Part shown: piece after piece, positions 1 to 64,000 of the stretch
Position numbering within the stretch: the stretch's first letter is position 1
Layout: every line of letters begins with the position of its first letter
Source: Flavisolibacter ginsengisoli DSM 18119
Lineage (GTDB): Bacteria > Bacteroidota > Bacteroidia > Chitinophagales > Chitinophagaceae
NCBI RefSeq assembly: GCF_900129295.1
Contig: NZ_FQUU01000004.1
Span: 124,001 to 188,000, forward strand
Direction: 5' to 3'
DNA: 64,000 bases
Translations under genes and position numbers: made by a program
The notes under the pieces: generated by a model
What the model was told of the DNA's origin: nothing
The model's database searches: none
The model's input: the letters and a program-made list of their open reading frames with translations, nothing else

Positions 1-871
1 CATTTACCTCAAAAGTTGGCGCCAATATACCCGAATGCCTACCGGGATTCAAAGGGAATAATCCAAAAGGCAAATAAATAGGTATGGGAACGCCTTCAAA
101 TTCCGGATGAATGGGCCCTGTAATAGCTATTTTATTATTTATGAATTTTCCTTTACTGCTTACAAAACCAAAATGAGGTTCATCATAATCGCAGGTAGTC
201 ATGATGACATGCTTTGCAAATGTGGTATTGGCGTTAACTTTCTTTATAAGATTGGCTTGCACCCACATATCCTGTTGCTTGGTGTAGGTATTGAACGTCA
301 ATCCACGCTGTGTTTTAAAATTATAGGTTATGGTATCGCTTTCGAAATTCTGTTCCGTACCCTGCTGAAAGCGTGCCCGCGTTGCCACATTGCCAAGGCT
401 ATCCCTGGAATTATAAGCCGTAACGATGCCTGTTTCCTGGTTGATCAACACTTTAGGTGCAGTAAGTGTTACATCTTTATAGATAGTTTTCGTTTTTCCG
501 TAGAGAATGAACATTTTATCCTTAACCAGTAATACTGCGCTATCCTCAGCTTCATATTCAACAGGAGCATCCAATGTATCTTTTGACATTCTTATTGAGA
601 ATGTATCTATTTTAGGAGTCGGGGGAAGTGTATCAGAACGTTGTAAGGAATCGCGTAATGTATCAGTGCTGCGGGAAATAGAATCATTCCTGGTAACACT
701 GTCCCTAAGGTTATTTTTACGAACTGGTATTGTGTCGGATGTTAAAGTGCTGTAAATTTCAGGCGTGAATAAACCATGGGCCTGGGTTTTACACGTTATG
801 GCAATGCTAAATGCAAGAGCTGCAAATACAAAACAGAAATATTTTGGCCTAAATTTGTGCAGTTGAGCCAT
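1..871 (-). CDS. lptD: LptD-like LPS assembly outer-membrane protein, N-terminal part (3' end outside window)
   Basis: The first 290 codons read open from an ATG at 871 to the window edge, so the C-terminal barrel is missing. A hydrophobic signal segment (about residues 10-31) is followed by an Asp/Ser/Thr-rich linker (about 45-80). An OstA-type strand region comes next, with residues such as ILYGKTKTIYKDV. The motif LPFGLFPLNPGRHSG near residue 275 is typical of Bacteroidota LptD. By family knowledge LptD is the outer-membrane channel that inserts lipopolysaccharide. A putative OstA/LptA-like gene lies 2.4 kb away on the other strand. Confidence is high for the family; the exact in vivo role is inferred. 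Confidence 0.85.
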   Translation of the reverse strand, partial: MAQLHKFRPKYFCFVFAALAFSIAITCKTQAHGLFTPEIYSTLTSDTIPVRKNNLRDSVTRNDSISRSTDTLRDSLQRSDTLPPTPKIDTFSIRMSKDTLDAPVEYEAEDSAVLLVKDKMFILYGKTKTIYKDVTLTAPKVLINQETGIVTAYNSRDSLGNVATRARFQQGTEQNFESDTITYNFKTQRGLTFNTYTKQQDMWVQANLIKKVNANTTFAKHVIMTTCDYDEPHFGFVSSKGKFINNKIAITGPIHPEFEGVPIPIYLPFGLFPLNPGRHSGILAPTFEVN

Positions 872-884
872 AAGGATGTTAAAA

Positions 885-912
885 CAAAAGTAACCCTTTG
901 AAACTTAAACAA
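885..912 (-). promoter_or_regulatory. Putative Bacteroidota-type promoter for the lptD-like gene
   Basis: On the minus strand a TACTTTTG box (892 to 885) matches the Bacteroidota -7 consensus TAnnTTTG. A TTG at 912-910 lies 17 bases upstream as a possible -33 element. Transcription would start about 10 bases before the ATG at 871. Matched by eye only. Confidence 0.45.
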
Positions 913-946
913 TTTGTGAAGATTAAACCGTCAAACAAAATCTGAT

Positions 947-1966
947 ATGCTTAAAAAAACTTTAGTGCTTGCTTCTTTCCTTGCAGGTTCTGCTCTTCTC
1001 TATTCATTTACTAAAGTTACTCCACACCAACAGGTTTTAAAGACGATAATTATTGATGCCGGCCATGGTATTATGTCAAATGGTGGGTACAATGGAGCTC
1101 GTGGTTCTTATTCTTATGAGGACGAGATCTGTCTTTCAGTTTCAAAGAAATTAGTGGCAATGGTTGCCAAAGATCTTCCCAATATTAAGATCATTGAAAC
1201 CAGGCCAACAAAATATATAACAGATCTGCATGAACGAGCAGATATAGCTAACCAGAACAGGGGCGATCTATTTGTGTCTATCCATGTAAATGCAATGCCT
1301 CCTATTCAAAAAAGGGAATTTCTTGGATATAAAACCCATGTATATTATACGGGCAAAGGCAAGAAAAAGAGAAAGCACTCAAGTAAGGTAGCCCAGTATA
1401 GATACTATGAAGTACCCAATACATCAGCACGTGGTACTCAAACCTATATTTGGGGTGCACACAAAAGTGAAGACAAAGAAGTGGCGGTGAGAGAAAATGC
1501 CCCAATGCTTGCTGAAGACAACTATAAGGAGAAATATGGGGATATAGATCCTAACTCCCCTGAGTTTGTTGCACTTTCACTGGTAAAAACAAGGCAATTT
1601 GCTAAACGAAGTGTAACCCTTGCTGAAATGGTTGAAGATCAGTTTTCTAAAGTTGGGCGTATCAGTGGCGGAGCCCACCAGCGCCAGGTTGGTATATGGG
1701 TATTACAAGCCACTGCTATGCCCAGTATATTAGTAGAAACTGGCTTCATAACCAATCCCCAGGAAGAAGAATACCTGAATAGTGAAACAGGACAAACAGA
1801 AATTGCTCAATGTATTACCAATGCCCTGAAGAATTACGTTGACTGGTTGGAAAAGAAACAGAACAATAATGCTGTAACCAGCTTTAGCTCTCCCAAAAAA
1901 TCTATTAGTGCTGATTCTTTCCTGCAGGATGTAGAACTGGCTGAAAGAAAACATGCTTCCCGGTAA
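947..1966 (+). CDS. N-acetylmuramoyl-L-alanine amidase (Amidase_3), secreted
   Basis: A 339-residue protein with an N-terminal hydrophobic signal (about 4-21). The Amidase_3 core follows: IIIDAGHG (zinc His at residue 40), a Glu in the IIETRP segment, SIHVNA (second His) and LVETGFITNP with the catalytic Glu. These are the marks of zinc amidases that cut the MurNAc-L-Ala bond of peptidoglycan in the periplasm. About 90 residues between SIHVNA and the last motif form an insertion, as in AmiA/B/C-type enzymes where an inserted helix regulates access. It is divergent from the lptD-like gene, with 75 bases between the two starts. It probably acts in cell separation, which is inferred. Confidence 0.9.
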   Translation: MLKKTLVLASFLAGSALLYSFTKVTPHQQVLKTIIIDAGHGIMSNGGYNGARGSYSYEDEICLSVSKKLVAMVAKDLPNIKIIETRPTKYITDLHERADIANQNRGDLFVSIHVNAMPPIQKREFLGYKTHVYYTGKGKKKRKHSSKVAQYRYYEVPNTSARGTQTYIWGAHKSEDKEVAVRENAPMLAEDNYKEKYGDIDPNSPEFVALSLVKTRQFAKRSVTLAEMVEDQFSKVGRISGGAHQRQVGIWVLQATAMPSILVETGFITNPQEEEYLNSETGQTEIAQCITNALKNYVDWLEKKQNNNAVTSFSSPKKSISADSFLQDVELAERKHASR

Positions 1967-2253
1967 TATTATATAATAATTACCTCTATAGGAAATAGTC
2001 ATGGTTTGAGATAACTCAATTGTCCTGCTGTTTTTAATACTCCATGCTATTTGAATTTTAGCCTGCAATTCCAGGCTTTTATTGCATTACATACTTGGTA
2101 TGATTTTTTAAACAACCCTGAGGCAGTAAGAGGTCGTATTATAAGGTTGGGAATTTATTTCTTATTTTGGGACAGAAATCTGTAATTCAATTAGTGATTA
2201 GAAAATAGCCTGTGAGAATATTATGACAGGGATGGATAAAATAAAGATTATAC

Positions 2254-3264
2254 ATGAAATTAACCAATGAAACTAAGGTAGGCTTACTGGCTATTGTTTC
2301 TATAGTTGTCCTCGTTTTAGGTTTTAACTTTCTAAAAGGGAAAAGCTTATTTTCTAAAACACCTGTCCTTTTTGCGGAATTCTCAAATATTGGAACCCTG
2401 GAAAAATCTAACCAGGTAAAAATAAATGGACTCCCGGTAGGTACTGTATATACTATGGTGCCGAAAGATATGGAAGTCAACAAGATCATTGTTGAAATTC
2501 ATTTATCCCGTGAGGTCAACATTCCAAAAAACTCTGTAGCTTTTATTGATGGTCCTTTAGTGGGGGGGGCATTTATTAATATTACCAAAGGAGATGCAAA
2601 TGTATACCTGGCCTCCGGAGATACTATATCTACTAAACTAGACCAGGGACTGATCAGTGATATCAAAGCACAGATAACTCCTACCATCACTCGTGTAAAT
2701 GAGACACTTGATTCGCTAAAGCTAACCATTGGAGCGATGAATGATATTTTTGATCCAAATACCAAAAACAATATGCGTAGCCTGATAGCCAACCTGGCTA
2801 TCTCTTCCGGTCACCTGCAACAAATGCTTAATGTACAAAGCGGTATGCTGGGAAAGTCGCTCAGTAACATGAACTCCATTACCGGTAACCTGGCTGCGAA
2901 TAATGATGCTATTACCAGTTCCATAAGAAATGTTGAGGTGACAACTTCCAAATTAGCTAATTCTAATATTGATGGTACAGTAGCTGCCATGCAGGCAACG
3001 ATCAATGAATTAAAAAATACTATTTCAAGCTTTAACAGCAGTAAAGGAACATTAGGATTATTGATGAATGACCGAGGTATTTATGACAGGCTGGACAATA
3101 TGACAAACAGGTTAAATACTGTGGCTTTAAGTGCAGAAATATTGTTTGATGACATTCGTGTTCACCCCAAACGCTACGTTAATATTTCAGTTTTTGGTGG
3201 AAAGAACAAGGGTGAGCCTCTAACTTCGCCTGTAGCCAAAGATACCCTTGTGGTCAAGCAATAA
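2254..3264 (+). CDS. MlaD/MCE-family lipid-transport substrate-binding protein
   Basis: A 336-residue protein with one N-terminal membrane anchor (about 8-27) and then an MCE domain. Its segment FAEFSNIGTLEKSNQVKING is the typical strand pair of MlaD proteins. The C-terminal part is helical and rich in Asn/Ser, including NMTNRLNTV. Family members sit in the inner membrane and present phospholipids or other lipids to an ABC transporter (MlaE/MlaF type). No permease or ATPase gene is adjacent here. The stop codon lies two bases before the ATG of the OstA-like gene, so the two are very likely co-transcribed. This places lipid trafficking next to LPS transport. Confidence 0.85.
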   Translation: MKLTNETKVGLLAIVSIVVLVLGFNFLKGKSLFSKTPVLFAEFSNIGTLEKSNQVKINGLPVGTVYTMVPKDMEVNKIIVEIHLSREVNIPKNSVAFIDGPLVGGAFINITKGDANVYLASGDTISTKLDQGLISDIKAQITPTITRVNETLDSLKLTIGAMNDIFDPNTKNNMRSLIANLAISSGHLQQMLNVQSGMLGKSLSNMNSITGNLAANNDAITSSIRNVEVTTSKLANSNIDGTVAAMQATINELKNTISSFNSSKGTLGLLMNDRGIYDRLDNMTNRLNTVALSAEILFDDIRVHPKRYVNISVFGGKNKGEPLTSPVAKDTLVVKQ

Positions 3265-3265
3265 G

Positions 3266-4831
3266 ATGAAACAAAAGTTCACTTCTCTCCTATTCTTTTT
3301 TTTCTTTCTTTTTTCGTTTGCGCATGCACAGGTTGCTACAACTGATACTAATAAGGTCAATATCATCAGGGCAAATTTTTTATACCTGAAGCCAGAAGGT
3401 CAACTTCAAATATTGTCAGGCAATGTGCAATTAAGCCAGAACAATACACTATTTTATTGTGATAGCTGCATTATAAACAGCAGTGCCAATACATTTGAAG
3501 CATTTGGCAATGTTCATATTAATGACAGTGACACCACTAATGTATATGCTAACCACCTGAATTATGTCGGCAATAAAAAAATGGCCTATCTGAATGGCAA
3601 TGTAAGACTCAGCGACGGACATGCTACACTGACTACAAAACAATTGGATTATGATGTAGCATCAAAGATTGGAACATATCATAATGGAGGTAAGGTAGTC
3701 AATAAAAAATCAGTGCTAACCAGTCGAGAAGGTGTTTATTATACTGATATACGTGACATTTATTTTAAAGACAATGTTGAGCTGAAGGATCCGGCATATT
3801 ATTTAAAAACCGACTCACTGCTGTATAATACAGAAACACAGGTAGCCAGATTTATAGCTGAAACATTTATTAAAGACAGTGCAGGCAAAACTATAACCAC
3901 AAAGGAAGGTTATTACGATGTTGCGCATAGCCGGGCGGAATTTACTTCACGCACCACAATAAAAGATAAGGCAATGACTGCCACCGGCGACAGGATAGCA
4001 AGTGATGATTCTACAGGAATTATTCAGATAGAAGGCCGGGGAGTATTAATAGATACTGCACAGGGAGTAAATATTTTGGCCAATCGCATCTTTGCCAACA
4101 AAAAGACCAGTGCCTACCTTGCCACGCAAAAACCGCTGATGATCATAAAACAGGAAAAGGATTCCTTGTATGTAACAGCAGATACCTTATTCTCTGCCAG
4201 GCTAACAGACCTTTATAAAAATTCGGACAGCCTGTTAAAGCTTATCGGTGTAAAGGAAAAAGACAGTACCAACAGGTATTTTGAAGCCTTCAGGCATGTC
4301 AGGATATTCTCAGATTCCATGCAGGCTGTAAGTGACAGCATGTTTTATTCTTTCAAAGATTCCATTTTCCATTTATATCAAAACCCGGTAGTTTGGAGCA
4401 GAAAAAGCCAGATGACCGGTGATACTATTTACCTGTATACCAAAAACAAGAAAGCCGATAAGATCAGGACTTTCGAGAATAGCTTCATGGTAAATGAGGT
4501 GCAGCCAGGAGTTTATAACCAGGTAAAGTCCACACGCCTGGATGGATATTTTAAAGAAGGTGTTATAGATTCTGTGCGTGCCCGTGGTGCTGCAGAATCC
4601 GTATATTTTATCCAGGACAAGGATAGTGCTTTTACAAGTGTTAATAAAACCAGCAGTGATGTCCTGGATGTATTCTTTTTGAAGGGAGAAGTTTATAAAG
4701 TAATACTAAGAAGCTCAGTAAAAGGAACACTTTTCCCAATATCTAAAAAGCATCCTTCCGAAATGCACTTACAGAATTTTCAGTGGTTGGAAGAAAAAAG
4801 GCCTAAAACAAAGTATGAATTATTCGAGTAA
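3266..4831 (+). CDS. OstA/LptA-like periplasmic protein
   Basis: I chose the ATG at 3266 because it starts a clean signal peptide (residues 1-21, ending FAHAQ). An upstream ATG at 3248 would add six residues and overlap the MlaD-like gene. The 521-residue product has an OstA-type strand repeat, for example residues around LQILSGNVQLSQNN and FEAFGNVHINDSDT. This is the fold of LptA and of the LptD N-terminus, which carry LPS across the periplasm. It is far longer than enterobacterial LptA (about 185 residues) but such long OstA-like proteins are usual in Bacteroidota. Substrate is inferred from the family. Confidence 0.8.
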   Translation: MKQKFTSLLFFFFFLFSFAHAQVATTDTNKVNIIRANFLYLKPEGQLQILSGNVQLSQNNTLFYCDSCIINSSANTFEAFGNVHINDSDTTNVYANHLNYVGNKKMAYLNGNVRLSDGHATLTTKQLDYDVASKIGTYHNGGKVVNKKSVLTSREGVYYTDIRDIYFKDNVELKDPAYYLKTDSLLYNTETQVARFIAETFIKDSAGKTITTKEGYYDVAHSRAEFTSRTTIKDKAMTATGDRIASDDSTGIIQIEGRGVLIDTAQGVNILANRIFANKKTSAYLATQKPLMIIKQEKDSLYVTADTLFSARLTDLYKNSDSLLKLIGVKEKDSTNRYFEAFRHVRIFSDSMQAVSDSMFYSFKDSIFHLYQNPVVWSRKSQMTGDTIYLYTKNKKADKIRTFENSFMVNEVQPGVYNQVKSTRLDGYFKEGVIDSVRARGAAESVYFIQDKDSAFTSVNKTSSDVLDVFFLKGEVYKVILRSSVKGTLFPISKKHPSEMHLQNFQWLEEKRPKTKYELFE

Positions 4832-4863
4832 AGGATATTGTTGATATTTTACGAAATCAAAGT

Positions 4864-6147
4864 CTATATACCAAATAGTTTTGCCTGCAGTATATAAATT
4901 AATGCCCCGGAAAAGTATCCCATAAGTGCCAGCCAACTGATCTTTTTGAGATACCACATAAAATCTATTTTCTCTATACCCATAGCAGCCACCCCTGCCG
5001 CTGATCCAATAATAAGCGCACTTCCTCCCGTGCCCGTGCAATATGCCAGGAACTCCCAGAAATAATGGTCTGTGGGATATTTATCTAAAGAGTACATTCC
5101 CATAGATGCAGCTACCAATGGCACATTATCCACAATAGAAGAAATAAGGCCAATGGAAAGAACAATTATGTTCATATCCTTAATGTTGGCATCCAGAAAT
5201 CCTGCAAGGATAGTCAGTTGCCCGGTGGATTCGAGGGACGCAATGGCCAGTAAAATGCCCAGGAAGAACAGGATGCTGGGTGCATCAATTTTTCTTAGTG
5301 CATAGGTAACTGTATAAAATTTGCGGTCAGCCTCATCTTTGTCCCGATGCAATATTTCAACTATAACCCATAACAAACCGAGACCTAATAAAATACCCAT
5401 GAAAGGGGGAAGATGGGTTACTGTTTTAAAAACCGGTACCAGCAAAAGAATTGCAATACCAGAAAAAAATACAATGTTCCGGTTTCTTTCCAGTGGTTCA
5501 GATTCATTTGTATCTATGTCTGCGGCTGGTCTTGTCACATTCCCCTTGAGGATAAACCTCAACGCAATCAATGGAACAAGCAGACACACCATACTAGGAA
5601 TCAATAATTTGATTATTATGTTATATGCTGTTATCTGCCCTCCTATCCACAACATTGTTGTGGTGACATCACCTATAGGTGACCAGGCACCTCCGGCATT
5701 AGCTGCAATAACCACCGCACCAGTAAACATTAATCGATCATTCTTTTCGTCCATTAGTTTCTTCACCAGTGATACCATTACAATGGTTGTGGTAAGATTG
5801 TCTAATAATGCCGATAGAAAAAAAGTTAGCAGGCAAATGATCCATATAAGTTTTTTCTTATTAACTGTGGTAATACGCCTGGTAATGATCTCAAAACCAT
5901 CATGTGCATCAATCAGTTCAACTATAGTCATTGCCCCCAGCAGGAAAAAAAGAATTTGTGAAACCTCACCGAGGTGACGGCTAAGGTTATTTTCTACCAC
6001 CTTAACATCACTGGCATACAGTATGTAAACTGTCCAGCAAAGTATACCGGTAATTAAAGCAATGGCCGCCTTATTAATTTGCACTTTGTGTTCCAGTGCA
6101 ATAGCCAGGTAACCAATTAGGAAAATAGATAGTAACAGCCCTGCCAT
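4864..6147 (-). CDS. nhaD: NhaD-type sodium:proton antiporter
   Basis: A 427-residue, strongly hydrophobic protein with about a dozen membrane segments. The stretch AANAGGAWSPIGDVTTTMLW is characteristic of NhaD antiporters in the ion transporter superfamily. A matching second half contains ISSIVDNVPLVAASMGM and YCTGTGGSALIIGSAAG, the inverted repeat expected for this fold. Family members exchange Na+ or Li+ for protons across the inner membrane and help pH and salt homeostasis. It converges on the OstA-like gene with about 30 bases between the stops, and I see no clear hairpin terminator there. Confidence 0.9.
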   Translation of the reverse strand: MAGLLLSIFLIGYLAIALEHKVQINKAAIALITGILCWTVYILYASDVKVVENNLSRHLGEVSQILFFLLGAMTIVELIDAHDGFEIITRRITTVNKKKLIWIICLLTFFLSALLDNLTTTIVMVSLVKKLMDEKNDRLMFTGAVVIAANAGGAWSPIGDVTTTMLWIGGQITAYNIIIKLLIPSMVCLLVPLIALRFILKGNVTRPAADIDTNESEPLERNRNIVFFSGIAILLLVPVFKTVTHLPPFMGILLGLGLLWVIVEILHRDKDEADRKFYTVTYALRKIDAPSILFFLGILLAIASLESTGQLTILAGFLDANIKDMNIIVLSIGLISSIVDNVPLVAASMGMYSLDKYPTDHYFWEFLAYCTGTGGSALIIGSAAGVAAMGIEKIDFMWYLKKISWLALMGYFSGALIYILQAKLFGI

Positions 6148-6422
6148 AGTCTTTTTGTTGTGATCAATAATTCAGATTAACATTTGGAACTCATGCAAAT
6201 AAACGCATAATGAAATTTACAGTCGGGTTTGAGCTGCAGTTTCTACATAACCATGTTGAGAAATAGATTTTTCTATAATTTTTATCCAGACAGGGCTACT
6301 TGCATATACACGCAAGTTTTGGGGTCATTTTGCGTGTTTATCCACAAATCTTAATATTTACATAAAAATCTTGCGGTTTTTTGCAGCTATTTACTTTATT
6401 TTGGTGCGAATTGTACTAACGA

Positions 6423-7172
6423 ATGCTTAAAAGAGAAAGACAGGCCTATATTCTTCACCAGGTGAACCTGCATAATAAAGTTCTGTCTGCTGACCTCAGC
6501 CACCATATAAATGTATCAGATGATACAATTCGCAGGGATCTTCAGGAATTAGCTGAATCTGGCAAACTCATCAAAGTTCATGGCGGAGCCCTTTCTCCCT
6601 CCTTTCATCATGGAAACCAATCTTCCCGTGAGATCTACTCTTATACTCAAAAGAAAATCATCGCCCAAAAAGCTGTTTCCTTAGTACAGGATGGCATGTT
6701 CATATTAACAGGCGGTGGAACAACCATCATTGAGCTGGCCAGGGTATTACCCAGCCAATTACATGCAACGTTTATATCCGGCAGTATTCCAGCTATATAT
6801 GAATATATGAACCATCCTAACATTGATGTTATCGTAATTGGTGACAAGATCTCCAAGAATTCAAAAATCACTGTTGGGCTTGAGGCTATTTCAAGAATCC
6901 GGTCATTAAGAGCAGATCTCTGCATATTAGGTATCAATGCCATTAACCTTGAGAATGGCGTATCTGATAATGATTGGGAAGTAGTTCAGATCAAAAAAGC
7001 GATGATCGAATCTTCAAAAAAGCTGGTATGCCTGACTATTTCTGAAAAGATCAATTCCCAACAACCGATACAGGTTTGTGATATACAGAAGATTGATACG
7101 CTAATTACTGAATTACCACCTGATGACCCTCTTTTAGAACCTTACATAAAAGCAGGAATTACAGTATTATAA
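6423..7172 (+). CDS. DeoR/GlpR-family transcriptional regulator
   Basis: A 249-residue protein with a DeoR helix-turn-helix at residues 1-58 (recognition segment VSDDTIRRDLQEL). A DeoRC sensor domain follows, with TGGGTTIIELARVL and a C-terminal KIDTLITE-type segment. Family members usually bind a sugar phosphate and repress a nearby catabolic operon. The SusC gene begins 28-85 bases downstream on the same strand, so it is the obvious candidate target. Upstream, a TATTTTGG stretch near 6397-6404 resembles a weak -7 box. The ligand cannot be told from sequence. Confidence 0.85.
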   Translation: MLKRERQAYILHQVNLHNKVLSADLSHHINVSDDTIRRDLQELAESGKLIKVHGGALSPSFHHGNQSSREIYSYTQKKIIAQKAVSLVQDGMFILTGGGTTIIELARVLPSQLHATFISGSIPAIYEYMNHPNIDVIVIGDKISKNSKITVGLEAISRIRSLRADLCILGINAINLENGVSDNDWEVVQIKKAMIESSKKLVCLTISEKINSQQPIQVCDIQKIDTLITELPPDDPLLEPYIKAGITVL

Positions 7173-7257
7173 TAATAACGGAGCTATATATTTAAAAAGG
7201 ATGAGTGTTACAAGCAGACATTTTTTTATTGGACAATTAAAGTTTAAACCGCTTAAC

Positions 7258-10200
7258 ATGAGAAGACTTCTACAATTGGCATTCCTAAGTATTGGAATGC
7301 TATTATTTGGTTTTTCCGGTCTTGCACAGGAAAGACCCATTTCCGGTAAGGTTACCGGGGATGATGGTACACCCCTGATAGGTGTAACTGTATTAATTAA
7401 AGGTACTGACCGGGCCACACAAACTGATGCGGAAGGACGTTTCACTATTTCCGCCCACACTGGGCAGACCCTTCATTTCTCTTCTGTAGGATATAATGCA
7501 CAGGATGCAGTTATAGGTGAAGGAAATGTGGTATCCATGAAACTTACTACCTCTTCAAGTAATGCTCTTGAGGATGTTGTTGTTGTAGGGTATAGTACTC
7601 AAAAAAGAGGGAACCTGACTGGAGCTGTATCAACTATTGATGTTAAGAAAACATTAGGTGGCCGACCTATAGCTGATGTAGGAAGAGGCTTACAGGGTGC
7701 TGCAACAGGACTTAGTGTAACAATTCCCAGTGGAGAAGTAGGATCTGACCCTATTATTAAAATCAGGGGACAGCTAGGATCATTGCAGGGCGGAAGCTCT
7801 CCATTGATATTGCTGGATAATGTTGAAATTCCAAGTATCCAGGTAGTAAATCCTAATGACATTGCTTCCATTACTGTTTTAAAAGATGCCGCCTCTGCAT
7901 CTATTTATGGTTCCAAAGCATCATTCGGAGTGATACTGATCACAACAAAAAAAGGTTCAGGAACTGGAAAGCCACAAATAAACTATTCCAACAATTTTTC
8001 ATTCCAGAATGTATGGAAAGATCTTAAAATGGCTGATGTGGATGGCCTGAGATACACTGTAGATGCAGCAGAACGTATAGGTGTAACTACTCCTACTGGT
8101 GCATTTTATTATGTAGACAGGGCTAGTTATGAAAGAGCAGTTGAATGGAAGGAAAAATATGGCAGTACTGTAGGTGCAAACGACCCTACGGTGTTTGGCA
8201 GGGACTGGTATGTCCAGGGACCTTCCAACCAGAAAATGGGTGTTAGAACTTATGATCCCTACGATTATATGGTTAGGGAGTGGGCTCCTACCCAACAACA
8301 CGATCTGTCTGTAGGCCTTACGCAGGGCAAAACATCATATAACCTGGGACTTGGCTTGTTGGATCAAAGCGGTATGATGAGACCTGCTAAAGCAGATAAG
8401 TTTTCCCGTTATAATGTTTCAATGAAAATATCCAGTGATATCAATAAGTACCTCACCATTCGGGGTGGCGCACTGTATTCCAGGAGAAATAAAGAATACG
8501 CTTATGCTACCAGCTCTACAACGGCTGATCCCTGGTATTATTTATACCGCTGGAGTTCATTGTACCCATTGGGTCGCGATGAAAACGGGGACCTGATCCG
8601 CAGCCCCTATAGTGAGATAGCCTCAGCCAACACAGCTAATATTTTACAGAATTATGCGAATTATAGCCTTGGAGCAACTGTAAACATTACGAACAACTGG
8701 AAAGTAGATTTTGATTATACTTTTTCTAACCAGGACGAAACCTGGAAAAGACCGGGAACAAGGTTCACTGCAAGGAACTCCTGGGCAGCCCCTAAGGCCC
8801 GCTTAGATGCAGATGGTAATCCAGTATACGTAGATAGTACCGGAAAAGTTGTTTCCAGCACTGCTCCTGGTGCCACACGCGCTTTTGATCTGTCATATGA
8901 TACCTATACCTCAGCTGGATCAAACCCGGATCATTTTGCACGGACAGCAACCAACTTTTTCAGTAATACTATAAATGCTTTAACCACATATAACCTGAAA
9001 TTTAAGGAAGATCATGCCTTTAAATTTATACTGGGTATTAACCGGGTTACTGCTACAACAGAGTGGCAATCTTCACAGGTAACCAATATGTTGGACATCT
9101 CTAATCCACAAATTCCATTTGGTATCGGAACGGCAACTATTGATGGTGATAAAAGATGGGAATCACAATTAGGATATTTCGGACGCATCAATTATGCTTT
9201 CCAAAACAAATATCTTTTGGAAGGAAACTTACGTTACGACGGATCTTCAAAATTCCCGAAGGAATTATGGTGGAGATGGTATCCCTCAGTTTCAGCAGGT
9301 TGGGTAGCGAGCGAAGAAAGCTTTATGAAATGGACAAAACCTGTAGTGAGTTCTCTTAAGTTCAGAGGCTCATGGGGTTCAATTGGAGATCAAAGTGTGT
9401 CCAACAGATTATACCTGCCTATCATGCCTAACGGTCAATCAACATGGATCAATGGATCAAGGGTAAGTTATGTAGGCTCCCCTGCTGCCATTGACGCCAA
9501 TATCCAGTGGCAGGATATTATTAGTAAAAATGTCGGTGTAGATCTTGGACTTCTAAATAATAAAATCAATATTTCTTTTGATCTCTTTGAAAGAAACACT
9601 GAAAACATGATCGTGCCGCAGGAAGGCATTCCTTTAACTTTTGGAACGAACGCACCTCTTGGAAATTATGGCGCCCTGTCAACAAAAGGCTGGGAATTAT
9701 CCCTTGATTTTAACCACAGGTTTGATAATGGCCTAGGCATTAATGTTAGAGGAAATATCTCGGATGCAAAAAGCATTTTAACCTCTTATGGTTCAGGCAC
9801 CCAGGTGACCAGTAATTATAATGGTAAAACGATAGGTGAAATATGGGGATATCGCACAGACAGGTTGTACCAGAATGAAGATTTTGAGCTGGATGCAAAT
9901 GGTAAGCCTATTTTAATTACACTTACTCCTGCAGAAAGTGCTTTATATGCAGGGAAAAAAGCTTATAAATTAAAGGCAGGTCCTAATGGTAAGATGCCGG
10001 TTTATCAGGCCTTTTTACAAAATTCATCCAACTTCTTTTTCGGCCCTGGCGATGTGAAGTTCAGGGATGTAAATGGCGATGGTGAAATCAATAATGGCAA
10101 GGGTACTTTAGCTGATCATGGTGACCTTGAAATGATAGGTAATTCAACACCTCGTTACGAGTATGGTTTCAGACTGGGAGCAGACTTTAAAGGTTTTGAT

Positions 10201-10683
10201 ATCAGTGCCTTTTTCCAGGGCGTAGGTAGCCGCCAAATATGGGGTGACGGAATGCTTGCTATCGCAGGATTTAATTCCGGTGATGGTGCCATGCCTGAAG
10301 CTTTTGCTGGCAATTACTGGAGGCCTGATAATACAGGAGCATTTTATCCTGCTGCATATAATAATGCAGGTAGTAATGCTGCCAATAACATGCAGGTTCA
10401 GGACAGGTATCTTTTGGATATGTCCTATCTCCGTTTGAAAAACTTCACAGTGGGTTATTCTCTGCCAAAATCCCTGATGAATAAAGCCAGGATTAACTCC
10501 TTAAGAGTATATGTAGGTCTTGAAAACTTTATTACATGGGATCATTTAGGAGATCTGCCAATAGATCCTGAAACTATCAGCGGATACTCTATGTGGAATG
10601 GTTCGAACTATAATTCAGGTCGCACAGGAATGGGAGTTCCGGCCTTTAAAAGTGTTTCAGTTGGTGCACAATTAAATTTTTAA
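7258..10683 (+). CDS. SusC/RagA-family TonB-dependent outer-membrane transporter
   Basis: I chose the ATG at 7258 because it opens directly into a signal peptide (MRRLLQLAFLSIG..., ending FSGLAQE). An in-frame ATG at 7201 would add 19 residues before it. After the signal come a carboxypeptidase-regulatory-like domain (ISGKVTGDDGTPLIGVTV), a plug domain containing the SusC signature LEDVVVVGYSTQKRGNLTGAV, and a long 22-strand-type barrel ending in an aromatic residue. At 1141 residues the length is normal. It forms the outer-membrane channel for a glycan or peptide captured by the SusD partner downstream, with energy from TonB. Substrate unknown; no carbohydrate hydrolase is adjacent. Confidence 0.92.
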   Translation: MRRLLQLAFLSIGMLLFGFSGLAQERPISGKVTGDDGTPLIGVTVLIKGTDRATQTDAEGRFTISAHTGQTLHFSSVGYNAQDAVIGEGNVVSMKLTTSSSNALEDVVVVGYSTQKRGNLTGAVSTIDVKKTLGGRPIADVGRGLQGAATGLSVTIPSGEVGSDPIIKIRGQLGSLQGGSSPLILLDNVEIPSIQVVNPNDIASITVLKDAASASIYGSKASFGVILITTKKGSGTGKPQINYSNNFSFQNVWKDLKMADVDGLRYTVDAAERIGVTTPTGAFYYVDRASYERAVEWKEKYGSTVGANDPTVFGRDWYVQGPSNQKMGVRTYDPYDYMVREWAPTQQHDLSVGLTQGKTSYNLGLGLLDQSGMMRPAKADKFSRYNVSMKISSDINKYLTIRGGALYSRRNKEYAYATSSTTADPWYYLYRWSSLYPLGRDENGDLIRSPYSEIASANTANILQNYANYSLGATVNITNNWKVDFDYTFSNQDETWKRPGTRFTARNSWAAPKARLDADGNPVYVDSTGKVVSSTAPGATRAFDLSYDTYTSAGSNPDHFARTATNFFSNTINALTTYNLKFKEDHAFKFILGINRVTATTEWQSSQVTNMLDISNPQIPFGIGTATIDGDKRWESQLGYFGRINYAFQNKYLLEGNLRYDGSSKFPKELWWRWYPSVSAGWVASEESFMKWTKPVVSSLKFRGSWGSIGDQSVSNRLYLPIMPNGQSTWINGSRVSYVGSPAAIDANIQWQDIISKNVGVDLGLLNNKINISFDLFERNTENMIVPQEGIPLTFGTNAPLGNYGALSTKGWELSLDFNHRFDNGLGINVRGNISDAKSILTSYGSGTQVTSNYNGKTIGEIWGYRTDRLYQNEDFELDANGKPILITLTPAESALYAGKKAYKLKAGPNGKMPVYQAFLQNSSNFFFGPGDVKFRDVNGDGEINNGKGTLADHGDLEMIGNSTPRYEYGFRLGADFKGFDISAFFQGVGSRQIWGDGMLAIAGFNSGDGAMPEAFAGNYWRPDNTGAFYPAAYNNAGSNAANNMQVQDRYLLDMSYLRLKNFTVGYSLPKSLMNKARINSLRVYVGLENFITWDHLGDLPIDPETISGYSMWNGSNYNSGRTGMGVPAFKSVSVGAQLNF

Positions 10684-10691
10684 AAACTATC

Positions 10692-12530
10692 ATGATGAAA
10701 TTTTCTAAATATCTCTATAGCTTATTAGCTTGTGTAGTCTTCCTTTCATGTAATAAGGAAGTATTGGACCGACCACCTCTTACTGATATTATTGATGGCC
10801 CCAACTTTTGGCGGAATGAGAACGATGCCCGCTTGTATGCCAATGCTTTTTATACCAATTATTTTACTGGTTATAATTCATCTTTTACTGCAGATTATAC
10901 ACCGGTAAGAGGATATACGTTTTCCGATGATCTCACCGGTAAGAATGTGCAGTCAAATTTTGAAAGCAGTGTTCCCACTTCAAGGGGCTCCACTTCTGAA
11001 GCTGCTTCATGGATGACTCAGTATGCAGGGCCTACGTGGGATTTCGCATGGGTGCGCAAATCAAATATTTTTATTGACCGGCTGGACAATGTAGTAAAAC
11101 CTAAGATCTCTGAAGAGGCTTATAACCATTGGATGGCTGTAGCAAAATTCTTCAGGGGATTTGAATACAGTCGTTTGGTTAGTGTGTTTGGAGATGTACC
11201 CTATTTTGATAAGGAAGTATCAAACACTGATCTAGCCACTTTATACAAGGATAGGGATGACAGGGGAGTTGTGATGGATAAAGTCTATGATGATTTCAAA
11301 TTTGTACTCGCCAACATTCGGGTTGATGATGGGCCCCAGAATTTGAATAAAAACATTGCTGCTGCTTTTATTTCACGGTTCATGCTGTTTGAAGGTACCT
11401 ACCAGCATTATCACAACTTAGACGCCGCCAGAGCAAAGAAATACCTTGAGTTTGCGGTGGAAGCTGCAGAAATTGTAATGAATAGTGGTAAATACAATTT
11501 CAGCAAGGATTTTAAATCTTTATTCGCCTCTGAAAGCCTGGCCGGACATCCTGAGGTACTTCTTTACAGGGTATATGATGCCGCTTTGAATATTACCCAC
11601 AGTATTGGTTCTTATTCAAACGGAACCGAGGTAGTTGGTGTTGATCCCAATCTGGTTTTAATCAAATCATTTATTGCCAATGATGGAAAAGTTTGGCAAA
11701 ATTCTGATGTTCCTGAAGCAAGTAGCTTTGAGATTGCTGATTTAGTAAAAACAAGAGACCCTCGTTTCGAAGCTTCTTTCATTGATAAAGTTAATGGAGC
11801 GTCAGCAACGCTTCTTTATGGCTATAAGTTTGCATCTAGGGAAGCAATAACTTATATTGGAAAAACATATCCTGCTGCATGGGGAAGCAATACCAATACC
11901 AGTGATGCTCCTGTTATGCGCCTGGCGGAGGTAGTATTGAACTGGATCGAAGCTAAAGCCGTTTTAGCACAATACTACGGTGGTCCTGCAGTTAGCCAGG
12001 GCGACCTTGATAAATCAATTAATGCCATTCGTAATCGTCCTTTAGATGCAGCAGCTATTGCAAAAGGCGTGAAAAAGACTGCTCCCCTTATGTTGGCTGC
12101 TCTTCCAGATGATCCTGCCCGCGATGCAGATGTCCCAGCCTTGATTTGGGAAATACGTAGAGAAAGGAGAATGGAATTTGTATTTGAGCATACAAGGTTA
12201 TTAGATCTTAAGCGTTGGAAAAAATTGCAGTATATGGATTTCAGCACCAATCCTGATTATTTCCTTGGCCCTTGGGTGAACGTTAAAGCTGAAATACCCA
12301 GCTATCTTACAACAGCAAACAAGGGTAAAGTAAGAGTCAAGAAGGAAGATGGCACCATTGTTACCTGGGATGGTACTAATGCAGATGCAATGGTAGGCTA
12401 CTGGATGGTAGAGAATGCCCAAAACAGGCTTTCTTTTACTGACAAATCATACTTGTCACCTGTTGGACAATCGCAGATCATTCAATACCAGGAAAAGGGC
12501 TATACCCTTACCCAGACAACGGGCTGGTAA
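10692..12530 (+). CDS. SusD/RagB-family nutrient-binding outer-membrane lipoprotein
   Basis: A 612-residue protein with a lipoprotein signal ([10 protein letters not shown]; lipid-bearing Cys about residue 20). The SusD fold is recognised from [20 protein letters not shown] and from the C-terminal [20 protein letters not shown] motif. It starts eight bases after the SusC stop, the standard SusCD pair. It would form the lid over the SusC barrel on the cell surface. A strong terminator follows at 12551, so the pair probably forms one transcription unit, perhaps led by the DeoR gene. Confidence 0.92.
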
Positions 12531-12550
12531 AAGTTCATAATTATTATTCT

Positions 12551-12587
12551 AATCGGAAGTCTCAGAAAGACTTCCGATTTTTCTTTT
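12551..12587 (+). terminator. Intrinsic terminator after susCD
   Basis: A 12-bp perfect stem, AATCGGAAGTCT (12551-12562) with AGACTTCCGATT (12568-12579), has a five-base loop and a following TTTCTTTT run. Confidence 0.85.
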
Positions 12588-12601
12588 ACTTATCTATAAC
12601 C

Positions 12602-14449
12602 ATGAAAAAGCTTCTCTTATCCCTTCTCATATTATTTTCTTTAAGCCAATTATTTGCACAAAATACCCCGCTGACTTTCGTTCATTTGACTGACACTCAT
12701 GTGGGTAGCGGCACCGGTGCAGAAGATCTGCGCAGAACTGTTACAGACATCAATCAAAATGATTCAATACAATTTGTTGTCATCTCCGGCGACATAACAG
12801 AGTTTGGCGCTGATGCTGAAATACAGCTGGCCAAACAAATCCTTGACAGCCTGAATAAACCCTGGTATATCATTCCAGGCAACCATGATGGCAACTGGTC
12901 AGAAAGTGGCGCCAATACCTTCAAGAAAGTATTTGGTAATGAAACCTTTAATTTCCAAAAAGGTGGATATTATTTTATTGGAACCAATTGCGGGCCTAAT
13001 ATGAGAATGGGTCCCGGGCAAATTCCAAGGGAAAACATTGTCTGGCTTGATTCTGCCCTGCAAACCATACCCGGTAATGCACCCATTATATTCGTAAACC
13101 ACTATCCCCAGGATTCTTCATTGAACAATTGGTTTGAAGCCATCGACAGGTTGAAAAAGAAGAATATTCAGTTAATACTATGTGGTCACGGCCATGCCAA
13201 CCATAAACTCAATTTTGAGGGTATACCTGCAGTAATGGGCCGGTCAAACCTGAGGGCAAAGGATGAAGTGGGAGGATACAATATTGTGAACATCTCTAAC
13301 AACCAGGTCAGCTACCAGGTCAGGATACCTGCAGTACAAACAAAACCTGTATGGTTAACACTTCCATTGGAAGACCATGATTTTGCAAATGCTACTGTAA
13401 ATTATCCGCGTCCCTCCTATGCTGTTAATGATAGTTTCCCACAGGTAAAGGAAAAATGGAATTACCAGGACAACAGTGATATTGGTTCAGGTACGGCATA
13501 TTATGATGACCTTGTATTCACCACTAATACCAATGGAGAGATATTGGCCATTAAAAAGAAAAACGGAAAGGTTAAATGGAAGTTTAAGACCGGTGGAAAG
13601 ATCTATTCCATACCTGCGGTAAAAGATGGACTGGTAATCTCAGGCTCCTCAGATGACTATATCTATGCGCTTTCAGCTAAAAATGGCAAACTTGCCTGGA
13701 AATATAAAACAGAAAAAGCTGTACTAGGCAACCCTGTAATCCATCAAAATGCCGTTTATATTGGAGGTTCTGATGGGCACTTCAGGAAGTTGGACCTCCA
13801 TAAAGGCATCCTTCTTTGGGACTTTGCTAATGTTAAAGGATTTGTGGTAACCAAGCCATTAATCTATAATAACAGAATTCTATTCGGTTGCTGGAATAAT
13901 GATTTCTATTGCCTGGATATAGCAACAGGTAACTTAATATGGAAATGGAACAATGGAAGTTCAAACCGGATGTTCTCACCTGCTGCCTGTTTTCCCGTTG
14001 CCACGCATAACAGAATATTCATTGTAGCACCAGACAGGTATATGACCGCACTGGATGCAGCTACCGGTGACGTCATCTGGAGAAAACAGATACCTGAAAT
14101 AAAAGTTAGGGAATCTATGGGATTATCAAAGGACAGTTCCATGGTATTTGTAAAAACAATGCAGGGCTTTGTAGAAGGAATTTCTACTACTGCAAATGAT
14201 ATGACTTCAATATGGAAAGCAGATGTTTCCCTTGGCTACGAGATATGTCCTACTGCAATTGTTCAAAAGAATAACACTGTTTTTGTACCAACACAATCAG
14301 GTGTAACAGTGGCGCTTGACAGGGTTAGCGGAAAGGTTTTATGGAAACACAAAACATCAAACTGTTTAATAACTAACCTGCTACCTGTTGGCAATAAAGA
14401 AATTTTAGTCACCACCATGGATGGTAAAATAAGTTTACTCCAGTTTTAA
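12602..14449 (+). CDS. Secreted calcineurin-like phosphoesterase fused to a PQQ-type beta-propeller
   Basis: A 615-residue protein with a signal peptide (about 1-19, ending LFAQ). Residues about 24-225 form a metallophosphoesterase with all expected metal-ligand blocks: [31 protein letters not shown] and LCGHGHANH. From about residue 290 the chain changes to a PQQ-like propeller with repeated blades such as [20 protein letters not shown] and [20 protein letters not shown]. The first part should hydrolyse phosphodiesters or monoesters outside the cytoplasm. The propeller may bind substrate, cofactor or a partner. It follows the SusCD pair on the same strand but after a terminator, so it probably has its own promoter. 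Substrate unknown. Confidence 0.85.
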
Positions 14450-14466
14450 TACTTAAATTAATAGTA

Positions 14467-14506
14467 AAAGAGGCAACAAATTTAGATTGTTGCCTCTTTT
14501 TTATTG
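14467..14506. terminator. Bidirectional terminator between convergent genes
   Basis: Stem AAAGAGGCAACAA (14467-14479) pairs perfectly with TTGTTGCCTCTTT (14487-14499) and continues into T-rich sequence. It sits between the phosphoesterase gene and the minus-strand nucleoside-recognition gene and can serve both. Confidence 0.8.
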
Positions 14507-14516
14507 TATTCATTTA

Positions 14517-15917
14517 CTAACGTCCAAAGAACATATAAGCCAGCAATATGGCAGTAATAACTCCCACAAGATCAGCTAAAAGCATAGCCCCTACAGCATA
14601 CCTTGTATCCTTGATGTTTACGGCACCAAAGTAAACTGCGATCACGTAAAAAGTGGTATCTGAAGCGCCTTGCATAATGCTTGACAATCTACCTGGAAAA
14701 GAATCAGCACCAAAGGTGGTCATTGTACTTACCATCATACCACGTGCACCGCCGCCGCTTAGGGGTCTTATGAGGGCCGTTGGCAAGGCATCTACGAACC
14801 GGGTATCCATTCCCAGGAAAGCAAAAAATGTTTTCATACCATCAATGACCATATCGAAACTGCCACTGGTCCGTAATAAACTTATAGCCACCAACATACC
14901 CACCAGGTAAGGAATGATCTTGACCGCAGTTTCAAATCCTCCTTTGGCCCCATCAATAAAAGCATCAAAAACATCGATTCTTTTATAAAGAGCACCTAAA
15001 ATGATCAGCAGGAATATCAAAAGAATAAGCCCATTGCTTAAAATACTGGAGAATGTCTGGAGACCATCTACACTTAACCTGTTTAGATAAATGACCAGCA
15101 AAACAATGAGTGCAGAAAACCCACCCACCCAGGCTATTATAACAGGCTGAAAAAGATTGATCTTTTGTTTATATGATACAATAAACATGGCAGCCATAGT
15201 GGCCACAAAAGTTGTGATCATACAGGGAACAAATATATCTGTAGGATTTGCAGATCTTAAAGCGGCTCTGACTGCTATTACACTAACAGGTATTAAGGAA
15301 AATCCTGCGGCGTGAAGGCATAAAAACATGATCTGGGCATTAGATGCTCTTTCTGCACTTGGGTTGATTTCCTGCAGGCTTTGCATGGCTTTTAATCCAA
15401 AAGGCGTAGCCGCATTGTCTAATCCTAAAAGATTGGCAGAAAAATTCATCATCATATGGCCCATAGCGGGGTGCCCTTTTGGAAGCTCAGGAAAAAGCTT
15501 TGAGAAAAACGGACCAATAATCTTAGACAATAACCTGATGCCCCCTGCCCTTTCCGCAATGCTCATAAAACCCATAAACAAAGCCATAATACCAATCAAT
15601 CCGATACTGATGTTCACGGCGCTTTTGCAGGTTTCAATAATTCCATCAGCATTCTGTAACTGGTAATATTCCAGCTTGCCATTGCCTGTTCGTTTTACTG
15701 AAGCATTACCCACAGCCATATATCCAAGGGAGTCCAACTGGTGAAGTTGTATTTCAGAGAAAGTTGTGGTATCAGTTTGCCTTAGATGTATCGTATCCCC
15801 GCTTTTGCCGGTAACCATTGAGCTGAAAATTACCTTATTGTCCGATGCGACAATCCTTATAGAGGCCACTAAAACTGCAATAATTACAAAGGCCGACCAG
15901 ATTCTGCTTAACGCCAT
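14517..15917 (-). CDS. Nucleoside-recognition (Gate) domain membrane protein, SpmA-SpmB fusion type
   Basis: A 466-residue membrane protein with two Gate-type domains. The first (about 95-225) contains GIMALFMGFMSIAERAGGI and NLLGLDNAATPFGLKAMQSL; the second (about 325-465) contains FETAVKIIPYLVGMLVAI and RPLSGGGARGMM. In Firmicutes these are two proteins, SpmA and SpmB, tied to spore maturation; non-sporing Bacteroidota carry them fused. An extracytoplasmic insertion of about 60 residues follows the first membrane segment. The transported or sensed substrate is not known, so the spore name should not be taken as function. Confidence 0.8.
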   Translation of the reverse strand: MALSRIWSAFVIIAVLVASIRIVASDNKVIFSSMVTGKSGDTIHLRQTDTTTFSEIQLHQLDSLGYMAVGNASVKRTGNGKLEYYQLQNADGIIETCKSAVNISIGLIGIMALFMGFMSIAERAGGIRLLSKIIGPFFSKLFPELPKGHPAMGHMMMNFSANLLGLDNAATPFGLKAMQSLQEINPSAERASNAQIMFLCLHAAGFSLIPVSVIAVRAALRSANPTDIFVPCMITTFVATMAAMFIVSYKQKINLFQPVIIAWVGGFSALIVLLVIYLNRLSVDGLQTFSSILSNGLILLIFLLIILGALYKRIDVFDAFIDGAKGGFETAVKIIPYLVGMLVAISLLRTSGSFDMVIDGMKTFFAFLGMDTRFVDALPTALIRPLSGGGARGMMVSTMTTFGADSFPGRLSSIMQGASDTTFYVIAVYFGAVNIKDTRYAVGAMLLADLVGVITAILLAYMFFGR

Positions 15918-16018
15918 ACTGAAGGTTTGAGGTTAAAGGCCAGGGATTTAAGGTTGTGCAACCCCTTGGTTGTCACCTTTACCACCTTCCTTTTTTGGGT
16001 TTGAAGTTAAACGTTTCA

Positions 16019-16052
16019 TTTGGAAATCGGCAACAGCATATGCTTATCTTTG
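16019..16052 (+). promoter_or_regulatory. Putative promoter for ychF
   Basis: TATCTTTG (16045-16052) matches the TAnnTTTG -7 box exactly. TTTG at 16019-16022 could be the -33 element with a 22-base spacer, slightly long. The predicted transcript leader is about 85 bases. Confidence 0.5.
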
Positions 16053-16143
16053 CGTCCCGAAAAAATAGCTGGTGGTTAACTGGTACTTAATTGTTCTTAT
16101 ATGAAGATTAATCCCGGCGAAACATAAATAAGAAATTCGAATT

Positions 16144-17241
16144 ATGGCGTTACAAGCAGGTATAGTAGGACTACCCAACGTAGGAAAATCAACCTTATTC
16201 AATGCTGTGAGCAATAGTGCCAAGGCGCAGGCCAGCAACTACCGCTTTTGCACTATTGATCCTAATGTGGGACTGGTAGATGTTCCGGATGCACGATTGA
16301 ATAAACTGGCAGAACTGGTTCAACCAAACAGGGTGGTTCCAACACAAATAGAGATCGTAGACATCGCAGGCCTTGTACGTGGTGCCAGCAAAGGCGAAGG
16401 ATTGGGAAACAAATTCCTGGGAAACATTAGGGAAGTGGATGCCATTATTCATGTGATCCGATGTTTTGAGGATGAAAATGTACTGCGCGAGGAAGGAGCC
16501 ATTAACCCGGTAAGTGATAAAGAGATCATTGATACCGAATTACAATTAAAAGACCTGGAAAGTGTAGAAAAGAAATTGAGCCGTGCAGAAAAGATGGCTA
16601 AAACAGATCCAAAGGCGAAGGTGGAATTAGATATTTTACAGCGTTGTAAAACCCATCTTGAACAAGGGAAAAGTATTCGCTCTCTTGGCCTGGATAAAGA
16701 TGAGCAGGCAGCTATTGCAGATCTTTTCCTGCTTACTTCCAAGCCGGTTCTTTATGTTGCCAATGTGGATGAAGCTTCCATGCACACAGGCAACAAATAT
16801 TCCGAGATGTTGAAAGAGGCTGTAAAAAATGAAGATGCACAGGTGATCATAATGAACAACAATGTGGAAGCGCAGATCTCAGAATTGGAAAATAAAGAAG
16901 ATCAGCAAATGTTTATGGAAGAATATGGTATGAAGGAACCTGCATTAGACCGTTTGATCCACTCTGCCTATAAATTACTGACTTTGCAAACTTATTTTAC
17001 TGCAGGCGTTCAGGAAGTTAGGGCCTGGACAATTCATGAAGGCTGGAAAGCTCCCCAGGCTGCAAGTGTTATCCATACTGACTTTGAAAAAGGCTTTATA
17101 AAAGCAGAAGTGATCAGCTATGATGATTTTGTAAAATTTGGATCAGAGGCTGCAGCCAGGGAAGCAGGCAGGTTACGCATTGAAGGAAAGGAGTACATCG
17201 TTAAGGACGGTGATGTGATGCATTTCAGGTTTAATGTGTGA
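16144..17241 (+). CDS. ychF: YchF/Ola1-type redox-regulated ATPase
   Basis: A 365-residue protein, the normal length. Walker A is GLPNVGKST (residues 8-16), and the switch region is DIAGLVRGASKGEGLGN. The base-recognition motif is NVDE (in YVANVDEAS) instead of NKxD, which in this family changes specificity from GTP to ATP. A helical insertion (about 130-200) and a C-terminal TGS domain (ending IVKDGDVMHFRFNV) complete the architecture. Family members bind ribosomes and affect stress responses. It stands alone, with its own promoter-like box upstream and a hairpin downstream. Confidence 0.95.
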   Translation: MALQAGIVGLPNVGKSTLFNAVSNSAKAQASNYRFCTIDPNVGLVDVPDARLNKLAELVQPNRVVPTQIEIVDIAGLVRGASKGEGLGNKFLGNIREVDAIIHVIRCFEDENVLREEGAINPVSDKEIIDTELQLKDLESVEKKLSRAEKMAKTDPKAKVELDILQRCKTHLEQGKSIRSLGLDKDEQAAIADLFLLTSKPVLYVANVDEASMHTGNKYSEMLKEAVKNEDAQVIIMNNNVEAQISELENKEDQQMFMEEYGMKEPALDRLIHSAYKLLTLQTYFTAGVQEVRAWTIHEGWKAPQAASVIHTDFEKGFIKAEVISYDDFVKFGSEAAAREAGRLRIEGKEYIVKDGDVMHFRFNV

Positions 17242-17269
17242 GAAATATTAGAAATAATTAAATTGCTAG

Positions 17270-17311
17270 AAACAAAGAGCTTTCATACATGAAGGCTCTT
17301 TTGTTTATTAT
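17270..17311. terminator. Terminator hairpin between ychF and the minus-strand outer-membrane gene
   Basis: AAACAAAGAGC plus TTTCA pairs with TGAA plus GGCTCTTTTGTTT (about 17270-17306) with one wobble and one bulge around a TACA loop. It has T-rich flanks and lies between convergent stops. Confidence 0.6.
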
Positions 17312-17363
17312 TTGTTGCTATAACTTGAATTTATAAGTAAGGATTATCGCAAGAATGCAATTT

Positions 17364-20300
17364 TCAGAATAAGGCCCTGATGGCAGCTCTACCTACATGC
17401 ACCGTTCGAGCTTCGCCAGGCTTTCTACCCTCATATTGGAAATTTAACTCCACATTGTTCAATAAGCGCTTGGTGAAATCAATAGACCATAAATAGTTTG
17501 CGCCCGGAAGCAAACCATCCAGCATTATATAGCTCACAGTAGTATTGGCAGGATAATCATACCTGATCTTGTTGTAGGTAAACTTTGCATTGATGGAGCT
17601 GTTTTGCAAAACATTGTATTTGGTCTCAAGGTTCAATGCATTGGATAGTGATCGCTCACCGCCATATTCAGGGGAATTTTCTTTTAATTCGTAACGATAA
17701 CTGGTTTGAATGCGGAATACCGTACCACGGATATAGGAAATCCTGGGTTCAGCATTATAAATGCTCAATGCATAATTGCGATTGGAAAAGCTTGAATTAG
17801 GAGTATACAATGCATTCAAACCCTTCTTTGAATTGATGTCAAGGGTAAGTGATGTGCTAAGGTTCCATCTTAACTTAGCTATCCAGTCATTGAGCTTGCG
17901 GCTTTCATATCCATAGGTTAGCAAGGCCTTTCCTGTGTTTTGTAAATTACTGATATCAACACCCCATTTACTTGAAAACCGATTAAAAGAAACCGTATTA
18001 ATAAAAGAAGTTGCCAATGTTAATAAAGCAGTATCTGAAATCTCATACTTAAATGGATTGAATTCAAAGTCACCCTTCGCAATCGATTTCTTGCTTTTTT
18101 GCATGGATGTTTGCCAGTTAAAGCGGCTGATGAATTTCCCTATATTACTTACACCCTCATAATTAAGCGCTGCTTTTGGATTGAATGAGAAGTTGTAATT
18201 CAGCGTGGTATAATTAGCCTTGGTAAATTGATTGGTAGGAATAAATATCCGTATGAATTTGGCCTGGTCCTGGAAAAGCGCTGTCTCAAATTCATTCAAT
18301 TGCTGGATGCCATCATTATTATAATCATTCCAGGTATATTGTCCCTGTCCTGCCGGCACTTCCAGGTAAGCAAAATCTCTTCTCTGCTCCTGCCCTGTTC
18401 CCAATTCATAAAGCACACTGCCTGTTAACAAGCCTTTCCATTCATTCACCAGGTATTCTGTCCGACCAAGAATGGTCTTGTCGTTTTCTTGCCTGGAAAA
18501 AGTATTATCATATACTTTCAATACTCTATAAGTGGCATTGAATAAAAGCTGGTGCTTGCTGCTTTGCACTATCTCTGCCTGGAAATTTACATTATAACTT
18601 CTGTCTGCCTTAACCATTTCCTTACTGCGGGGGTATTTATCTGCCCTGGTGAAAAAGGTTACCCCATATTTGTTCTTTTTCTTCTCATTTGATTTCAGGT
18701 AGGCAGTATAGGTATCAAATGAAAAACTCTGGAGACCAAGCGTATCTTTTACTTTATCCCTTACATCGTTTTTCTCTAATGCATATTTAAACCCAAGCTT
18801 CAGTGAGCCCAGCATTTTCAATTCCTTACTAATGTCTATAACAGGCCTGATATAACTACCCTTAGAGGAAATAGTATTGAATTGTGTTATAGCAAACTGG
18901 TTGGAAATACTCCATCCAAACCAGTTGGCAGAATGTTGGACCAGGTTTTGAAAGCCCTTGTAGTTGTCACTGCGTTGATAACTCATGAACTGGTAACTCA
19001 ATCCATGGTTGTTTTTATCTTTTAAAGCCGTTGAAAAGCGGATAATGTTTTCTGTTGCGGGTTGAACTAATAATGGCAACCCCCAGTCACGACTGAATTC
19101 AACATATCTTAGTCGTTCCAGTGGTTTGAACTTTTTATCAACATGTTCCACATCAATATTGGAAGTCAGTGATAATTTTCCAGGTGAGCCCAGGGCAGTG
19201 ACATTGGTATATTGAACCTTTGTGGCTATACCCTTATCATCACCACCATCTTTTGATGAAAAAGTATTGACATCATTATTACTTAATGCAAACTCGGTTT
19301 TGATAGAATTGTTTTTATCAACCTGGTAGTCCGCCCCTATACTTATCAATTGCTGTTTCTTAGGGGTTACCAGTATCATTACCGGTTCATACCGCCCTTG
19401 CTTCATGCCATTCACCCGGGGAACAAAACGAAATACTTTTCCATTGGCACCATTAAATTCCGGAACATAATCACCATTACCCTGGCCCAGGTCTGTAAAT
19501 GACAAAGTATAACGGGCAACTGCAGGATCCACTGAATACTTATAGAAAGAATCTATAGTTATACCACTTGAATCATAAACTCTTTCGTAAAGGATCTTAT
19601 CCTTTGAGAAAGTGTCCAATGCCACTGTGGGATATAGTGCTTTCCCAATACTGTCTCCGACCTCATAGAGAAATTGTTTCTGGCGTGTATCCAGCGTCTG
19701 GTTGATCTGGGAATTCTTGGCGTCGCTGTTATTAAAGGCACTGACTTTCAATTTCAGCTTATCATTAATACCAATTTCCTGGTAAGCATATAAATTGGCA
19801 TTCAGGTAATTCCTGTCGGCATATTCAAACTCGATCTGTATCCTGGAATCTTTGGTGATCATCCGGTTTGGCATGAACGTTACTTCCGCCGTATTATAAT
19901 TGATAATATAGTCCCTGTCCTCTCCTCTTTGCAACAACTCACCATCCAGGTACACTCTTTCTGTATTGGCCAGTACAATAAAGAAGAATTCATTGTTAGC
20001 ACCCGTCAACCTGTATGGCCCCTGGTTGCCTTCCATTCCCTGCAATACATTCCTTGTAAATTTGCCTTTGGCAATAGATCCGCTAACCAACGTAGTTGAT
20101 TGAACTGAGGGTGAAAGATGTGATGTGGTTTGAAAGGATATTCCTTGTAATCTTTTATAAAAGTTAAGAAAATACATGTTGTTCTGCCTGATATCTATAT
20201 CCCCCAGGTTCAATTGCCAGTTCTTCTTTTTGAATTGCAGAAATACCTGGTCGAATTCGTTGAGCTGCTGGGTAGTGCCGTCGGGCTGTATGGGAATATT

Positions 20301-20978
20301 ATTATCAGAAAGGGCAGCGGCAATCTCAATGCTATCCTTCAACATTCCATTTAACTGTAGTTGAAAAGTTGAGTTAACCACCGCATCCTGGTTGTTGCCA
20401 AATGAAAGGGCCCTTCCAAAGCTTCCATTATACTGTATGCTTCCAAAATCAAACAATCCTTTTGATTCATTACCACCTGCATTAAACTCATAAGGTGCCA
20501 TATAAAAGTTGTTCATGACACTTTCATAACTAAGCCTTTGAACTACGGAGTTTAATTTATAAGGGAATACACGGTACGTTACTAAAACAGTATCAGTAGT
20601 TGGTCGCTTTTTCCAATACACTCTTGCCTGTACAAAATCCAAATGATAAGTGGATGTATCAACACCTGCTATTGCGAATGTTTTTGGAATAATGCTTACT
20701 GTATCGAGCAATAAACTATCTGAATTGATGGCGAACTTTTTGAAGCGGAAGTTTGAATGTGTGGCAGCTGGAAATGGTGCCTGTGCCTTGCCCTGATCAA
20801 CAAAAGCCAGCATGAGTCCCAAAAGCAGTATACAGCTCCAAAGCTTCAATAGTAAAGGTTTTTCAGGAATGGTTGTTATTCCAGGTTTTTCAACGCTTAA
20901 ACATAATAATAATTGTTCAAAATCAGGCAGATCGAGGCTTTTGCGGTAGTTGCAACACTGTCGCAAATGAACCAACAT
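17364..20978 (-). CDS. Very large unknown outer-membrane beta-barrel protein
   Basis: A 1204-codon frame. A signal-peptide-like stretch (LLLKLWSCILLLGLMLAF, ending GKAQA) lies at about residues 43-65, so the ATG at 20978 may be too far upstream. A TTG just before LKLW is an alternative start. The mature part is rich in alternating aromatic and polar strands, as in outer-membrane barrels, and contains a calcium-loop-like motif NDYNNDGIQQLNEFE. It ends ...AAIRALF, with the aromatic C-terminus usual for barrel insertion. The pattern recalls SprA-like Bacteroidota surface proteins, but I cannot assign a family. It lies 51 bases after sdhB. Confidence 0.7.
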   Translation of the reverse strand: MLVHLRQCCNYRKSLDLPDFEQLLLCLSVEKPGITTIPEKPLLLKLWSCILLLGLMLAFVDQGKAQAPFPAATHSNFRFKKFAINSDSLLLDTVSIIPKTFAIAGVDTSTYHLDFVQARVYWKKRPTTDTVLVTYRVFPYKLNSVVQRLSYESVMNNFYMAPYEFNAGGNESKGLFDFGSIQYNGSFGRALSFGNNQDAVVNSTFQLQLNGMLKDSIEIAAALSDNNIPIQPDGTTQQLNEFDQVFLQFKKKNWQLNLGDIDIRQNNMYFLNFYKRLQGISFQTTSHLSPSVQSTTLVSGSIAKGKFTRNVLQGMEGNQGPYRLTGANNEFFFIVLANTERVYLDGELLQRGEDRDYIINYNTAEVTFMPNRMITKDSRIQIEFEYADRNYLNANLYAYQEIGINDKLKLKVSAFNNSDAKNSQINQTLDTRQKQFLYEVGDSIGKALYPTVALDTFSKDKILYERVYDSSGITIDSFYKYSVDPAVARYTLSFTDLGQGNGDYVPEFNGANGKVFRFVPRVNGMKQGRYEPVMILVTPKKQQLISIGADYQVDKNNSIKTEFALSNNDVNTFSSKDGGDDKGIATKVQYTNVTALGSPGKLSLTSNIDVEHVDKKFKPLERLRYVEFSRDWGLPLLVQPATENIIRFSTALKDKNNHGLSYQFMSYQRSDNYKGFQNLVQHSANWFGWSISNQFAITQFNTISSKGSYIRPVIDISKELKMLGSLKLGFKYALEKNDVRDKVKDTLGLQSFSFDTYTAYLKSNEKKKNKYGVTFFTRADKYPRSKEMVKADRSYNVNFQAEIVQSSKHQLLFNATYRVLKVYDNTFSRQENDKTILGRTEYLVNEWKGLLTGSVLYELGTGQEQRRDFAYLEVPAGQGQYTWNDYNNDGIQQLNEFETALFQDQAKFIRIFIPTNQFTKANYTTLNYNFSFNPKAALNYEGVSNIGKFISRFNWQTSMQKSKKSIAKGDFEFNPFKYEISDTALLTLATSFINTVSFNRFSSKWGVDISNLQNTGKALLTYGYESRKLNDWIAKLRWNLSTSLTLDINSKKGLNALYTPNSSFSNRNYALSIYNAEPRISYIRGTVFRIQTSYRYELKENSPEYGGERSLSNALNLETKYNVLQNSSINAKFTYNKIRYDYPANTTVSYIMLDGLLPGANYLWSIDFTKRLLNNVELNFQYEGRKPGEARTVHVGRAAIRALF

Positions 20979-21029
20979 AAGAAAAGCAGGGATCCGGCCC
21001 TGCTTTCTATTGAAATATTCCTTAGTTAA

Positions 21030-21794
21030 TTACTTTTCTGAAGAAAGTCCTGCAAAAAGGTAATCCTTATGCATCCTTGAAATGTTGGTGATAGATATCT
21101 CCTTAGGGCAAACTGCCTCACAGGCCCCGGTGAAGGTGCAACTGCCAAAGCCTTCTTTGTCCATTTGCGACACCATACTTAATACCCGGTTTTTCTTTTC
21201 AGGATAACCTTGTGGTAATAATCCCAGGTGCGCCACTTTAGCTGAAAGAAATAAGGAAGCGGAAGCATTTTTGCACGCTGCTACACAAGCGCCACAGGCA
21301 ATACAGGCCGCTGCTGCAAAGGATGCATCAGCATGATCCTTCTCAATAGGAATGGCATTACCATCTACTGCATTACCGGTGTTAACCGAAATAAATCCTC
21401 CAGCCTGGATAATGCGGTCAAACGATGTACGGTCAGTTACCAAATCTTTTATAACTGGGAAGCCGTTTGCCCGCCATGGTTCCACAACTATTGTATCACC
21501 ATCTTTAAATGCACGCATATGCAGCTGGCAGGTTGTTGTGGCATGCCAGGGGCCATGTGGACGCCCATTGATAAACATTGAGCACATGCCACAAATACCT
21601 TCACGACAATCATGGTCAAAAGCTATAGGATCTCTTCCTTCCATCACCAGTTGCTCATTCAAAACGTCGAACATTTCCAGGAAAGACATTTCAGAAGAAA
21701 TATTTTTCACCTGGTAGGTTTCAAATTTACCATCACTGGTTTTATTAGGTTGACGCCAAACCTTCAGCGTCAGGTTCATATTGTAATGTTCCAT
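21030..21794 (-). CDS. sdhB: Succinate dehydrogenase/fumarate reductase iron-sulfur subunit
   Basis: A 254-residue protein with a 2Fe-2S ferredoxin domain ([20 protein letters not shown]), a cluster-binding segment [13 protein letters not shown], and a last cysteine block [18 protein letters not shown] for the 3Fe-4S/4Fe-4S sites. It carries electrons between the flavoprotein and the membrane quinone site. The ATG at 21794 is used; an in-frame ATG at 21779 (MNLTLKVW) fits the family equally well. Third gene of sdhCAB. Confidence 0.95.
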
Positions 21795-21866
21795 TAATAA
21801 ATTTTTATAGAACGCAGATAATTTTGATAGTTTATTACAGGCATCAAATGCATAGCCTGCCTTACC

Positions 21867-23840
21867 TTATTTATAAGAACGTTGTGTAGGCTTCACTACA
21901 TCATACAACAATGGCTCTTTATGGAGCTTCCATTGATGCTGTGCCTGGTATTCCCAGGCAGAGACAAACATAAATTCAGCATCATGACGTAATGCTTCGC
22001 CTTCTTCTGTCTGGTGTTCTTCCCGGAAATGCCCCCCACAACTTTCGCTTCTTTCCAATGCATCTATGCACATCAATTCACCCAATTCAATGAAATCGGC
22101 TACGCGACCTGCCTTATCCAGTTCAGGATTAAATTCATTGATAGTGCCTGGAATTTTTACATCACTCCAGAATTCCGCTTTTAACTGCCTTATTTCCTGT
22201 ATAGCTTCCTGTAATCCCTGAGCATTACGGGCCATACCACATTTATCCCACATGATCTTTCCCAGTCTTTTATGCATACTCTCCACAGTCTGGGAACCTT
22301 TAATATTCATCAGTTCTTCAATCCTTGCCTTCACTTTTGCTTCAGCTTCTTCAAATGCAGGATGAGATGTAGGTATGGCATTTACACGAATCTCGTCTGC
22401 AAGGTAATTGCCTATAGTATAAGGTATTACAAAGTAGCCATCCGCAAGGCCCTGCATCAAGGCAGAAGCACCCAGGCGGTTAGCACCATGATCAGAGAAA
22501 TTACATTCACCTAATGCATACAAACCTGGAATGGTGGTCATTAGTTCATAATCCACCCACAATCCGCCCATAGTATAGTGAACTGCCGGGTAAATGCGCA
22601 TAGGTACTTCATAGGGGTTCTCACCGGTGATCTTCTCATACATATCGAAAAGGTTACCATATTTCTCCTTTACCACTTCCTTTCCCATTAGTGTAATGGT
22701 GGCTGCATCTACATCGCCCAAACCTCTTTTCCCAGCTTCTATCTTTCCATATCGCTGAATGGCGGCAGCAAAATCAAGAAATACCGCCTGCCTGGATGTA
22801 CCTACACCATAACCTGCATCACATCTTTCTTTTGCAGCCCTTGAAGCCACATCTCTTGGAACAAGATTTCCATAGGCAGGATACCTTCTTTCCAGGTAAT
22901 AGTCTCTTTCTTCTTCTGGTATATCAATTGATTTACGGGTATCTCCCTGTTTTTTTGGTACCCATATCCTGCCATCGTTACGCAATGACTCTGACATGAG
23001 GGTCAGTTTTGACTGGTGATCTCCGGTAACAGGAATACAGGTTGGATGTATCTGTGTATAACAGGGGTTACCAAAATAAGCCCCTTTCTTATGTGCTTTC
23101 CAGATGGCTGTTGTATTGCTTCCCATGGCATTGGTAGACAGGTAGAATACATTTCCGTATCCACCACTGCATAACAAAACAGCATGTCCAAAATGCCTTT
23201 CCAGTTCACCTGACACCAGGTTGCGGGTGATAATGCCTCTAGCCTTTCCATCAATGGTCACCAGTTCAAGCATTTCGTGGCGGGTATACATATCAACGTT
23301 ACCCAGGGCAACCTGTCTTTCCAGTGCCTGGTAGGCGCCGATCAATAATTGCTGGCCAGTTTGACCTGCAGCATAAAATGTTCTTTGCACCTGTGTGCCC
23401 CCAAAAGAACGGTTACTTAATAAGCCACCATATTCACGGGCGAATGGTACACCCTGTGCCACACACTGGTCAATGATATTAGCACTTACCTCGGCAAGGC
23501 GATGCACATTGGCTTCCCTTGAACGGTAATCACCACCTTTTATGGTATCATAAAAAAGACGGAACACAGAGTCTCCGTCATTTTGATAATTTTTGGCTGC
23601 ATTGATGCCACCCTGTGCAGCTATTGAGTGTGCACGACGTGGAGAATCCTGGAAACAAAATGCTTTCACTTTATAACCCAGTTCTCCTAAAGCTGCTGCT
23701 GCAGATGCACCAGCGAGACCTGTACCTACAATGATGATCTCAAGTTTGCGCTTATTGGCAGGATTAACCAGCTTTACATGGCTTTTATAATCATCCCATT
23801 TCTTTTCTAAATTTCCTGCAGGGATTTTTGCGTCAAGCAT
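21867..23840 (-). CDS. sdhA: Succinate dehydrogenase/fumarate reductase flavoprotein subunit
   Basis: A 657-residue protein with the FAD dinucleotide motif [19 protein letters not shown] near residue 36, the flavin-linking region around [14 protein letters not shown], and active-site/FAD segments [20 protein letters not shown] and [15 protein letters not shown]. It oxidises succinate to fumarate, or the reverse. The long form and the order C-A-B are typical of the Bacteroidota/epsilon-type enzyme with a single diheme membrane subunit. The gene lies 72 bases upstream of sdhB. Confidence 0.95.
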
Positions 23841-23952
23841 AATTCGTATTTCTGTTTTTAAATGGCCGGAAATGTTAAGATATTACCGGTCATAAATTCT
23901 ATTTTTCTTTCACTTTTCTTATCCTGGTACAACACATCGTACCAGTCAAAAG

Positions 23953-24669
23953 CTAATTAAAAGGACTTACCCAATTTAAATACATGCTCACAGGCATTAA
24001 GGCAAATAACAGGCATACCACTATAGAAAATCCATATCCAAGGCTCTTCAGCATGAACAGGTATTTTTTATTGTGCACTCCAATAGAGCGGAAGGCACTA
24101 TGAAAACCATGTAGTAAATGAAAACCAAGTGCAGCCACACCAACTAAATATAGAATTACTACCCAGCCGTGTTGAAACACCTCGTACATTCTCAGGTACA
24201 GGTTATGCATTTCTATACCATTATAGGTTACTTTTTCAAGGTCATGGGACACTCTTGAAGGCCACCAGAACTGGGCGACGTGAATAACGAGGTATAAAAA
24301 AACAAGTGTTCCAAGTAATGCCATACTTCGGCTCATCCAGGTACTTCCCCTGCTACCAAGATTAACCTGGTAACCTTTACTGCGCATACTCCTGTTCTTC
24401 ACTTCAACAGCATAACCCTGGATAATGTGTAAAAGAATGCCGGCTAAAAGGCCGATCTCCATGATCCGAATGACTAACGAAGCTCCCATAAAATGGGCTG
24501 CACGGTTAAACATGGATCCATTATCATTATGATCAAAGTAAGGAAGGTCATTAAAGATGCAGGAATTTAGCCCGACGTGAACAATCAAAAAAGAGATCAA
24601 GAATAAACCCGTTAACGCCATCACTATTTTTCTACCAACAGCAGATGTAAAGAAGTGGGACCATTTCAT
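23953..24669 (-). CDS. sdhC: Succinate dehydrogenase cytochrome b membrane subunit
   Basis: A 238-residue membrane protein with five hydrophobic segments. Histidines inside or near them (VHVGLNS, LLHIIQGYA, VIHVAQFW, FHLLHGFHSAF) are candidate heme ligands. This matches the single-subunit diheme cytochrome b (B-type) of Bacteroidota and epsilonproteobacterial quinol:fumarate reductases. It anchors the flavoprotein and iron-sulfur subunits encoded next and exchanges electrons with menaquinone. The start at 24669 is 33 bases after a TAnnTTTG box. Confidence 0.92.
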   Translation of the reverse strand: MKWSHFFTSAVGRKIVMALTGLFLISFLIVHVGLNSCIFNDLPYFDHNDNGSMFNRAAHFMGASLVIRIMEIGLLAGILLHIIQGYAVEVKNRSMRSKGYQVNLGSRGSTWMSRSMALLGTLVFLYLVIHVAQFWWPSRVSHDLEKVTYNGIEMHNLYLRMYEVFQHGWVVILYLVGVAALGFHLLHGFHSAFRSIGVHNKKYLFMLKSLGYGFSIVVCLLFALMPVSMYLNWVSPFN

Positions 24670-24701
24670 ATTATGACAAAAGGGGTTGAAAAAATTTGAC
24701 G

Positions 24702-24709
24702 CAAAGGTA
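24702..24709 (-). promoter_or_regulatory. Putative -7 box for sdhCAB
   Basis: The minus strand reads TACCTTTG, an exact fit to TAnnTTTG, 33 bases before the sdhC ATG. A TTG lies 24 bases further upstream, a longer spacer than usual, so the -33 element is uncertain. Confidence 0.4.
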
Positions 24710-24755
24710 AGTGCCGATTATTAAAATTTATAACAATTAAATAAAATAAAAGGTT

Positions 24756-25322
24756 CTAAAGTGGCAGCCTGTTATTCAACTCTGTATCTATTTTTTTGTA
24801 TAAATGGAAAGGACTATAAATTCTCCAGTTAGAGATATCCATTAGTTCAACAAAGTAATTGAGCTTTGCTTTTTTAAAATCATACTGTGTGGCTTCGGGC
24901 ATGTTCAGGCATACGATCCAGCCATTTTCCTCGCTCGCTTCTTCATACCACTCTTCGTAATAATCTTTATCACCGCTGTGAAAATTAAGCACGTTTTCAG
25001 CAATGAGAATGAACTTGCTGATGCCCTCATGTTCAAACTGGTCAATGACATCCCGTTTTAAAGTCATGATATCATTTTCTATGGCATCATTCCATTCACC
25101 AATCAGTTCAATAATCACGTAATTTTCTTCATAGTTGGCCTGCAACACTTTTAAATACAATGTGCGGCTGCCAAATTCATCCCACTGTGGATGTATATAG
25201 TAATTGTATACAGTAGCAGTAAATTCAAACTCAGAATATTCCCTTTGGAAGAATGGCGACCTTTCATCCTCCTCGCTGACATATATATGTCTCCAATTAT
25301 AAAATGGCTCTATATCGTGCAC
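24756..25322 (-). CDS. Unknown acidic protein coupled to murQ
   Basis: A 188-residue protein starting with GTG immediately after the murQ stop codon, with no gap. This strongly suggests coupled translation. It has no signal peptide or membrane segment and is acidic and rich in aromatic residues (for example WRHIYVSEEDERSPFF and DYYEEWYEEASEENGW). I do not recognise a domain. Its position suggests a cytoplasmic role tied to MurNAc-6-phosphate metabolism or its control, but that is only context. Confidence 0.75.
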   Translation of the reverse strand: MHDIEPFYNWRHIYVSEEDERSPFFQREYSEFEFTATVYNYYIHPQWDEFGSRTLYLKVLQANYEENYVIIELIGEWNDAIENDIMTLKRDVIDQFEHEGISKFILIAENVLNFHSGDKDYYEEWYEEASEENGWIVCLNMPEATQYDFKKAKLNYFVELMDISNWRIYSPFHLYKKIDTELNNRLPL

Positions 25323-26147
25323 TTATTCCTTTAGTTTAAAATTATCTACTGCTTTTTTCACGCTGCCATATTTCAACAATAGGTTTTTAGCCTGCTCATA
25401 ATCGGAAAGGCTTAAGTTATCCATTATCATTTTCGTGCCACGGTCAATCAACTTCTCGTTAGTAAGCTGCATGTTCACCATCTTGTTATCTTCCACTCTT
25501 CCCAATTGTATCATCACAGTTGTAGAGATCATGTTAAGGATGAGTTTTTGAGAAGTACCACTTTTCATCCGTGTGCTGCCAGTAACAAATTCAGGACCTA
25601 CTTCCACTTCAATTGGAAAATCTGAAACATCAGTTAGCGGAGACCCGGGATTGTTGGTAATACAGCCTGTAACGATCTCTCGTTTTTGGCATTCCCTCAA
25701 AGCTTCTATGACATAGGGCGTGGTGCCGCTGGCAGCAATGCCTACCACAACATCCTTACTGTTAACAGCATGTTTTTTCAGGTCCAGCCAGCCCTGCTCT
25801 TCATTATCTTCTGCATTTTCAATGGCCTTCGTAATAGCATCCTCACCACCCGCAATAACAGCAATGACCAATCCATAGGGAACCCCATAGGTGGGTGGGC
25901 ACTCGCTGGCGTCTACCACAGCCAGTCTTCCACTGGTGCCAGCTCCAATATAAAACAGGCGCCCACCTGCCAGCATTTTATCTGCCACTGCATTCACCAG
26001 TCTTTTTATTTGTGGAATTGCTTTCTCTACTGCTAAAGGAACAGTTTTGTCTTCTTTATTAATATTCGTCAACAATTCGCTGATAGACATTTTTTCCAAA
26101 TGCCTATACCTGCTTGGTTGCTCGGTAATTTTTTCAAAATTGTTCAT
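25323..26147 (-). CDS. murQ: N-acetylmuramic acid 6-phosphate etherase
   Basis: A 274-residue protein with a SIS sugar-isomerase fold: phosphate-binding GRLFYIGAGTSGRLAVVDA, and VVGIAASGTTPYVIEAL. The signature TGSTRMKSGTSQKLILNMI is specific for MurQ. The enzyme cleaves the lactyl ether of MurNAc-6-phosphate, giving GlcNAc-6-phosphate and lactate, a step of peptidoglycan recycling. The ATG at 26147 fits the usual N-terminus (NNFEKITEQPSRY); an ATG at 26159 adds four residues. It is followed without a gap by an unknown gene and preceded by a sugar kinase gene. Confidence 0.95.
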   Translation of the reverse strand: MNNFEKITEQPSRYRHLEKMSISELLTNINKEDKTVPLAVEKAIPQIKRLVNAVADKMLAGGRLFYIGAGTSGRLAVVDASECPPTYGVPYGLVIAVIAGGEDAITKAIENAEDNEEQGWLDLKKHAVNSKDVVVGIAASGTTPYVIEALRECQKREIVTGCITNNPGSPLTDVSDFPIEVEVGPEFVTGSTRMKSGTSQKLILNMISTTVMIQLGRVEDNKMVNMQLTNEKLIDRGTKMIMDNLSLSDYEQAKNLLLKYGSVKKAVDNFKLKE

Positions 26148-26223
26148 CAAAAAGTTCAAGATTGTTTTAATATTTAGGGTAATAGATTCATTCTAACATC
26201 AGGATGCCATAAATTGTTCAAAT

Positions 26224-27075
26224 TTACACAGTTGTTACTTCATGGTATTTCACCAATCCCTGCATGGGATTTTTCAAAATGTTCCCTAATTCAAATTCAT
26301 AGGAATTACATAATTGCTGTATTACATCTTTAAAGCCATATGCAACACTCCCCACAAAATTGACAGGATATTTCCAAACTTCATTATACTTACACAGGTG
26401 TTGAAAGAAAAAGTCATTCAAACCATCTTCAATAATATTCTCTATCATATAATGGCCGCGGTTCTCTGCCAGGAACATGGTAAATCCTGCCAGGTAACGG
26501 TTAGGTAATGGCTTCTTATATACATTATCCAGTATCTCTACCTGGGTGGTAACAAATTTTGCATCAAATAAAGCACGCAGTTCATCGTCGAAGGTGTTGT
26601 ATAAATAATACTGAATGACCTTTTTACCGAGATAGGCGCCACTGCCTTCGTCTCCCAAAACATACCCCAGCCCGGGGCTGTTCTTTATAATATTCTTTCC
26701 ATTGAAAAAGCAACTATTTGATCCTGTACCCAAAATACTGGCAATGCCTTTCTGGTCTCCGCAAACTGCTCTGGCTGCAGCCATCAGGTCTGTATTGACT
26801 TCTATTTTTGCGTCTTTAAAGAGTTTCTTCAATGCCTTTTTTATGCTTTTGGCATTATCTGGGTTCGAACAACCCGTTCCGTAATAGTAAACACTATCTA
26901 CATCAATATTTTTGATCTTTTGCTTCAGTTCCTGGTCTACAAGTTCACCAACCTGTACTGTATCCAGAAAGTAAGGACTTATGCCCTGGGTAAATATGGT
27001 TTTTTTCTTTCCATTGCCTATCAACACCCATTCTGCTTTTGTGGCCCCGCTATCCGCTATTAGAGTTACTGACAT
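26224..27075 (-). CDS. BadF/BcrA-type amino-sugar kinase (N-acetylglucosamine kinase-like)
   Basis: A 283-residue ASKHA-fold protein. Phosphate-1 motif is LIADSGATKAEW, phosphate-2 is IASILGTGSNSCFF, and GLGYVLGDEGSGAYLGKK forms the adenosine region. This arrangement is that of GlcNAc kinases. It lies just upstream of murQ on the same strand (gap about 75 bases). It may phosphorylate GlcNAc or MurNAc released from the wall so that MurQ can act. Which sugar is used cannot be read from the sequence. Confidence 0.85.
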   Translation of the reverse strand: MSVTLIADSGATKAEWVLIGNGKKKTIFTQGISPYFLDTVQVGELVDQELKQKIKNIDVDSVYYYGTGCSNPDNAKSIKKALKKLFKDAKIEVNTDLMAAARAVCGDQKGIASILGTGSNSCFFNGKNIIKNSPGLGYVLGDEGSGAYLGKKVIQYYLYNTFDDELRALFDAKFVTTQVEILDNVYKKPLPNRYLAGFTMFLAENRGHYMIENIIEDGLNDFFFQHLCKYNEVWKYPVNFVGSVAYGFKDVIQQLCNSYEFELGNILKNPMQGLVKYHEVTTV

Positions 27076-27164
27076 CGCTTAAAGTATTGTTGAAATATTT
27101 ATGAATCGCCTATCATTCTTGCAAATCAGCTATTTTGCAACAATTTACAAAGTAACAGCAGACG

Positions 27165-28757
27165 ATGAGGAATAAAAAATTACAGGTTTGGCTTCCATTG
27201 ATTTTTTCAATTGTGATGATCAGTGGTATGTTCTTCGGTTTCAAATTGCACCAGGAAACCGGGAGCAGGGATGGCTTTTTTAAGAATGCTAAAAAGACCT
27301 CCTTACAGGAAGCGCTCGACCTGATACAAGACAGGTATGTGGATTCTGTAAAAATGGACTCCCTGCAAAATGACGCCATTAACGATGTCATGAATCATTT
27401 GGATCCTCATTCCATATATATACCTGCTTCTAACCTCGGTGAAATGACCGAGGACCTGGTAGGCAATTTCCAGGGTATAGGCATTGAATTCAATATCTTT
27501 AAGGATACGGTACATGTGCTCTATGTTGTGCCTAATGGGCCCAGTGATAAAGCAGGTCTGCATATTGGCGATAAGATCCTTAAAGTGAATGACTCCTCTA
27601 TTGTAAGCAAAACACTTCCCAGTGAGGATATCAGGAAGATGATCAGGGGCGAAAGCGGCTCAAAGGTAAAACTCACTGTGTTAAGGGGTAATACAGTTCA
27701 ATATTATGATGTGGTCAGAGGCACCATTCCCTTGCCATCTTTGGATGCATCCTATATGCTGGAGCCTGGTACCGGCTATATCAAACTCAATAAGTTTTCA
27801 GAGACCACTTATGTGGAGTTCATGAGGGCTATGGAAGACCTTCAGAAAAAAGGCATGCAGAAACTGGTCCTTGATCTGCGTGGCAACGGAGGTGGCTTTA
27901 TAACACAGGCTACCAACATAGCCGATGAATTCCTGGATGGCAATAAGCTTATTGTATATACCGAGGGTACCAATATTAAAAGACAGGATTATAGAGCCAG
28001 CAAAGAAGGAGTTTTTGAAAAAGGCAAACTGGTAGTATTAGTAGATGAATTAACAGCCAGTGCAAGCGAGATCCTTGCAGGAGCTTTACAGGATTGGGAC
28101 CGTGCTACTATTATAGGAAGACGCACATTTGGCAAGGGCCTGGTGCAGGAACAATACGGATTGGCAGATGGTTCGGCTATACGATTAACGGTTGCCAGGT
28201 ATTATACTCCCTCAGGTCGTTGTATTCAGCGACCTTACGATCATGGCAAAAAGATTTACATGGAAGAATTGTATAACCGCTATGAAAATGGCGAATTACT
28301 CACCGCGGATTCCATTCATTTATCTAAAGACCATCCCTATAAGACCAATGGTGGTAAAACAGTATATGGTGGAGGCGGCATCATGCCTGATGTGTTTGTG
28401 CCAATAGATACAAGCCTGTATACAAAGAGTGTAACCAGGCTTTACCTGGATGGACGTTTTAATAATTTTGTTTATCAATATTATATCAGTCATATCCCCC
28501 AGTTTGAACAATATAAAGTACCGGCAGACCTGGCCACTAAATACCAGAATACTTCTGATGCCTGGGCTCAATTGGTGAATTATGCGATGAAGGACAGCAT
28601 TAATCTTTCAAAGATTCCTGAGGAAGATAAAAAGATCTTGCAAGACCGGATAAAGGCCTACCTGGCCAGGCTAAAGTGGAGAACACAAGGTTTTTACCAG
28701 GTTTATAATATGTCTGATCCTGTCGTATTAAAGGCCAAAGAAGTCCTGGAGAAATAA
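27165..28757 (+). CDS. S41-family C-terminal processing peptidase
   Basis: A 530-residue protein with an N-terminal membrane or signal segment (about 8-26), a PDZ domain (about 100-190; GIGIEFNIFKDTVHVLYVV), and the S41 protease core. The nucleophile Ser lies in ELTASASEILAGAL and the general-base Lys in GRRTFGKGLVQEQY. Such proteases trim C-termini of periplasmic or membrane proteins. The extra C-terminal domain (after about 390) is common in Bacteroidota CTPs. Adjacent to peptidoglycan recycling genes but transcribed away from them. Confidence 0.92.
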   Translation: MRNKKLQVWLPLIFSIVMISGMFFGFKLHQETGSRDGFFKNAKKTSLQEALDLIQDRYVDSVKMDSLQNDAINDVMNHLDPHSIYIPASNLGEMTEDLVGNFQGIGIEFNIFKDTVHVLYVVPNGPSDKAGLHIGDKILKVNDSSIVSKTLPSEDIRKMIRGESGSKVKLTVLRGNTVQYYDVVRGTIPLPSLDASYMLEPGTGYIKLNKFSETTYVEFMRAMEDLQKKGMQKLVLDLRGNGGGFITQATNIADEFLDGNKLIVYTEGTNIKRQDYRASKEGVFEKGKLVVLVDELTASASEILAGALQDWDRATIIGRRTFGKGLVQEQYGLADGSAIRLTVARYYTPSGRCIQRPYDHGKKIYMEELYNRYENGELLTADSIHLSKDHPYKTNGGKTVYGGGGIMPDVFVPIDTSLYTKSVTRLYLDGRFNNFVYQYYISHIPQFEQYKVPADLATKYQNTSDAWAQLVNYAMKDSINLSKIPEEDKKILQDRIKAYLARLKWRTQGFYQVYNMSDPVVLKAKEVLEK

Positions 28758-28787
28758 AAAAGGCTATCTCTTTTTAAGGAGATAACC
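28755..28787 (-). terminator. Terminator of the DUF6249 gene
   Basis: On the minus strand GGTTATCTC pairs with GAGATAGCC (28787 to 28762) and is followed by TTTTTT. It nearly touches the stop codon of the convergent S41 peptidase gene. Confidence 0.65.
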
Positions 28788-28810
28788 ATTAAACTTATAA
28801 GCAATCAGGC

Positions 28811-29167
28811 TTAGATATCACTTCTTTTGTTGAGCCACTCTTTCTTTTCTACTGCATAGGAGCTGATCAAACCCAGTCCACCGCCTATAGCGATCAGGGA
28901 GAAGTAAATGGCAGGGTTATCGTGATGGCTATTGGTCATATTGATATCGATAATGTATGCCAGTAATAATCCAAGACCTGCACCCATGAACAATAATCCT
29001 GTTTTCAAACTACGGTATGGTGCGGGGCGGTTATTGTATTCTTTTGGATTGATACCTTTTTCCAACATGGAAAGGTTTTCCCGGGTGCGCAAATAATAAA
29101 TGCCAAAGATCATAGCGAAAGCTCCTAAGCAAATTAAGATTGGTACTAATATTCCAGCGTCATGCAT
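28811..29167 (-). CDS. Small membrane protein, DUF6249-like
   Basis: A 118-residue protein with three predicted membrane segments: about 6-25 (ILVPILICLGAFAMIFGIYY), about 55-75 (TGLLFMGAGLGLLLAYII) and about 85-105 (IYFSLIAIGGGLGLISSY). A charged loop (LSMLEKGINPKEY) sits between the first two. This layout fits DUF6249, a family of unknown function often found beside ECF sigma genes in Bacteroidota. Here an ECF gene lies 500 bases upstream on the other strand. No catalytic residues are seen. Confidence 0.7.
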   Translation of the reverse strand: MHDAGILVPILICLGAFAMIFGIYYLRTRENLSMLEKGINPKEYNNRPAPYRSLKTGLLFMGAGLGLLLAYIIDINMTNSHHDNPAIYFSLIAIGGGLGLISSYAVEKKEWLNKRSDI

Positions 29168-29665
29168 AAAATAAGATTTATAGTTTTTATTAAATTTTGA
29201 TTGCCAGCCTTTTAAGGCATTTGAACTATCTGACTACAACTTGTCGACCCAGGTTACAGGTAATTCAAAATATTTTTTAAAGAACTGGTTTACAAGATAT
29301 AGGACTACAGCTTTTATTGCCCGGTTACAGGCTTTGGGAAGATATTTTAAAAAAATCAGGAAATATCCCCCACCTGGTTATTATATATAGTCTCCCAATT
29401 GGTGCGAGTAAACCCAGGCTATATAGGATAAGCATTGAAGATATAATAATTTATAATAATGCCTATAACCACTCTATAATAATGAAGTGGAACCTTTGGC
29501 CCCGAACCAGGTTCACCAGGATGGAGCGCTGGAGTAGTCTGATCTTTCGATTCGTACGGTAAGGTTCCAGGGAATAATTGAATAGACCAGTATTTTAAAA
29601 GCAGCCTATTAAACTTAACTTGCAGCTGTAACCTAACTGCATATAATAGAGTCATATACTTCAGA
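29168..29665. other. Long intergenic region between divergent DUF6249 and ECF sigma genes
   Basis: No credible coding frame. The region is AT-rich apart from a GC-richer pocket at 29489-29570. There GGAACCTT (29489-29496) is repeated inverted as AAGGTTCC (29561-29568), enclosing smaller pairings such as CCAG/CTGG. It could be a small structured RNA or part of the sigma-gene leader. No known RNA family was recognised. Confidence 0.3.
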
Positions 29666-30244
29666 ATGCATACCGAGCCTGCTGATATGGACATCATCTC
29701 CCTGGTGTTAAAAGGTGACCAAAACGCCTATTCAATACTGGTAGACCGTTACAAGAACTATGTTTTTACCATAGTGCTGCGGTATATTAAAAGCCGTGAG
29801 GATGCGGAGGAAGTGGCACAGGATGTATTTATTAAGGCGTATCGTTCTTTAGCCGCATTTAAAGGAGATTCCAAGTTCAGCACCTGGTTGTATACCGTGA
29901 CAACAACCACCTGCATCACATTTTTGAGAAAGAAAAAACTGGAGGTGCATTCGCTTGATAATGAAAGAGTATTCGAGGTGGCTGATAGCGTGGACAGTGG
30001 GATGAGTGCTAACCAGATAGAACAAAAGAGCAAGGTGAATATGGTGAATGAAGCCATTAAGATGCTTAGCCCGGATGACGCACAGGTGATCACCTTGTTT
30101 TATAAAGGAGAACAAACGCTGGAAGAGATAGCTCAGATAATGGGAAAAGAACCCAATGCAGTTAAAGTACAGTTGCACCGGGCAAGAGGCAGGTTGAAAG
30201 AAAAAATGGAAAAATATTTCAGCGCCGAGGTCAGAGACATCTGA
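29666..30244 (+). CDS. ECF-type RNA polymerase sigma factor
   Basis: A 192-residue protein with sigma region 2 (about 20-90; RYIKSREDAEEVAQDVFIKAYRSL and FSTWLYTV) and region 4 (about 130-185; EQTLEEIAQIMGKEPNAVKVQLHRARGRL split over the helix-turn-helix). ECF factors redirect RNA polymerase to stress or envelope genes. The next gene, 44 bases downstream, encodes a small membrane protein that is probably its anti-sigma factor. The regulon is unknown. Confidence 0.92.
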   Translation: MHTEPADMDIISLVLKGDQNAYSILVDRYKNYVFTIVLRYIKSREDAEEVAQDVFIKAYRSLAAFKGDSKFSTWLYTVTTTTCITFLRKKKLEVHSLDNERVFEVADSVDSGMSANQIEQKSKVNMVNEAIKMLSPDDAQVITLFYKGEQTLEEIAQIMGKEPNAVKVQLHRARGRLKEKMEKYFSAEVRDI

Positions 30245-30288
30245 TCATGAGGCTAAAAATAATTAGATAACCGTAAAACGGTACAGAT

Positions 30289-30825
30289 ATGAAAGATACG
30301 TTCAACATTCCTTTAGAAGAGGATGAAATAGAGGTAAAGCTTTGGGAATATATTGATGGCCTGGCTAAAGCAGATGAAATGTCTGCCATAGAAAAGCTGG
30401 TGCAGGAAAATGCCGAATGGAAAGCTAAATACCAGGAATTGCTGGAGGTCCATGAATCATTGAACCTTGTTGAACTGGAACAACCTTCACTGCGTTTTAC
30501 CAAAAACGTAATGGAAGAAATTGCCAGGTTGCAGATAGCCCCCGCAGCGAAGCAATATATCAACAGCAAGATCATTTGGGGTATCGGGGGATTTTTTATC
30601 ACTGTAATTGTAAGCTTCCTGGTGTATGGCCTGGCACAAATAGACTGGTCAACATCGCAAAGTGTGAACACAGGTGTGCTTGATAAAATAACGGATGCAG
30701 ATTACACCAAAGTATTTAACAACACCTTTGTGAATGTCTTTATAATGCTTAATGTGGTATTGGGCCTGATGCTATTTGACAGGTACCTGAATGATAAAAA
30801 GAAAAAATTAATGAAAGAAGCTTGA
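30289..30825 (+). CDS. Putative membrane anti-sigma factor
   Basis: A 178-residue protein with a cytoplasmic N-terminal helical part (about 10-55; LWEYIDGLAKADEMSAIEKL) resembling the sigma-binding arm of anti-sigma factors. Two membrane segments follow, about 86-108 (IIWGIGGFFITVIVSFLVYG) and about 143-163 (VNVFIMLNVVLGLMLFDRYL). The classic zinc-finger HxxxCxxC motif is absent. The call rests mainly on the position right after the ECF gene and on topology. A terminator ends the pair at 30874. Confidence 0.65.
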   Translation: MKDTFNIPLEEDEIEVKLWEYIDGLAKADEMSAIEKLVQENAEWKAKYQELLEVHESLNLVELEQPSLRFTKNVMEEIARLQIAPAAKQYINSKIIWGIGGFFITVIVSFLVYGLAQIDWSTSQSVNTGVLDKITDADYTKVFNNTFVNVFIMLNVVLGLMLFDRYLNDKKKKLMKEA

Positions 30826-30873
30826 GTGATTCGCCGGCTTTCAATAGCTGGTGCCTATCTCAGGTTCGGTAAC

Positions 30874-30900
30874 GCCCTTCTGTTTCCAGGAGGGCTTTTT
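30874..30900 (+). terminator. Terminator after the ECF sigma/anti-sigma pair
   Basis: GCCCTTCTG (30874-30882) pairs with CAGGAGGGC (30887-30895), one wobble, loop TTTC, then TTTTT. Confidence 0.8.
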
Positions 30901-30924
30901 AATGCAGGTAAAAATATTTAGGTC

Positions 30925-31509
30925 TTATAGTGCTTCCAGTATCTCTTTCACTGAAATCCTTTTGCGGTAATCCTCATTGAAATACCTGAAGGTGACAGCT
31001 CCATCCCTGTTGATGATATAAACGGCTGGCACAGGCAAGGAGGCTTCTTTTTGATGGTTCAACGCCAACAGGTCTATGCCAGCATTTTTATAACGACCCA
31101 CCGTCCTGTCATCAACTTTAAAACTAACGCCATAATTATTACTGATCTTCATGCCCTCATCGCTGATTATGGAAAAGGCAGCCCCCGTTTTAGCAACGGT
31201 TGAATCTATACCTTGTTTTCCTTCAGGAGTAATAGCAATGAGTGTTGCACCCTTATCTTTTATCAATTGCAGAGAATCGTTCATGCGCTTTAAGGCCTTA
31301 TTGCAATAGGGACACCAGTATCCACGGTAAAACATAACCACCACCGGCCCTTTTTTCCTGAGGTCCTTTAATACTACCGGGGATCCGTTCTGATCTACAG
31401 CCTGGAAGTCGGCAGCTTTGGAATTGATAAACAGACCTTCAGGCTTTTCCTGGGCATTCACCACCATTCCCGAAGCCATTATAAAAAAGCACAAAAACCG
31501 ATTCTTCAT
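30925..31509 (-). CDS. Secreted AhpC/TSA-type peroxiredoxin-like protein
   Basis: A 194-residue protein with a signal peptide (about 1-19, ending VNAQ) and a thioredoxin fold of the AhpC/TSA group. The active site YRGYWCPYCNKALKRM contains a CxxC pair, so it may act as a peroxidase or as a thiol oxidoreductase. It would act in the periplasm. It is monocistronic as far as visible. Its gene begins a stretch of stress and detoxification-type genes that runs to about 36.6 kb. Confidence 0.85.
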   Translation of the reverse strand: MKNRFLCFFIMASGMVVNAQEKPEGLFINSKAADFQAVDQNGSPVVLKDLRKKGPVVVMFYRGYWCPYCNKALKRMNDSLQLIKDKGATLIAITPEGKQGIDSTVAKTGAAFSIISDEGMKISNNYGVSFKVDDRTVGRYKNAGIDLLALNHQKEASLPVPAVYIINRDGAVTFRYFNEDYRKRISVKEILEAL

Positions 31510-31655
31510 ATCATAGGTTGTACTATAAAATTATTGGCTGTTTTATTTAAATAAAAGAAAAGAAAGAATTATTAACACAATCTTGGTGAACGATTGGATC
31601 AGAAAACCTCTCACCTCCAGCCCAACCATTTGAAGTATGTTTATTAGAAAGTAGA

Positions 31656-32276
31656 TTATTCTTTATAAGTTTTTGAGCCATTGAAGTTCTGATGATATAT
31701 GTCCTTCAAAAAAAGGACTCGTTTTTCCAAAATCTCAAAGTAGTATCCCCAATTATAGAGACTGGAATTATGATTACCAAAATCGTTTAAGTTATAAATA
31801 AACTCTTTCTCTTTAATGTAATAATCCAACCATCTCTTTTGAGAATTTACAAGCTTGCTTTTCATTTCCGGCAATAGGATAGATTGAGCCTTTAGGTAAT
31901 ACTTATTTTAAAGTTTATCATATGCATCTAAACGCTTGCTTTCGCCCCAATTCATACCCATCGTTGTATTTGCCATAGAATAACCATAATATTCAGATAA
32001 GAACTCTTGAATACGGATGGTGTCTTCAGCAAATTTGATTTCGTCTTCTTTGAGTCGATCCGTTAAATATTTAAGATCACTATTATTGCGAACCTTAAAG
32101 TCTTGAAGCTTTTTATTGACAACTAAGGAAATGGCTTTATTTATATTTTTCTCCACCTCAGGCTTAAGGATCAAATCATAGTTTTTGTCTTCTTCAAAAA
32201 TATCCGAAGTGTCGGCACCTTGTCCAAAACCGTTTTGATAAACTAATATTAAGGCTACTAATAAAAAAAATTTCAT
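31656..32276 (-). pseudogene. LprI-like (DUF1311) secreted protein interrupted by one in-frame stop
   Basis: From the ATG at 32276 the frame encodes a signal peptide (MKFFLLVALILVYQNGFGQG) and an LprI-type domain up to SKRLDAYDKL, then TAA at 31910-31908. The same frame continues without a shift as NKYYLKAQSILLPEMKSKL and VNSQKRWLDYY to a stop at 31656. Relatives read YDKLLNKYY at this point, so a TTA leucine codon appears to have become TAA. The intact form would have about 205 residues. LprI-like domains are named after a lysozyme inhibitor. Truncation after 122 residues removes the conserved C-terminal helix. A sequencing error is the other explanation. Confidence 0.75.
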
Positions 32277-32360
32277 CTTAGTCTTTGCTTTGCTGTTTAA
32301 TCGTATTCATAGCCCTAATGTAGTTTAGCACCTGACATTATTAGTCCTATTGGTGGCAGT

Positions 32361-33011
32361 TCATTTACCAAAGAGCTTCTGCTCTTGTTCAAATACTTTG
32401 TTAGCCTCAAAGTATAAGGTTTTCGTCTCGCCTTCTTCGGTCTTAACAACCATTTTGTCACAGGCATTTTTGCCACCGTTACTGATACTTTGACTTTGTA
32501 ACTCCGCACCTATCATATTTATAATAAAATACTCTTCCTCAATCTGAGTGATATGCCATCCTGTTTCACACGTTTTTCCATCACCGCTTGTTGTAATGGA
32601 ATACAATAGCCCAAATTCAATGTCATGATATTTCTTTTGGTTTACTGTGTCCCCGAGAATTTTATAAGTCTGCTGCAGGTACTTATGCGCAAACATGCTT
32701 GTATAGTCAATGCTTAGCATTGCTTTCGATAAACTCACTACGCCAAGATAATTTTTGCTTTTTATTTCTGCGTAGACTTGTTTTTTCAGGTTGTTGTAAT
32801 TAGTTCCTTTTTTACTAAACTGCCTGCTATCCAAAAAGCTGTTCCGGAAATCGGTATAGTCAATACCCAGTTCCCCGCTTTCAAGTTGGCTAACATACTT
32901 TGAGTACTTGTCGTTAAAAGATGGAATTTCAATTTTGCTGTCTTGTCCAAAAACGACTGGTGTTAATTGCAATGCTAAAATAGCAAGTAGAAGCATTTTG
33001 AAGCCTGTCAT
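32361..33011 (-). CDS. DUF4919 secreted protein
   Basis: I start at the ATG at 33011, which begins with a signal peptide (MTGFKMLLLAILALQL, ending VFGQD); an upstream ATG at 33095 would place it 28 residues inside. The 216-residue product carries the DUF4919 pattern: YTDFRNSFLDS, NLKKQVYAEIKSKNY and HKYLQQTYKILGD, ending in a beta-rich half with FIINMIGAELQSQSIS. The function of this Bacteroidota family is unknown. It lies on the same strand as the broken LprI-like gene, 84 bases upstream of it. Confidence 0.75.
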   Translation of the reverse strand: MTGFKMLLLAILALQLTPVVFGQDSKIEIPSFNDKYSKYVSQLESGELGIDYTDFRNSFLDSRQFSKKGTNYNNLKKQVYAEIKSKNYLGVVSLSKAMLSIDYTSMFAHKYLQQTYKILGDTVNQKKYHDIEFGLLYSITTSGDGKTCETGWHITQIEEEYFIINMIGAELQSQSISNGGKNACDKMVVKTEEGETKTLYFEANKVFEQEQKLFGK

Positions 33012-33180
33012 TCTGTTGTTATTTTTTTGTGTTGGGCAAATAGCAACCAACAGAACGAGACTTCGTGAAGTAGCTGTTTTTAAAAATATGCACAATCACT
33101 TGCTTGCTGTAGTTGATTTTTACTTTGCAGCTTAAATGTAGTTAGTTAAGTGCTATTTTACAAAGCTTGTGTTAAACGAC

Positions 33181-33249
33181 AATTAGGTGTAGCAGAATAT
33201 TATTGATTGAACTCCGCCATTTTTTTGGCAATATGATCCATTACTTCTT
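33181..33249 (-). repeat. 69-bp direct repeat, copy A (duplicated cupin 3' end)
   Basis: This segment matches 34722-34790 with four differences in 69 bases, 50 of them an unbroken match. It contains the last 16 codons and stop of the intact cupin gene (VMDHIAKKMAEFNQ) plus the sequence just downstream. Confidence 0.9.
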
Positions 33250-33255
33250 CCTTGC

Positions 33256-33312
33256 CCGATGAGTCACCGCAGCAGTAACTTGCGTCTCCAAACTCTTCGG
33301 CGGGACTCATCG
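33256..33312 (+). repeat. 57-bp imperfect palindrome, copy 1
   Basis: Left arm CGATGAGTC-A-CCGC folds onto right arm GCGG-GACTCATCG with one bulged A, enclosing a variable 27-base core. Copy 2 has the same arms in reverse orientation and a different core. Confidence 0.8.
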
Positions 33313-33578
33313 ATTCTGTTCCTCCCGCTCCCCCTTCTTCCAATTCAGCAACACTCCAATGAACTCCAGGTAATCCCGAAGCAGCGATATGTTCCCCTGG
33401 CCCCTTTAATAGAATCCCCAGATACATAAACATAGTTATAGGTATTATGGCTATACCCTAATCGAAACACGCAGATTCTGGTCCATGTAATCTAGCTTTT
33501 GCTCTTGTAACAGATTTGTACACTGCGCATAGGAGAAAAGATAGTAAAATGGAATAAAAGGTACTAGTGATTCTGCAA

Positions 33579-33635
33579 GATGAGTCCCGCTCTGGATATC
33601 ATAAAGTGTGAGATACTCCTGCGGTGACTCATCGG
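33579..33635 (-). repeat. 57-bp imperfect palindrome, copy 2 (inverted)
   Basis: Arms GATGAGTC-CCGC and GCGG-T-GACTCATC, bulged T on this strand. Read on the minus strand, its first 17 bases equal copy 1 and its last 12 match copy 1's right arm, with an unrelated 28-base core. Confidence 0.8.
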
Positions 33636-33728
33636 AAAAGGAAATATTCTTCCTCCGCGTGTCTCATTTGCATCCTTGCAATTCACTCGCGGGTTAAAAA
33701 ACGATAATCATTTTTACCTGGTAAATTA

Positions 33729-34328
33729 TCACTCCCCGCCGCTACCCAATACATAAAATAAACCTGCAGAAATTGTAGCATTTTTGACATCAGAACCGTT
33801 TTTATCAATAGATGTCAATCCTATATTATAGCGGGCATTGATGCCAAATCCTGAACCAAATTTATACCCCAGTCCCACGTTCAAGGCAAAGTCCACAGGC
33901 TTCAATTCGCTTTTAATATCTGCAGATATGCCATCTGCTTTTGCTTTGGCTGAAACCAGGAAACCAACCTGCGGGCCAGATTCAATGTAAAATCCAGAAG
34001 AGGCCACATAGCGCTGGATCATAATAGGGATGTTTACATACGATAGCACCGTTTTCTGATTGTCTATTTTAGCACCTTGCATAGAATATACTATTTCTGG
34101 TTGCAGCGCATAGGAAAGAAACCCCTCATTATCCTCGCCAATGGTGATCTGGGCAAGTGCTCCAAGGTGGGGTGCTATTAAAGTCTCTTCCGTCAAAGCC
34201 TCACTGCCGATGAATGTAGAAAAATTAGCACCACCCTTTAAGCCAAAGTTCACATTCACCTGTGCCTGGAGTGTAAAGCTGCAGCAAAGAAATGCGGCAA
34301 TTGAAAAAAACAAAGATCTCGTTCTCAT
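33729..34328 (-). CDS. Small outer-membrane beta-barrel (PorT-like porin family) protein
   Basis: The ATG at 34328 opens a signal peptide (MRTRSLFFSIAAFLCCSF, ending LQAQ); an ATG at 34370 would add 14 residues. The 199-residue product has the eight-strand layout of the Bacteroidota outer-membrane beta-barrel family: VNFGLKGGANFSTF at the start, then YALQPEIVYSMQG, FYIESGPQVGFL and GLGYKFGSGFGINARYNIGL. Such proteins are small surface porins or structural proteins of unknown ligand. It is flanked by the cupin remnant and the intact cupin gene. Confidence 0.8.
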   Translation of the reverse strand: MRTRSLFFSIAAFLCCSFTLQAQVNVNFGLKGGANFSTFIGSEALTEETLIAPHLGALAQITIGEDNEGFLSYALQPEIVYSMQGAKIDNQKTVLSYVNIPIMIQRYVASSGFYIESGPQVGFLVSAKAKADGISADIKSELKPVDFALNVGLGYKFGSGFGINARYNIGLTSIDKNGSDVKNATISAGLFYVLGSGGE

Positions 34329-34740
34329 AAAGTTTTTGGTTTTTGAATTTGTAAAAAAATGATTGATCATATGTCAGTTTGGATTTGTTCCCAAAGTATT
34401 GGGAATATACCCAGGTTAGCCTGGTACACATTTTCTCAAAAATGTATTTGAAAAAAATATTATGGGCCTAAAGAAACTAGTTGTTTCTTTAAATGGCAAC
34501 TACCGGGGTTAGAAATGTTGTTGTTTTTTACTAGTTGTGGAAAATTCCTACTACTATTTGTAATCAGTAATAATTTACCCCTAGATAAAAGACCATGGAG
34601 TCCTTAATTTTTGGGCTCAAGATCCCAAAGTGTTTTTTGCACATCAAAATGAAATAATCACCAGTTCAAACAAAACAGCTATTTGCTTGAACCACAAAGT
34701 AACCGGGATGTGTCGAACCGTAATTAGAGTTAGCAGAAAA
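34329..34740. other. Intergenic region with an operator-like inverted repeat
   Basis: No credible gene. A perfect 7-bp inverted repeat TTCCCAA-AGTA-TTGGGAA (34388-34405) lies about 60 bases before the outer-membrane gene start and could be a regulator site. A short hairpin CCAGG/CCTGG follows at 34411-34424 without a T-run. The right end holds copy B of the 69-bp repeat. Confidence 0.4.
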
Positions 34741-34790
34741 TTATTGATTGAACTCCGCCATTTTTTTGGCAATATGATCCATTACTTCTT
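34722..34790 (-). repeat. 69-bp direct repeat, copy B (end of the intact cupin gene)
   Basis: Partner of 33181-33249. It contains the stop region of the intact cupin gene and 19 bases beyond it. Confidence 0.9.
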
Positions 34791-35118
34791 TCAATTCACT
34801 TTCGGGACTAAAATCAATAACTTTTGCATCTTTCTCCACGATAGCTGTATGTCCAGGCTGCATATAGAAAACATCGCCTCCCTGTAGTTTTTCTTCTTTT
34901 CCATCATCATATTTCATCAACAACTCTCCTTCCAAAACATATCCCCAATGCGGACACTGACAACTATTATTTTTTAATCCCTGCAACAAAGGAGAAATGT
35001 CTGTGCCTGCAGGCATCTCATTACAAGCGACTGTCATTCCTCCCCAACCAGGAAGTCCTCTCATTACTGTACCAGGAGCTTCCATTGTAACAGGAATGTC
35101 TTCTTTTTTTACTTTCAT
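34741..35118 (-). CDS. Small cupin-domain protein
   Basis: The ATG at 35118 (MKVKKEDIPVTMEAPG) is preferred; one at 35148 would add ten residues. The 125-residue single-domain cupin shows the usual two motifs: around CPHWGYVLEGELLMKYDDGK (metal His plus Gly turn) and GGDVFYMQPGHTAIVEKDAK (second His). Such small cupins bind a metal and can be dioxygenases, isomerases or binding proteins; the substrate is not evident. Its last codons and downstream flank are duplicated about 1.5 kb away. Confidence 0.85.
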   Translation of the reverse strand: MKVKKEDIPVTMEAPGTVMRGLPGWGGMTVACNEMPAGTDISPLLQGLKNNSCQCPHWGYVLEGELLMKYDDGKEEKLQGGDVFYMQPGHTAIVEKDAKVIDFSPESELKEVMDHIAKKMAEFNQ

Positions 35119-35301
35119 AAAATCTGTTTTAATAGTTATGAAAGACAACAGCTAATAGCTATTTAGAATTGAATGATCCTACCAAATAATATAGAGATAT
35201 TGGTTTAAGGCTTTCTTGCTATTGCAAAAATAAAACACTATTAAAACGTTTTTACAGATAAAAGCCAGGACGAAACAATTATTTTTTCCCGTTATTTCTC
35301 C

Positions 35302-35913
35302 TTAAACGCCAACAGTACCCGTTTTCACTTTTCCATCCCTCTTGTAATGAGTGATGATAACTCCCTTCGTTGTAACCATACTTTCCGTTAATGTAAAAGC
35401 TGCAGCAACTGCTCCATTGCCAAAAAGCTTTTTTCCCTTACCTAATGTGAGAGGGTGAATTTTAAGCCTGAGTTCATCTACAAGATCATTTTTCAACAGC
35501 AGCTGAATGAGTTCACTGCTACCCCAAACCTGGATATCAGGACCTTTTGATGCCTTGAGCTTTTTAATATCTGATAAGGTTTTTACAACCACCGAGTTTT
35601 TCCACCCGGTCACCCGCGGATCTGACTTTTTCATGCCTTTGGAAAACACATATTTTGCACCTTCATTAATACGCGGCCAAAAATCTCCATGTTCAGGCCA
35701 GTAGGCGGCCCAAATCTCAAATGTTTTTCTGCCCAAAAGATAATCGGCAGGTTGACTTAACTCTTCCTGAACAACCTTACCATACATTTCATCACCATAG
35801 GTTGCCGTCCAGCCGCCATATTTAAAACCACCTGATGTATCTTCCTTTGGAGCACCAGGTGCCTGCATCACTCCATCCAATGTGATCATCGATAAAACAA
35901 CTATTTTCCTCAT
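35302..35913 (-). CDS. Dihydrofolate reductase-like (RibD C-terminal domain) protein
   Basis: A 203-residue protein of the RibD_C group. The start MRKIVVLSMITLDGVMQAPG, the middle ADYLLGRKTFEIWAAYWPEH and the end IQVWGSSELIQLLLKNDLVDELRLKIHPLTLG are diagnostic. These enzymes bind NADPH in a DHFR fold. The family is widespread beside SRPBCC and cupin genes in Bacteroidota and its in vivo substrate is usually unknown. It is not the essential folate enzyme. Confidence 0.88.
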   Translation of the reverse strand: MRKIVVLSMITLDGVMQAPGAPKEDTSGGFKYGGWTATYGDEMYGKVVQEELSQPADYLLGRKTFEIWAAYWPEHGDFWPRINEGAKYVFSKGMKKSDPRVTGWKNSVVVKTLSDIKKLKASKGPDIQVWGSSELIQLLLKNDLVDELRLKIHPLTLGKGKKLFGNGAVAAAFTLTESMVTTKGVIITHYKRDGKVKTGTVGV

Positions 35914-36041
35914 TTTACTTGTTTTAATTTTTAATGCTTACACGGTTTGGTTTTCAACCACAGTGAATGTAAATTTTCTATTAGCCACCTGGATGTTCGT
36001 CCTGCGACAGTATTGAGTAATTTGGAAAACAATCTTTCATT

Positions 36042-36581
36042 TTACTGCTGTTTAGCAATAGTATTTAAAAGATCATCCAGGTAGTTCAATGTCATGGTAA
36101 ATCCTTCCTTGAAGCCCATTTCAATCATCTTCTCCAGGTCGGCAAGTTCTTTATGTTTAATGATAATGCTTACTGTTGTAGTGCCGTTTTGCTCATTAAA
36201 ATTCAAATCCCAATCTGATGTGGGCAACTCAGTATTGATGTTTTCATCCTTGTCAGCAAAAGCAGACAACATTTTGAAATTGGTTATCGGGCTAATGGAA
36301 GTAAATTCCTGTATCGACCAATGCTCCTGTCCTTCCGGGCTTACCATAGCATAGAATCTTCGTCCACCAACTTTGAAATCCATAACTTTTGTTTTTGATT
36401 CCCATGGTTTAGGTGCCCACCATTGGTCAAGAATTTCAGGTTTGGTGAAAGCATCCCAAACCAGCGATTGGCTGGCATCAAATTCCCTGTTTACGAATAC
36501 AATACTTGTTGTTTTGTCAACGGTGAAATCAAATAATAAATTGTTGATCTCTGCCTGGCGGGATTTCTCTTTGTTCAACAT
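36042..36581 (-). CDS. SRPBCC/AHSA1-family protein
   Basis: A 179-residue START-like protein: [20 protein letters not shown] at the start of the fold, then [15 protein letters not shown] and a C-terminal helix [23 protein letters not shown]. The ligand is unknown. Its ATG overlaps the stop codon of a decayed ArsR gene (ATGTTGA), the usual coupled arrangement of ArsR-SRPBCC pairs in Bacteroidota. The regulator is now broken, but the promoter before it looks intact. Confidence 0.88.
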
Positions 36582-36890
36582 TTTTTCTGTTTTTTAATGG
36601 TTGATAATAATTTGTCCAACTGGCTGAAACGTGTTTCACAGATTTTGCGGAGCTGCTCCAGCCATTTGTCTATTTCTTTCATTTTGTTTATTTCAGCCTG
36701 TTAATATATTTCCTTGCCTTTGTGCGCTTGATATACCAGTTTCACACTCCATTAAATCGCCGGAATGCCTGTAAATAACATGACGGGTCGTGTCAAAATG
36801 TTCGGCAATGGTATATAGCTTAGCCCTTCTTGTCCTGCCTGCAATGGCCTGGAGAAATCTCTTCCCGCAACTGCTGCAATTTTAAATATG
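36575..36890 (-). pseudogene. Decayed ArsR-family regulator upstream of the SRPBCC gene
   Basis: Fragments of one ArsR protein appear in order in different frames on the minus strand. First comes an N-terminal AIAGRTRRA (relatives: AIADPTRRA), then directly TIAEHFDTTR of the recognition helix, with roughly 15 residues missing between them. The altered stretch SGDLMECETG precedes a stop in ILTG. A third piece, MKEIDKWLEQLRKICETRF, ends in KKQKKC at 36575. The last piece (36682-36575) is the intact C-terminus and overlaps the SRPBCC start. The central helix and the correct N-terminal frame are lost, so no functional repressor can be made. Confidence 0.7.
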
Positions 36891-36899
36891 AAACTATTC

Positions 36900-36935
36900 A
36901 GTTGCAAATATATGCGCAACTTATTGGTTTCGCAA
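36900..36935 (-). promoter_or_regulatory. Promoter and inverted-repeat operator of the ArsR/SRPBCC unit
   Basis: On the minus strand TTG (36935-36933), a 20-base spacer and TATATTTG (36912-36905) form a strong Bacteroidota promoter. AGTTGC and GCAACT (36921-36916 and 36905-36900) form an inverted repeat over the -7 box, a plausible ArsR operator. Confidence 0.55.
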
Positions 36936-37325
36936 TTTATTCCTGGCTTATTTTAAAATTTAGGTGATGACTATTTTAATATTCCTCCCTCTATGAACCT
37001 ATACTCATCCTGTGAATCGGGTTTTTCAACCATCTTGTAAATTCACCCCAAACTTTACTTACTTCTGTCAAAAGCAACTCCAAACAACAATTTCCGATTC
37101 ACCCACTTTTTGTTGATTTTACACCTAACCCAAGCCCTACCAACCCTACGGATATCCCATAGATATCCCGAAGATATCCCGAGGATATCCCGACGATAAG
37201 CCGACTCTTATAGGGTCGGGATATCCCCGGGTCATCTATGGCTGATGTACAGAAAATATTCGGTTTACCCCTTGCTTTTTTAGCAAATTGCTATTATATT
37301 TAGCATTCATTAGTAAAACGTACTT
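36936..37325. other. Non-coding stretch with an 11-bp tandem repeat
   Basis: No gene recognised. It lies between the promoter of the ArsR/SRPBCC unit and the unknown 263-residue gene. Its main content is the tandem repeat listed separately. Confidence 0.5.
37151..37205 (+). repeat. Five tandem 11-bp units (GATATCCCGAN)
   Basis: Units start at 37151, 37162, 37173, 37184 and 37195: GATATCCCATA, GATATCCCGAA, GATATCCCGAG, GATATCCCGAC and GATAAGCCGAC. A partial inverted copy (CGGGATATCC) follows at about 37217-37226. The array ends about 120 bases before the next start codon. Confidence 0.9.
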
Positions 37326-38117
37326 ATGGCCAAGCTAAACGGCCCCCTTGATTTTGTGGGTAGCCTGGGTGGTATTTCCGCCTATAAAATGAAAGGAGTC
37401 AAAAAATCAATCATCAGAAAACCTGGTGGCCCTTCCAGGGAGGATATCAGGACAAAACCTAGCTGTGATATCGTAAGAAGGATCAATTATGAATTTGGAG
37501 GCCGCTCCAGGGCAGGCAAATTTGTACGAGGGTGCTTTAAACCATTGATGTCAGTTTCTGATTTCAACCCCGGCCCTTCCATTTGTTCCATCATGAACCA
37601 TATACAGCCCCTGGACACATCCAGTGAATATGGTAAACGAAGTGTACTTATTTCCAATGCCCTTTACTTACTGGAAGGCTTTAACATCAATCAAAGAAAT
37701 CCTTTTGATACCATGGTGCGCCATCAGCCGCAAGTTGTCATAGACAAGAACAGTTTATCTGCTTCTGTACTATTTCCAGCCCTGGTACCAAGGGTGAATT
37801 TCTTTCCTCCCGGCTCCCATTCCTATTTCAGGATAGCCGCGGTGCTGGCCGTGTTGCCCGACCTTTTTTTCAAAGGGGAAGATTATGGTCCGAAGGATGA
37901 ATTTTCCATCTTTCCTGAAAAGGTTGTAAGTGAATGGCTGGTTGTAAAGACAGGGTCTGAGGCCATACAACTGGACCTTCAACTTCCTGCTGCTCCCTCC
38001 TTCAATAGCTATAGCCTGGTGCTGTCTGTTGGCATAGAGATGGGAGCAGCAGGCATTGCAGGTGCCATTGAAACCATAAAGCACACGGGCTGTGGAAAGA
38101 TACTTGTAACAGCATGA
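37326..38117 (+). CDS. Unknown protein (263 residues), GSLGGISAYKMKG N-terminus
   Basis: No domain with known function recognised. There is no signal peptide or membrane segment. The start (MAKLNGPLDFVGSLGGISAY, then KMKGVKKSIIRKPGGPSR) is basic and glycine-rich. The pattern resembles small Bacteroidota proteins of unknown role with a Gly-x-x-Gly-x-x-x-x-Tyr opening. The remainder looks like a beta-rich globular protein. It is preceded by an 11-bp tandem repeat and is convergent with the DUF486 gene three bases away. Confidence 0.6.
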   Translation: MAKLNGPLDFVGSLGGISAYKMKGVKKSIIRKPGGPSREDIRTKPSCDIVRRINYEFGGRSRAGKFVRGCFKPLMSVSDFNPGPSICSIMNHIQPLDTSSEYGKRSVLISNALYLLEGFNINQRNPFDTMVRHQPQVVIDKNSLSASVLFPALVPRVNFFPPGSHSYFRIAAVLAVLPDLFFKGEDYGPKDEFSIFPEKVVSEWLVVKTGSEAIQLDLQLPAAPSFNSYSLVLSVGIEMGAAGIAGAIETIKHTGCGKILVTA

Positions 38118-38120
38118 CCA

Positions 38121-38453
38121 TTAATTCCTGAACATGAAATAAACGGCCCCTAACAGGAAACAAAAACTAACCAGGTATTTTAATTGGAATGGCTCTTTTA
38201 AAACCAGCACGGCAAAAAAGCTGAAGACCACCAGGGTGATCACTTCCTGTACGATCTTTAACTGGAAGGCGCTGTAGCCATCTGCAAAACCAATGCGGTT
38301 GGCGGGCACCATCAGCATATATTCAAACAAGGCTATGAGCCAGCTTAAGACGATGGCTTTCCAAAGCGGCCAGCCTGTATGTTTCAAATGATAGTACCAG
38401 GCTGTGGTCATGAATATATTGGATGCCGTTAATAGACTAATGGTTTTGAGCAT
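38121..38453 (-). CDS. DMT-superfamily small membrane protein (DUF486)
   Basis: A 110-residue protein with four membrane segments, the half-size of a drug/metabolite transporter. The signatures SNIFMTTAWYYHLK, WLIALFEYMLMVPANRIGF and FQLKIVQEVITLVVFSFFAV are diagnostic for DUF486. It probably works as a dimer. Substrate unknown. Confidence 0.88.
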   Translation of the reverse strand: MLKTISLLTASNIFMTTAWYYHLKHTGWPLWKAIVLSWLIALFEYMLMVPANRIGFADGYSAFQLKIVQEVITLVVFSFFAVLVLKEPFQLKYLVSFCFLLGAVYFMFRN

Positions 38454-38541
38454 GGAATGAATGATTGAAATGAATACGATATTATATAAAACTACTGAAT
38501 GCAGTAATTGTTTAAGTTCTGCTTACGATTGACCAAAATAA

Positions 38542-38570
38542 AAAAGTCTTCCGGGGAAGACTTTTATTAA
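38542..38570 (-). terminator. Terminator of smc
   Basis: On the minus strand AAAAGTCTT...AAGACTTTT (38565 to 38542) with a CCCCGG tip is followed by a T-rich run. It lies 22 bases after the smc stop. Confidence 0.75.
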
Positions 38571-38591
38571 AATAATGAAAGTTCTTTCTGT

Positions 38592-41500
38592 TTAATTCAG
38601 GCTCCTGAAATCCACTGGAACCAGTTTACTCACTCCCGGCTCCTGCATGGTCACTCCATAGATAACATCCACCGTGCTCATGGTAGTTTTATTGTGGGTA
38701 ACAATAATGAACTGCGAGTTGTTACTGAATTCACGGATCATATTGGTGAACTTACCTACGTTGGCATCATCGAGCGGGGCATCCACCTCGTCAAGGATAC
38801 AGAATGGTGCTGGCTTGATCAGGTAAATGGCAAATAATAAGGCCGTAGCGGTCAATGTCCTTTCTCCCCCGCTTAACTGCCCAATGCTGCTGGGGCGTTT
38901 ACCCTTTGGCTTAGCCATTATATCGATACCAGTTTCGGCCAGGTTGTCCGGGTTGTCCAGGATCAGATCGCACTGATCATCTTCCGTAAACAGGCTTTTG
39001 AATACACGGCGGAAATTTTCCCTTACCTGGTTAAAGGTTTCGAGGAACTTCTGGTTGGCTGTAGTTTCCACTTCGGCAATGGTTTGCAATAAACTTTGCT
39101 TGGCGTTTACCAGGTCATCTTTTTGCTCAACGATAAACTCGTAACGCTTTTTCATTTCTTCAAAAGCTTCGATAGCTGTAGGATTCACCTCGCCCAGGTT
39201 TTCCAGGCGCTTTTTCATGCGGTCACTCTTTTCCTGCAATTCTTCCACAGGCGTTTCGGAGTTTCGCGGCTCATCTAAAATATCTTCCAGGACAATTCTA
39301 AATTCTACATTCAAACGTTCTTTCATTCCGGCCAACTGAAGCTTGACATCCGTGAGCTTATCTTTTATTTCAGAAAGCAAATGTTCTATTTGTTCTTTTT
39401 CCTTGACCTTATGTCTTAGTTCACTTTCCTTGGCTGCCAATTGATTTCTCAGGTTGTAATATGCCTGGTCAGCTTCATTCAGAATATGCTCCTGGTCTTC
39501 CTTCCGGCGCATCAATTCAAAAAGCCCTTCCTCCACCTGTTTCAGGTTGTCCTGGGAGGATGTAATATTTTCTGTTGTTTCCTTGAGTTGTACCGTGTTT
39601 AATTCGACCTGGCTTTTGAGGTCATTCAGCTGGTTGCTTTTAAAATTAAGCTCCTGCTTTAATGCCGTGATCTTGCTTTGCTCACGGGTCACCTGGAGGT
39701 TCAGGTTGTTATACTGCGTATTGATCTCGTTGTATTCCAGCTCAATATTCCGGTAAGCTGTTTCTGCTTCCTGTAATTGAGCAGTATACTCAGAAAGTGT
39801 TTGATTTAATTGGGTAAGTTCATTACGAACATTCTCGATGGAACCATGTGTACTGTCCAATTGGGATTGCAGGTCCTCAATGCGGTTTTGTGCAGTAGCC
39901 TGTGAATGATTCAGGTTCTCCAGTTTATTCTGCTGTCCATACAATTGGTTATTCAATTGCTGGATCTCCTGCTCGGTTTGACGGATCACGTTTTCTTTCA
40001 AATCTGCATTGAAGGTGATCACCTCATTATGACGGGCCTGTATCTGGCTATTCAGTTCATCAACGATCAGTTTTTGCGAGGCTATCTGTTCCCTTAATTT
40101 TTCAAGATTCTTTGCCCTACCGATCTTTTTTCCTTCAAACAAACCAACACTACCACCAGACAATGTATAACTACCTTTTACATATTTGCCATGCTTTTCC
40201 AGGATCACAAATCCATTGCTATTTACCAGTGCTGAATCGTCATTGGCAATAAATACATTACTTAATAATTGCTCCGCTAACTTCCGGTATTGTTCATCTA
40301 CTTCTATGACATCAAGCGCGGGTATGGTATCACCAGGCAAATGGGCCGGTGATACGGGTGTCGCGTCATTGACCTTGTCCAGCAAAAAGAAATTTGCTTT
40401 TCCTTTTTTGTTATCATCCAGCAAATGAACTGCCTGTAAACCTTCTTTCAAATCATTGACCACGTAATAGTTCAGGTAAGGCTCCAGTACATTTTCAACA
40501 GCCGCCCTGAATTCTTCTTTTACATAGATGATATCAGAAAGAATAGGCGCCTTATGATTCCAGCCATTATTGTTATGAAGGAATTTCACGCTTTCAGGAT
40601 AACCTTCCATTGAATCTATAAGACTCTTTAAAAGATCATGCTCATTCCTTTTGGAGTCAAGCTTTCTTGTTTCTTCGGCCAGTTTGGATCTTAATCCTTC
40701 AAGAACTGCCTGTGTTTGTAATATCTGTTCTTTGGTATTATTATGGTGCTGTTGCAATTGTTCCAAATCTACCTGCCGGGCTTCGAGGGCCTTTTGCTTT
40801 TCCTCTTTTTCTATCTCCAATTGCTGTATCTGGTCCTGCCTGTTGGCTTTCTCTTCTTCCAACTGGAATATGGTCCTTTGCAGGTTTTGTATGGAAGTAT
40901 CGGCAACCGCCACCTTTTTCTCCGCATCAAACTGGCTGCGTTGCACCTGCTGGTAAGAAGAACGCAGGTTATTTAGTTTATTCCTGTTCTCATCCAGGAT
41001 ATTTCTACGGGCATCTACCTGTGAACGCAATTCTTCCAACTGGCCCGTTAAAGATTCCAGTGTCTGCTCTTCTTCACCCAACTGCTGCTTTGTAAAATTG
41101 ATGCTTTCATCAATACCCGTTATCTGGCCTTCTGCCTTACCTAAAAATTGTGTAAGGTTTGTTTCCCTTTCTTTCAGGTATTCAAGTCGCTGGGCTGCCA
41201 GGTTCTTTTCATTTTCCCTGGTTCGTACGGTTTGAACCAATTCATTAAAGCCCTGCTGCAGTGTGTGTAGTTCCTTTTCCCTGGTGATGAATCCTACCCT
41301 TTCCTGTTCCAGGCTGGCTTCTTCGCCTGCCACCAGGGCCTCTAAAGCGATGCGTTTATCGGTTTCTGTATCGTGTTGCTCATTAAGTGCTCTGAAGGTC
41401 AGGTTGAAGCCTTCCAGGGCAGCCTTGGCCAATTCTATGCTTATCTCCCTGTAATCTTTTTTGATCTCGTAATATTTCTGGGCCTTCTTTGCCTGGTTTT

Positions 41501-42116
41501 CAAGTGTTTTCAACTGGTTGTTGATCTCGAATAACAAATCTTCAATACGGGCAAGGTCCTGCTCTGTGGCATCCAGTTTTTGCTTCGCTTCTTTTTTACG
41601 GGTCTTATAGATGGAGATGCCGGCAGCCTGCTCCAGCATTCTGCGACGGCTATTTTCCTTATCCTTGATCAGGTCATCCACCATTCCCAATTCAATAATG
41701 GCATAACTATCGGTAGAAATACCGGTATCCATGAAAAGATTCTGGATATCCTTTAGCCGGCATTGCACATCATTCAGGCGGTATTCACTTTCACCGTTCT
41801 TATAAAATTTACGCGTTATGGTGATAGTGGTAAATTCAGTAGGGAGAAGATTCTTGGTGTTTTCAAATGTCAAGCTTACTTCGGCCAGTCCACTGGCGCT
41901 CCTGGTTTTGGAGCCATTGAAAACAAGGCTTTCCAGGTTTTCAGACCTCAGATGAGATATCTTTTGTTCGCCAATAACCCAGCGAATACTGTCCACAATG
42001 TTGCTTTTACCGCACCCGTTGGGACCTACGATACCAGTGATGTTTTCATCGAAACTAACCAGGGTTTTATCAGCAAAGCTTTTAAAACCCTTGATTTCCA
42101 GTGATTTTAGTCGCAC
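38592..42116 (-). CDS. smc: Chromosome segregation ATPase SMC
   Basis: A 1174-residue protein beginning with GTG at 42116 (MRLKSLEIKGFKSFADKT). Walker A is GIVGPNGCGKSNIVD (residue about 32). Two long coiled coils flank a hinge at about 500-660, with segments such as LSDIIYVKEEFRAAVENVL. The ABC signature LSGGERTLTATALLFAI and Walker B FCILDEVDAPLDDANV close the head. It forms a ring that compacts and segregates chromosomes with ScpA and ScpB, whose genes are not in the window. Confidence 0.97.
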   Translation of the reverse strand: MRLKSLEIKGFKSFADKTLVSFDENITGIVGPNGCGKSNIVDSIRWVIGEQKISHLRSENLESLVFNGSKTRSASGLAEVSLTFENTKNLLPTEFTTITITRKFYKNGESEYRLNDVQCRLKDIQNLFMDTGISTDSYAIIELGMVDDLIKDKENSRRRMLEQAAGISIYKTRKKEAKQKLDATEQDLARIEDLLFEINNQLKTLENQAKKAQKYYEIKKDYREISIELAKAALEGFNLTFRALNEQHDTETDKRIALEALVAGEEASLEQERVGFITREKELHTLQQGFNELVQTVRTRENEKNLAAQRLEYLKERETNLTQFLGKAEGQITGIDESINFTKQQLGEEEQTLESLTGQLEELRSQVDARRNILDENRNKLNNLRSSYQQVQRSQFDAEKKVAVADTSIQNLQRTIFQLEEEKANRQDQIQQLEIEKEEKQKALEARQVDLEQLQQHHNNTKEQILQTQAVLEGLRSKLAEETRKLDSKRNEHDLLKSLIDSMEGYPESVKFLHNNNGWNHKAPILSDIIYVKEEFRAAVENVLEPYLNYYVVNDLKEGLQAVHLLDDNKKGKANFFLLDKVNDATPVSPAHLPGDTIPALDVIEVDEQYRKLAEQLLSNVFIANDDSALVNSNGFVILEKHGKYVKGSYTLSGGSVGLFEGKKIGRAKNLEKLREQIASQKLIVDELNSQIQARHNEVITFNADLKENVIRQTEQEIQQLNNQLYGQQNKLENLNHSQATAQNRIEDLQSQLDSTHGSIENVRNELTQLNQTLSEYTAQLQEAETAYRNIELEYNEINTQYNNLNLQVTREQSKITALKQELNFKSNQLNDLKSQVELNTVQLKETTENITSSQDNLKQVEEGLFELMRRKEDQEHILNEADQAYYNLRNQLAAKESELRHKVKEKEQIEHLLSEIKDKLTDVKLQLAGMKERLNVEFRIVLEDILDEPRNSETPVEELQEKSDRMKKRLENLGEVNPTAIEAFEEMKKRYEFIVEQKDDLVNAKQSLLQTIAEVETTANQKFLETFNQVRENFRRVFKSLFTEDDQCDLILDNPDNLAETGIDIMAKPKGKRPSSIGQLSGGERTLTATALLFAIYLIKPAPFCILDEVDAPLDDANVGKFTNMIREFSNNSQFIIVTHNKTTMSTVDVIYGVTMQEPGVSKLVPVDFRSLN

Positions 42117-42138
42117 TCTTCAGCAATTTTATGACCGG

Positions 42139-42146
42139 CAAATATA
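42139..42146 (-). promoter_or_regulatory. Putative -7 box for smc
   Basis: TATATTTG on the minus strand, an exact TAnnTTTG match, 22 bases before the GTG start. A clear -33 TTG at the usual spacing is not seen. Confidence 0.4.
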
Positions 42147-42321
42147 ACGGAATGAATGTATAATATCAGTCAATTTAACAGTAGGCGCCGGTGCTTTATA
42201 CCCAATTTTTACACAGGAAGGACTGCAATTCTGTCGCTTAATTTGAGTTTAAGTGATCGGACGGTTTTTATTCTCAGAATTTTTTGCCTTCTTTTGTATA
42301 GAAACAAATATTCCAACGACT

Positions 42322-43104
42322 ATGAACATTATTGTTCCTACCGATTTTAGCCCAATTTCCCTGAATGCCGCCCAGTTTGCAGCCAAAATGCTTGCGGGTC
42401 AATATGAATCGACCCTTGTATTGTACCATGTTTACAGTAATTCTAAAGAAGCCGTAGATGCTAATAATAAACTACAGGAGTTAAAAACCCAACTTTTAGC
42501 TGATGGTGTAGTGAAAATTGAAACTATTGCTGAAGAAGGTGATGATTTCATTGAATGCCTTGATCGTAAAGTACGCTATATGGATGCCGTACTTCTTGTG
42601 ATGTCTATAAACGACAAGAACAAACTGGAGCAGGTAATCTCCAGCAGTAATTCCCTGAGGATGATTGAAAAGAACTTATGTCCTGTTTTGGTTATTCCTC
42701 AAAATGCAAAATTCAACCAGATCAAAAATGTAGCCTTAGCATCTGATTTCAAGGATGTTCAGAATTCTATACCCCTGGTGCCGGTGAAAAAGGTTTTGAA
42801 CCTGTTTGGGCCTAACCTGCATATTGTAAATATCAACAGTGAAATCTATGTTTCTTTAAGTGAAGAATACCTGGAACAGCGTAGAATGATGCTGGAAATG
42901 TTTCATGAATTTCATCCTGAGTTTTATTTTATCACCACTTATGATTTTCATGAAACCCTGCGCCAATTCATTGATGATAAAAATATAGACCTGGTACTTA
43001 CTTTTCCGCGTAAGCATTCATTTATCAACAACCTGATAAAAGGTAATAACACGAAGAAATTGGTATTGGAGAGTGCCATCCCGGTTCTGGCTGCACACGA
43101 GTAA
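42322..43104 (+). CDS. UspA-type universal stress protein (two-domain)
   Basis: The ATG at 42322 begins the standard UspA strand (MNIIVPTDFSPISLNAAQFA); an ATG at 42253 would add 23 residues not seen in the family. The 260-residue protein has a first Usp domain ending LRMIEKNLCPVLVIPQNA and a second degenerate one ending LVLESAIPVLAAHE. The ATP-binding GxxGx9GS loop is not evident. Cytoplasmic stress role by family. Confidence 0.88.
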   Translation: MNIIVPTDFSPISLNAAQFAAKMLAGQYESTLVLYHVYSNSKEAVDANNKLQELKTQLLADGVVKIETIAEEGDDFIECLDRKVRYMDAVLLVMSINDKNKLEQVISSSNSLRMIEKNLCPVLVIPQNAKFNQIKNVALASDFKDVQNSIPLVPVKKVLNLFGPNLHIVNINSEIYVSLSEEYLEQRRMMLEMFHEFHPEFYFITTYDFHETLRQFIDDKNIDLVLTFPRKHSFINNLIKGNNTKKLVLESAIPVLAAHE

Positions 43105-43198
43105 TACATGGTAATTTCCTGGTTTTAAGGAATTGTATTGCGCATGCCCAAATCCTGGAAACAGGCAGTCTTTATAGGGCGGGTAACTTTTTTTTACG

Positions 43199-43236
43199 AA
43201 CCTCCTGGCCTAATTTCGGCCTGGAGGTTTTTTATT
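43199..43236 (+). terminator. Terminator after the universal stress protein gene
   Basis: AACCTCCTGGCC (43199-43210) pairs with GGCCTGGAGGTT (43218-43229), one internal mismatch, then a T-run. Confidence 0.75.
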
Positions 43237-43253
43237 AACGTTTGTTTGCTTTT

Positions 43254-44201
43254 ATGAAGAACATAAAACTGATAGAAGTTCCATCAGAAATTGGTGCAGG
43301 AACAAGAGGTGCCAGCCTTGGTATTGAGGCGATTAAGATCGCTGCACTGGATTTTATGAGTAATTTCTTTATTCATTTTCCTTCTGAAAAAATACCTACA
43401 GAGAATAAGCTATTGTATGAGGCCATTGAATCGCCATATGCCAAACGTATCAAAGGCATTGTATCCATGTACGATAAGGTAAGCAAGGCTGTTTCAGATT
43501 CCATAAAGAACAACTTCTTCCCGGTAATATTAAGCGGGGATCATTCCATAGCGGGAGCCACCATAGCCGGTATAAAAATGGCAAAACCCAAAAGTAAACT
43601 TGGGGTAATCTGGATAGACGCTCATGCTGATCTGCATACACCTTTTACCACGCCATCGGGAAACCTGCATGGTATGTCAGTGGCCACGGCAATTAATGAA
43701 GATAACAGTGAAAGTGCGGTGCATGAACCAGATGCTGAAACAGTGAAACAATGGAACTACCTGAAAACCATAGGTAAGATAGCTCCCAAGGTGCTGCCTG
43801 AAGATGTAGTATATATTTCCCTGAGAGACTACGAAAAAGAAGAAAAGAACCTTATTGATAAATATGGGATGAAGGTGATCACTACCAAGGAAGTACGCAG
43901 TAAAGGACCTGAGAACATTGTTAGAGCCGTGACACGGTATTTCAGCGACTGTTCGGATATCTATATTTCCCTGGACGTGGATAGCCTTGATTCTTCCATC
44001 AGCAAAGGGACCGGCACACCGGTAAGCAATGGTTTAAAGGAAAGAGAGGCAGAAGACCTGATCAGCAAATTCATGCAAAACAGGAAAGTATGCTGTTTTG
44101 AAATAACTGAGGTGAACCCCACCCTTGATAAGGAAAACCTGATGGCAGAAATAGCATTCAACATATTGCAGCGAAGCGTGAATGTTTTATTAATGAGTTA
44201 A
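43254..44201 (+). CDS. rocF: Arginase/agmatinase-family ureohydrolase (arginase-like)
   Basis: The ATG at 43254 (MKNIKLIEVPSEIGAGTRG) is preferred over 43242. The 315-residue protein has the three manganese-binding blocks of ureohydrolases: LSGDHSIAGA, WIDAHADLHTP and SLDVDSLDSSISKGTGTPV. Closest resemblance is to arginases that give ornithine and urea. Family members include agmatinases and formiminoglutamases, so the exact substrate is not certain. Its stop overlaps the possible ATG of the next gene (TAATG). Confidence 0.85.
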   Translation: MKNIKLIEVPSEIGAGTRGASLGIEAIKIAALDFMSNFFIHFPSEKIPTENKLLYEAIESPYAKRIKGIVSMYDKVSKAVSDSIKNNFFPVILSGDHSIAGATIAGIKMAKPKSKLGVIWIDAHADLHTPFTTPSGNLHGMSVATAINEDNSESAVHEPDAETVKQWNYLKTIGKIAPKVLPEDVVYISLRDYEKEEKNLIDKYGMKVITTKEVRSKGPENIVRAVTRYFSDCSDIYISLDVDSLDSSISKGTGTPVSNGLKEREAEDLISKFMQNRKVCCFEITEVNPTLDKENLMAEIAFNILQRSVNVLLMS

Positions 44202-44242
44202 TGCAACGCACGGCAACCTATGGTTGTCAGGAAAGAAAAACA

Positions 44243-44605
44243 ATGGGAAAGTTCATCCTCCTTTTGCTCATTACCTTTCTTTTCCAGGGCTGCTCAAAAG
44301 AAAAAAGGAAATTGGTCAGAGGCACTGTTATAATGCAACAAGGTTGTGCACCAGGCGCCTGGTTAATTAAACTCACAGATCCGGACCCGAAAAGATTTTC
44401 CTTCCTGTGTAATAAAGAAACTTCTATAATATCTTCGGCCATTTACCATTGCGGCAATGCAGTGTATATTCTTTCTATGCCTGCCAGCATGGCACAAGTA
44501 GGCAAAAAAGTGAAATTTTCATTGTGGACAGATAAGGGACCGTACTGTTTCTCATCTAACTTAGCACCCCATCACCTGGAAGTGCAAGACCTTTCAGAAG
44601 AATAA
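44243..44605 (+). CDS. Unknown lipoprotein (about 120 residues)
   Basis: The ATG at 44243 gives a lipoprotein signal (MGKFILLLLITFLFQGC, lipid Cys 17). An ATG at 44201, overlapping the arginase stop, would put 14 polar residues before it but may serve in translational coupling. The mature part is about 100 residues, with four Cys (in QGCAPG, FLCNKE, YHCGNA and PYCFSS) possibly forming disulfides. No domain recognised. Confidence 0.7.
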   Translation: MGKFILLLLITFLFQGCSKEKRKLVRGTVIMQQGCAPGAWLIKLTDPDPKRFSFLCNKETSIISSAIYHCGNAVYILSMPASMAQVGKKVKFSLWTDKGPYCFSSNLAPHHLEVQDLSEE

Positions 44606-44610
44606 AAGAT

Positions 44611-45201
44611 ATGCGTACAATACTTTTCGTTGTTAGTTTATGTTTTTCATGCCTGGCATCTACTGCCCAGCATAGTTATAAAGATTCCATTCAATCGTTC
44701 ATAAATCAATACAGGGATACCCATGAAGTGATAAATAGAGATGACAGAAAAAAACTGAGTTTTTTTCCTGTAAACGAGAAATACCGGGTAAAAGCAAAAT
44801 TCGAGAAAACTACTTCTAATTCATGGTTCCTGATGCCTACTTCAGGTACACTTAAAAAAACATACAGGCTATATGGAGTACTGCACTTTAAAATAGATGG
44901 AGCTCCGCTCCAGCTTAATGTGTACCAATCCCAGGATCTTTTACAAAGCGAAAAGTATAAAGATTATTTATTTCTGCCATTTACCGATAGTACCTCGGGA
45001 TACGAAAGCTACCATGGTGGCCGTTACCTTGACCTCACATTTGATGATATACAAGGAAATGAGGTGGTACTGGATTTTAATAAGGCTTACAATCCATATT
45101 GTGCCTATGTAACAGGCAGGTATAATTGCCCTATTCCTCCGCCAGATAACCATTTACACATTGCTGTGAAGGCTGGCGAAATGAGTTATAACAAGGAATA
45201 A
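44611..45201 (+). CDS. DUF1684 secreted protein
   Basis: A 196-residue protein with a signal peptide (about 1-19, ending ASTAQ). The DUF1684 pattern is clear: RDDRKKLSFFPVNEKYRVKA, then LPFTDSTSGYESYHGGRYLD and the end YNCPIPPPDNHLHIAVKAGE. Its function is unknown. It starts six bases after the preceding lipoprotein stop, so arginase, lipoprotein and DUF1684 genes probably form one unit. Confidence 0.88.
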   Translation: MRTILFVVSLCFSCLASTAQHSYKDSIQSFINQYRDTHEVINRDDRKKLSFFPVNEKYRVKAKFEKTTSNSWFLMPTSGTLKKTYRLYGVLHFKIDGAPLQLNVYQSQDLLQSEKYKDYLFLPFTDSTSGYESYHGGRYLDLTFDDIQGNEVVLDFNKAYNPYCAYVTGRYNCPIPPPDNHLHIAVKAGEMSYNKE

Positions 45202-45246
45202 TCAAACAGGAATAATGCATCTCTGCGGGAATAGTATTCCAAAGTA

Positions 45247-46137
45247 CTAAGTACTGAAGGTTTTGGCTAATCCATCAGCAAAACTTAAAGGCTGGTAGCC
45301 AAGTTCCTCTTTCGCTTTTGAAATATTAAATCCTGTTTTTTGAGGTCTTTTTGCAGGTTCTTTCAAATCCTTTTCAGTGATAGATTTAATTAAGCTGGCA
45401 TCGAGGTGTAAATAATCAGCTACAGCAACAGCCATTTGATAAGGCGACATAATATCCGGGCCTGACAAATGATAAACGCCGGTAACTTGTTTTTCTATGA
45501 TCTGGAGGATGCCCGCAGCAAGGTCTTCCACATAAGTGGGAGTTCTAATTTGGTCTGAGAAAATACTGAGCTGTTTACCTTTTTCCAAAGCTTTTGCCAC
45601 TACTGTCAATAGATTATCCCTGCTGGCAACAGGTTTTCCATACACTAACACAGTGCGCACAATTGCCCAGGGATGTGGATACTGCATCACCTCATCTTCA
45701 GCAAGGATCTTTGTATGGCCATAATAATTTACGGCCTTTCTTTCCTCTGCTTCTGCATACATACCTTTATTACCATCAAAAACGAAATCTGTAGATAGAA
45801 AAATGAACCTGGCTCCTATCCTTTCACAGGCATTTAATAAATGAATGGTGGCCACTACATTATTTTGAAAAGCATTTTCCCTGTCTTTTTCACATTCATC
45901 TGGCTTTGAGATGGCCCCGCAGTGAACCACAATTCCCGGTTGATATCTTGCAATTGCACTGTCCACTTCTTCCTTTTGAGTAAAATCAAGCGAGGTATAT
46001 TGAAAACCTTCTCCTGTAAATGGCAAACGGCATTCGCCCCTTCCTGATGCAATAACTGTGTAAGCACTTTCCAACAACAGCTTTGTAAGATAATAGCCAA
46101 GGAAACCGTTTGCCCCGGTGATCAATACTTTGTTCAT
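45247..46137 (-). CDS. SDR/RmlD-like NAD(P)-dependent sugar-nucleotide reductase
   Basis: A 296-residue extended SDR with the NAD(P) motif VLITGANGFLGYYL, the downstream FLSTDFVFDG and the active-site YxxxK in YYGHTKILAE. The C-terminal half matches dTDP-4-dehydrorhamnose reductase (RmlD) and also the regulatory subunit MAT2B group. No rhamnose genes are adjacent, so the substrate remains open. A canonical promoter lies directly before the ATG (see 46142). Confidence 0.82.
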   Translation of the reverse strand: MNKVLITGANGFLGYYLTKLLLESAYTVIASGRGECRLPFTGEGFQYTSLDFTQKEEVDSAIARYQPGIVVHCGAISKPDECEKDRENAFQNNVVATIHLLNACERIGARFIFLSTDFVFDGNKGMYAEAEERKAVNYYGHTKILAEDEVMQYPHPWAIVRTVLVYGKPVASRDNLLTVVAKALEKGKQLSIFSDQIRTPTYVEDLAAGILQIIEKQVTGVYHLSGPDIMSPYQMAVAVADYLHLDASLIKSITEKDLKEPAKRPQKTGFNISKAKEELGYQPLSFADGLAKTFST

Positions 46138-46141
46138 CTTT

Positions 46142-46171
46142 CAAAATTAACTGCAACCTTCCTGCCTGCAA
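46142..46171 (-). promoter_or_regulatory. Canonical promoter for the RmlD-like gene, nearly leaderless
   Basis: TTG (46171-46169), a 19-base spacer, and TAATTTTG (46149-46142) on the minus strand fit the Bacteroidota consensus. The box ends four bases before the ATG at 46137, so the transcript would have almost no 5' leader. Confidence 0.5.
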
Positions 46172-46202
46172 GTGAGAAATGATAATGGAAGTCAAATTTG
46201 CT

Positions 46203-46210
46203 TAGGTTTG
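46203..46210 (+). promoter_or_regulatory. Putative -7 box for the 3-hydroxybutyryl-CoA dehydrogenase gene
   Basis: TAGGTTTG matches TAnnTTTG and lies 20 bases before the ATG at 46231. No convincing -33 TTG. Confidence 0.35.
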
Positions 46211-46230
46211 CCTTCCATAAATCAGAATAT

Positions 46231-47118
46231 ATGAATAGAGTATCCGTAATAGGTGCCGGAACAATGGGAAATGGTATAGCTCACGTATTTGCCCAGAATG
46301 GTTTTTCTGTGAACCTGGTTGATGTTTCAAAAGATCAACTCAATACTGCCGTTGCCACCATTACAAAAAACCTGGATCGCCAGGTAGCAAAAGGAACAAT
46401 TACACAGGGCGCTAAAGAAGATACCTTGAAAAATATAACTACGCATACTTCACTGGAAGAAGGTGTAAAATTTGCAGAACTGGTGGTAGAAGCTGCTACA
46501 GAGAATATTGAATTAAAACTGAACATTTTTAAAAACCTGGATACACATGCTCCGGCAGGCTGCATACTAGCTTCCAACACTTCTTCTATCTCCATTACTA
46601 AGATAGCTTCAGTGACCTCGCGTCCAGGGCAGGTAATTGGCATGCACTTCATGAATCCTGTTCCGGTAATGAAGCTTGTAGAGATCATCAACGGCTATGC
46701 AACCACAAAAGAAGTAACTGATGCAATTGTTAACCTAAGTAAACAATTAAATAAAGTACCCTGTATTGTCAATGATTATCCAGGGTTTATTGCCAACCGG
46801 ATACTGATGCCTATGATCAATGAGGCTATTTACAGCCTGTATGAAGGAGTGGCAAGCGTTGAAGCTATAGACACCGTGATGAAGTTGGGTATGGCACATC
46901 CAATGGGGCCATTGCAACTGGCTGACTTCATTGGCCTGGATGTATGCCTAAGTATTTTAACTGTCCTACATGATGGATTTGGCAATCCCAAATATGCGCC
47001 TTGTCCTTTGCTTGTTAACATGGTCACTGCCAAAAAGCTTGGTATAAAAACAGGAGAAGGTTTTTATCAATACCAATCAAATAGTAAAGAACTGGTGGTA
47101 AGCCCCAGGTTTAAGTAA
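46231..47118 (+). CDS. 3-hydroxybutyryl-CoA dehydrogenase
   Basis: The ATG at 46231 opens directly on the NAD motif (VSVIGAGTMGNGIAHVFA); an upstream ATG at 46198 adds 11 residues. The 295-residue protein has the 3HCDH N-domain with SNTSSISITKIASVTSRP and GMHFMNPVPVMKLVEII (catalytic His), and the C-domain with NDYPGFIANRILMPMINEAI and GMAHPMGPLQLADFIGLD. It interconverts acetoacetyl-CoA and 3-hydroxybutyryl-CoA. It stands alone, ended by a strong hairpin. Confidence 0.93.
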   Translation: MNRVSVIGAGTMGNGIAHVFAQNGFSVNLVDVSKDQLNTAVATITKNLDRQVAKGTITQGAKEDTLKNITTHTSLEEGVKFAELVVEAATENIELKLNIFKNLDTHAPAGCILASNTSSISITKIASVTSRPGQVIGMHFMNPVPVMKLVEIINGYATTKEVTDAIVNLSKQLNKVPCIVNDYPGFIANRILMPMINEAIYSLYEGVASVEAIDTVMKLGMAHPMGPLQLADFIGLDVCLSILTVLHDGFGNPKYAPCPLLVNMVTAKKLGIKTGEGFYQYQSNSKELVVSPRFK

Positions 47119-47119
47119 T

Positions 47120-47160
47120 AATAAAAGAGGCTGTCCATGTAGACAGCCTCTTTTATTAAT
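47120..47160. terminator. Bidirectional terminator between hbd-like gene and ompA-like gene
   Basis: AATAAAAGAGGCTGTC (47120-47135) pairs perfectly with GACAGCCTCTTTTATT (47142-47157); T-runs on both sides. Confidence 0.85.
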
Positions 47161-47174
47161 GTACAAAGTATAAT

Positions 47175-48512
47175 TTACTGGTAACCCAATTTCAATTCCA
47201 CCCTCCTGTTCTTCGACCGGCCGGCAGCAGTTTTATTATCTGCTATAGGGCGATTCATACCATACCCAACAGAGTTGAGCCTGGCTTCATCTATACCTTT
47301 GGAGACTAAATATTCTTTTACGCTTGCAGCCCTCTTTTCACTAAGGTTTTGATTATAATCAGCGTTACCAACATTATCTGTATGGCCTTCAATAGAAAGC
47401 TTTAGATTATTATCATCGCTTAATATTTTAACTATATCATCCAGGGCCTTGTTTGATTTAGAAGAGAGCTTTGCACTGCCTGTTATAAAGAATATATTCT
47501 TAGCAGCATAATTTACTTTAGCAATAACTTCCTGTTTTACTTCCGGGCAGCCATTGTTTTCTTTCAAGCCTGGTACTGTAGGACATTTATCTTCTTCATC
47601 ATTTACACCATCATTATCAGTATCAGGAACAGGACAACCATTATAACGTGCAACGCCCGGCACTGAAGGGCATTTATCCTCTTCATCATTGATGCCATCA
47701 TTATCAGTATCAGGAACAGGGCAGCCTTTGTACTTTGCAAGTCCGGCCACTGTAGGACAAGCGTCTTCTTCATCATTTACGCCATCATTATCAGTGTCAG
47801 GAACAGGGCAACCGTTATATTTAAGGGTTCCGGCAACTGTTGGGCATTTGTCTGAATTATCAGGAATGCCATCCCCATCTGTATCAATTGGAGGAGGGGG
47901 AACAGTAGCTTTTACCTCTGGCTCTTTTTTATTAGCAATAACACCTGAAATACCAATGCTGTTGACAAAATGGTAGTTATTGGTTTCAGTTGTAACAGGC
48001 ACCCGATATTGGGAAGAGATGAATAAAGAGGCTTCATCAAAGAAGTTTATTTTAAAACCCAGGCCCAACGGTATAAATGCACCATAATAACTTTTATACT
48101 TGCTGGCCCCAACGCCGGCAATTAAATAAGGAGTCAGGATGTACTTTTCCGGAAGCAGCTTAAAATTAAAAGAGGCATCACCTTCGAACAAAGCCGCGCT
48201 ATTTGTAGTAGTGTTTTTGGCAGGAAGAGATATAGTAGGGAAAGAAATGCCTATAGTGCCTGCAAAATCTATATATTTTCTTAACCCGTTAAAGTAGGTA
48301 ACAGCAATACCAGGAGACATTTCACTGAATTTAGCCCATTCATTATGGGTAAATACACTGGAAAGACTTCCCTGGCGTATACGTTGTGGAGTTACAAAAT
48401 CATTAAAAAAGAAACTGACGCCTATGGCTTTAGGCCTGATATTATTTTCCTGGGCAGATACGGACTGAAAAAGAGAACCAATTATAAGCAACGAAGCCGC
48501 GACTTTCTTCAT
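47175..48512 (-). CDS. OmpA-family protein with thrombospondin type 3 repeats
   Basis: A 445-residue protein with a signal peptide (about 1-20), an N-terminal beta-barrel-like region to about residue 200, and four TSP3 calcium repeats, for example DTDGDGIPDNSDKCP and DTDNDGVNDEEDACP, each followed by a short GCPVPD segment. The C-terminal OmpA peptidoglycan-binding domain contains LSIEGHTDNVGNADYNQNLS and ends RSKNRRVELKLGYQ. It links the outer membrane to the cell wall. The DNA repeats at about 47580-47870 are these coding units, not CRISPR. Confidence 0.92.
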   Translation of the reverse strand: MKKVAASLLIIGSLFQSVSAQENNIRPKAIGVSFFFNDFVTPQRIRQGSLSSVFTHNEWAKFSEMSPGIAVTYFNGLRKYIDFAGTIGISFPTISLPAKNTTTNSAALFEGDASFNFKLLPEKYILTPYLIAGVGASKYKSYYGAFIPLGLGFKINFFDEASLFISSQYRVPVTTETNNYHFVNSIGISGVIANKKEPEVKATVPPPPIDTDGDGIPDNSDKCPTVAGTLKYNGCPVPDTDNDGVNDEEDACPTVAGLAKYKGCPVPDTDNDGINDEEDKCPSVPGVARYNGCPVPDTDNDGVNDEEDKCPTVPGLKENNGCPEVKQEVIAKVNYAAKNIFFITGSAKLSSKSNKALDDIVKILSDDNNLKLSIEGHTDNVGNADYNQNLSEKRAASVKEYLVSKGIDEARLNSVGYGMNRPIADNKTAAGRSKNRRVELKLGYQ

Positions 48513-48535
48513 AAAGTAGTTTGGTTTATCCGGAA

Positions 48536-48543
48536 CAAAAATA
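48536..48543 (-). promoter_or_regulatory. Putative -7 box for the ompA-like gene
   Basis: TATTTTTG on the minus strand fits TAnnTTTG, 23 bases before the ATG at 48512. The -33 element is not clear. Confidence 0.4.
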
Positions 48544-48596
48544 AAAGCATTGCAATAAAAATAGGAAAATATTTAACCTTAAACTAAAGGAAGGTC

Positions 48597-48992
48597 TCAA
48601 CCGGGATCTTTTTCCAGCACTTCCACTTTTACCTGGGTTAATCCCCTGCCTGTATAAGCCAAAATTTTAGCTGCTGATTTGCTAAGATCTACTATCCGTT
48701 TCATCCTGGGGTGAAGTCTATCGTTGGTCTTTACAATAACTGATTTGTTATTTTTCAGGTTAGTCACCCTTATCCATGTACCTAAAGGGAGGATGTTACA
48801 GGCAGCTGTTAATTTATTATGATCGTATATCTCGCCATTTGCTGTTGGGCGTCCATTGAATTTATCGGCATAATAACTGGCAATGCCATAATACACTTTG
48901 GGCTTTGGACCGGGGGAGTTAGATTGCCAGGCTTCTGAATTCAGACCAAAGGAAAAATGAAAGATGTAATAAAACAGTATAACATATCTCAT
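48597..48992 (-). CDS. RlpA-like septal ring lytic transglycosylase (double-psi barrel)
   Basis: A 131-residue protein with a short signal segment and one RlpA-like double-psi beta-barrel: YYGIASYYADKFNGRPTANG, LTAACNILPLGTWIRVTN and VKTNDRLHPRMKRIVDLSKS. RlpA enzymes cut glycan strands that lack stem peptides. The SPOR domain of longer RlpA proteins is absent. It starts five bases after the L,D-transpeptidase stop, so the two wall enzymes are likely co-transcribed. Confidence 0.88.
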   Translation of the reverse strand: MRYVILFYYIFHFSFGLNSEAWQSNSPGPKPKVYYGIASYYADKFNGRPTANGEIYDHNKLTAACNILPLGTWIRVTNLKNNKSVIVKTNDRLHPRMKRIVDLSKSAAKILAYTGRGLTQVKVEVLEKDPG

Positions 48993-48997
48993 AGGAA

Positions 48998-50686
48998 TTA
49001 TTTATTTGAAAAAATCTTTTCTCTTATTCTCCTATCATCGCCATATACATCTTCGTAAAATACAACATCATCTTTCACAACATCACAGGTAAAATACCTG
49101 ATATACAAAGGAATTTTTTTGCGTACAGGTATCAAATGCTTTTCTTTCAAGGCAAGCCAATTATTTACAGAATCAACGGGAACAAATTTTGTACTGTTTA
49201 AACTGTCGTTGCGTAATATAAAATTGGTAAGTTCCTGCCATGCCTGCACACGCACACATCCATGACTTAAAGCCCGCTTTGATTTTCCAAACAGATACCG
49301 TTGGTTGGTATCATGTAAATACACAGAATATTTATTCGGGAAATTAAACTTCATTACACCCAATGCATTTTCATCTCCACTCCCCTGCACAACGCTATAG
49401 GGAATGCCTTCTTTAAACTTTGCCCAGGTAACCTTGTAAGGGTCTATTTCGTTGCCATCTTCATCAAATAATGAATATCCTTTTCGTATGGTGTAGCCTG
49501 GATCTTTTTTCAAGCCGGGCAAAATATCTTTTTTGATGATGCTTTCAGGAATGTGCCACTTTGGATAAGTTATCAAATCGGTAATTGCGCTGGTGATCAG
49601 CGGCGTTTTGGTTTCAGGTTTACCAACCACCACCTTTGATTTCAATACCACCGTGTCACTGTCTATTACCTGCAGGTAATACGAAGGAATATTCACCCAT
49701 ATATATTGCTGGGGCAAAGGTTGCAGCATTTTATATTTATCAAGAGTGATGGCTATCCTGATAAACCTCTCCTTATCAGTATCATTAAGTTTTTCTACCA
49801 ATAAACCAGATACCTTCCCATCAACTTTTAAGCCTTTTTTCTTTTGATATTTTTTAATGGCCCTTGCTATGGATGCAGAATCAGGAGCCGGGTTGTCTAA
49901 TAATGAGGAGTCGTCCTCACTTAACCTTTTATAGACAAGTTCAGGAAACAACAAACTGTCCTTAGGTTTGATAATAGTGTAATTTTTAAAATGAGCTTTA
50001 GTAAGAAATCTTCTTAATCCCTTTTTTAATTTATTGTACTCCGGACTAGCAGGTTCAAGTTGAGCAGTAAAAGAGTCTATATTGTTGCGGCTAAATTCTT
50101 TTAATTGAGATGAAAAAAACTGGGGTGTCAGTAAGGAATCAGTAGCCAAAAGGCTGTCTGGCAGTAACCTTCCTTTTGAAAGATCTTTTACTATTTGTAC
50201 AAAAGCAGAAGTAAGCAACAGGTCACTATAGGCCCATTTAGCGGCATCCAGTTTTACCTGGGCCGAAGTATCATGCTTTAACTGGTTTTTTAAAGAGCTA
50301 AGCTTTGTGTAGTAATAATCACTGGAAAATAATCCATAGTTCTGCGCACTATCCATTAACCGGAATAAAGAATCGCCATTATTCAGGAAGCTACCTTTCC
50401 GGGACCATATAGGTTGGAATGAGAATTCATTATAAATGTGTTGAAGTATGGAAGCATTTTTAAGTTGAAAAGAATCTTCAATCTGTTTTCCATTGTGAAG
50501 AACATCCTTTAAGGTGCCTTCAATAATATCCTCTGCACTCAGGTTGATATCTTCTGGTTTTGCAACTATCTTTTTTTCTTTTATTGTAACATGATGATCG
50601 TTGCACGCGCTGATAAAACAAATGGTGAGTAGTAGAAATATGCCAATAATGCCAGTAAAGGAAAGGTCACATTTGGGTTTGATCAT
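48998..50686 (-). CDS. YcbB-type murein L,D-transpeptidase
   Basis: A 562-residue protein with a lipoprotein-like signal (LLTICFISACND). It has a scaffold domain, a peptidoglycan-binding helix block (ARAIKKYQKKKGLKVDGKVS) and a YkuD catalytic domain with YLHDTNQRYLFGKSKRALSHG and the active-site Cys in SHGCVRV. These enzymes form 3-3 crosslinks in peptidoglycan in the periplasm. Domain order and size match YcbB/LdtD. The RlpA-like gene follows directly. Confidence 0.92.
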   Translation of the reverse strand: MIKPKCDLSFTGIIGIFLLLTICFISACNDHHVTIKEKKIVAKPEDINLSAEDIIEGTLKDVLHNGKQIEDSFQLKNASILQHIYNEFSFQPIWSRKGSFLNNGDSLFRLMDSAQNYGLFSSDYYYTKLSSLKNQLKHDTSAQVKLDAAKWAYSDLLLTSAFVQIVKDLSKGRLLPDSLLATDSLLTPQFFSSQLKEFSRNNIDSFTAQLEPASPEYNKLKKGLRRFLTKAHFKNYTIIKPKDSLLFPELVYKRLSEDDSSLLDNPAPDSASIARAIKKYQKKKGLKVDGKVSGLLVEKLNDTDKERFIRIAITLDKYKMLQPLPQQYIWVNIPSYYLQVIDSDTVVLKSKVVVGKPETKTPLITSAITDLITYPKWHIPESIIKKDILPGLKKDPGYTIRKGYSLFDEDGNEIDPYKVTWAKFKEGIPYSVVQGSGDENALGVMKFNFPNKYSVYLHDTNQRYLFGKSKRALSHGCVRVQAWQELTNFILRNDSLNSTKFVPVDSVNNWLALKEKHLIPVRKKIPLYIRYFTCDVVKDDVVFYEDVYGDDRRIREKIFSNK

Positions 50687-50886
50687 AGGTTAAATAGCTT
50701 AACGATCATACAATATAAATATTTTGCTCTATCGGGGATTGAGCATTTATTTATAATTCTATTATAATTAATTCTAATAATTCCGGAGAAAAATAAAACT
50801 AAATATTGAGAAAGTATAATTGTTGCACCTTTTCTAAGATTTCTTTAATCTAATTGGAAGAATTACAAGGTGTTTTTTTCTTTTTG

Positions 50887-51885
50887 TTAAGAATTATAAA
50901 TCCGTGGGAGCTTTTGCGCCAGCTGCATCAGGTCAGCTATAACCATAGCTGTTATGGCTTCCAGTACAGGGGGCACACGTAAAGCTATACACAGGTCATG
51001 ACGTCCTTTTACCGAAAACTTTTCTACGGTTTGTGTATCCCAATTCCAGGATTCCTGCTCCTTAGGGGTTGACGATGTAGGCTTAACAACTACCCTGAAA
51101 ATAATATCATTACCATTGCTTATGCCTCCTACAACACCACCTGCATGATTTGTAACTGTGTGGCCAGATGCAGTGTCTATTGCATCGTTGTGGTCACTGC
51201 CAAACATTGTAGCTGCTTTAAAACCCGCACCAAATTCGATTCCTTTGATAGCAGGAATGGAGAATGCCGCATGGCTGATCAGGGATTCTACCGAGTTAAA
51301 GAAAGGCTCACCTAAACCAGACGGAACACCAGTCACATGGCATTCAACTATGCCACCTACCGAGTCTTTAGCGTCAATAGCCTTTTGTAATCCATTTTCA
51401 ACATCTTTTTCTCCCCCTACTTCGGTTATGTAGGCTGTAATAGTAATACCTGGTAATAACTTTTTTGCTACTACACCTGCCGCAACAAGGCATACAGTTA
51501 ATCTTCCACTAAAATGGCCCCCACCTCTGAAATCTTCAAAGCCACCATATTTTTCATGAGCTACAAAGTCAGCATGTCCGGGGCGTGGAATTGCCCTTTG
51601 CTTTTCATAATCCCCTGACCGTGTATTTTTGTTTTCGAATAAGATAGTTAATGGCGCACCAGTCGTTTTATTATTAAATACTCCTGTAATAAAAATGGGT
51701 TTATCATCTTCTTTCCTGGGAGTTGTTCCTTTTTGCAATCCTCCTTTCCTTCTTTCAATATCAATTACAAAATCATCTTCATTAATGGGTAAGCCTGCAG
51801 GAACTCCATCAAAGGTAATACCTACTGAGGGACCGTGAGATTCACCGAAAATTGTTGACCTGAATGATTGTCCAAAGGAATTCAT
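50887..51885 (-). CDS. aroC: Chorismate synthase
   Basis: A 332-residue protein with the FMN-dependent chorismate synthase signatures: SFGQSFRSTIFGESHGPSVG at the start, RPGHADFVAHEKYG, and the last block KGRHDLCIALRVPPVLEAIT. It makes chorismate from EPSP, the last shared aromatic step. It is somewhat shorter than many relatives (about 350-360), ending LPRIYNS. Last gene of the attenuator-led aromatic operon; it starts 19 bases after aroA. Confidence 0.95.
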   Translation of the reverse strand: MNSFGQSFRSTIFGESHGPSVGITFDGVPAGLPINEDDFVIDIERRKGGLQKGTTPRKEDDKPIFITGVFNNKTTGAPLTILFENKNTRSGDYEKQRAIPRPGHADFVAHEKYGGFEDFRGGGHFSGRLTVCLVAAGVVAKKLLPGITITAYITEVGGEKDVENGLQKAIDAKDSVGGIVECHVTGVPSGLGEPFFNSVESLISHAAFSIPAIKGIEFGAGFKAATMFGSDHNDAIDTASGHTVTNHAGGVVGGISNGNDIIFRVVVKPTSSTPKEQESWNWDTQTVEKFSVKGRHDLCIALRVPPVLEAITAMVIADLMQLAQKLPRIYNS

Positions 51886-51904
51886 GCAATGAATTTAAAG
51901 ATGT

Positions 51905-53176
51905 TTATTTTAAAGATGCCTGTAATGAACTAAGGTGGTTGTAGAATTGAGGGTAAGATTTATTCACAGCTTCTGCCACATCAATTGTAATCTCCCCTTC
52001 TGCACCTAATGCTGCAACTGCACAGGCCATGGCGATCCTGTGATCATGGTGCGAATGAGTTGCCGCCGCATTAACTCCGGTTCCACCTTTGATCAGCATG
52101 AGATCTTCCTGTAGTGTGATCTCAATGCCTAGTTTGCCAAACTCCTCCTGTAAGGTTAAAGCGCGGTTACTTTCTTTGTGCGTCAAACGATGAACACCTG
52201 CAATCACAGAAGTGCCTTGGCAATAGGCTGCTAAACTTACTAATGGTGGGAACAGATCGGGGCAATCTGTTGCATCAAAATGAAAAGGTTTTAAATGGCT
52301 TTGATGAATCTCTATTTGGGAGTCCCTGATACTCATAATTACCCCGGTTTGCTGTAAAGCCTGTAGAATAGCTTTATCAGCCTGCGTGGAGAACATTTCT
52401 AAACCTTTTACAACAACATCGCCGGCAATGGCCCCTGCTACAAGTAAAAACGCGGCTCCGCTCCAATCACCCTCTACATTATAGTTAATGTCATTATTAG
52501 GATATGCTGAAATGGATTGCCTGGGAAAATAGAATTCTTCATACTGATGATTCAAGGGAACGTGCAACCCAAAGTCAGCCATCACTTTTAAAGTCAGGTC
52601 GATATAAGGTTTACTATTTAAATTTTTAACTGTAATGGTTATATCCCGGGCGTTTGCAGCTGCAAACGCCATTAATAGTCCTGTAAGAAATTGGGAGGAT
52701 AATGATCCATCAACAGTAATGTTAGCAGGAACAAGGGGGCCTTTTATTGTCAAAGGCAACAAACCATTATTTGTCTTTACATCTACCTGTAGCTTTGGCA
52801 AAACCTCGTTAAAGAATGACACTGGCCTTTTCAATAAACTGCCTGTTCCGGTAATAGAAATAGCTGTATCACTTATTGCGGCGATGGAGGTAAACATCCG
52901 AACCGACAACCCACTTTCACCACAATTGATACTTTCAGACACAGGTTTTACACCCTTACTTTCTATTATAATTGTTTCCCCAGATCTTTCTACAGTGGCT
53001 CCCAACTGTTTAATAATATCAAGTGCTGCATGATCATCTGCGGATACACCAGGATTGTGTAACACGGTCCTTCCTGTTTTGATCAGTGCAGCAGCACAAG
53101 CTCGTTGCATAGCACTCTTTGAGGCAGGTGCAGTGACTATTCCCTTTATCCTTCCCGGTTGTATAGTTATTCTCAT
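51905..53176 (-). CDS. aroA: 3-phosphoshikimate 1-carboxyvinyltransferase (EPSP synthase)
   Basis: A 423-residue protein with the two-domain EPSP synthase fold: N-terminal GIVTAPASKSAMQRACAAAL, NCGESGLSVRMFTSIAAI, VDGSLSSQFLTGLLMAFA and the late HDHRIAMACAVAALGAEG. It joins phosphoenolpyruvate to shikimate-3-phosphate. Its ATG overlaps the aroB stop by one base (TAATG), a mark of coupled translation. Confidence 0.95.
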   Translation of the reverse strand: MRITIQPGRIKGIVTAPASKSAMQRACAAALIKTGRTVLHNPGVSADDHAALDIIKQLGATVERSGETIIIESKGVKPVSESINCGESGLSVRMFTSIAAISDTAISITGTGSLLKRPVSFFNEVLPKLQVDVKTNNGLLPLTIKGPLVPANITVDGSLSSQFLTGLLMAFAAANARDITITVKNLNSKPYIDLTLKVMADFGLHVPLNHQYEEFYFPRQSISAYPNNDINYNVEGDWSGAAFLLVAGAIAGDVVVKGLEMFSTQADKAILQALQQTGVIMSIRDSQIEIHQSHLKPFHFDATDCPDLFPPLVSLAAYCQGTSVIAGVHRLTHKESNRALTLQEEFGKLGIEITLQEDLMLIKGGTGVNAAATHSHHDHRIAMACAVAALGAEGEITIDVAEAVNKSYPQFYNHLSSLQASLK

Positions 53177-54186
53177 TATAAAGTACTATATAATTGATCT
53201 ATTGCTATTTTCTCTATTACAGCCTTTCCTATCTTTTCCAATAAGATAAAGTTTATAGCATCTTTTTCCTTTTTCTTGTCCATTTTCAAAACGTTAATTA
53301 CTTTATCCTTATCATACAGGGCATATGTAGGCAGGCCATATTGTTCTAAGACCTTAGGGACTTTTTCAGCGTTTTTAAATCCAATTAACATACGGGATAG
53401 TTCTGATGCATAGGTCATTCCAATGGAGATGGACTGGCCATGAGAAAGTTCATATTGATTCTCCAGGGCGTGGCCAAGTGTATGGCCAAAGTTCAACAGC
53501 TTACGATCGCCCTTTTCAAATTCATCCTGCATTACCACCTTTGTTTTGATAAGAACATTCCTTCGAATAAGGCTGGAGGCTTCTCTTTTATTTTTTATAT
53601 AAAAGTTTAGATCATGTGATTCCAACTGCCTGAACATTGGTGCATCCTTTATACAGGCGTGTTTGATGATCTCTGCAAAACCATTTTGCCATTCAGCTTC
53701 CGGAAGTGTATTTAAAAACTGCAAATCCTGGAGAATGAATGCCGGCTGTTTTATTGCACCCACCAAATTCTTATAGACTCCAACATCAATTCCATTTTTC
53801 CCCCCTATGGAGGCATCAACAAGTGACAATAATGTTGTGGGAATGAATCCAAATGAAATACCTCTCATATAAATTGAGGCAATATAACCGGCGAGGTCTG
53901 TAATCACTCCTCCACCAATACCAATGAGTGTGGTCTGGCGATCTGCGCCCATCTCTATCAATTGTTCAATAACAGAATCTACCGTACCCTGTATCTTATA
54001 TTCCTCTCCGGGTTTTAAAACGATGGTATTCCAATTTTTAAACTTTTTGGTATGGGCAGCAAAAACATTTTCGTCGGTAAGAATGATGGCATTCTTTGCA
54101 TCAACCACTTCTTTCAAATGACTTATGCCCGACTCAAAAAAATAATTAACGGATGTACTGGTAAAGCGAAATGTTTTCTTATCCAT
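53176..54186 (-). CDS. aroB: 3-dehydroquinate synthase
   Basis: A 336-residue protein with NAD-binding GIGGGVITDLAGYIASIYMR, metal/substrate block TLLSLVDASIGGKNGIDVG and metal-ligand NFGHTLGHALENQYELSHGQ. It converts DAHP to 3-dehydroquinate. It overlaps its neighbours on both sides by one base (TAATG), upstream with the DAHP synthase gene and downstream with aroA. Confidence 0.95.
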   Translation of the reverse strand: MDKKTFRFTSTSVNYFFESGISHLKEVVDAKNAIILTDENVFAAHTKKFKNWNTIVLKPGEEYKIQGTVDSVIEQLIEMGADRQTTLIGIGGGVITDLAGYIASIYMRGISFGFIPTTLLSLVDASIGGKNGIDVGVYKNLVGAIKQPAFILQDLQFLNTLPEAEWQNGFAEIIKHACIKDAPMFRQLESHDLNFYIKNKREASSLIRRNVLIKTKVVMQDEFEKGDRKLLNFGHTLGHALENQYELSHGQSISIGMTYASELSRMLIGFKNAEKVPKVLEQYGLPTYALYDKDKVINVLKMDKKKEKDAINFILLEKIGKAVIEKIAIDQLYSTL

Positions 54187-55274
54187 TAATCATTAAAGAT
54201 TTTAGTTTGATGAGTAATGCTCTCGAGGTGAACAGCATCGAAATATTTAGTGATAAACTCTTTACTTAACCCTAATTTTTCGCCCTTGGTGCATGCCCGC
54301 TCCAGTATCTCATTCCATCTTTTTGTTTGAAGGATGGTTATGTTGTTCTCCTTTTTGTAGGTGGCAATCTTCTCTGCGATCTTCATTCGCTGGCTTAAAA
54401 TAAACATCAGTTCATCATCCAGGTGATTGATCTGTTGTCTTAACTTTTCGAGGGCAGCATGATACTCTTCTGAGGCCACATCTTCCTTTCTCCAAATGAT
54501 CTCTTCCAGCATGGCTGCCAATTGCTCGGGTGTAATTTGCTGTTTGGCATCGCTCCATGCATTGTCAGGATCAATATGGGTTTCAATCATTAAACCATCA
54601 TAGTCAAGATCAATGGCTTTTTGTGCAACTTCTAGCAATATATCGCGCCGACCGCAAATATGAGATGGATCATTAATGATAGGCAATTCCGGGTTCCGTC
54701 TTTTCATTTCAATGGCGAGGTGCCACATGGGGGCATTCCGGTATTCCGTATTGCCATAAGAAGAAAATCCACGATGGATCAACCCGATGTCTTTAATACC
54801 AGATTTAGCCACTCTTTCAACAGCTCCAGTCCATAATTCAAGATCTGGATTAATAGGATTTTTAATTAAGACCGGAACATTCACACCGCGAAGCGCATCA
54901 GCCACTTCCTGTACACTAAAAGGATTTACGGTTGTCCTGGCTCCTATCCACAATACATCAACATCAAAGTGAAGCGCATCTTCAACCTGTTTAGCAGTGG
55001 CAACTTCAATGGCAGTAGGTATGCCTGTGATTTCTTTTGCTTTTTGCAACCAGGGTAGCCCTTTTGTACCAATTCCTTCAAAACTTCCGGGCCTGGTTCG
55101 GGGTTTCCAGATACCTGCCCTTAAAATATCAACCTTACCTGTTTTGGCAAGTCTTGAGGCGGTTTCAATCACCTGCTCTTCTGTTTCAGCGCTGCAGGGA
55201 CCTGAGATGATCAATGGACGTTTATTCCATTTTTCCTTTACCAAATCGGCATTGACTTTTTGTTGTGTTTGCAT
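54186..55274 (-). CDS. Bifunctional DAHP synthase / chorismate mutase (type II)
   Basis: A 362-residue fusion. Residues about 15-255 are a DAHP synthase of the AroA-beta/KDO8P-like type: PLIISGPCSAETEEQVIETA, ILRAGIWKPRTRPGSFEGIG and INDPSHICGRRDILLEVAQK. Residues about 275-360 form an AroQ chorismate mutase (ALEKLRQQINHLDDELMFIL, then QTKRWNEILERACTKGEKLG). It carries the first pathway reaction and the branch to prephenate. In such fusions the mutase part often also mediates feedback by prephenate or chorismate. Central gene of the operon. Confidence 0.93.
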   Translation of the reverse strand: MQTQQKVNADLVKEKWNKRPLIISGPCSAETEEQVIETASRLAKTGKVDILRAGIWKPRTRPGSFEGIGTKGLPWLQKAKEITGIPTAIEVATAKQVEDALHFDVDVLWIGARTTVNPFSVQEVADALRGVNVPVLIKNPINPDLELWTGAVERVAKSGIKDIGLIHRGFSSYGNTEYRNAPMWHLAIEMKRRNPELPIINDPSHICGRRDILLEVAQKAIDLDYDGLMIETHIDPDNAWSDAKQQITPEQLAAMLEEIIWRKEDVASEEYHAALEKLRQQINHLDDELMFILSQRMKIAEKIATYKKENNITILQTKRWNEILERACTKGEKLGLSKEFITKYFDAVHLESITHQTKIFND

Positions 55275-55315
55275 ACTATTGTAATTTTTTAATGATTGGA
55301 CTTATCAGGCCCCTG

Positions 55316-56155
55316 TTATTTTAGTATTCTTTTGATCTTATTGGCATTCTCTATCAACTCCTGCAAATAATCATAATTCTCCTTTTCCAGGCATGCTTTA
55401 AACTTTCTTAACTGGCTTAAATGTTCATTTAATACATCAAGGACATTTTCCCGGTTTTGCATCAAAATCGGAACCCACATGGCCGCATTACTTTTTGCCA
55501 AACGGACGGTACTTTCAAAACCGGCACTTGCCAATTCAAATATGGCATCCTCTTCCCTCTCTTTTTCCAGGACTGTATTAGCCAGGGCAAAGGAAGTGAT
55601 GTGGGATATATGACTGATGTAGGCAACATGAACATCATGTTCTGCAGCAGTCATATAAACCAGGTGCATGCCCAATCTTCGGTACAGTTCTTCTACTATT
55701 GCCACCGCATCCTTATCAGATCTTTCCTGGTCACAGATGACGGTAGCTTTGCCAATGAAGGCGCCCTGTACGGCAGCTCCGGGTCCGCTGTATTCTGTAC
55801 CCCACATGGGGTGCGTGGCAACAAACCGGCTACGTTTTGGATGACTGGATACGGCAGCCAATATTCCATTTTTTATAGAACCAACGTCCATGATCACCTG
55901 CTGATCTACCTTATTTAAAATGGAAGGCAATAATTCTTCAACCGCATTTACAGGTATAGCAAGAATTACCAGGTCAGACTGACTTACTGCTTCTTCCCAC
56001 CCGGTGATCTCGTCCACTAGTCCCAGTGACAAAGCCTGGGCTGCATGTTCTTTATTAGATTCAACACCTATGATTTTGTCTGCCATTCCATTTTCCTTCA
56101 ATGCAATGGCAAAAGAGCCACCTATAAGTCCGGTACCAATTATCGAAACAATCAT
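55316..56155 (-). CDS. tyrA: Prephenate dehydrogenase
   Basis: The ATG at 56155 (MIVSIIGTGLIGGSFAIAL) is right: it starts on the NAD motif and overlaps the aminotransferase stop by four bases (ATGA). A start at 56221 would lie inside that gene. The 279-residue protein has FVATHPMWGTEYSGPGAAVQ and HDVHVAYISHISHITSFALA of the TyrA catalytic part. It oxidises prephenate to 4-hydroxyphenylpyruvate. No ACT or fused mutase domain is present; mutase activity comes from the neighbouring fusion. Confidence 0.93.
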   Translation of the reverse strand: MIVSIIGTGLIGGSFAIALKENGMADKIIGVESNKEHAAQALSLGLVDEITGWEEAVSQSDLVILAIPVNAVEELLPSILNKVDQQVIMDVGSIKNGILAAVSSHPKRSRFVATHPMWGTEYSGPGAAVQGAFIGKATVICDQERSDKDAVAIVEELYRRLGMHLVYMTAAEHDVHVAYISHISHITSFALANTVLEKEREEDAIFELASAGFESTVRLAKSNAAMWVPILMQNRENVLDVLNEHLSQLRKFKACLEKENYDYLQELIENANKIKRILK

Positions 56156-57327
56156 AGGTTTTGCTCCTTTGTTTTTTTGATCCTCTCTAATGCCTCGTTT
56201 ATTTTTTCTTCTGTTGTGCACAGGCTGATCCTTATGAATTGATCTCCATTGTTTCCAAAAATTCCACCGGGAGTAATGAATACACGTGCACTTTCCAATA
56301 CATGGTCACTTAATTGGTACCCATTTTCAAAATTTCCAGGTATCCTTGCCCAAACGAATAGTCCGACCTGTTCTTTATCGTAATAACAATTCAAAGTATC
56401 CAATAGCTCATAAACCTTTTGTCTCCGAACCGTATATATTTTGTTTAACTGGGCATGCCAATCTTCATCCAGGGCCAGGGCTTTGACAGCTGCCATTTGG
56501 ATAGGTTGAAACATACCACTATCCATATTACTTTTGAACCGAAGTATCTTTTCAATATTTTGGGCAGCCGCAGCAATCACTCCAACTCTCCATCCTGCCA
56601 TGTTATGTGATTTACTCAGCGAATTCAGTTCAATTGATACTTCTTTAGAACCCGGAATGCTCAATAAGCTTATTGGAGGCTCATTGTTCAGAATAAAACT
56701 ATAGGGATTGTCGTGGCAAATCAAAATGTTATTATTGATACCAAACTTCACAAGCTTCTCAAAAAGCTTATAATTCGCAGCCTGTCCTGTAGGCATATGA
56801 GGATAGTTGACCCACATTATTTTCACCTTGCTCAGGTCTCTGCTTTCCAATTCATTAAAATCAGGTTGCCATTGATTAGACTCCAACAGATCATACCCGA
56901 GGCAAACGCCTCCTGCTAATTGCGTAGCACTCCTGTAAGTGGGATAGCCAGGATTAGGTATCAAAACTTCATCACCCTCATTCAAAAAGGTCATGCTGAT
57001 GTGCATGATGCCTTCTTTAGATCCAATCAAAGGCAGTATTTCAGTATTCGGATCCAGGTGAACGGAATACCACTTCTGATACCAATCTCCAAAAGCTTTG
57101 CGTAAAGCAGGTATGCCCTTATAGTTTTGATATCCATGGACAGTGGGCTTTGAAGCCTCTTCCTGTAATGTTTTTATAACTTCAGGATGTGGAGGCATAT
57201 CGGGGCTGCCAATGCCCAGGTTTATAACATTTTCACCTTTTTGGTTTAATTCATCGATCTGGCGAAGCTTTTGAGAAAAATAATATTCTCCTATGCCATT
57301 TAATCTGTTAGCTACTTCAAGTTTCAT
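56152..57327 (-). CDS. PLP-dependent class I/II aminotransferase
   Basis: A 391-residue fold-type I aminotransferase. The PLP lysine lies in IELNSLSKSHNMAGWRVGV, the substrate-arginine region is near FIRISLCTTEEK, and the N-terminus has NLGIGSPDMPPHPEVI. In this operon, between prephenate dehydratase and prephenate dehydrogenase, it most likely performs the final transamination to phenylalanine and tyrosine. The LL-DAP-aminotransferase group looks similar, so the substrate is inferred. It overlaps pheA by four bases (ATGA). Confidence 0.88.
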   Translation of the reverse strand: MKLEVANRLNGIGEYYFSQKLRQIDELNQKGENVINLGIGSPDMPPHPEVIKTLQEEASKPTVHGYQNYKGIPALRKAFGDWYQKWYSVHLDPNTEILPLIGSKEGIMHISMTFLNEGDEVLIPNPGYPTYRSATQLAGGVCLGYDLLESNQWQPDFNELESRDLSKVKIMWVNYPHMPTGQAANYKLFEKLVKFGINNNILICHDNPYSFILNNEPPISLLSIPGSKEVSIELNSLSKSHNMAGWRVGVIAAAAQNIEKILRFKSNMDSGMFQPIQMAAVKALALDEDWHAQLNKIYTVRRQKVYELLDTLNCYYDKEQVGLFVWARIPGNFENGYQLSDHVLESARVFITPGGIFGNNGDQFIRISLCTTEEKINEALERIKKTKEQNL

Positions 57328-58148
57328 ACTTTATTCTTTGCATTTCCATTTTTATAAACTCCATAGATCTTTATGGCTTCTGTAATTTGCTGCATGCCAT
57401 TGATAACAGCTTCAAACTGTTGAATGGATTCAAATTCCATGTCAGCATGAAAATTATATTTCCAGTCACTTCCAGGTATAGGGAAGCTTTGCAGTTTGCT
57501 TAGATTGATACCCCCATTTGCTATGGTAGTTAAAACTTTGGCCAGACTGCCCTTTGAATGATCGGTTGAAAAACTGACAGAGGCTTTATCTGCATCCATT
57601 TGGTTCACTGCCTCCCTGTTTAGCACTAAGAACCTGGTATAATTATGCTTTTCAGTATGTATATTTTCTGCAAGAATATCAAGTTCAAATAACTCGGCAG
57701 CTAATTTTCCAGCTATTGCCGCTGTATGTTTATTCTTATGCTGGTGAATTTTTTTGGCACTTAAAGCCGTATCCTCTGTTTCTACCAGTTTCCAGTTATA
57801 TTTTACCAGGTATTCCAGGCATTGCTGAATAGCCATGGGGTGAGAATGAACTTCATGGATATCTTCGAGCACTACTCCGGGGTTTACCAACAAATGTTGC
57901 CTGATAGGAAGGTAAACTTCCCCGGTAATTTTTAAATTGGATCTTTGCAGCAGGTTATAATTTGGCAGTATACTACCTGCAATGGAGTTTTCAATTGCCA
58001 TGATACCAGCATCTGTTTTCCCGCTTGTAGTGAGGTCAACAACTTCCCTGAATGTAGCACAAGTGGCTACAGAAATCTCTTTACCAAAAAACTGCCTTGC
58101 TGCTATCTGGTGAAAACTGCCTTCGAATCCCTGTATTGAAACTTTCAT
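57324..58148 (-). CDS. pheA: Prephenate dehydratase with ACT domain
   Basis: The ATG at 58148 (MKVSIQGFEGSFHQIAARQF) fits the family. One at 58154 is possible, while one at 58178 would lie inside the attenuator terminator. The 274-residue protein has the dehydratase domain (GIMAIENSIAGSILPNYNLL and VHSHPMAIQQCLEYL) and an ACT domain (DHSKGSLAKVLTTIANGGIN, then KYNFHADMEFE). It makes phenylpyruvate and is likely feedback-inhibited by Phe through the ACT domain. First structural gene of the operon. Confidence 0.93.
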   Translation of the reverse strand: MKVSIQGFEGSFHQIAARQFFGKEISVATCATFREVVDLTTSGKTDAGIMAIENSIAGSILPNYNLLQRSNLKITGEVYLPIRQHLLVNPGVVLEDIHEVHSHPMAIQQCLEYLVKYNWKLVETEDTALSAKKIHQHKNKHTAAIAGKLAAELFELDILAENIHTEKHNYTRFLVLNREAVNQMDADKASVSFSTDHSKGSLAKVLTTIANGGINLSKLQSFPIPGSDWKYNFHADMEFESIQQFEAVINGMQQITEAIKIYGVYKNGNAKNKV

Positions 58149-58163
58149 AATCATATTGAAAAC

Positions 58164-58189
58164 AAAAATCCCGACCATTTGGCCGGGAT
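58164..58189 (-). terminator. Attenuator terminator before pheA
   Basis: On the minus strand ATCCCGGCC (58189-58181), loop AAAT, GGTCGGGAT (58176-58168), then a T-run. The stem has eight standard pairs and one G-T wobble. It ends 16 bases before the pheA start, where a simple operon terminator would make no sense. Confidence 0.85.
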
Positions 58190-58217
58190 CTCTTATGCTG
58201 AATTGGTTTACTCATTT

Positions 58218-58292
58218 TCAACAAAAGCAGTCCCGGCTCCTACTAAAATAGAAGAAACTAAAATAGCAACCGTATGCTTTTGTAATTGTCAT
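58218..58292 (-). CDS. Phe/Tyr-rich leader peptide (24 residues)
   Basis: ATG at 58292, stop TGA at 58220-58218. Residues 7-16 read YGCYFSFFYF: four Phe and three Tyr in ten codons, with one more Phe near the end. The peptide has no other recognisable feature and is too short for ordinary gene finders. Its end lies 70 bases before pheA. Its likely job is to let translation speed sense charged tRNA-Phe and tRNA-Tyr. A DNA direct repeat TATTTTAGT (around codons 10-12 and 15-17) lies inside it. Confidence 0.75.
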   Translation of the reverse strand: MTITKAYGCYFSFFYFSRSRDCFC

Positions 58293-58299
58293 TGCCTGA

Positions 58300-58330
58300 C
58301 AAATATAGAAATCATTTCAAAATGAACAAA
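58300..58330 (-). promoter_or_regulatory. Canonical promoter of the aromatic operon
   Basis: TTTG (58330-58327), exactly 19 bases, then TATATTTG (58307-58300) on the minus strand: a textbook Bacteroidota promoter. The box ends seven bases before the leader-peptide ATG, so the leader would be translated from the very 5' end of the transcript. Confidence 0.7.
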
Positions 58331-58334
58331 TTTT

Positions 58335-60008
58335 TTATCTGCGGACAGAATCAGCTTCATTCATGCGTAATCTTCTGCCTTTATATTTCTTTCCATCGAT
58401 TGATTCGATCATTTTATTAGCTACCTGTTTATCAATTTCGATCCAGCTATTCATTTCCTTCATATCTATTCTGCCCAAAACATCTTTAGAAAGATCACTC
58501 ATATCCAGAATAAATTGCAGGAAGCTTGCTTTATAAAATCCATCCTTTGTACCAAGGTTAATAAAGAGCCTGGTTGAGTTTCCTCCTCCACTAAATTCCC
58601 TTCCTCTCGTATCGCGTCGCTTATCTCCCAATCTCTCCCCTCTGCCCTCAGGTGCAGTTCTTGACCTGTCATCTCTTCTTTCCCTGGTATTAAGATCCTC
58701 GGAATTTTCGTAATATTTTAAAAACCTGTCAAATTCCAGTGCTGCTACTCTTTTTAGCACTTCATCCTTGCTTACATCAGCAAACTTTTCCTGGAGCATA
58801 GGAAGATAGGTTTCATAATCTCCATGGCTGATGTCGGTTTGTAAAAGCTTATCCATAAAATAAAAGAATTGCTTTCTGCACACATCCTTTCCTGAAGGTA
58901 TTTCCAGTTTATGGAAAGGCACCTGAACCATTCTTTCGATCTGCCGGATCCTACCTGTTTCCCGGGTATGAACAATAGACATGCAAACACCCGTCTTTCC
59001 TGCCCTACCAGTTCTGCCGCTTCTATGTGTGTACACTTCAACATCGTCTGGTAGTTCAAAATTTATAACATGGGTAATGCCCTGGACATCAATGCCCCTT
59101 GCAGCTACATCCGTGGCTATTAATAGTTGTAAGGTTTTTTCCCTAAACTCATCCATTACCTTATTTCGTTGTGCCTGAGTCAGGTCACCATGTAAAGCAT
59201 CAATATCATATCCCTCGCGTGTAAGTTTTTCAGCTATTTCCTGTGCATCAGCTTTTGTACGGGTAAAAACAATCGCATACATCCCAGGGTTAAAATCTAT
59301 GAGTCTTTTTAATGCTTCATACCTATGGGAAGCCGAGGTTACAAAATATTGATGGTCAACATTTTTATTGGCAGTATTCATTTTACCCACCGTAATCTCT
59401 ACAGGGGTCTGCATATACTTTTTACTCACCTTCCTAATCTCGGGGGGCATGGTAGCACTAAAAAGCCAGGTGCTGTCACGTTGAGGGGTATTTTGTAATA
59501 TAAATTCGATGTCTTCCTGGAATCCCATATTCAGCATTTCATCTGCTTCATCCAGAACCACATATTTTATTTGTTCAAGATTAATAGCTTTTCTTTCAAT
59601 AAGGTCTATTAAACGCCCGGGGGTGGCCACTATAATATGAACTCCCCTACGGATATCTCTTATTTGCATGGAAATGGAAGAGCCGCCATAGACTGCAACC
59701 ACATGAATCCCTGGCATGTGCTTTTTAAACAATTCAATCTCATTCACGATCTGCATGCACAGTTCACGTGTAGGACATATAATTAATGCCTGTGGATATT
59801 TTTCTTTAGATTCAATTAATTGCAATAATGGCAAACCAAAGGCAGCCGTTTTACCAGTTCCGGTTTGTGCTAAACCTATCAGGTCTTTGGTGCCTGATAA
59901 CAACACAGGGATAGCTTTTTCCTGGATGGGTGTGGGTTGGGTAAAACCTAGTTCACCTACAGACTTTAATAAATTTTCCTGCAGGCCTAACTCTTCAAAC
60001 GTACTCAT
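58335..60008 (-). CDS. DEAD-box ATP-dependent RNA helicase (DeaD/CsdA-like)
   Basis: The ATG at 60008 (MSTFEELGLQENLLKSVGEL) is preferred; the upstream ATG at 60035 overlaps the promoter box. The 557-residue protein has Q-motif FTQPTPIQ, Walker A AQTGTGKTAA, the DEAD box VVLDEADEMLNMGF, motif III SAT and motif VI HRSGRTGRAGKTG. A charged linker (about 440-480, rich in Arg/Asp/Gly) leads to a DbpA-type RNA-binding domain (about 485-557; LFINLGTKDGFY and KGRRLRMNEAD). It unwinds RNA in ribosome assembly or cold adaptation. It ends only about 5 bases before the aromatic-operon promoter element. Confidence 0.93.
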   Translation of the reverse strand: MSTFEELGLQENLLKSVGELGFTQPTPIQEKAIPVLLSGTKDLIGLAQTGTGKTAAFGLPLLQLIESKEKYPQALIICPTRELCMQIVNEIELFKKHMPGIHVVAVYGGSSISMQIRDIRRGVHIIVATPGRLIDLIERKAINLEQIKYVVLDEADEMLNMGFQEDIEFILQNTPQRDSTWLFSATMPPEIRKVSKKYMQTPVEITVGKMNTANKNVDHQYFVTSASHRYEALKRLIDFNPGMYAIVFTRTKADAQEIAEKLTREGYDIDALHGDLTQAQRNKVMDEFREKTLQLLIATDVAARGIDVQGITHVINFELPDDVEVYTHRSGRTGRAGKTGVCMSIVHTRETGRIRQIERMVQVPFHKLEIPSGKDVCRKQFFYFMDKLLQTDISHGDYETYLPMLQEKFADVSKDEVLKRVAALEFDRFLKYYENSEDLNTRERRDDRSRTAPEGRGERLGDKRRDTRGREFSGGGNSTRLFINLGTKDGFYKASFLQFILDMSDLSKDVLGRIDMKEMNSWIEIDKQVANKMIESIDGKKYKGRRLRMNEADSVRR

Positions 60009-60021
60009 ATAAAAATTTGGG

Positions 60022-60029
60022 CAAAGGTA
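60022..60029 (-). promoter_or_regulatory. Putative -7 box for the DEAD-box helicase gene
   Basis: TACCTTTG on the minus strand, an exact TAnnTTTG fit, 13 bases before the ATG at 60008. No clear -33 TTG. Confidence 0.4.
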
Positions 60030-60137
60030 AATCACTCATGCCACAGATAATTAAGGAAATGTGCTTTTTAAGGCAAACTATTCACAATTCATTACTGAAT
60101 CCGGCTAAATTCTCTAATACTGAATTATAATTAAAAA

Positions 60138-60169
60138 TAAAAAAACCATCCTCAAATGAGAATGGCTTT
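60138..60169 (-). terminator. Terminator downstream of the Thr-rich lipoprotein gene
   Basis: On the minus strand GCCATTCTCA pairs with TGAGGATGGT (with wobble pairs) around a short loop, followed by a run of seven T. Confidence 0.7.
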
Positions 60170-60233
60170 TAACGATTGCTTGCCATATGAATAAGTTGTA
60201 ACTACATCAGTACTGGCAAAAGCTTTGTTACTC

Positions 60234-60437
60234 TTAGTGCTTCATTGTATCTGTAGCAGCATGAGTAGTATCAACTTTCATTGTAGTTGTAGTATCTACA
60301 CTTGTAACTGTTGTATCAGTAGTTGCAGGTACTGTTGTTGTCGTTGTTGTTGAGTCTGTAGTTGTAGTGCTTTCGCTATTGCTTTTACAAGCAACTAATG
60401 AACCAGCAATTACAATAATTCCAAGTACTTTTTTCAT
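60234..60437 (-). CDS. Small Thr-rich lipoprotein (67 residues)
   Basis: Lipoprotein signal MKKVLGIIVIAGSLVACKS (lipid Cys 17). The mature 50 residues are almost all Thr, Ser, Asp and Val (for example STTTTDSTTTTTTVPATTD). Such low-complexity tails are probably unstructured. First of three tiny lipoprotein genes in a row on this strand; a hairpin terminator follows it. Function unknown. Confidence 0.65.
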   Translation of the reverse strand: MKKVLGIIVIAGSLVACKSNSESTTTTDSTTTTTTVPATTDTTVTSVDTTTTMKVDTTHAATDTMKH

Positions 60438-60496
60438 TGATATGATTTATGATTGTTTAAATAAAACTACTTATTCACGAAAAATCCAATCCAGGA

Positions 60497-60730
60497 TTAT
60501 TTCTTAGTTGAATCGATCTTATCTTTTTTTGCATCAACAGATGAATCGATCTTATCTTTTCTAACTTCTGCAGAAGAATCTATTTTATCTTTTGTTGCAT
60601 TTGCTGAAGAATCAATCATTTCTTTTTGTTCAGAAGCTGTTGAGTCCATTTTGTCTTTTGCGTTATCTGCATTGTTATTACATGCTGTTAATGCACCAGC
60701 TACTGCTAAAACCATGAAAATCTTTTTCAT
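60497..60730 (-). CDS. Small repetitive lipoprotein (77 residues)
   Basis: Lipoprotein signal MKKIFMVLAVAGALTACNN (lipid Cys 17). The mature part repeats an 11-residue unit KDKIDSSAEVR / KDKIDSSVDAK about four times, with charge alternation that favours a long helix. The repeat is also visible in the DNA (AATCGATCTTATCTTTT and variants). Function unknown; it resembles short helical envelope lipoproteins. Confidence 0.65.
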   Translation of the reverse strand: MKKIFMVLAVAGALTACNNNADNAKDKMDSTASEQKEMIDSSANATKDKIDSSAEVRKDKIDSSVDAKKDKIDSTKK

Positions 60731-60747
60731 TCTGTTATTTTTTAAGG

Positions 60748-60975
60748 TTATTTATTATCTGCCTTTTGTGAAGCAGAATCTTTTTGATCCAATTTATTAT
60801 CGATCTTTTCTTTTATTTCTTTTGCCTTTTCTTTTGTGGAATCCCAAAGTCTTTCTGCCGAAGTATCAAACTTTTTACCTATCGAATCTATCTTTATTCG
60901 GGTAGAACTACTGTTATCCCCACAGGCAGAAACAAGGCACCACAATACAATTATCACAAAACCAGCTTTTTTCAT
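60748..60975 (-). CDS. Small charged lipoprotein (75 residues)
   Basis: Lipoprotein signal MKKAGFVIIVLWCLVSACGD (lipid Cys 18). The mature part is a charged, probably helical chain (TKEKAKEIKEKIDNKLDQKD). It lies 17 bases upstream of the repetitive lipoprotein gene and is divergent from the sigma-factor gene at 61097, with 121 bases between. The three lipoproteins share the D-S/T-x-K style and may be one functional set. Function unknown. Confidence 0.65.
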   Translation of the reverse strand: MKKAGFVIIVLWCLVSACGDNSSSTRIKIDSIGKKFDTSAERLWDSTKEKAKEIKEKIDNKLDQKDSASQKADNK

Positions 60976-61096
60976 TCCCTAGCTTAATAATGAGATTAAT
61001 ACCATTAATTGAAAAAGGTAACCTCCGGATTCAAAATATTTTTTTTAACACCTGCCCGGGTTACTATTTTTAGATTTTGGTATTAAATAAGGATAA

Positions 61097-61663
61097 TTGA
61101 AAGCAGATAATAACGAGAAGGCATTGCTCCAGGGTTTATCTAAGAATGATAAAAAAGCTGTCGAATCAATATATAAGGATAATTACAATATTGTTCAGGC
61201 ATTGATTATCAATAACAACGGGACGGCAGATGATGCAAAAGATGTTTTCCAGGAGGCTATGATTGTATTATATGAAAAGGTTCAATCAGGCTCTTTTGAG
61301 CTGAATTGCCAAATAAAAACATTCATTTATTCTGTAAGTCGCCGGATTTGGTTAAAGAAGCTAATGCATCAGAACCGTTTTAATTTAGTAGAGGGCCATG
61401 CAGACATGATTTCGGTAGATGATGAGATGGAGGATCATGAAAAAAGGAACAATGAATATGGAATGATGGAAAAGGCGATGAATAATCTTGGAGAACCTTG
61501 TAAAAGTTTATTAGAAGCTTTCTACATTCAAAAAAGAAATATGCAGGATATAGCAGCTGGGTTTGGATATACAAACGCAGAAAATGCTAAAAACCAAAAG
61601 TATAAATGCCTGGTCCGCTTGAAAAGACTTTTCTTTTCTCAATATAAAAATGAGTCACTGTGA
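61097..61663 (+). CDS. Sigma-70 family RNA polymerase sigma factor
   Basis: A 188-residue sigma factor starting with TTG at 61097 (MKADNNEKALLQGLSKNDKK). No ATG is available in this position and the family normally begins here. Region 2 includes GTADDAKDVFQEAMIVLYEK and IKTFIYSVSRRIWLKKL; region 4 includes LLEAFYIQKRNMQDIAAGFG and ENAKNQKYKCLVRLKRL. Its TGA overlaps the GTG start of the next gene, so the sigma factor and the membrane protease are translated together. Confidence 0.88.
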   Translation: MKADNNEKALLQGLSKNDKKAVESIYKDNYNIVQALIINNNGTADDAKDVFQEAMIVLYEKVQSGSFELNCQIKTFIYSVSRRIWLKKLMHQNRFNLVEGHADMISVDDEMEDHEKRNNEYGMMEKAMNNLGEPCKSLLEAFYIQKRNMQDIAAGFGYTNAENAKNQKYKCLVRLKRLFFSQYKNESL

Positions 61664-62787
61664 TAGAAGACATTAAAATTCTGGAGGCTGTTGAGCGTTA
61701 CATCACCGGGGAAATGACGCCTGATGAACGGGTGTTTTTTGAAGGGCTCCGTAAAAGCAATCCTGAAATTGATCAAACGGTAGTAGAACACACTTTCTTT
61801 CTTCAGCAAATGAATCGTTTTGATGAAGTAAAGAATTTCAAGAATCTTTTAAATGAAAATCATATTCATTTAGCAGAAAAGGGATTGATTAACTCACCAC
61901 GACTCAAAGGAAAGGCTAAGGTTATTTATTTATATAATCGTTATAAGCGGGTAGCAGCCATTGCAGCTTCTATTGCCGGAATAACCGCTTTAACAATGAG
62001 CGCTTTGGTTTGGTCATTCTCACCTGGCAAACCTACACAGGAAGTCCAGGCATTGAGAAGAGAATTGAAACAAAGCATTTCTAAGCTTGAAAATAAGAAC
62101 CATGAACTAAATCAAAAGATTGATAATGTAAAAGACCAGGCCCAGGAAGTTATCCAAACGCCTGCAATAAACTATAAAAGTGGTGGTACAGGCTTCCTGC
62201 TGGATTCCAAGGGTTACATTGTCACTAATCAACACGTTATTGAAGATGCCAGGCATATCGCTGTACAGGATAATAATGGTGTTGACTTAAATGCTGAAGT
62301 TATTTATAGCGATGCACAAAGAGATATTGCTATTTTGAAAATCACTGATAAACGTTATAAATCACCAGGATCTATACCCTATTCCATTAAAGGGTATGGG
62401 GGAGACATTGCTGAACCTATTTATACCCTTGGTTATCCAAGAAATGATATTGTTTATGGCGAAGGCTATCTTTCTGCTAAAACAGGGTATAATGGCGACA
62501 CATTGAGCTGCCAGATTACAGTACCTGCTAATAGGGGTAATAGTGGAAGCCCTATTCTTAATAAAAACGGTGAAATCATTGGAATCCTGAGTGCCAAACA
62601 GAATACTGCTGAGGGCGCTGTGTTTGCAATTCATTCAAAATATATTTTGAATGCACTTAATGAATTACAAAAGGACACTGCTTTTAAAAATGTAAAAACC
62701 CCTTCCTCAACAGTTCTTAAAGGAAGCGACAGAATGCAGCAGGTAAAGAAAATCTCTAATTTTGTTTTTATGGTTAAAGTGGATTAA
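61660..62787 (+). CDS. Membrane protein: anti-sigma-like N-terminus fused to a trypsin-like protease
   Basis: A 375-residue protein starting with GTG at 61660, overlapping the sigma-factor stop. Residues 1-90 look like the cytoplasmic arm of an anti-sigma factor (VERYITGEMTPDERVFFEGL). One membrane segment follows (about 96-120; VAAIAASIAGITALTMSALV), then a coiled coil (about 126-165) and an S1C-type serine protease domain outside the membrane. The triad is complete: His192 in VTNQHVIED, Asp222 in AQRDIAIL and Ser295 in RGNSGSP. No PDZ domain is present. It would join signal sensing, proteolysis and sigma control in one chain; that role is inferred. Confidence 0.8.
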   Translation: MIEDIKILEAVERYITGEMTPDERVFFEGLRKSNPEIDQTVVEHTFFLQQMNRFDEVKNFKNLLNENHIHLAEKGLINSPRLKGKAKVIYLYNRYKRVAAIAASIAGITALTMSALVWSFSPGKPTQEVQALRRELKQSISKLENKNHELNQKIDNVKDQAQEVIQTPAINYKSGGTGFLLDSKGYIVTNQHVIEDARHIAVQDNNGVDLNAEVIYSDAQRDIAILKITDKRYKSPGSIPYSIKGYGGDIAEPIYTLGYPRNDIVYGEGYLSAKTGYNGDTLSCQITVPANRGNSGSPILNKNGEIIGILSAKQNTAEGAVFAIHSKYILNALNELQKDTAFKNVKTPSSTVLKGSDRMQQVKKISNFVFMVKVD

Positions 62788-62802
62788 GAACTAATATAAA
62801 TA

Positions 62803-62850
62803 GAAACTAAAAGGTCCTTGTTTTCACAAGGACCTTTTAGTTTCTTTAAT
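62803..62850. terminator. Strong bidirectional terminator
   Basis: An 18-bp perfect stem, GAAACTAAAAGGTCCTTG (62803-62820) with CAAGGACCTTTTAGTTTC (62827-62844), six-base loop, T-runs. It separates the protease gene from the convergent nucleotidyltransferase gene. Confidence 0.9.
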
Positions 62851-62857
62851 AATTTGC

Positions 62858-63775
62858 CTATACATTGGATGAAACACTCCAAAGGTTTGCCGGATAAGAA
62901 CCGTTCTCAACCAATTCACTCAAGCTTTTTTGAACTACCGGTGCATCCTCCTTGTAAGTTACCCCAAACCATTGTGAGGAAGTAGGAATTACTTTTATAA
63001 CTCCAAGGTCTTTTTTTATAAACTGATCTGCAGAAAATGGTATTAGGTACTCTGCTTTGGGATTTTCAATATTCTCATCCAGAAACGTTTTAAATCCAGC
63101 CTGGAGAAAAGAAAATATAGAAGGATGGAAACACCAAAAATTCATTGATGCCATTGAATCTTCAGGGAGGCTATGTTTATCTCCATTTGGATCTTCGTAA
63201 ATAATAACACCATTTTCCCTATATATTTTCAATCGTTCATTTATGGCAACCAGGTTGTTCTTTTTATCTACCTCACAAACACCCCTGCTTACCGAACCAT
63301 TTTCAGAAAGTGTCTTGGCTAATTCATATCCAATGATAGCATAAACATCGTCTTTACACTCTGTTGTTAAAAACCGGCAAGCTTTGAGAAAAGCATCGCT
63401 ACCATAAAAATCATCTGCATTAATAACTGCAAAAGGCCCATCTACGGCTTCTTTAGCACACATTATTGCGTGGGAAGTCCCCCATGGTTTTGTTCTGTTT
63501 TCTGGAATTTCATAACCTTCGAGGTATTTATCCATTTCCTGGAATACATATTCTGTCTCAATACGGCCATTTAGTTTGGGTTCAAATATTTCCTTAAAGT
63601 CCTCCGCAAAATCTTCTCTTATTATAAATACTACTTTCTGGAATCCTGCCTTAATTGCATCAAAGATTGAGTAATCCATTATGGTTTCTCCGCTAGGGCC
63701 AAATTGTTGGATCTGTTTCATACTTCCATATCTAGATGCCATCCCGGCGGCCATTATAACTAATGTTGGTTTCAT
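62858..63775 (-). CDS. Sugar nucleotidyltransferase
   Basis: A 305-residue NTP-transferase: signature VIMAAGMASRYGSMKQIQQF at the start, the activated-sugar region WGTSHAIMCAKEAVDGPFAV, and the metal-binding Asp pair in INADDFYG. Resembles glucose-1-phosphate uridylyl or thymidylyl transferases and related NDP-sugar synthases of Bacteroidota. No sugar-pathway gene is adjacent, so the exact sugar is open. Confidence 0.88.
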   Translation of the reverse strand: MKPTLVIMAAGMASRYGSMKQIQQFGPSGETIMDYSIFDAIKAGFQKVVFIIREDFAEDFKEIFEPKLNGRIETEYVFQEMDKYLEGYEIPENRTKPWGTSHAIMCAKEAVDGPFAVINADDFYGSDAFLKACRFLTTECKDDVYAIIGYELAKTLSENGSVSRGVCEVDKKNNLVAINERLKIYRENGVIIYEDPNGDKHSLPEDSMASMNFWCFHPSIFSFLQAGFKTFLDENIENPKAEYLIPFSADQFIKKDLGVIKVIPTSSQWFGVTYKEDAPVVQKSLSELVENGSYPANLWSVSSNV

Positions 63776-63827
63776 ATATGATTTTTAATCGGGCCCGAAA
63801 TTAAATAAATTAGAATTTTGACAGATA

Positions 63828-64000
63828 ATGAGTTTGATTCCATTTCAAAAAAGCAAAGTCGTCCCAATTTCTATTAACTATAAAATTCATACCACGCTTG
63901 ATGTGTTAAGATTGGATGAGATCCATCCTGTTGTTTCGGGTAATAAATGGTTTAAATTAAAAAAATATCTTCAGGATGCACTGGATAAAAATAAAAAAGC
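63828..64000 (+). CDS. ACC deaminase/D-cysteine desulfhydrase-like PLP enzyme, N-terminal part
   Basis: The first 57 codons from the ATG at 63828 run to the window edge. The segment VSGNKWFKLKKYLQDAL carries the PLP-binding Lys of the 1-aminocyclopropane-1-carboxylate deaminase/D-cysteine desulfhydrase family (fold-type II). The preceding LDVLRLDEIHP is also typical. The full length would be near 300 residues. Divergent from the nucleotidyltransferase gene. The choice between the two activities cannot be made from this part. Confidence 0.75.
   Translation, partial: MSLIPFQKSKVVPISINYKIHTTLDVLRLDEIHPVVSGNKWFKLKKYLQDALDKNKK

Follow-up and report, generated by a model that had tools for sequence, protein, structure and literature searches.

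Among the closest known counterparts of the system described here is the E. coli pheL attenuator, in which a leader peptide rich in the operon's end product and three alternative helices act on a terminator just before pheA. The ilv and thr attenuators each respond to more than one end product through a single leader, and in the leaderless cysteine attenuators of mycobacteria the leader ORF opens at, or close to, the 5′ end. The authors of a 2010 survey state that they were aware of demonstrated leader-peptide systems in Proteobacteria and Actinobacteria alone until their own case from the Firmicutes (PMC2965389). For the Bacteroidota, described as a phylum without Shine-Dalgarno sites (PMC6847099), a study of F. 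psychrophilum from 2021 reports strong clues of leader-peptide attenuation before amino acid operons, together with a structured element, lacking Rfam hits, before pheA in other genera of the Flavobacteriaceae (PMC9723704). Among the papers listed by searches of the open-licence literature for leader-peptide or ribosome-mediated attenuation in Bacteroidetes, or with tyrosine codons, none was more specific. The mechanism itself is a known one that has hardly been described in Bacteroidota.

Here we analysed a window of 64,000 nt from Flavisolibacter ginsengisoli DSM 18119 (NZ_FQUU01000004.1, positions 124,001–188,000, forward strand), on the minus strand of which a very probable Phe/Tyr attenuator lies between a DEAD-box helicase gene and pheA. 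The locus shares with pheL the end-product-rich leader peptide, the set of three alternative helices and the position of the terminator, but it differs in its mixed Phe and Tyr codons, in the seven genes of its operon and in a leader ORF that is predicted to be nearly leaderless. Like the ilv and thr leaders it would sense several end products, the pair here being Phe and Tyr, whereas the mycobacterial cases belong to another phylum and another amino acid and a classical terminator switch is present here. With the Flavobacteriaceae pheA element it has the phylum, the first gene and the proposed mechanism in common, although the description of that element names neither Phe/Tyr specificity nor Chitinophagaceae (PMC9723704); judged from this description, the two are likely to be homologous. 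The near-leaderless start, the pairing of Phe with Tyr and the doubled form found in Chitinophaga may be what a specialist would not expect. The Rfam family Phe_leader (RF01859) scores 25.4 bits at the locus, short of its gathering score of 55, and it gives the ilv leader from this genome a better score (38.9 bits, also below the gathering score), which makes the weak match unspecific.

An earlier note on this DNA had described a promoter, a leader of 24 codons, seven of which (within codons 7–16) encode Phe or Tyr, and the complementary segments GCCGGGA and TCCCGGC. The leader and both segments agree with the minus strand at every base (Table 1), and the seven codons are found in the sequence (Tyr or Phe at codons 7, 10, 11, 13, 14, 15 and 16, with a further Phe at codon 23). 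The promoter is likewise present and, by its sequence, fits the Bacteroidota sigma-A type, for which the published consensus is TTTG at −33 and TAnnTTTG at −7 (PMC7366714, PMC9723704); the spacer between TTTG and TATATTTG is 19 nt, and a sigma-70 scan gave no promoter at this site on the minus strand. All seven genes of the operon as proposed in the note were confirmed by NCBIfam matches. The start codon of pheA is the ATG at 58154 or at 58148, the listed ORF extending to 58178 and thus into the terminator. Among the 84 of loci L031–L130 from the window's family that reach 8.7 kb, the order pheA-aminotransferase-tyrA-DAHPS/CM-aroB-aroA is found in 73, and aroC comes next in 37.

Table 1. Features of the Phe/Tyr attenuator and its operon, numbered from the first letter of the window.
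Feature	Position	Strand	Basis or remark
DEAD-box helicase gene	end at 58335	-	about 140 bp upstream of terminator hairpin
-33 element TTTG	58327..58330	-	sequence; consensus as described in PMC7366714 and PMC9723704
-7 box TATATTTG (TAnnTTTG)	58300..58307	-	sequence
Predicted transcription start	58295	-	inferred from -7 box; 5′ UTR about 3 nt
24-codon Phe/Tyr leader peptide ORF, MTITKAYGCYFSFFYFSRSRDCFC and stop TGA	58218..58292	-	sequence, relatives
Segment 1, ACAAAAGCA, partner of segment 2	58275..58283	-	fold, pair counts, duplex test
Segment 2, GCCGGGA C TGCTTTTGT, antiterminator 5′ arm and segment 1 partner	58221..58237	-	folds
GCCGGGA within segment 2	58231..58237	-	sequence
Segment 3, ATCCCGGCC, terminator 5′ arm and antiterminator 3′ arm	58181..58189	-	folds, relatives
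Segment 4, GGTCGGGAT, with T run	58164..58176	-	terminator scan, relatives
Terminator stem and T run, TCCCGGC in 5′ arm	58164..58193	-	terminator scan, sequence
pheA, prephenate dehydratase	57324..58154	-	best NCBIfam matches prephenate dehydratases, below curated cut-offs
PLP-dependent aminotransferase	56152..57327	-	below curated cut-offs, named from best match
tyrA, prephenate dehydrogenase	55316..56161	-	over cut-off; start chosen inside longer listed ORF
DAHP synthase with chorismate mutase domain	54186..55274	-	below curated cut-offs, named from best match
aroB	53176..54186	-	over cut-off
aroA (EPSP synthase)	51905..53176	-	over cut-off
aroC (chorismate synthase)	50887..51885	-	over cut-off

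The short ORF with its run of codons for the end products of the operon is followed, ahead of pheA, by an intrinsic terminator; no other terminator-like site occurs in 801 bp, where chance would give 0.4. The two hairpins of the earlier note are mutually exclusive, as it had held: GCCGGGA has its exact complement, TCCCGGC, in the terminator arm, and the folds agree. The antiterminator (2:3), which excludes the terminator (3:4) and which does not exceed column shuffles on a plain alignment (see below), extends past GCCGGGA, since CTT pairs with AAG and TGTTGAA with TTCAGCA. A further helix, absent from that note, is formed by segments 1 and 2, ACAAAAGCA pairing with TGCTTTTGT alongside additional inner pairs. 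This protector helix flanks the codon run and completes the classical attenuator set with 2:3 and 3:4. From segment 1 to the T run the RNA folds into the 1:2 hairpin and the 3:4 terminator at −43.9 kcal/mol, compared with −24.3 for shuffled sequences (z −5.3), and the fragment without segments 1 and 4 folds into the 2:3 antiterminator at −24.2 kcal/mol, compared with −12.7 (z −4.1).

Within the window the best count is seven Phe/Tyr codons per 12, which is reached by 18 of 650 shuffles, and the codon run on its own is therefore only moderately rare. We sought PheA in 195 genomes of the window's family, the Chitinophagaceae, with 133 positive and 62 without a match, and took 130 of the 134 PheA places (leaving out G041, G075, G150 and the second copy in G148); among the matches listed, the genera that carry a closely related PheA include Ferruginibacter, Agriterribacter, Terrimonas, Cnuella, Arachidicoccus, Hydrotalea and Chitinophaga. 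At least eight Phe/Tyr codons per 12 occur in the 480 nt upstream of pheA in 116 of the 130 family loci, compared with 4 of 650 Markov-shuffled sequences, and at least seven in 125, compared with 18 of 650. A threshold of six is loose (it is reached by 85 of the 650 shuffles), which is why the counts are given at eight. The Phe/Tyr leader before pheA is not a product of chance. In a second, named set that overlaps the first (16 of its 78 loci with enough upstream DNA repeat earlier ones), the leader is present at threshold seven in 69 loci and absent from nine.

A hairpin with a T run was located by script after 124 of 128 family leaders; those of L030 and L064 are poor and that of L124 is of another kind. 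The earlier note had expected relatives that carry the operon to carry the leader and the alternative hairpins as well, and leader, terminator and alternative pairings do recur throughout the family. Only two of the 130 loci, L100 and L108, have no leader at the loose threshold, and their PheA proteins are sisters in the PheA tree (100/98), such that the leader was probably lost in a single event.

The pairing potential of the switch helices was compared with shuffled sequences in 124 loci, the four of the 128 leaders without a scripted terminator being left out. The 2:3 duplex has a mean energy of −18.7 against −7.8 when shuffled, with no more than 5 of 100 shuffles as good in 117 of 124 loci, and the 1:2 duplex one of −15.5 against −9.9, with 88 loci at this level and 36 in which it is no better than the shuffles. 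Partners swapped between loci pair more weakly (2:3, −15.0; 1:2, −12.1). Changes that preserve the helices were examined in an alignment of 76 leaders, hand-picked from 101 prepared sequences, many of the 25 left out being more divergent; the 101 had themselves been prepared by setting aside 13 named loci, peptides already represented and sequences shorter than 90 or longer than 150 nt. In this alignment the covariation score of the 1:2 helix is 0.268, a value reached by none of 500 shuffles and by no slid version (at most 0.176), although the number of 1:2 pairs with two-sided changes does not exceed column shuffles (188 of 500 as high). Two-sided changes are kept in five of the eight pairs of the 3:4 terminator. 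For the 2:3 helix the covariation score on the MAFFT alignment is not above column shuffles (181 of 500 as high), because the helix hardly varies; it is paired in 82.6% of cells and tops every slid version both in cells paired and in covariation score.

Natural variants of the helices point the same way. Where segment 3 reads TCCCCCG, TCCTCCG or TCCCGCC, segments 2 and 4 are mostly altered to match. The terminator arms of the 30 loci without TCCCGG pair with their own leaders at −17.0 and with the 91 consensus leaders at −12.3; 17 of these 30 arms are specific to their own leader at the 5% level and 13 are not. In a second class of leaders GCAAATAC with GTATTTGC takes the place of ACAAAAGCA with TGCTTTTGT, so that both arms of the 1:2 helix have changed together.

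This anatomy, and the conservation of leader, terminator and alternative pairings in the family, support the pheL-type logic that the note had proposed, and the locus is very probably a ribosome-mediated transcription attenuator of the E. coli pheL/trpL/hisL type sensing charged tRNA-Phe and tRNA-Tyr. RNA polymerase would initiate only a few nucleotides upstream of the leader AUG, and a ribosome would load almost at the 5′ end and trail the polymerase. If either Phe-tRNA or Tyr-tRNA were scarce, the ribosome would stall at codons 10–15 and cover segment 1, leaving GCCGGGA-TGCTTTTGT free to form the antiterminator with segment 3, and pheA and the six genes behind it would be transcribed. With both charged tRNAs ample, it would instead reach the stop codon and cover segment 2, and segments 3 and 4 would form the terminator. 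When no ribosome is present, segment 1 would pair with segment 2 first, favouring termination. A shortage of either Phe or Tyr would then stall the ribosome in the useful stretch, which amounts to an OR logic.

Folding with an assumed ribosome footprint agrees with this scheme, in that a stall frees segment 2 and a ribosome at the stop codon covers it. With the ribosome masked, the probability of the 2:3 helix is 0.98–1.0 for an A site at codons 4–15, 0.57 at codon 16 and 0 at codons 17 to 25, the assumed footprint covering GCCGGGA from codon 17 on. The Phe/Tyr codons 10–15 thus sit where stalling pays, much as the note had placed the stall at codons 10–14. In equilibrium folding of the full transcript the terminator is favoured at every ribosome position (probability of 3:4, 0.94–1.0) and, in a transcript that ends after segment 3 and carries no ribosome, 2:3 outcompetes 1:2 (0.98). 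The switch must therefore be kinetic, as the decision also is in other attenuators.

The most serious alternative concerns the signal. E. coli pheL uses Phe, and across the family leaders Phe exceeds Tyr (median 6 versus 3 per leader), so in practice just one amino acid, such as Phe, might be sensed with the other codons as passengers. We consider this unlikely, if well worth bearing in mind, as 125 of the 128 leaders contain at least two Phe and at least two Tyr (three are short of two of one of them), the first Phe and the first Tyr from codon 7 onward are no more than three codons apart in 101 of 127, and pheA and tyrA share one operon. The same composition, and an operon that makes both amino acids, support the note's suggestion that one leader senses the two. 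Sensing of Trp was considered as well, given that the operon holds the common pathway, and was rejected: Trp accounts for 0.7% of the residues in the leaders, and 21 of the 128 contain any.

The conserved product could also be a small protein acting in trans, as has been reported for the leader peptide peTrpL (PMC7298713), and the aromatic stretch is indeed conserved. The 3′ part of the ORF, however, is kept as nucleotides and ends in unrelated C-termini (RPGMLLL, SRDCFC, SRVVFA), the block CCGGGANTGCTTTTGTTG being translated in one frame as SRDCFC, in another as RPGMLLL, or else in the third. Within the ORF, CCGGG or CGGGG occupies frame 0 in 59 leaders, frame 2 in 24 and frame 1 in 10; it follows the stop in three of 128, and the exact pattern is absent from 32 of 128. 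It is thus the RNA that is conserved across all three frames and not the peptide, which makes a trans-acting product very improbable. Marginally less probable still is that the hairpin is merely the terminator of the DEAD-box helicase gene and the short ORF an accident: the helicase gene lies on the same strand, ends a short way before the hairpin and could share the terminator, but the promoter sits after its stop codon, and leader, hairpins and matching changes are kept before pheA across the family. Finally, a direct RNA sensor (riboswitch or T-box) in place of the ribosome would suit a long and structured leader but is hardly credible, the codon run being kept together with the switch helices; Rfam gave no family at gathering score at the attenuator, with no T-box among 11 weak matches up to E 10, and none above gathering score at seven other loci (cut-off E 1).

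For the ribosome-mediated attenuator, the start of the transcript deserves separate attention. The −7 box of the window ends 7 nt upstream of the leader ATG (58292). In F. psychrophilum this box is described at −12 to −5 (PMC9723704), and a published passage on F. johnsoniae promoters gives a spacing of 4–5 nt; the 5′ UTR is accordingly predicted to be about 3 nt, and from this promoter proximity the leader ORF should be nearly leaderless. The earlier note had overlooked how near the promoter is to the leader ORF. In the family, 104 of the 121 leaders with a box have it 4–10 nt before the ATG, equivalent to a predicted 5′ UTR of 0–6 nt, compared with 7 of 36 elsewhere in the phylum (the start codon being taken as the last ATG preceding the Phe/Tyr run); seven more family leaders are boxless. 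The seven outgroup leaders are those with the box at no more than 10 nt, the other 29 having it at 15–35 nt, and eight more are boxless.

A control from the source genome (400 kb and the window, 199 genes) yielded 17 ordinary genes behind a TTG...TAnnTTTG promoter, a small sample in which the promoter lies no more than 10 nt from the start in 4, so a short distance is not unique to the leader in this genome. Because the control is small and short distances are not rare in it, we place the weight on the outgroup comparison and on published figures: leaderless transcripts are given as 5.5% in F. psychrophilum (PMC9723704), about 3.7% of 5′ UTRs as shorter than 10 nt in a published passage on B. 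thetaiotaomicron, and 87% of leaders as longer than 10 nt in one on F. johnsoniae. On balance we lean towards the view that the Chitinophagaceae attenuator is a near-leaderless Phe/Tyr OR sensor, engaged by the ribosome at its extreme 5′ end and doubled in Chitinophaga. It would be an instance of attenuation in a phylum devoid of Shine-Dalgarno sites, and its near-leaderless start would make testable how transcription and translation are coupled if ribosomes load right at the 5′ end.

Outside the family, a PheA search matched 340 of 395 genomes. We chose 58 outgroup loci (the best-scoring and 40 hand-picked among the matches listed, minus eight repeating family genomes), a sample that leans towards better PheA matches. 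Of these 58 loci, which come from other families in the phylum, 44 carry a Phe/Tyr leader at the loose threshold of six. A covariance model built from nothing but family leaders matches 35 of the 58 with an E of at most 0.004. When run against the whole genomes of 38 relatives, the model matched 20 at E 1.4e-5 or better, all of them in the family; the strongest match in 15 genomes of the order's other families has an E of 0.0044. The attenuator looks old in Bacteroidota, its spread outside the family being sampled only. The phylum gains a conserved example of an attenuator with matching changes and a covariance model that reaches beyond the family. A second match of the model in the source genome (contig 8, E 0.001) was rejected as a T-rich stretch with a terminator; the next gene of at least 120 aa on the same strand starts about 2.5 kb away.

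In Chitinophaga, two leaders and two terminators stand upstream of pheA in all 16 loci among the matches listed (L303, L305, L307–L316, L318, L319, L321 and L322). Two Phe/Tyr leaders in series, each with its own terminator, were also seen by eye in L114, L126 and L128 (genus g6), where the second leader begins no more than about 30 nt from the first T run, and in L140–L142 (family f9). The doubled attenuator in Chitinophaga could, if true, make the response steeper or split it into two steps, and with the tandem copies the contribution of the second attenuator becomes testable. The PheA proteins of L140–L142 nest in the Chitinophagaceae clade (100/99), just after the tandem genus g6, in a tree of 83 rows in which L142 is on a long branch and bootstrap is not settled; this nesting suggests that the operon was transferred together with its attenuators.

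Leaders of other kinds were seen in the source genome. Upstream of hisG (L197 / L205), the leader VKKILVHIHHHVLALG begins with GTG 7 nt downstream of the −7 box and has, by eye, a terminator-like hairpin behind it; it is likely a His attenuator. A Trp leader, MVQLINKQWWWHTNSNGVL, precedes a gene of the anthranilate-synthase-I type (L206 / L199), again with a terminator-like hairpin by eye; its box lies 36 nt upstream, and a small ORF, MPCPLHICIRNGTVN, beginning 5 nt after the box, overlaps the start of the leader. An Ile/Val-rich leader, MITKGTNNIFYSVIKIIVVIIISGLTGGGFYL (L204, 3474–3572), with a strong hairpin and a T run, is found before the acetolactate synthase gene cluster, and a Thr/Ile-rich short ORF, MAKHSFHISLSLQRFFAVGSTTTIITTTRKGCI (L203, 1926–2027), which begins 8 nt after the box TATTTTGT, before a homoserine dehydrogenase fusion gene.
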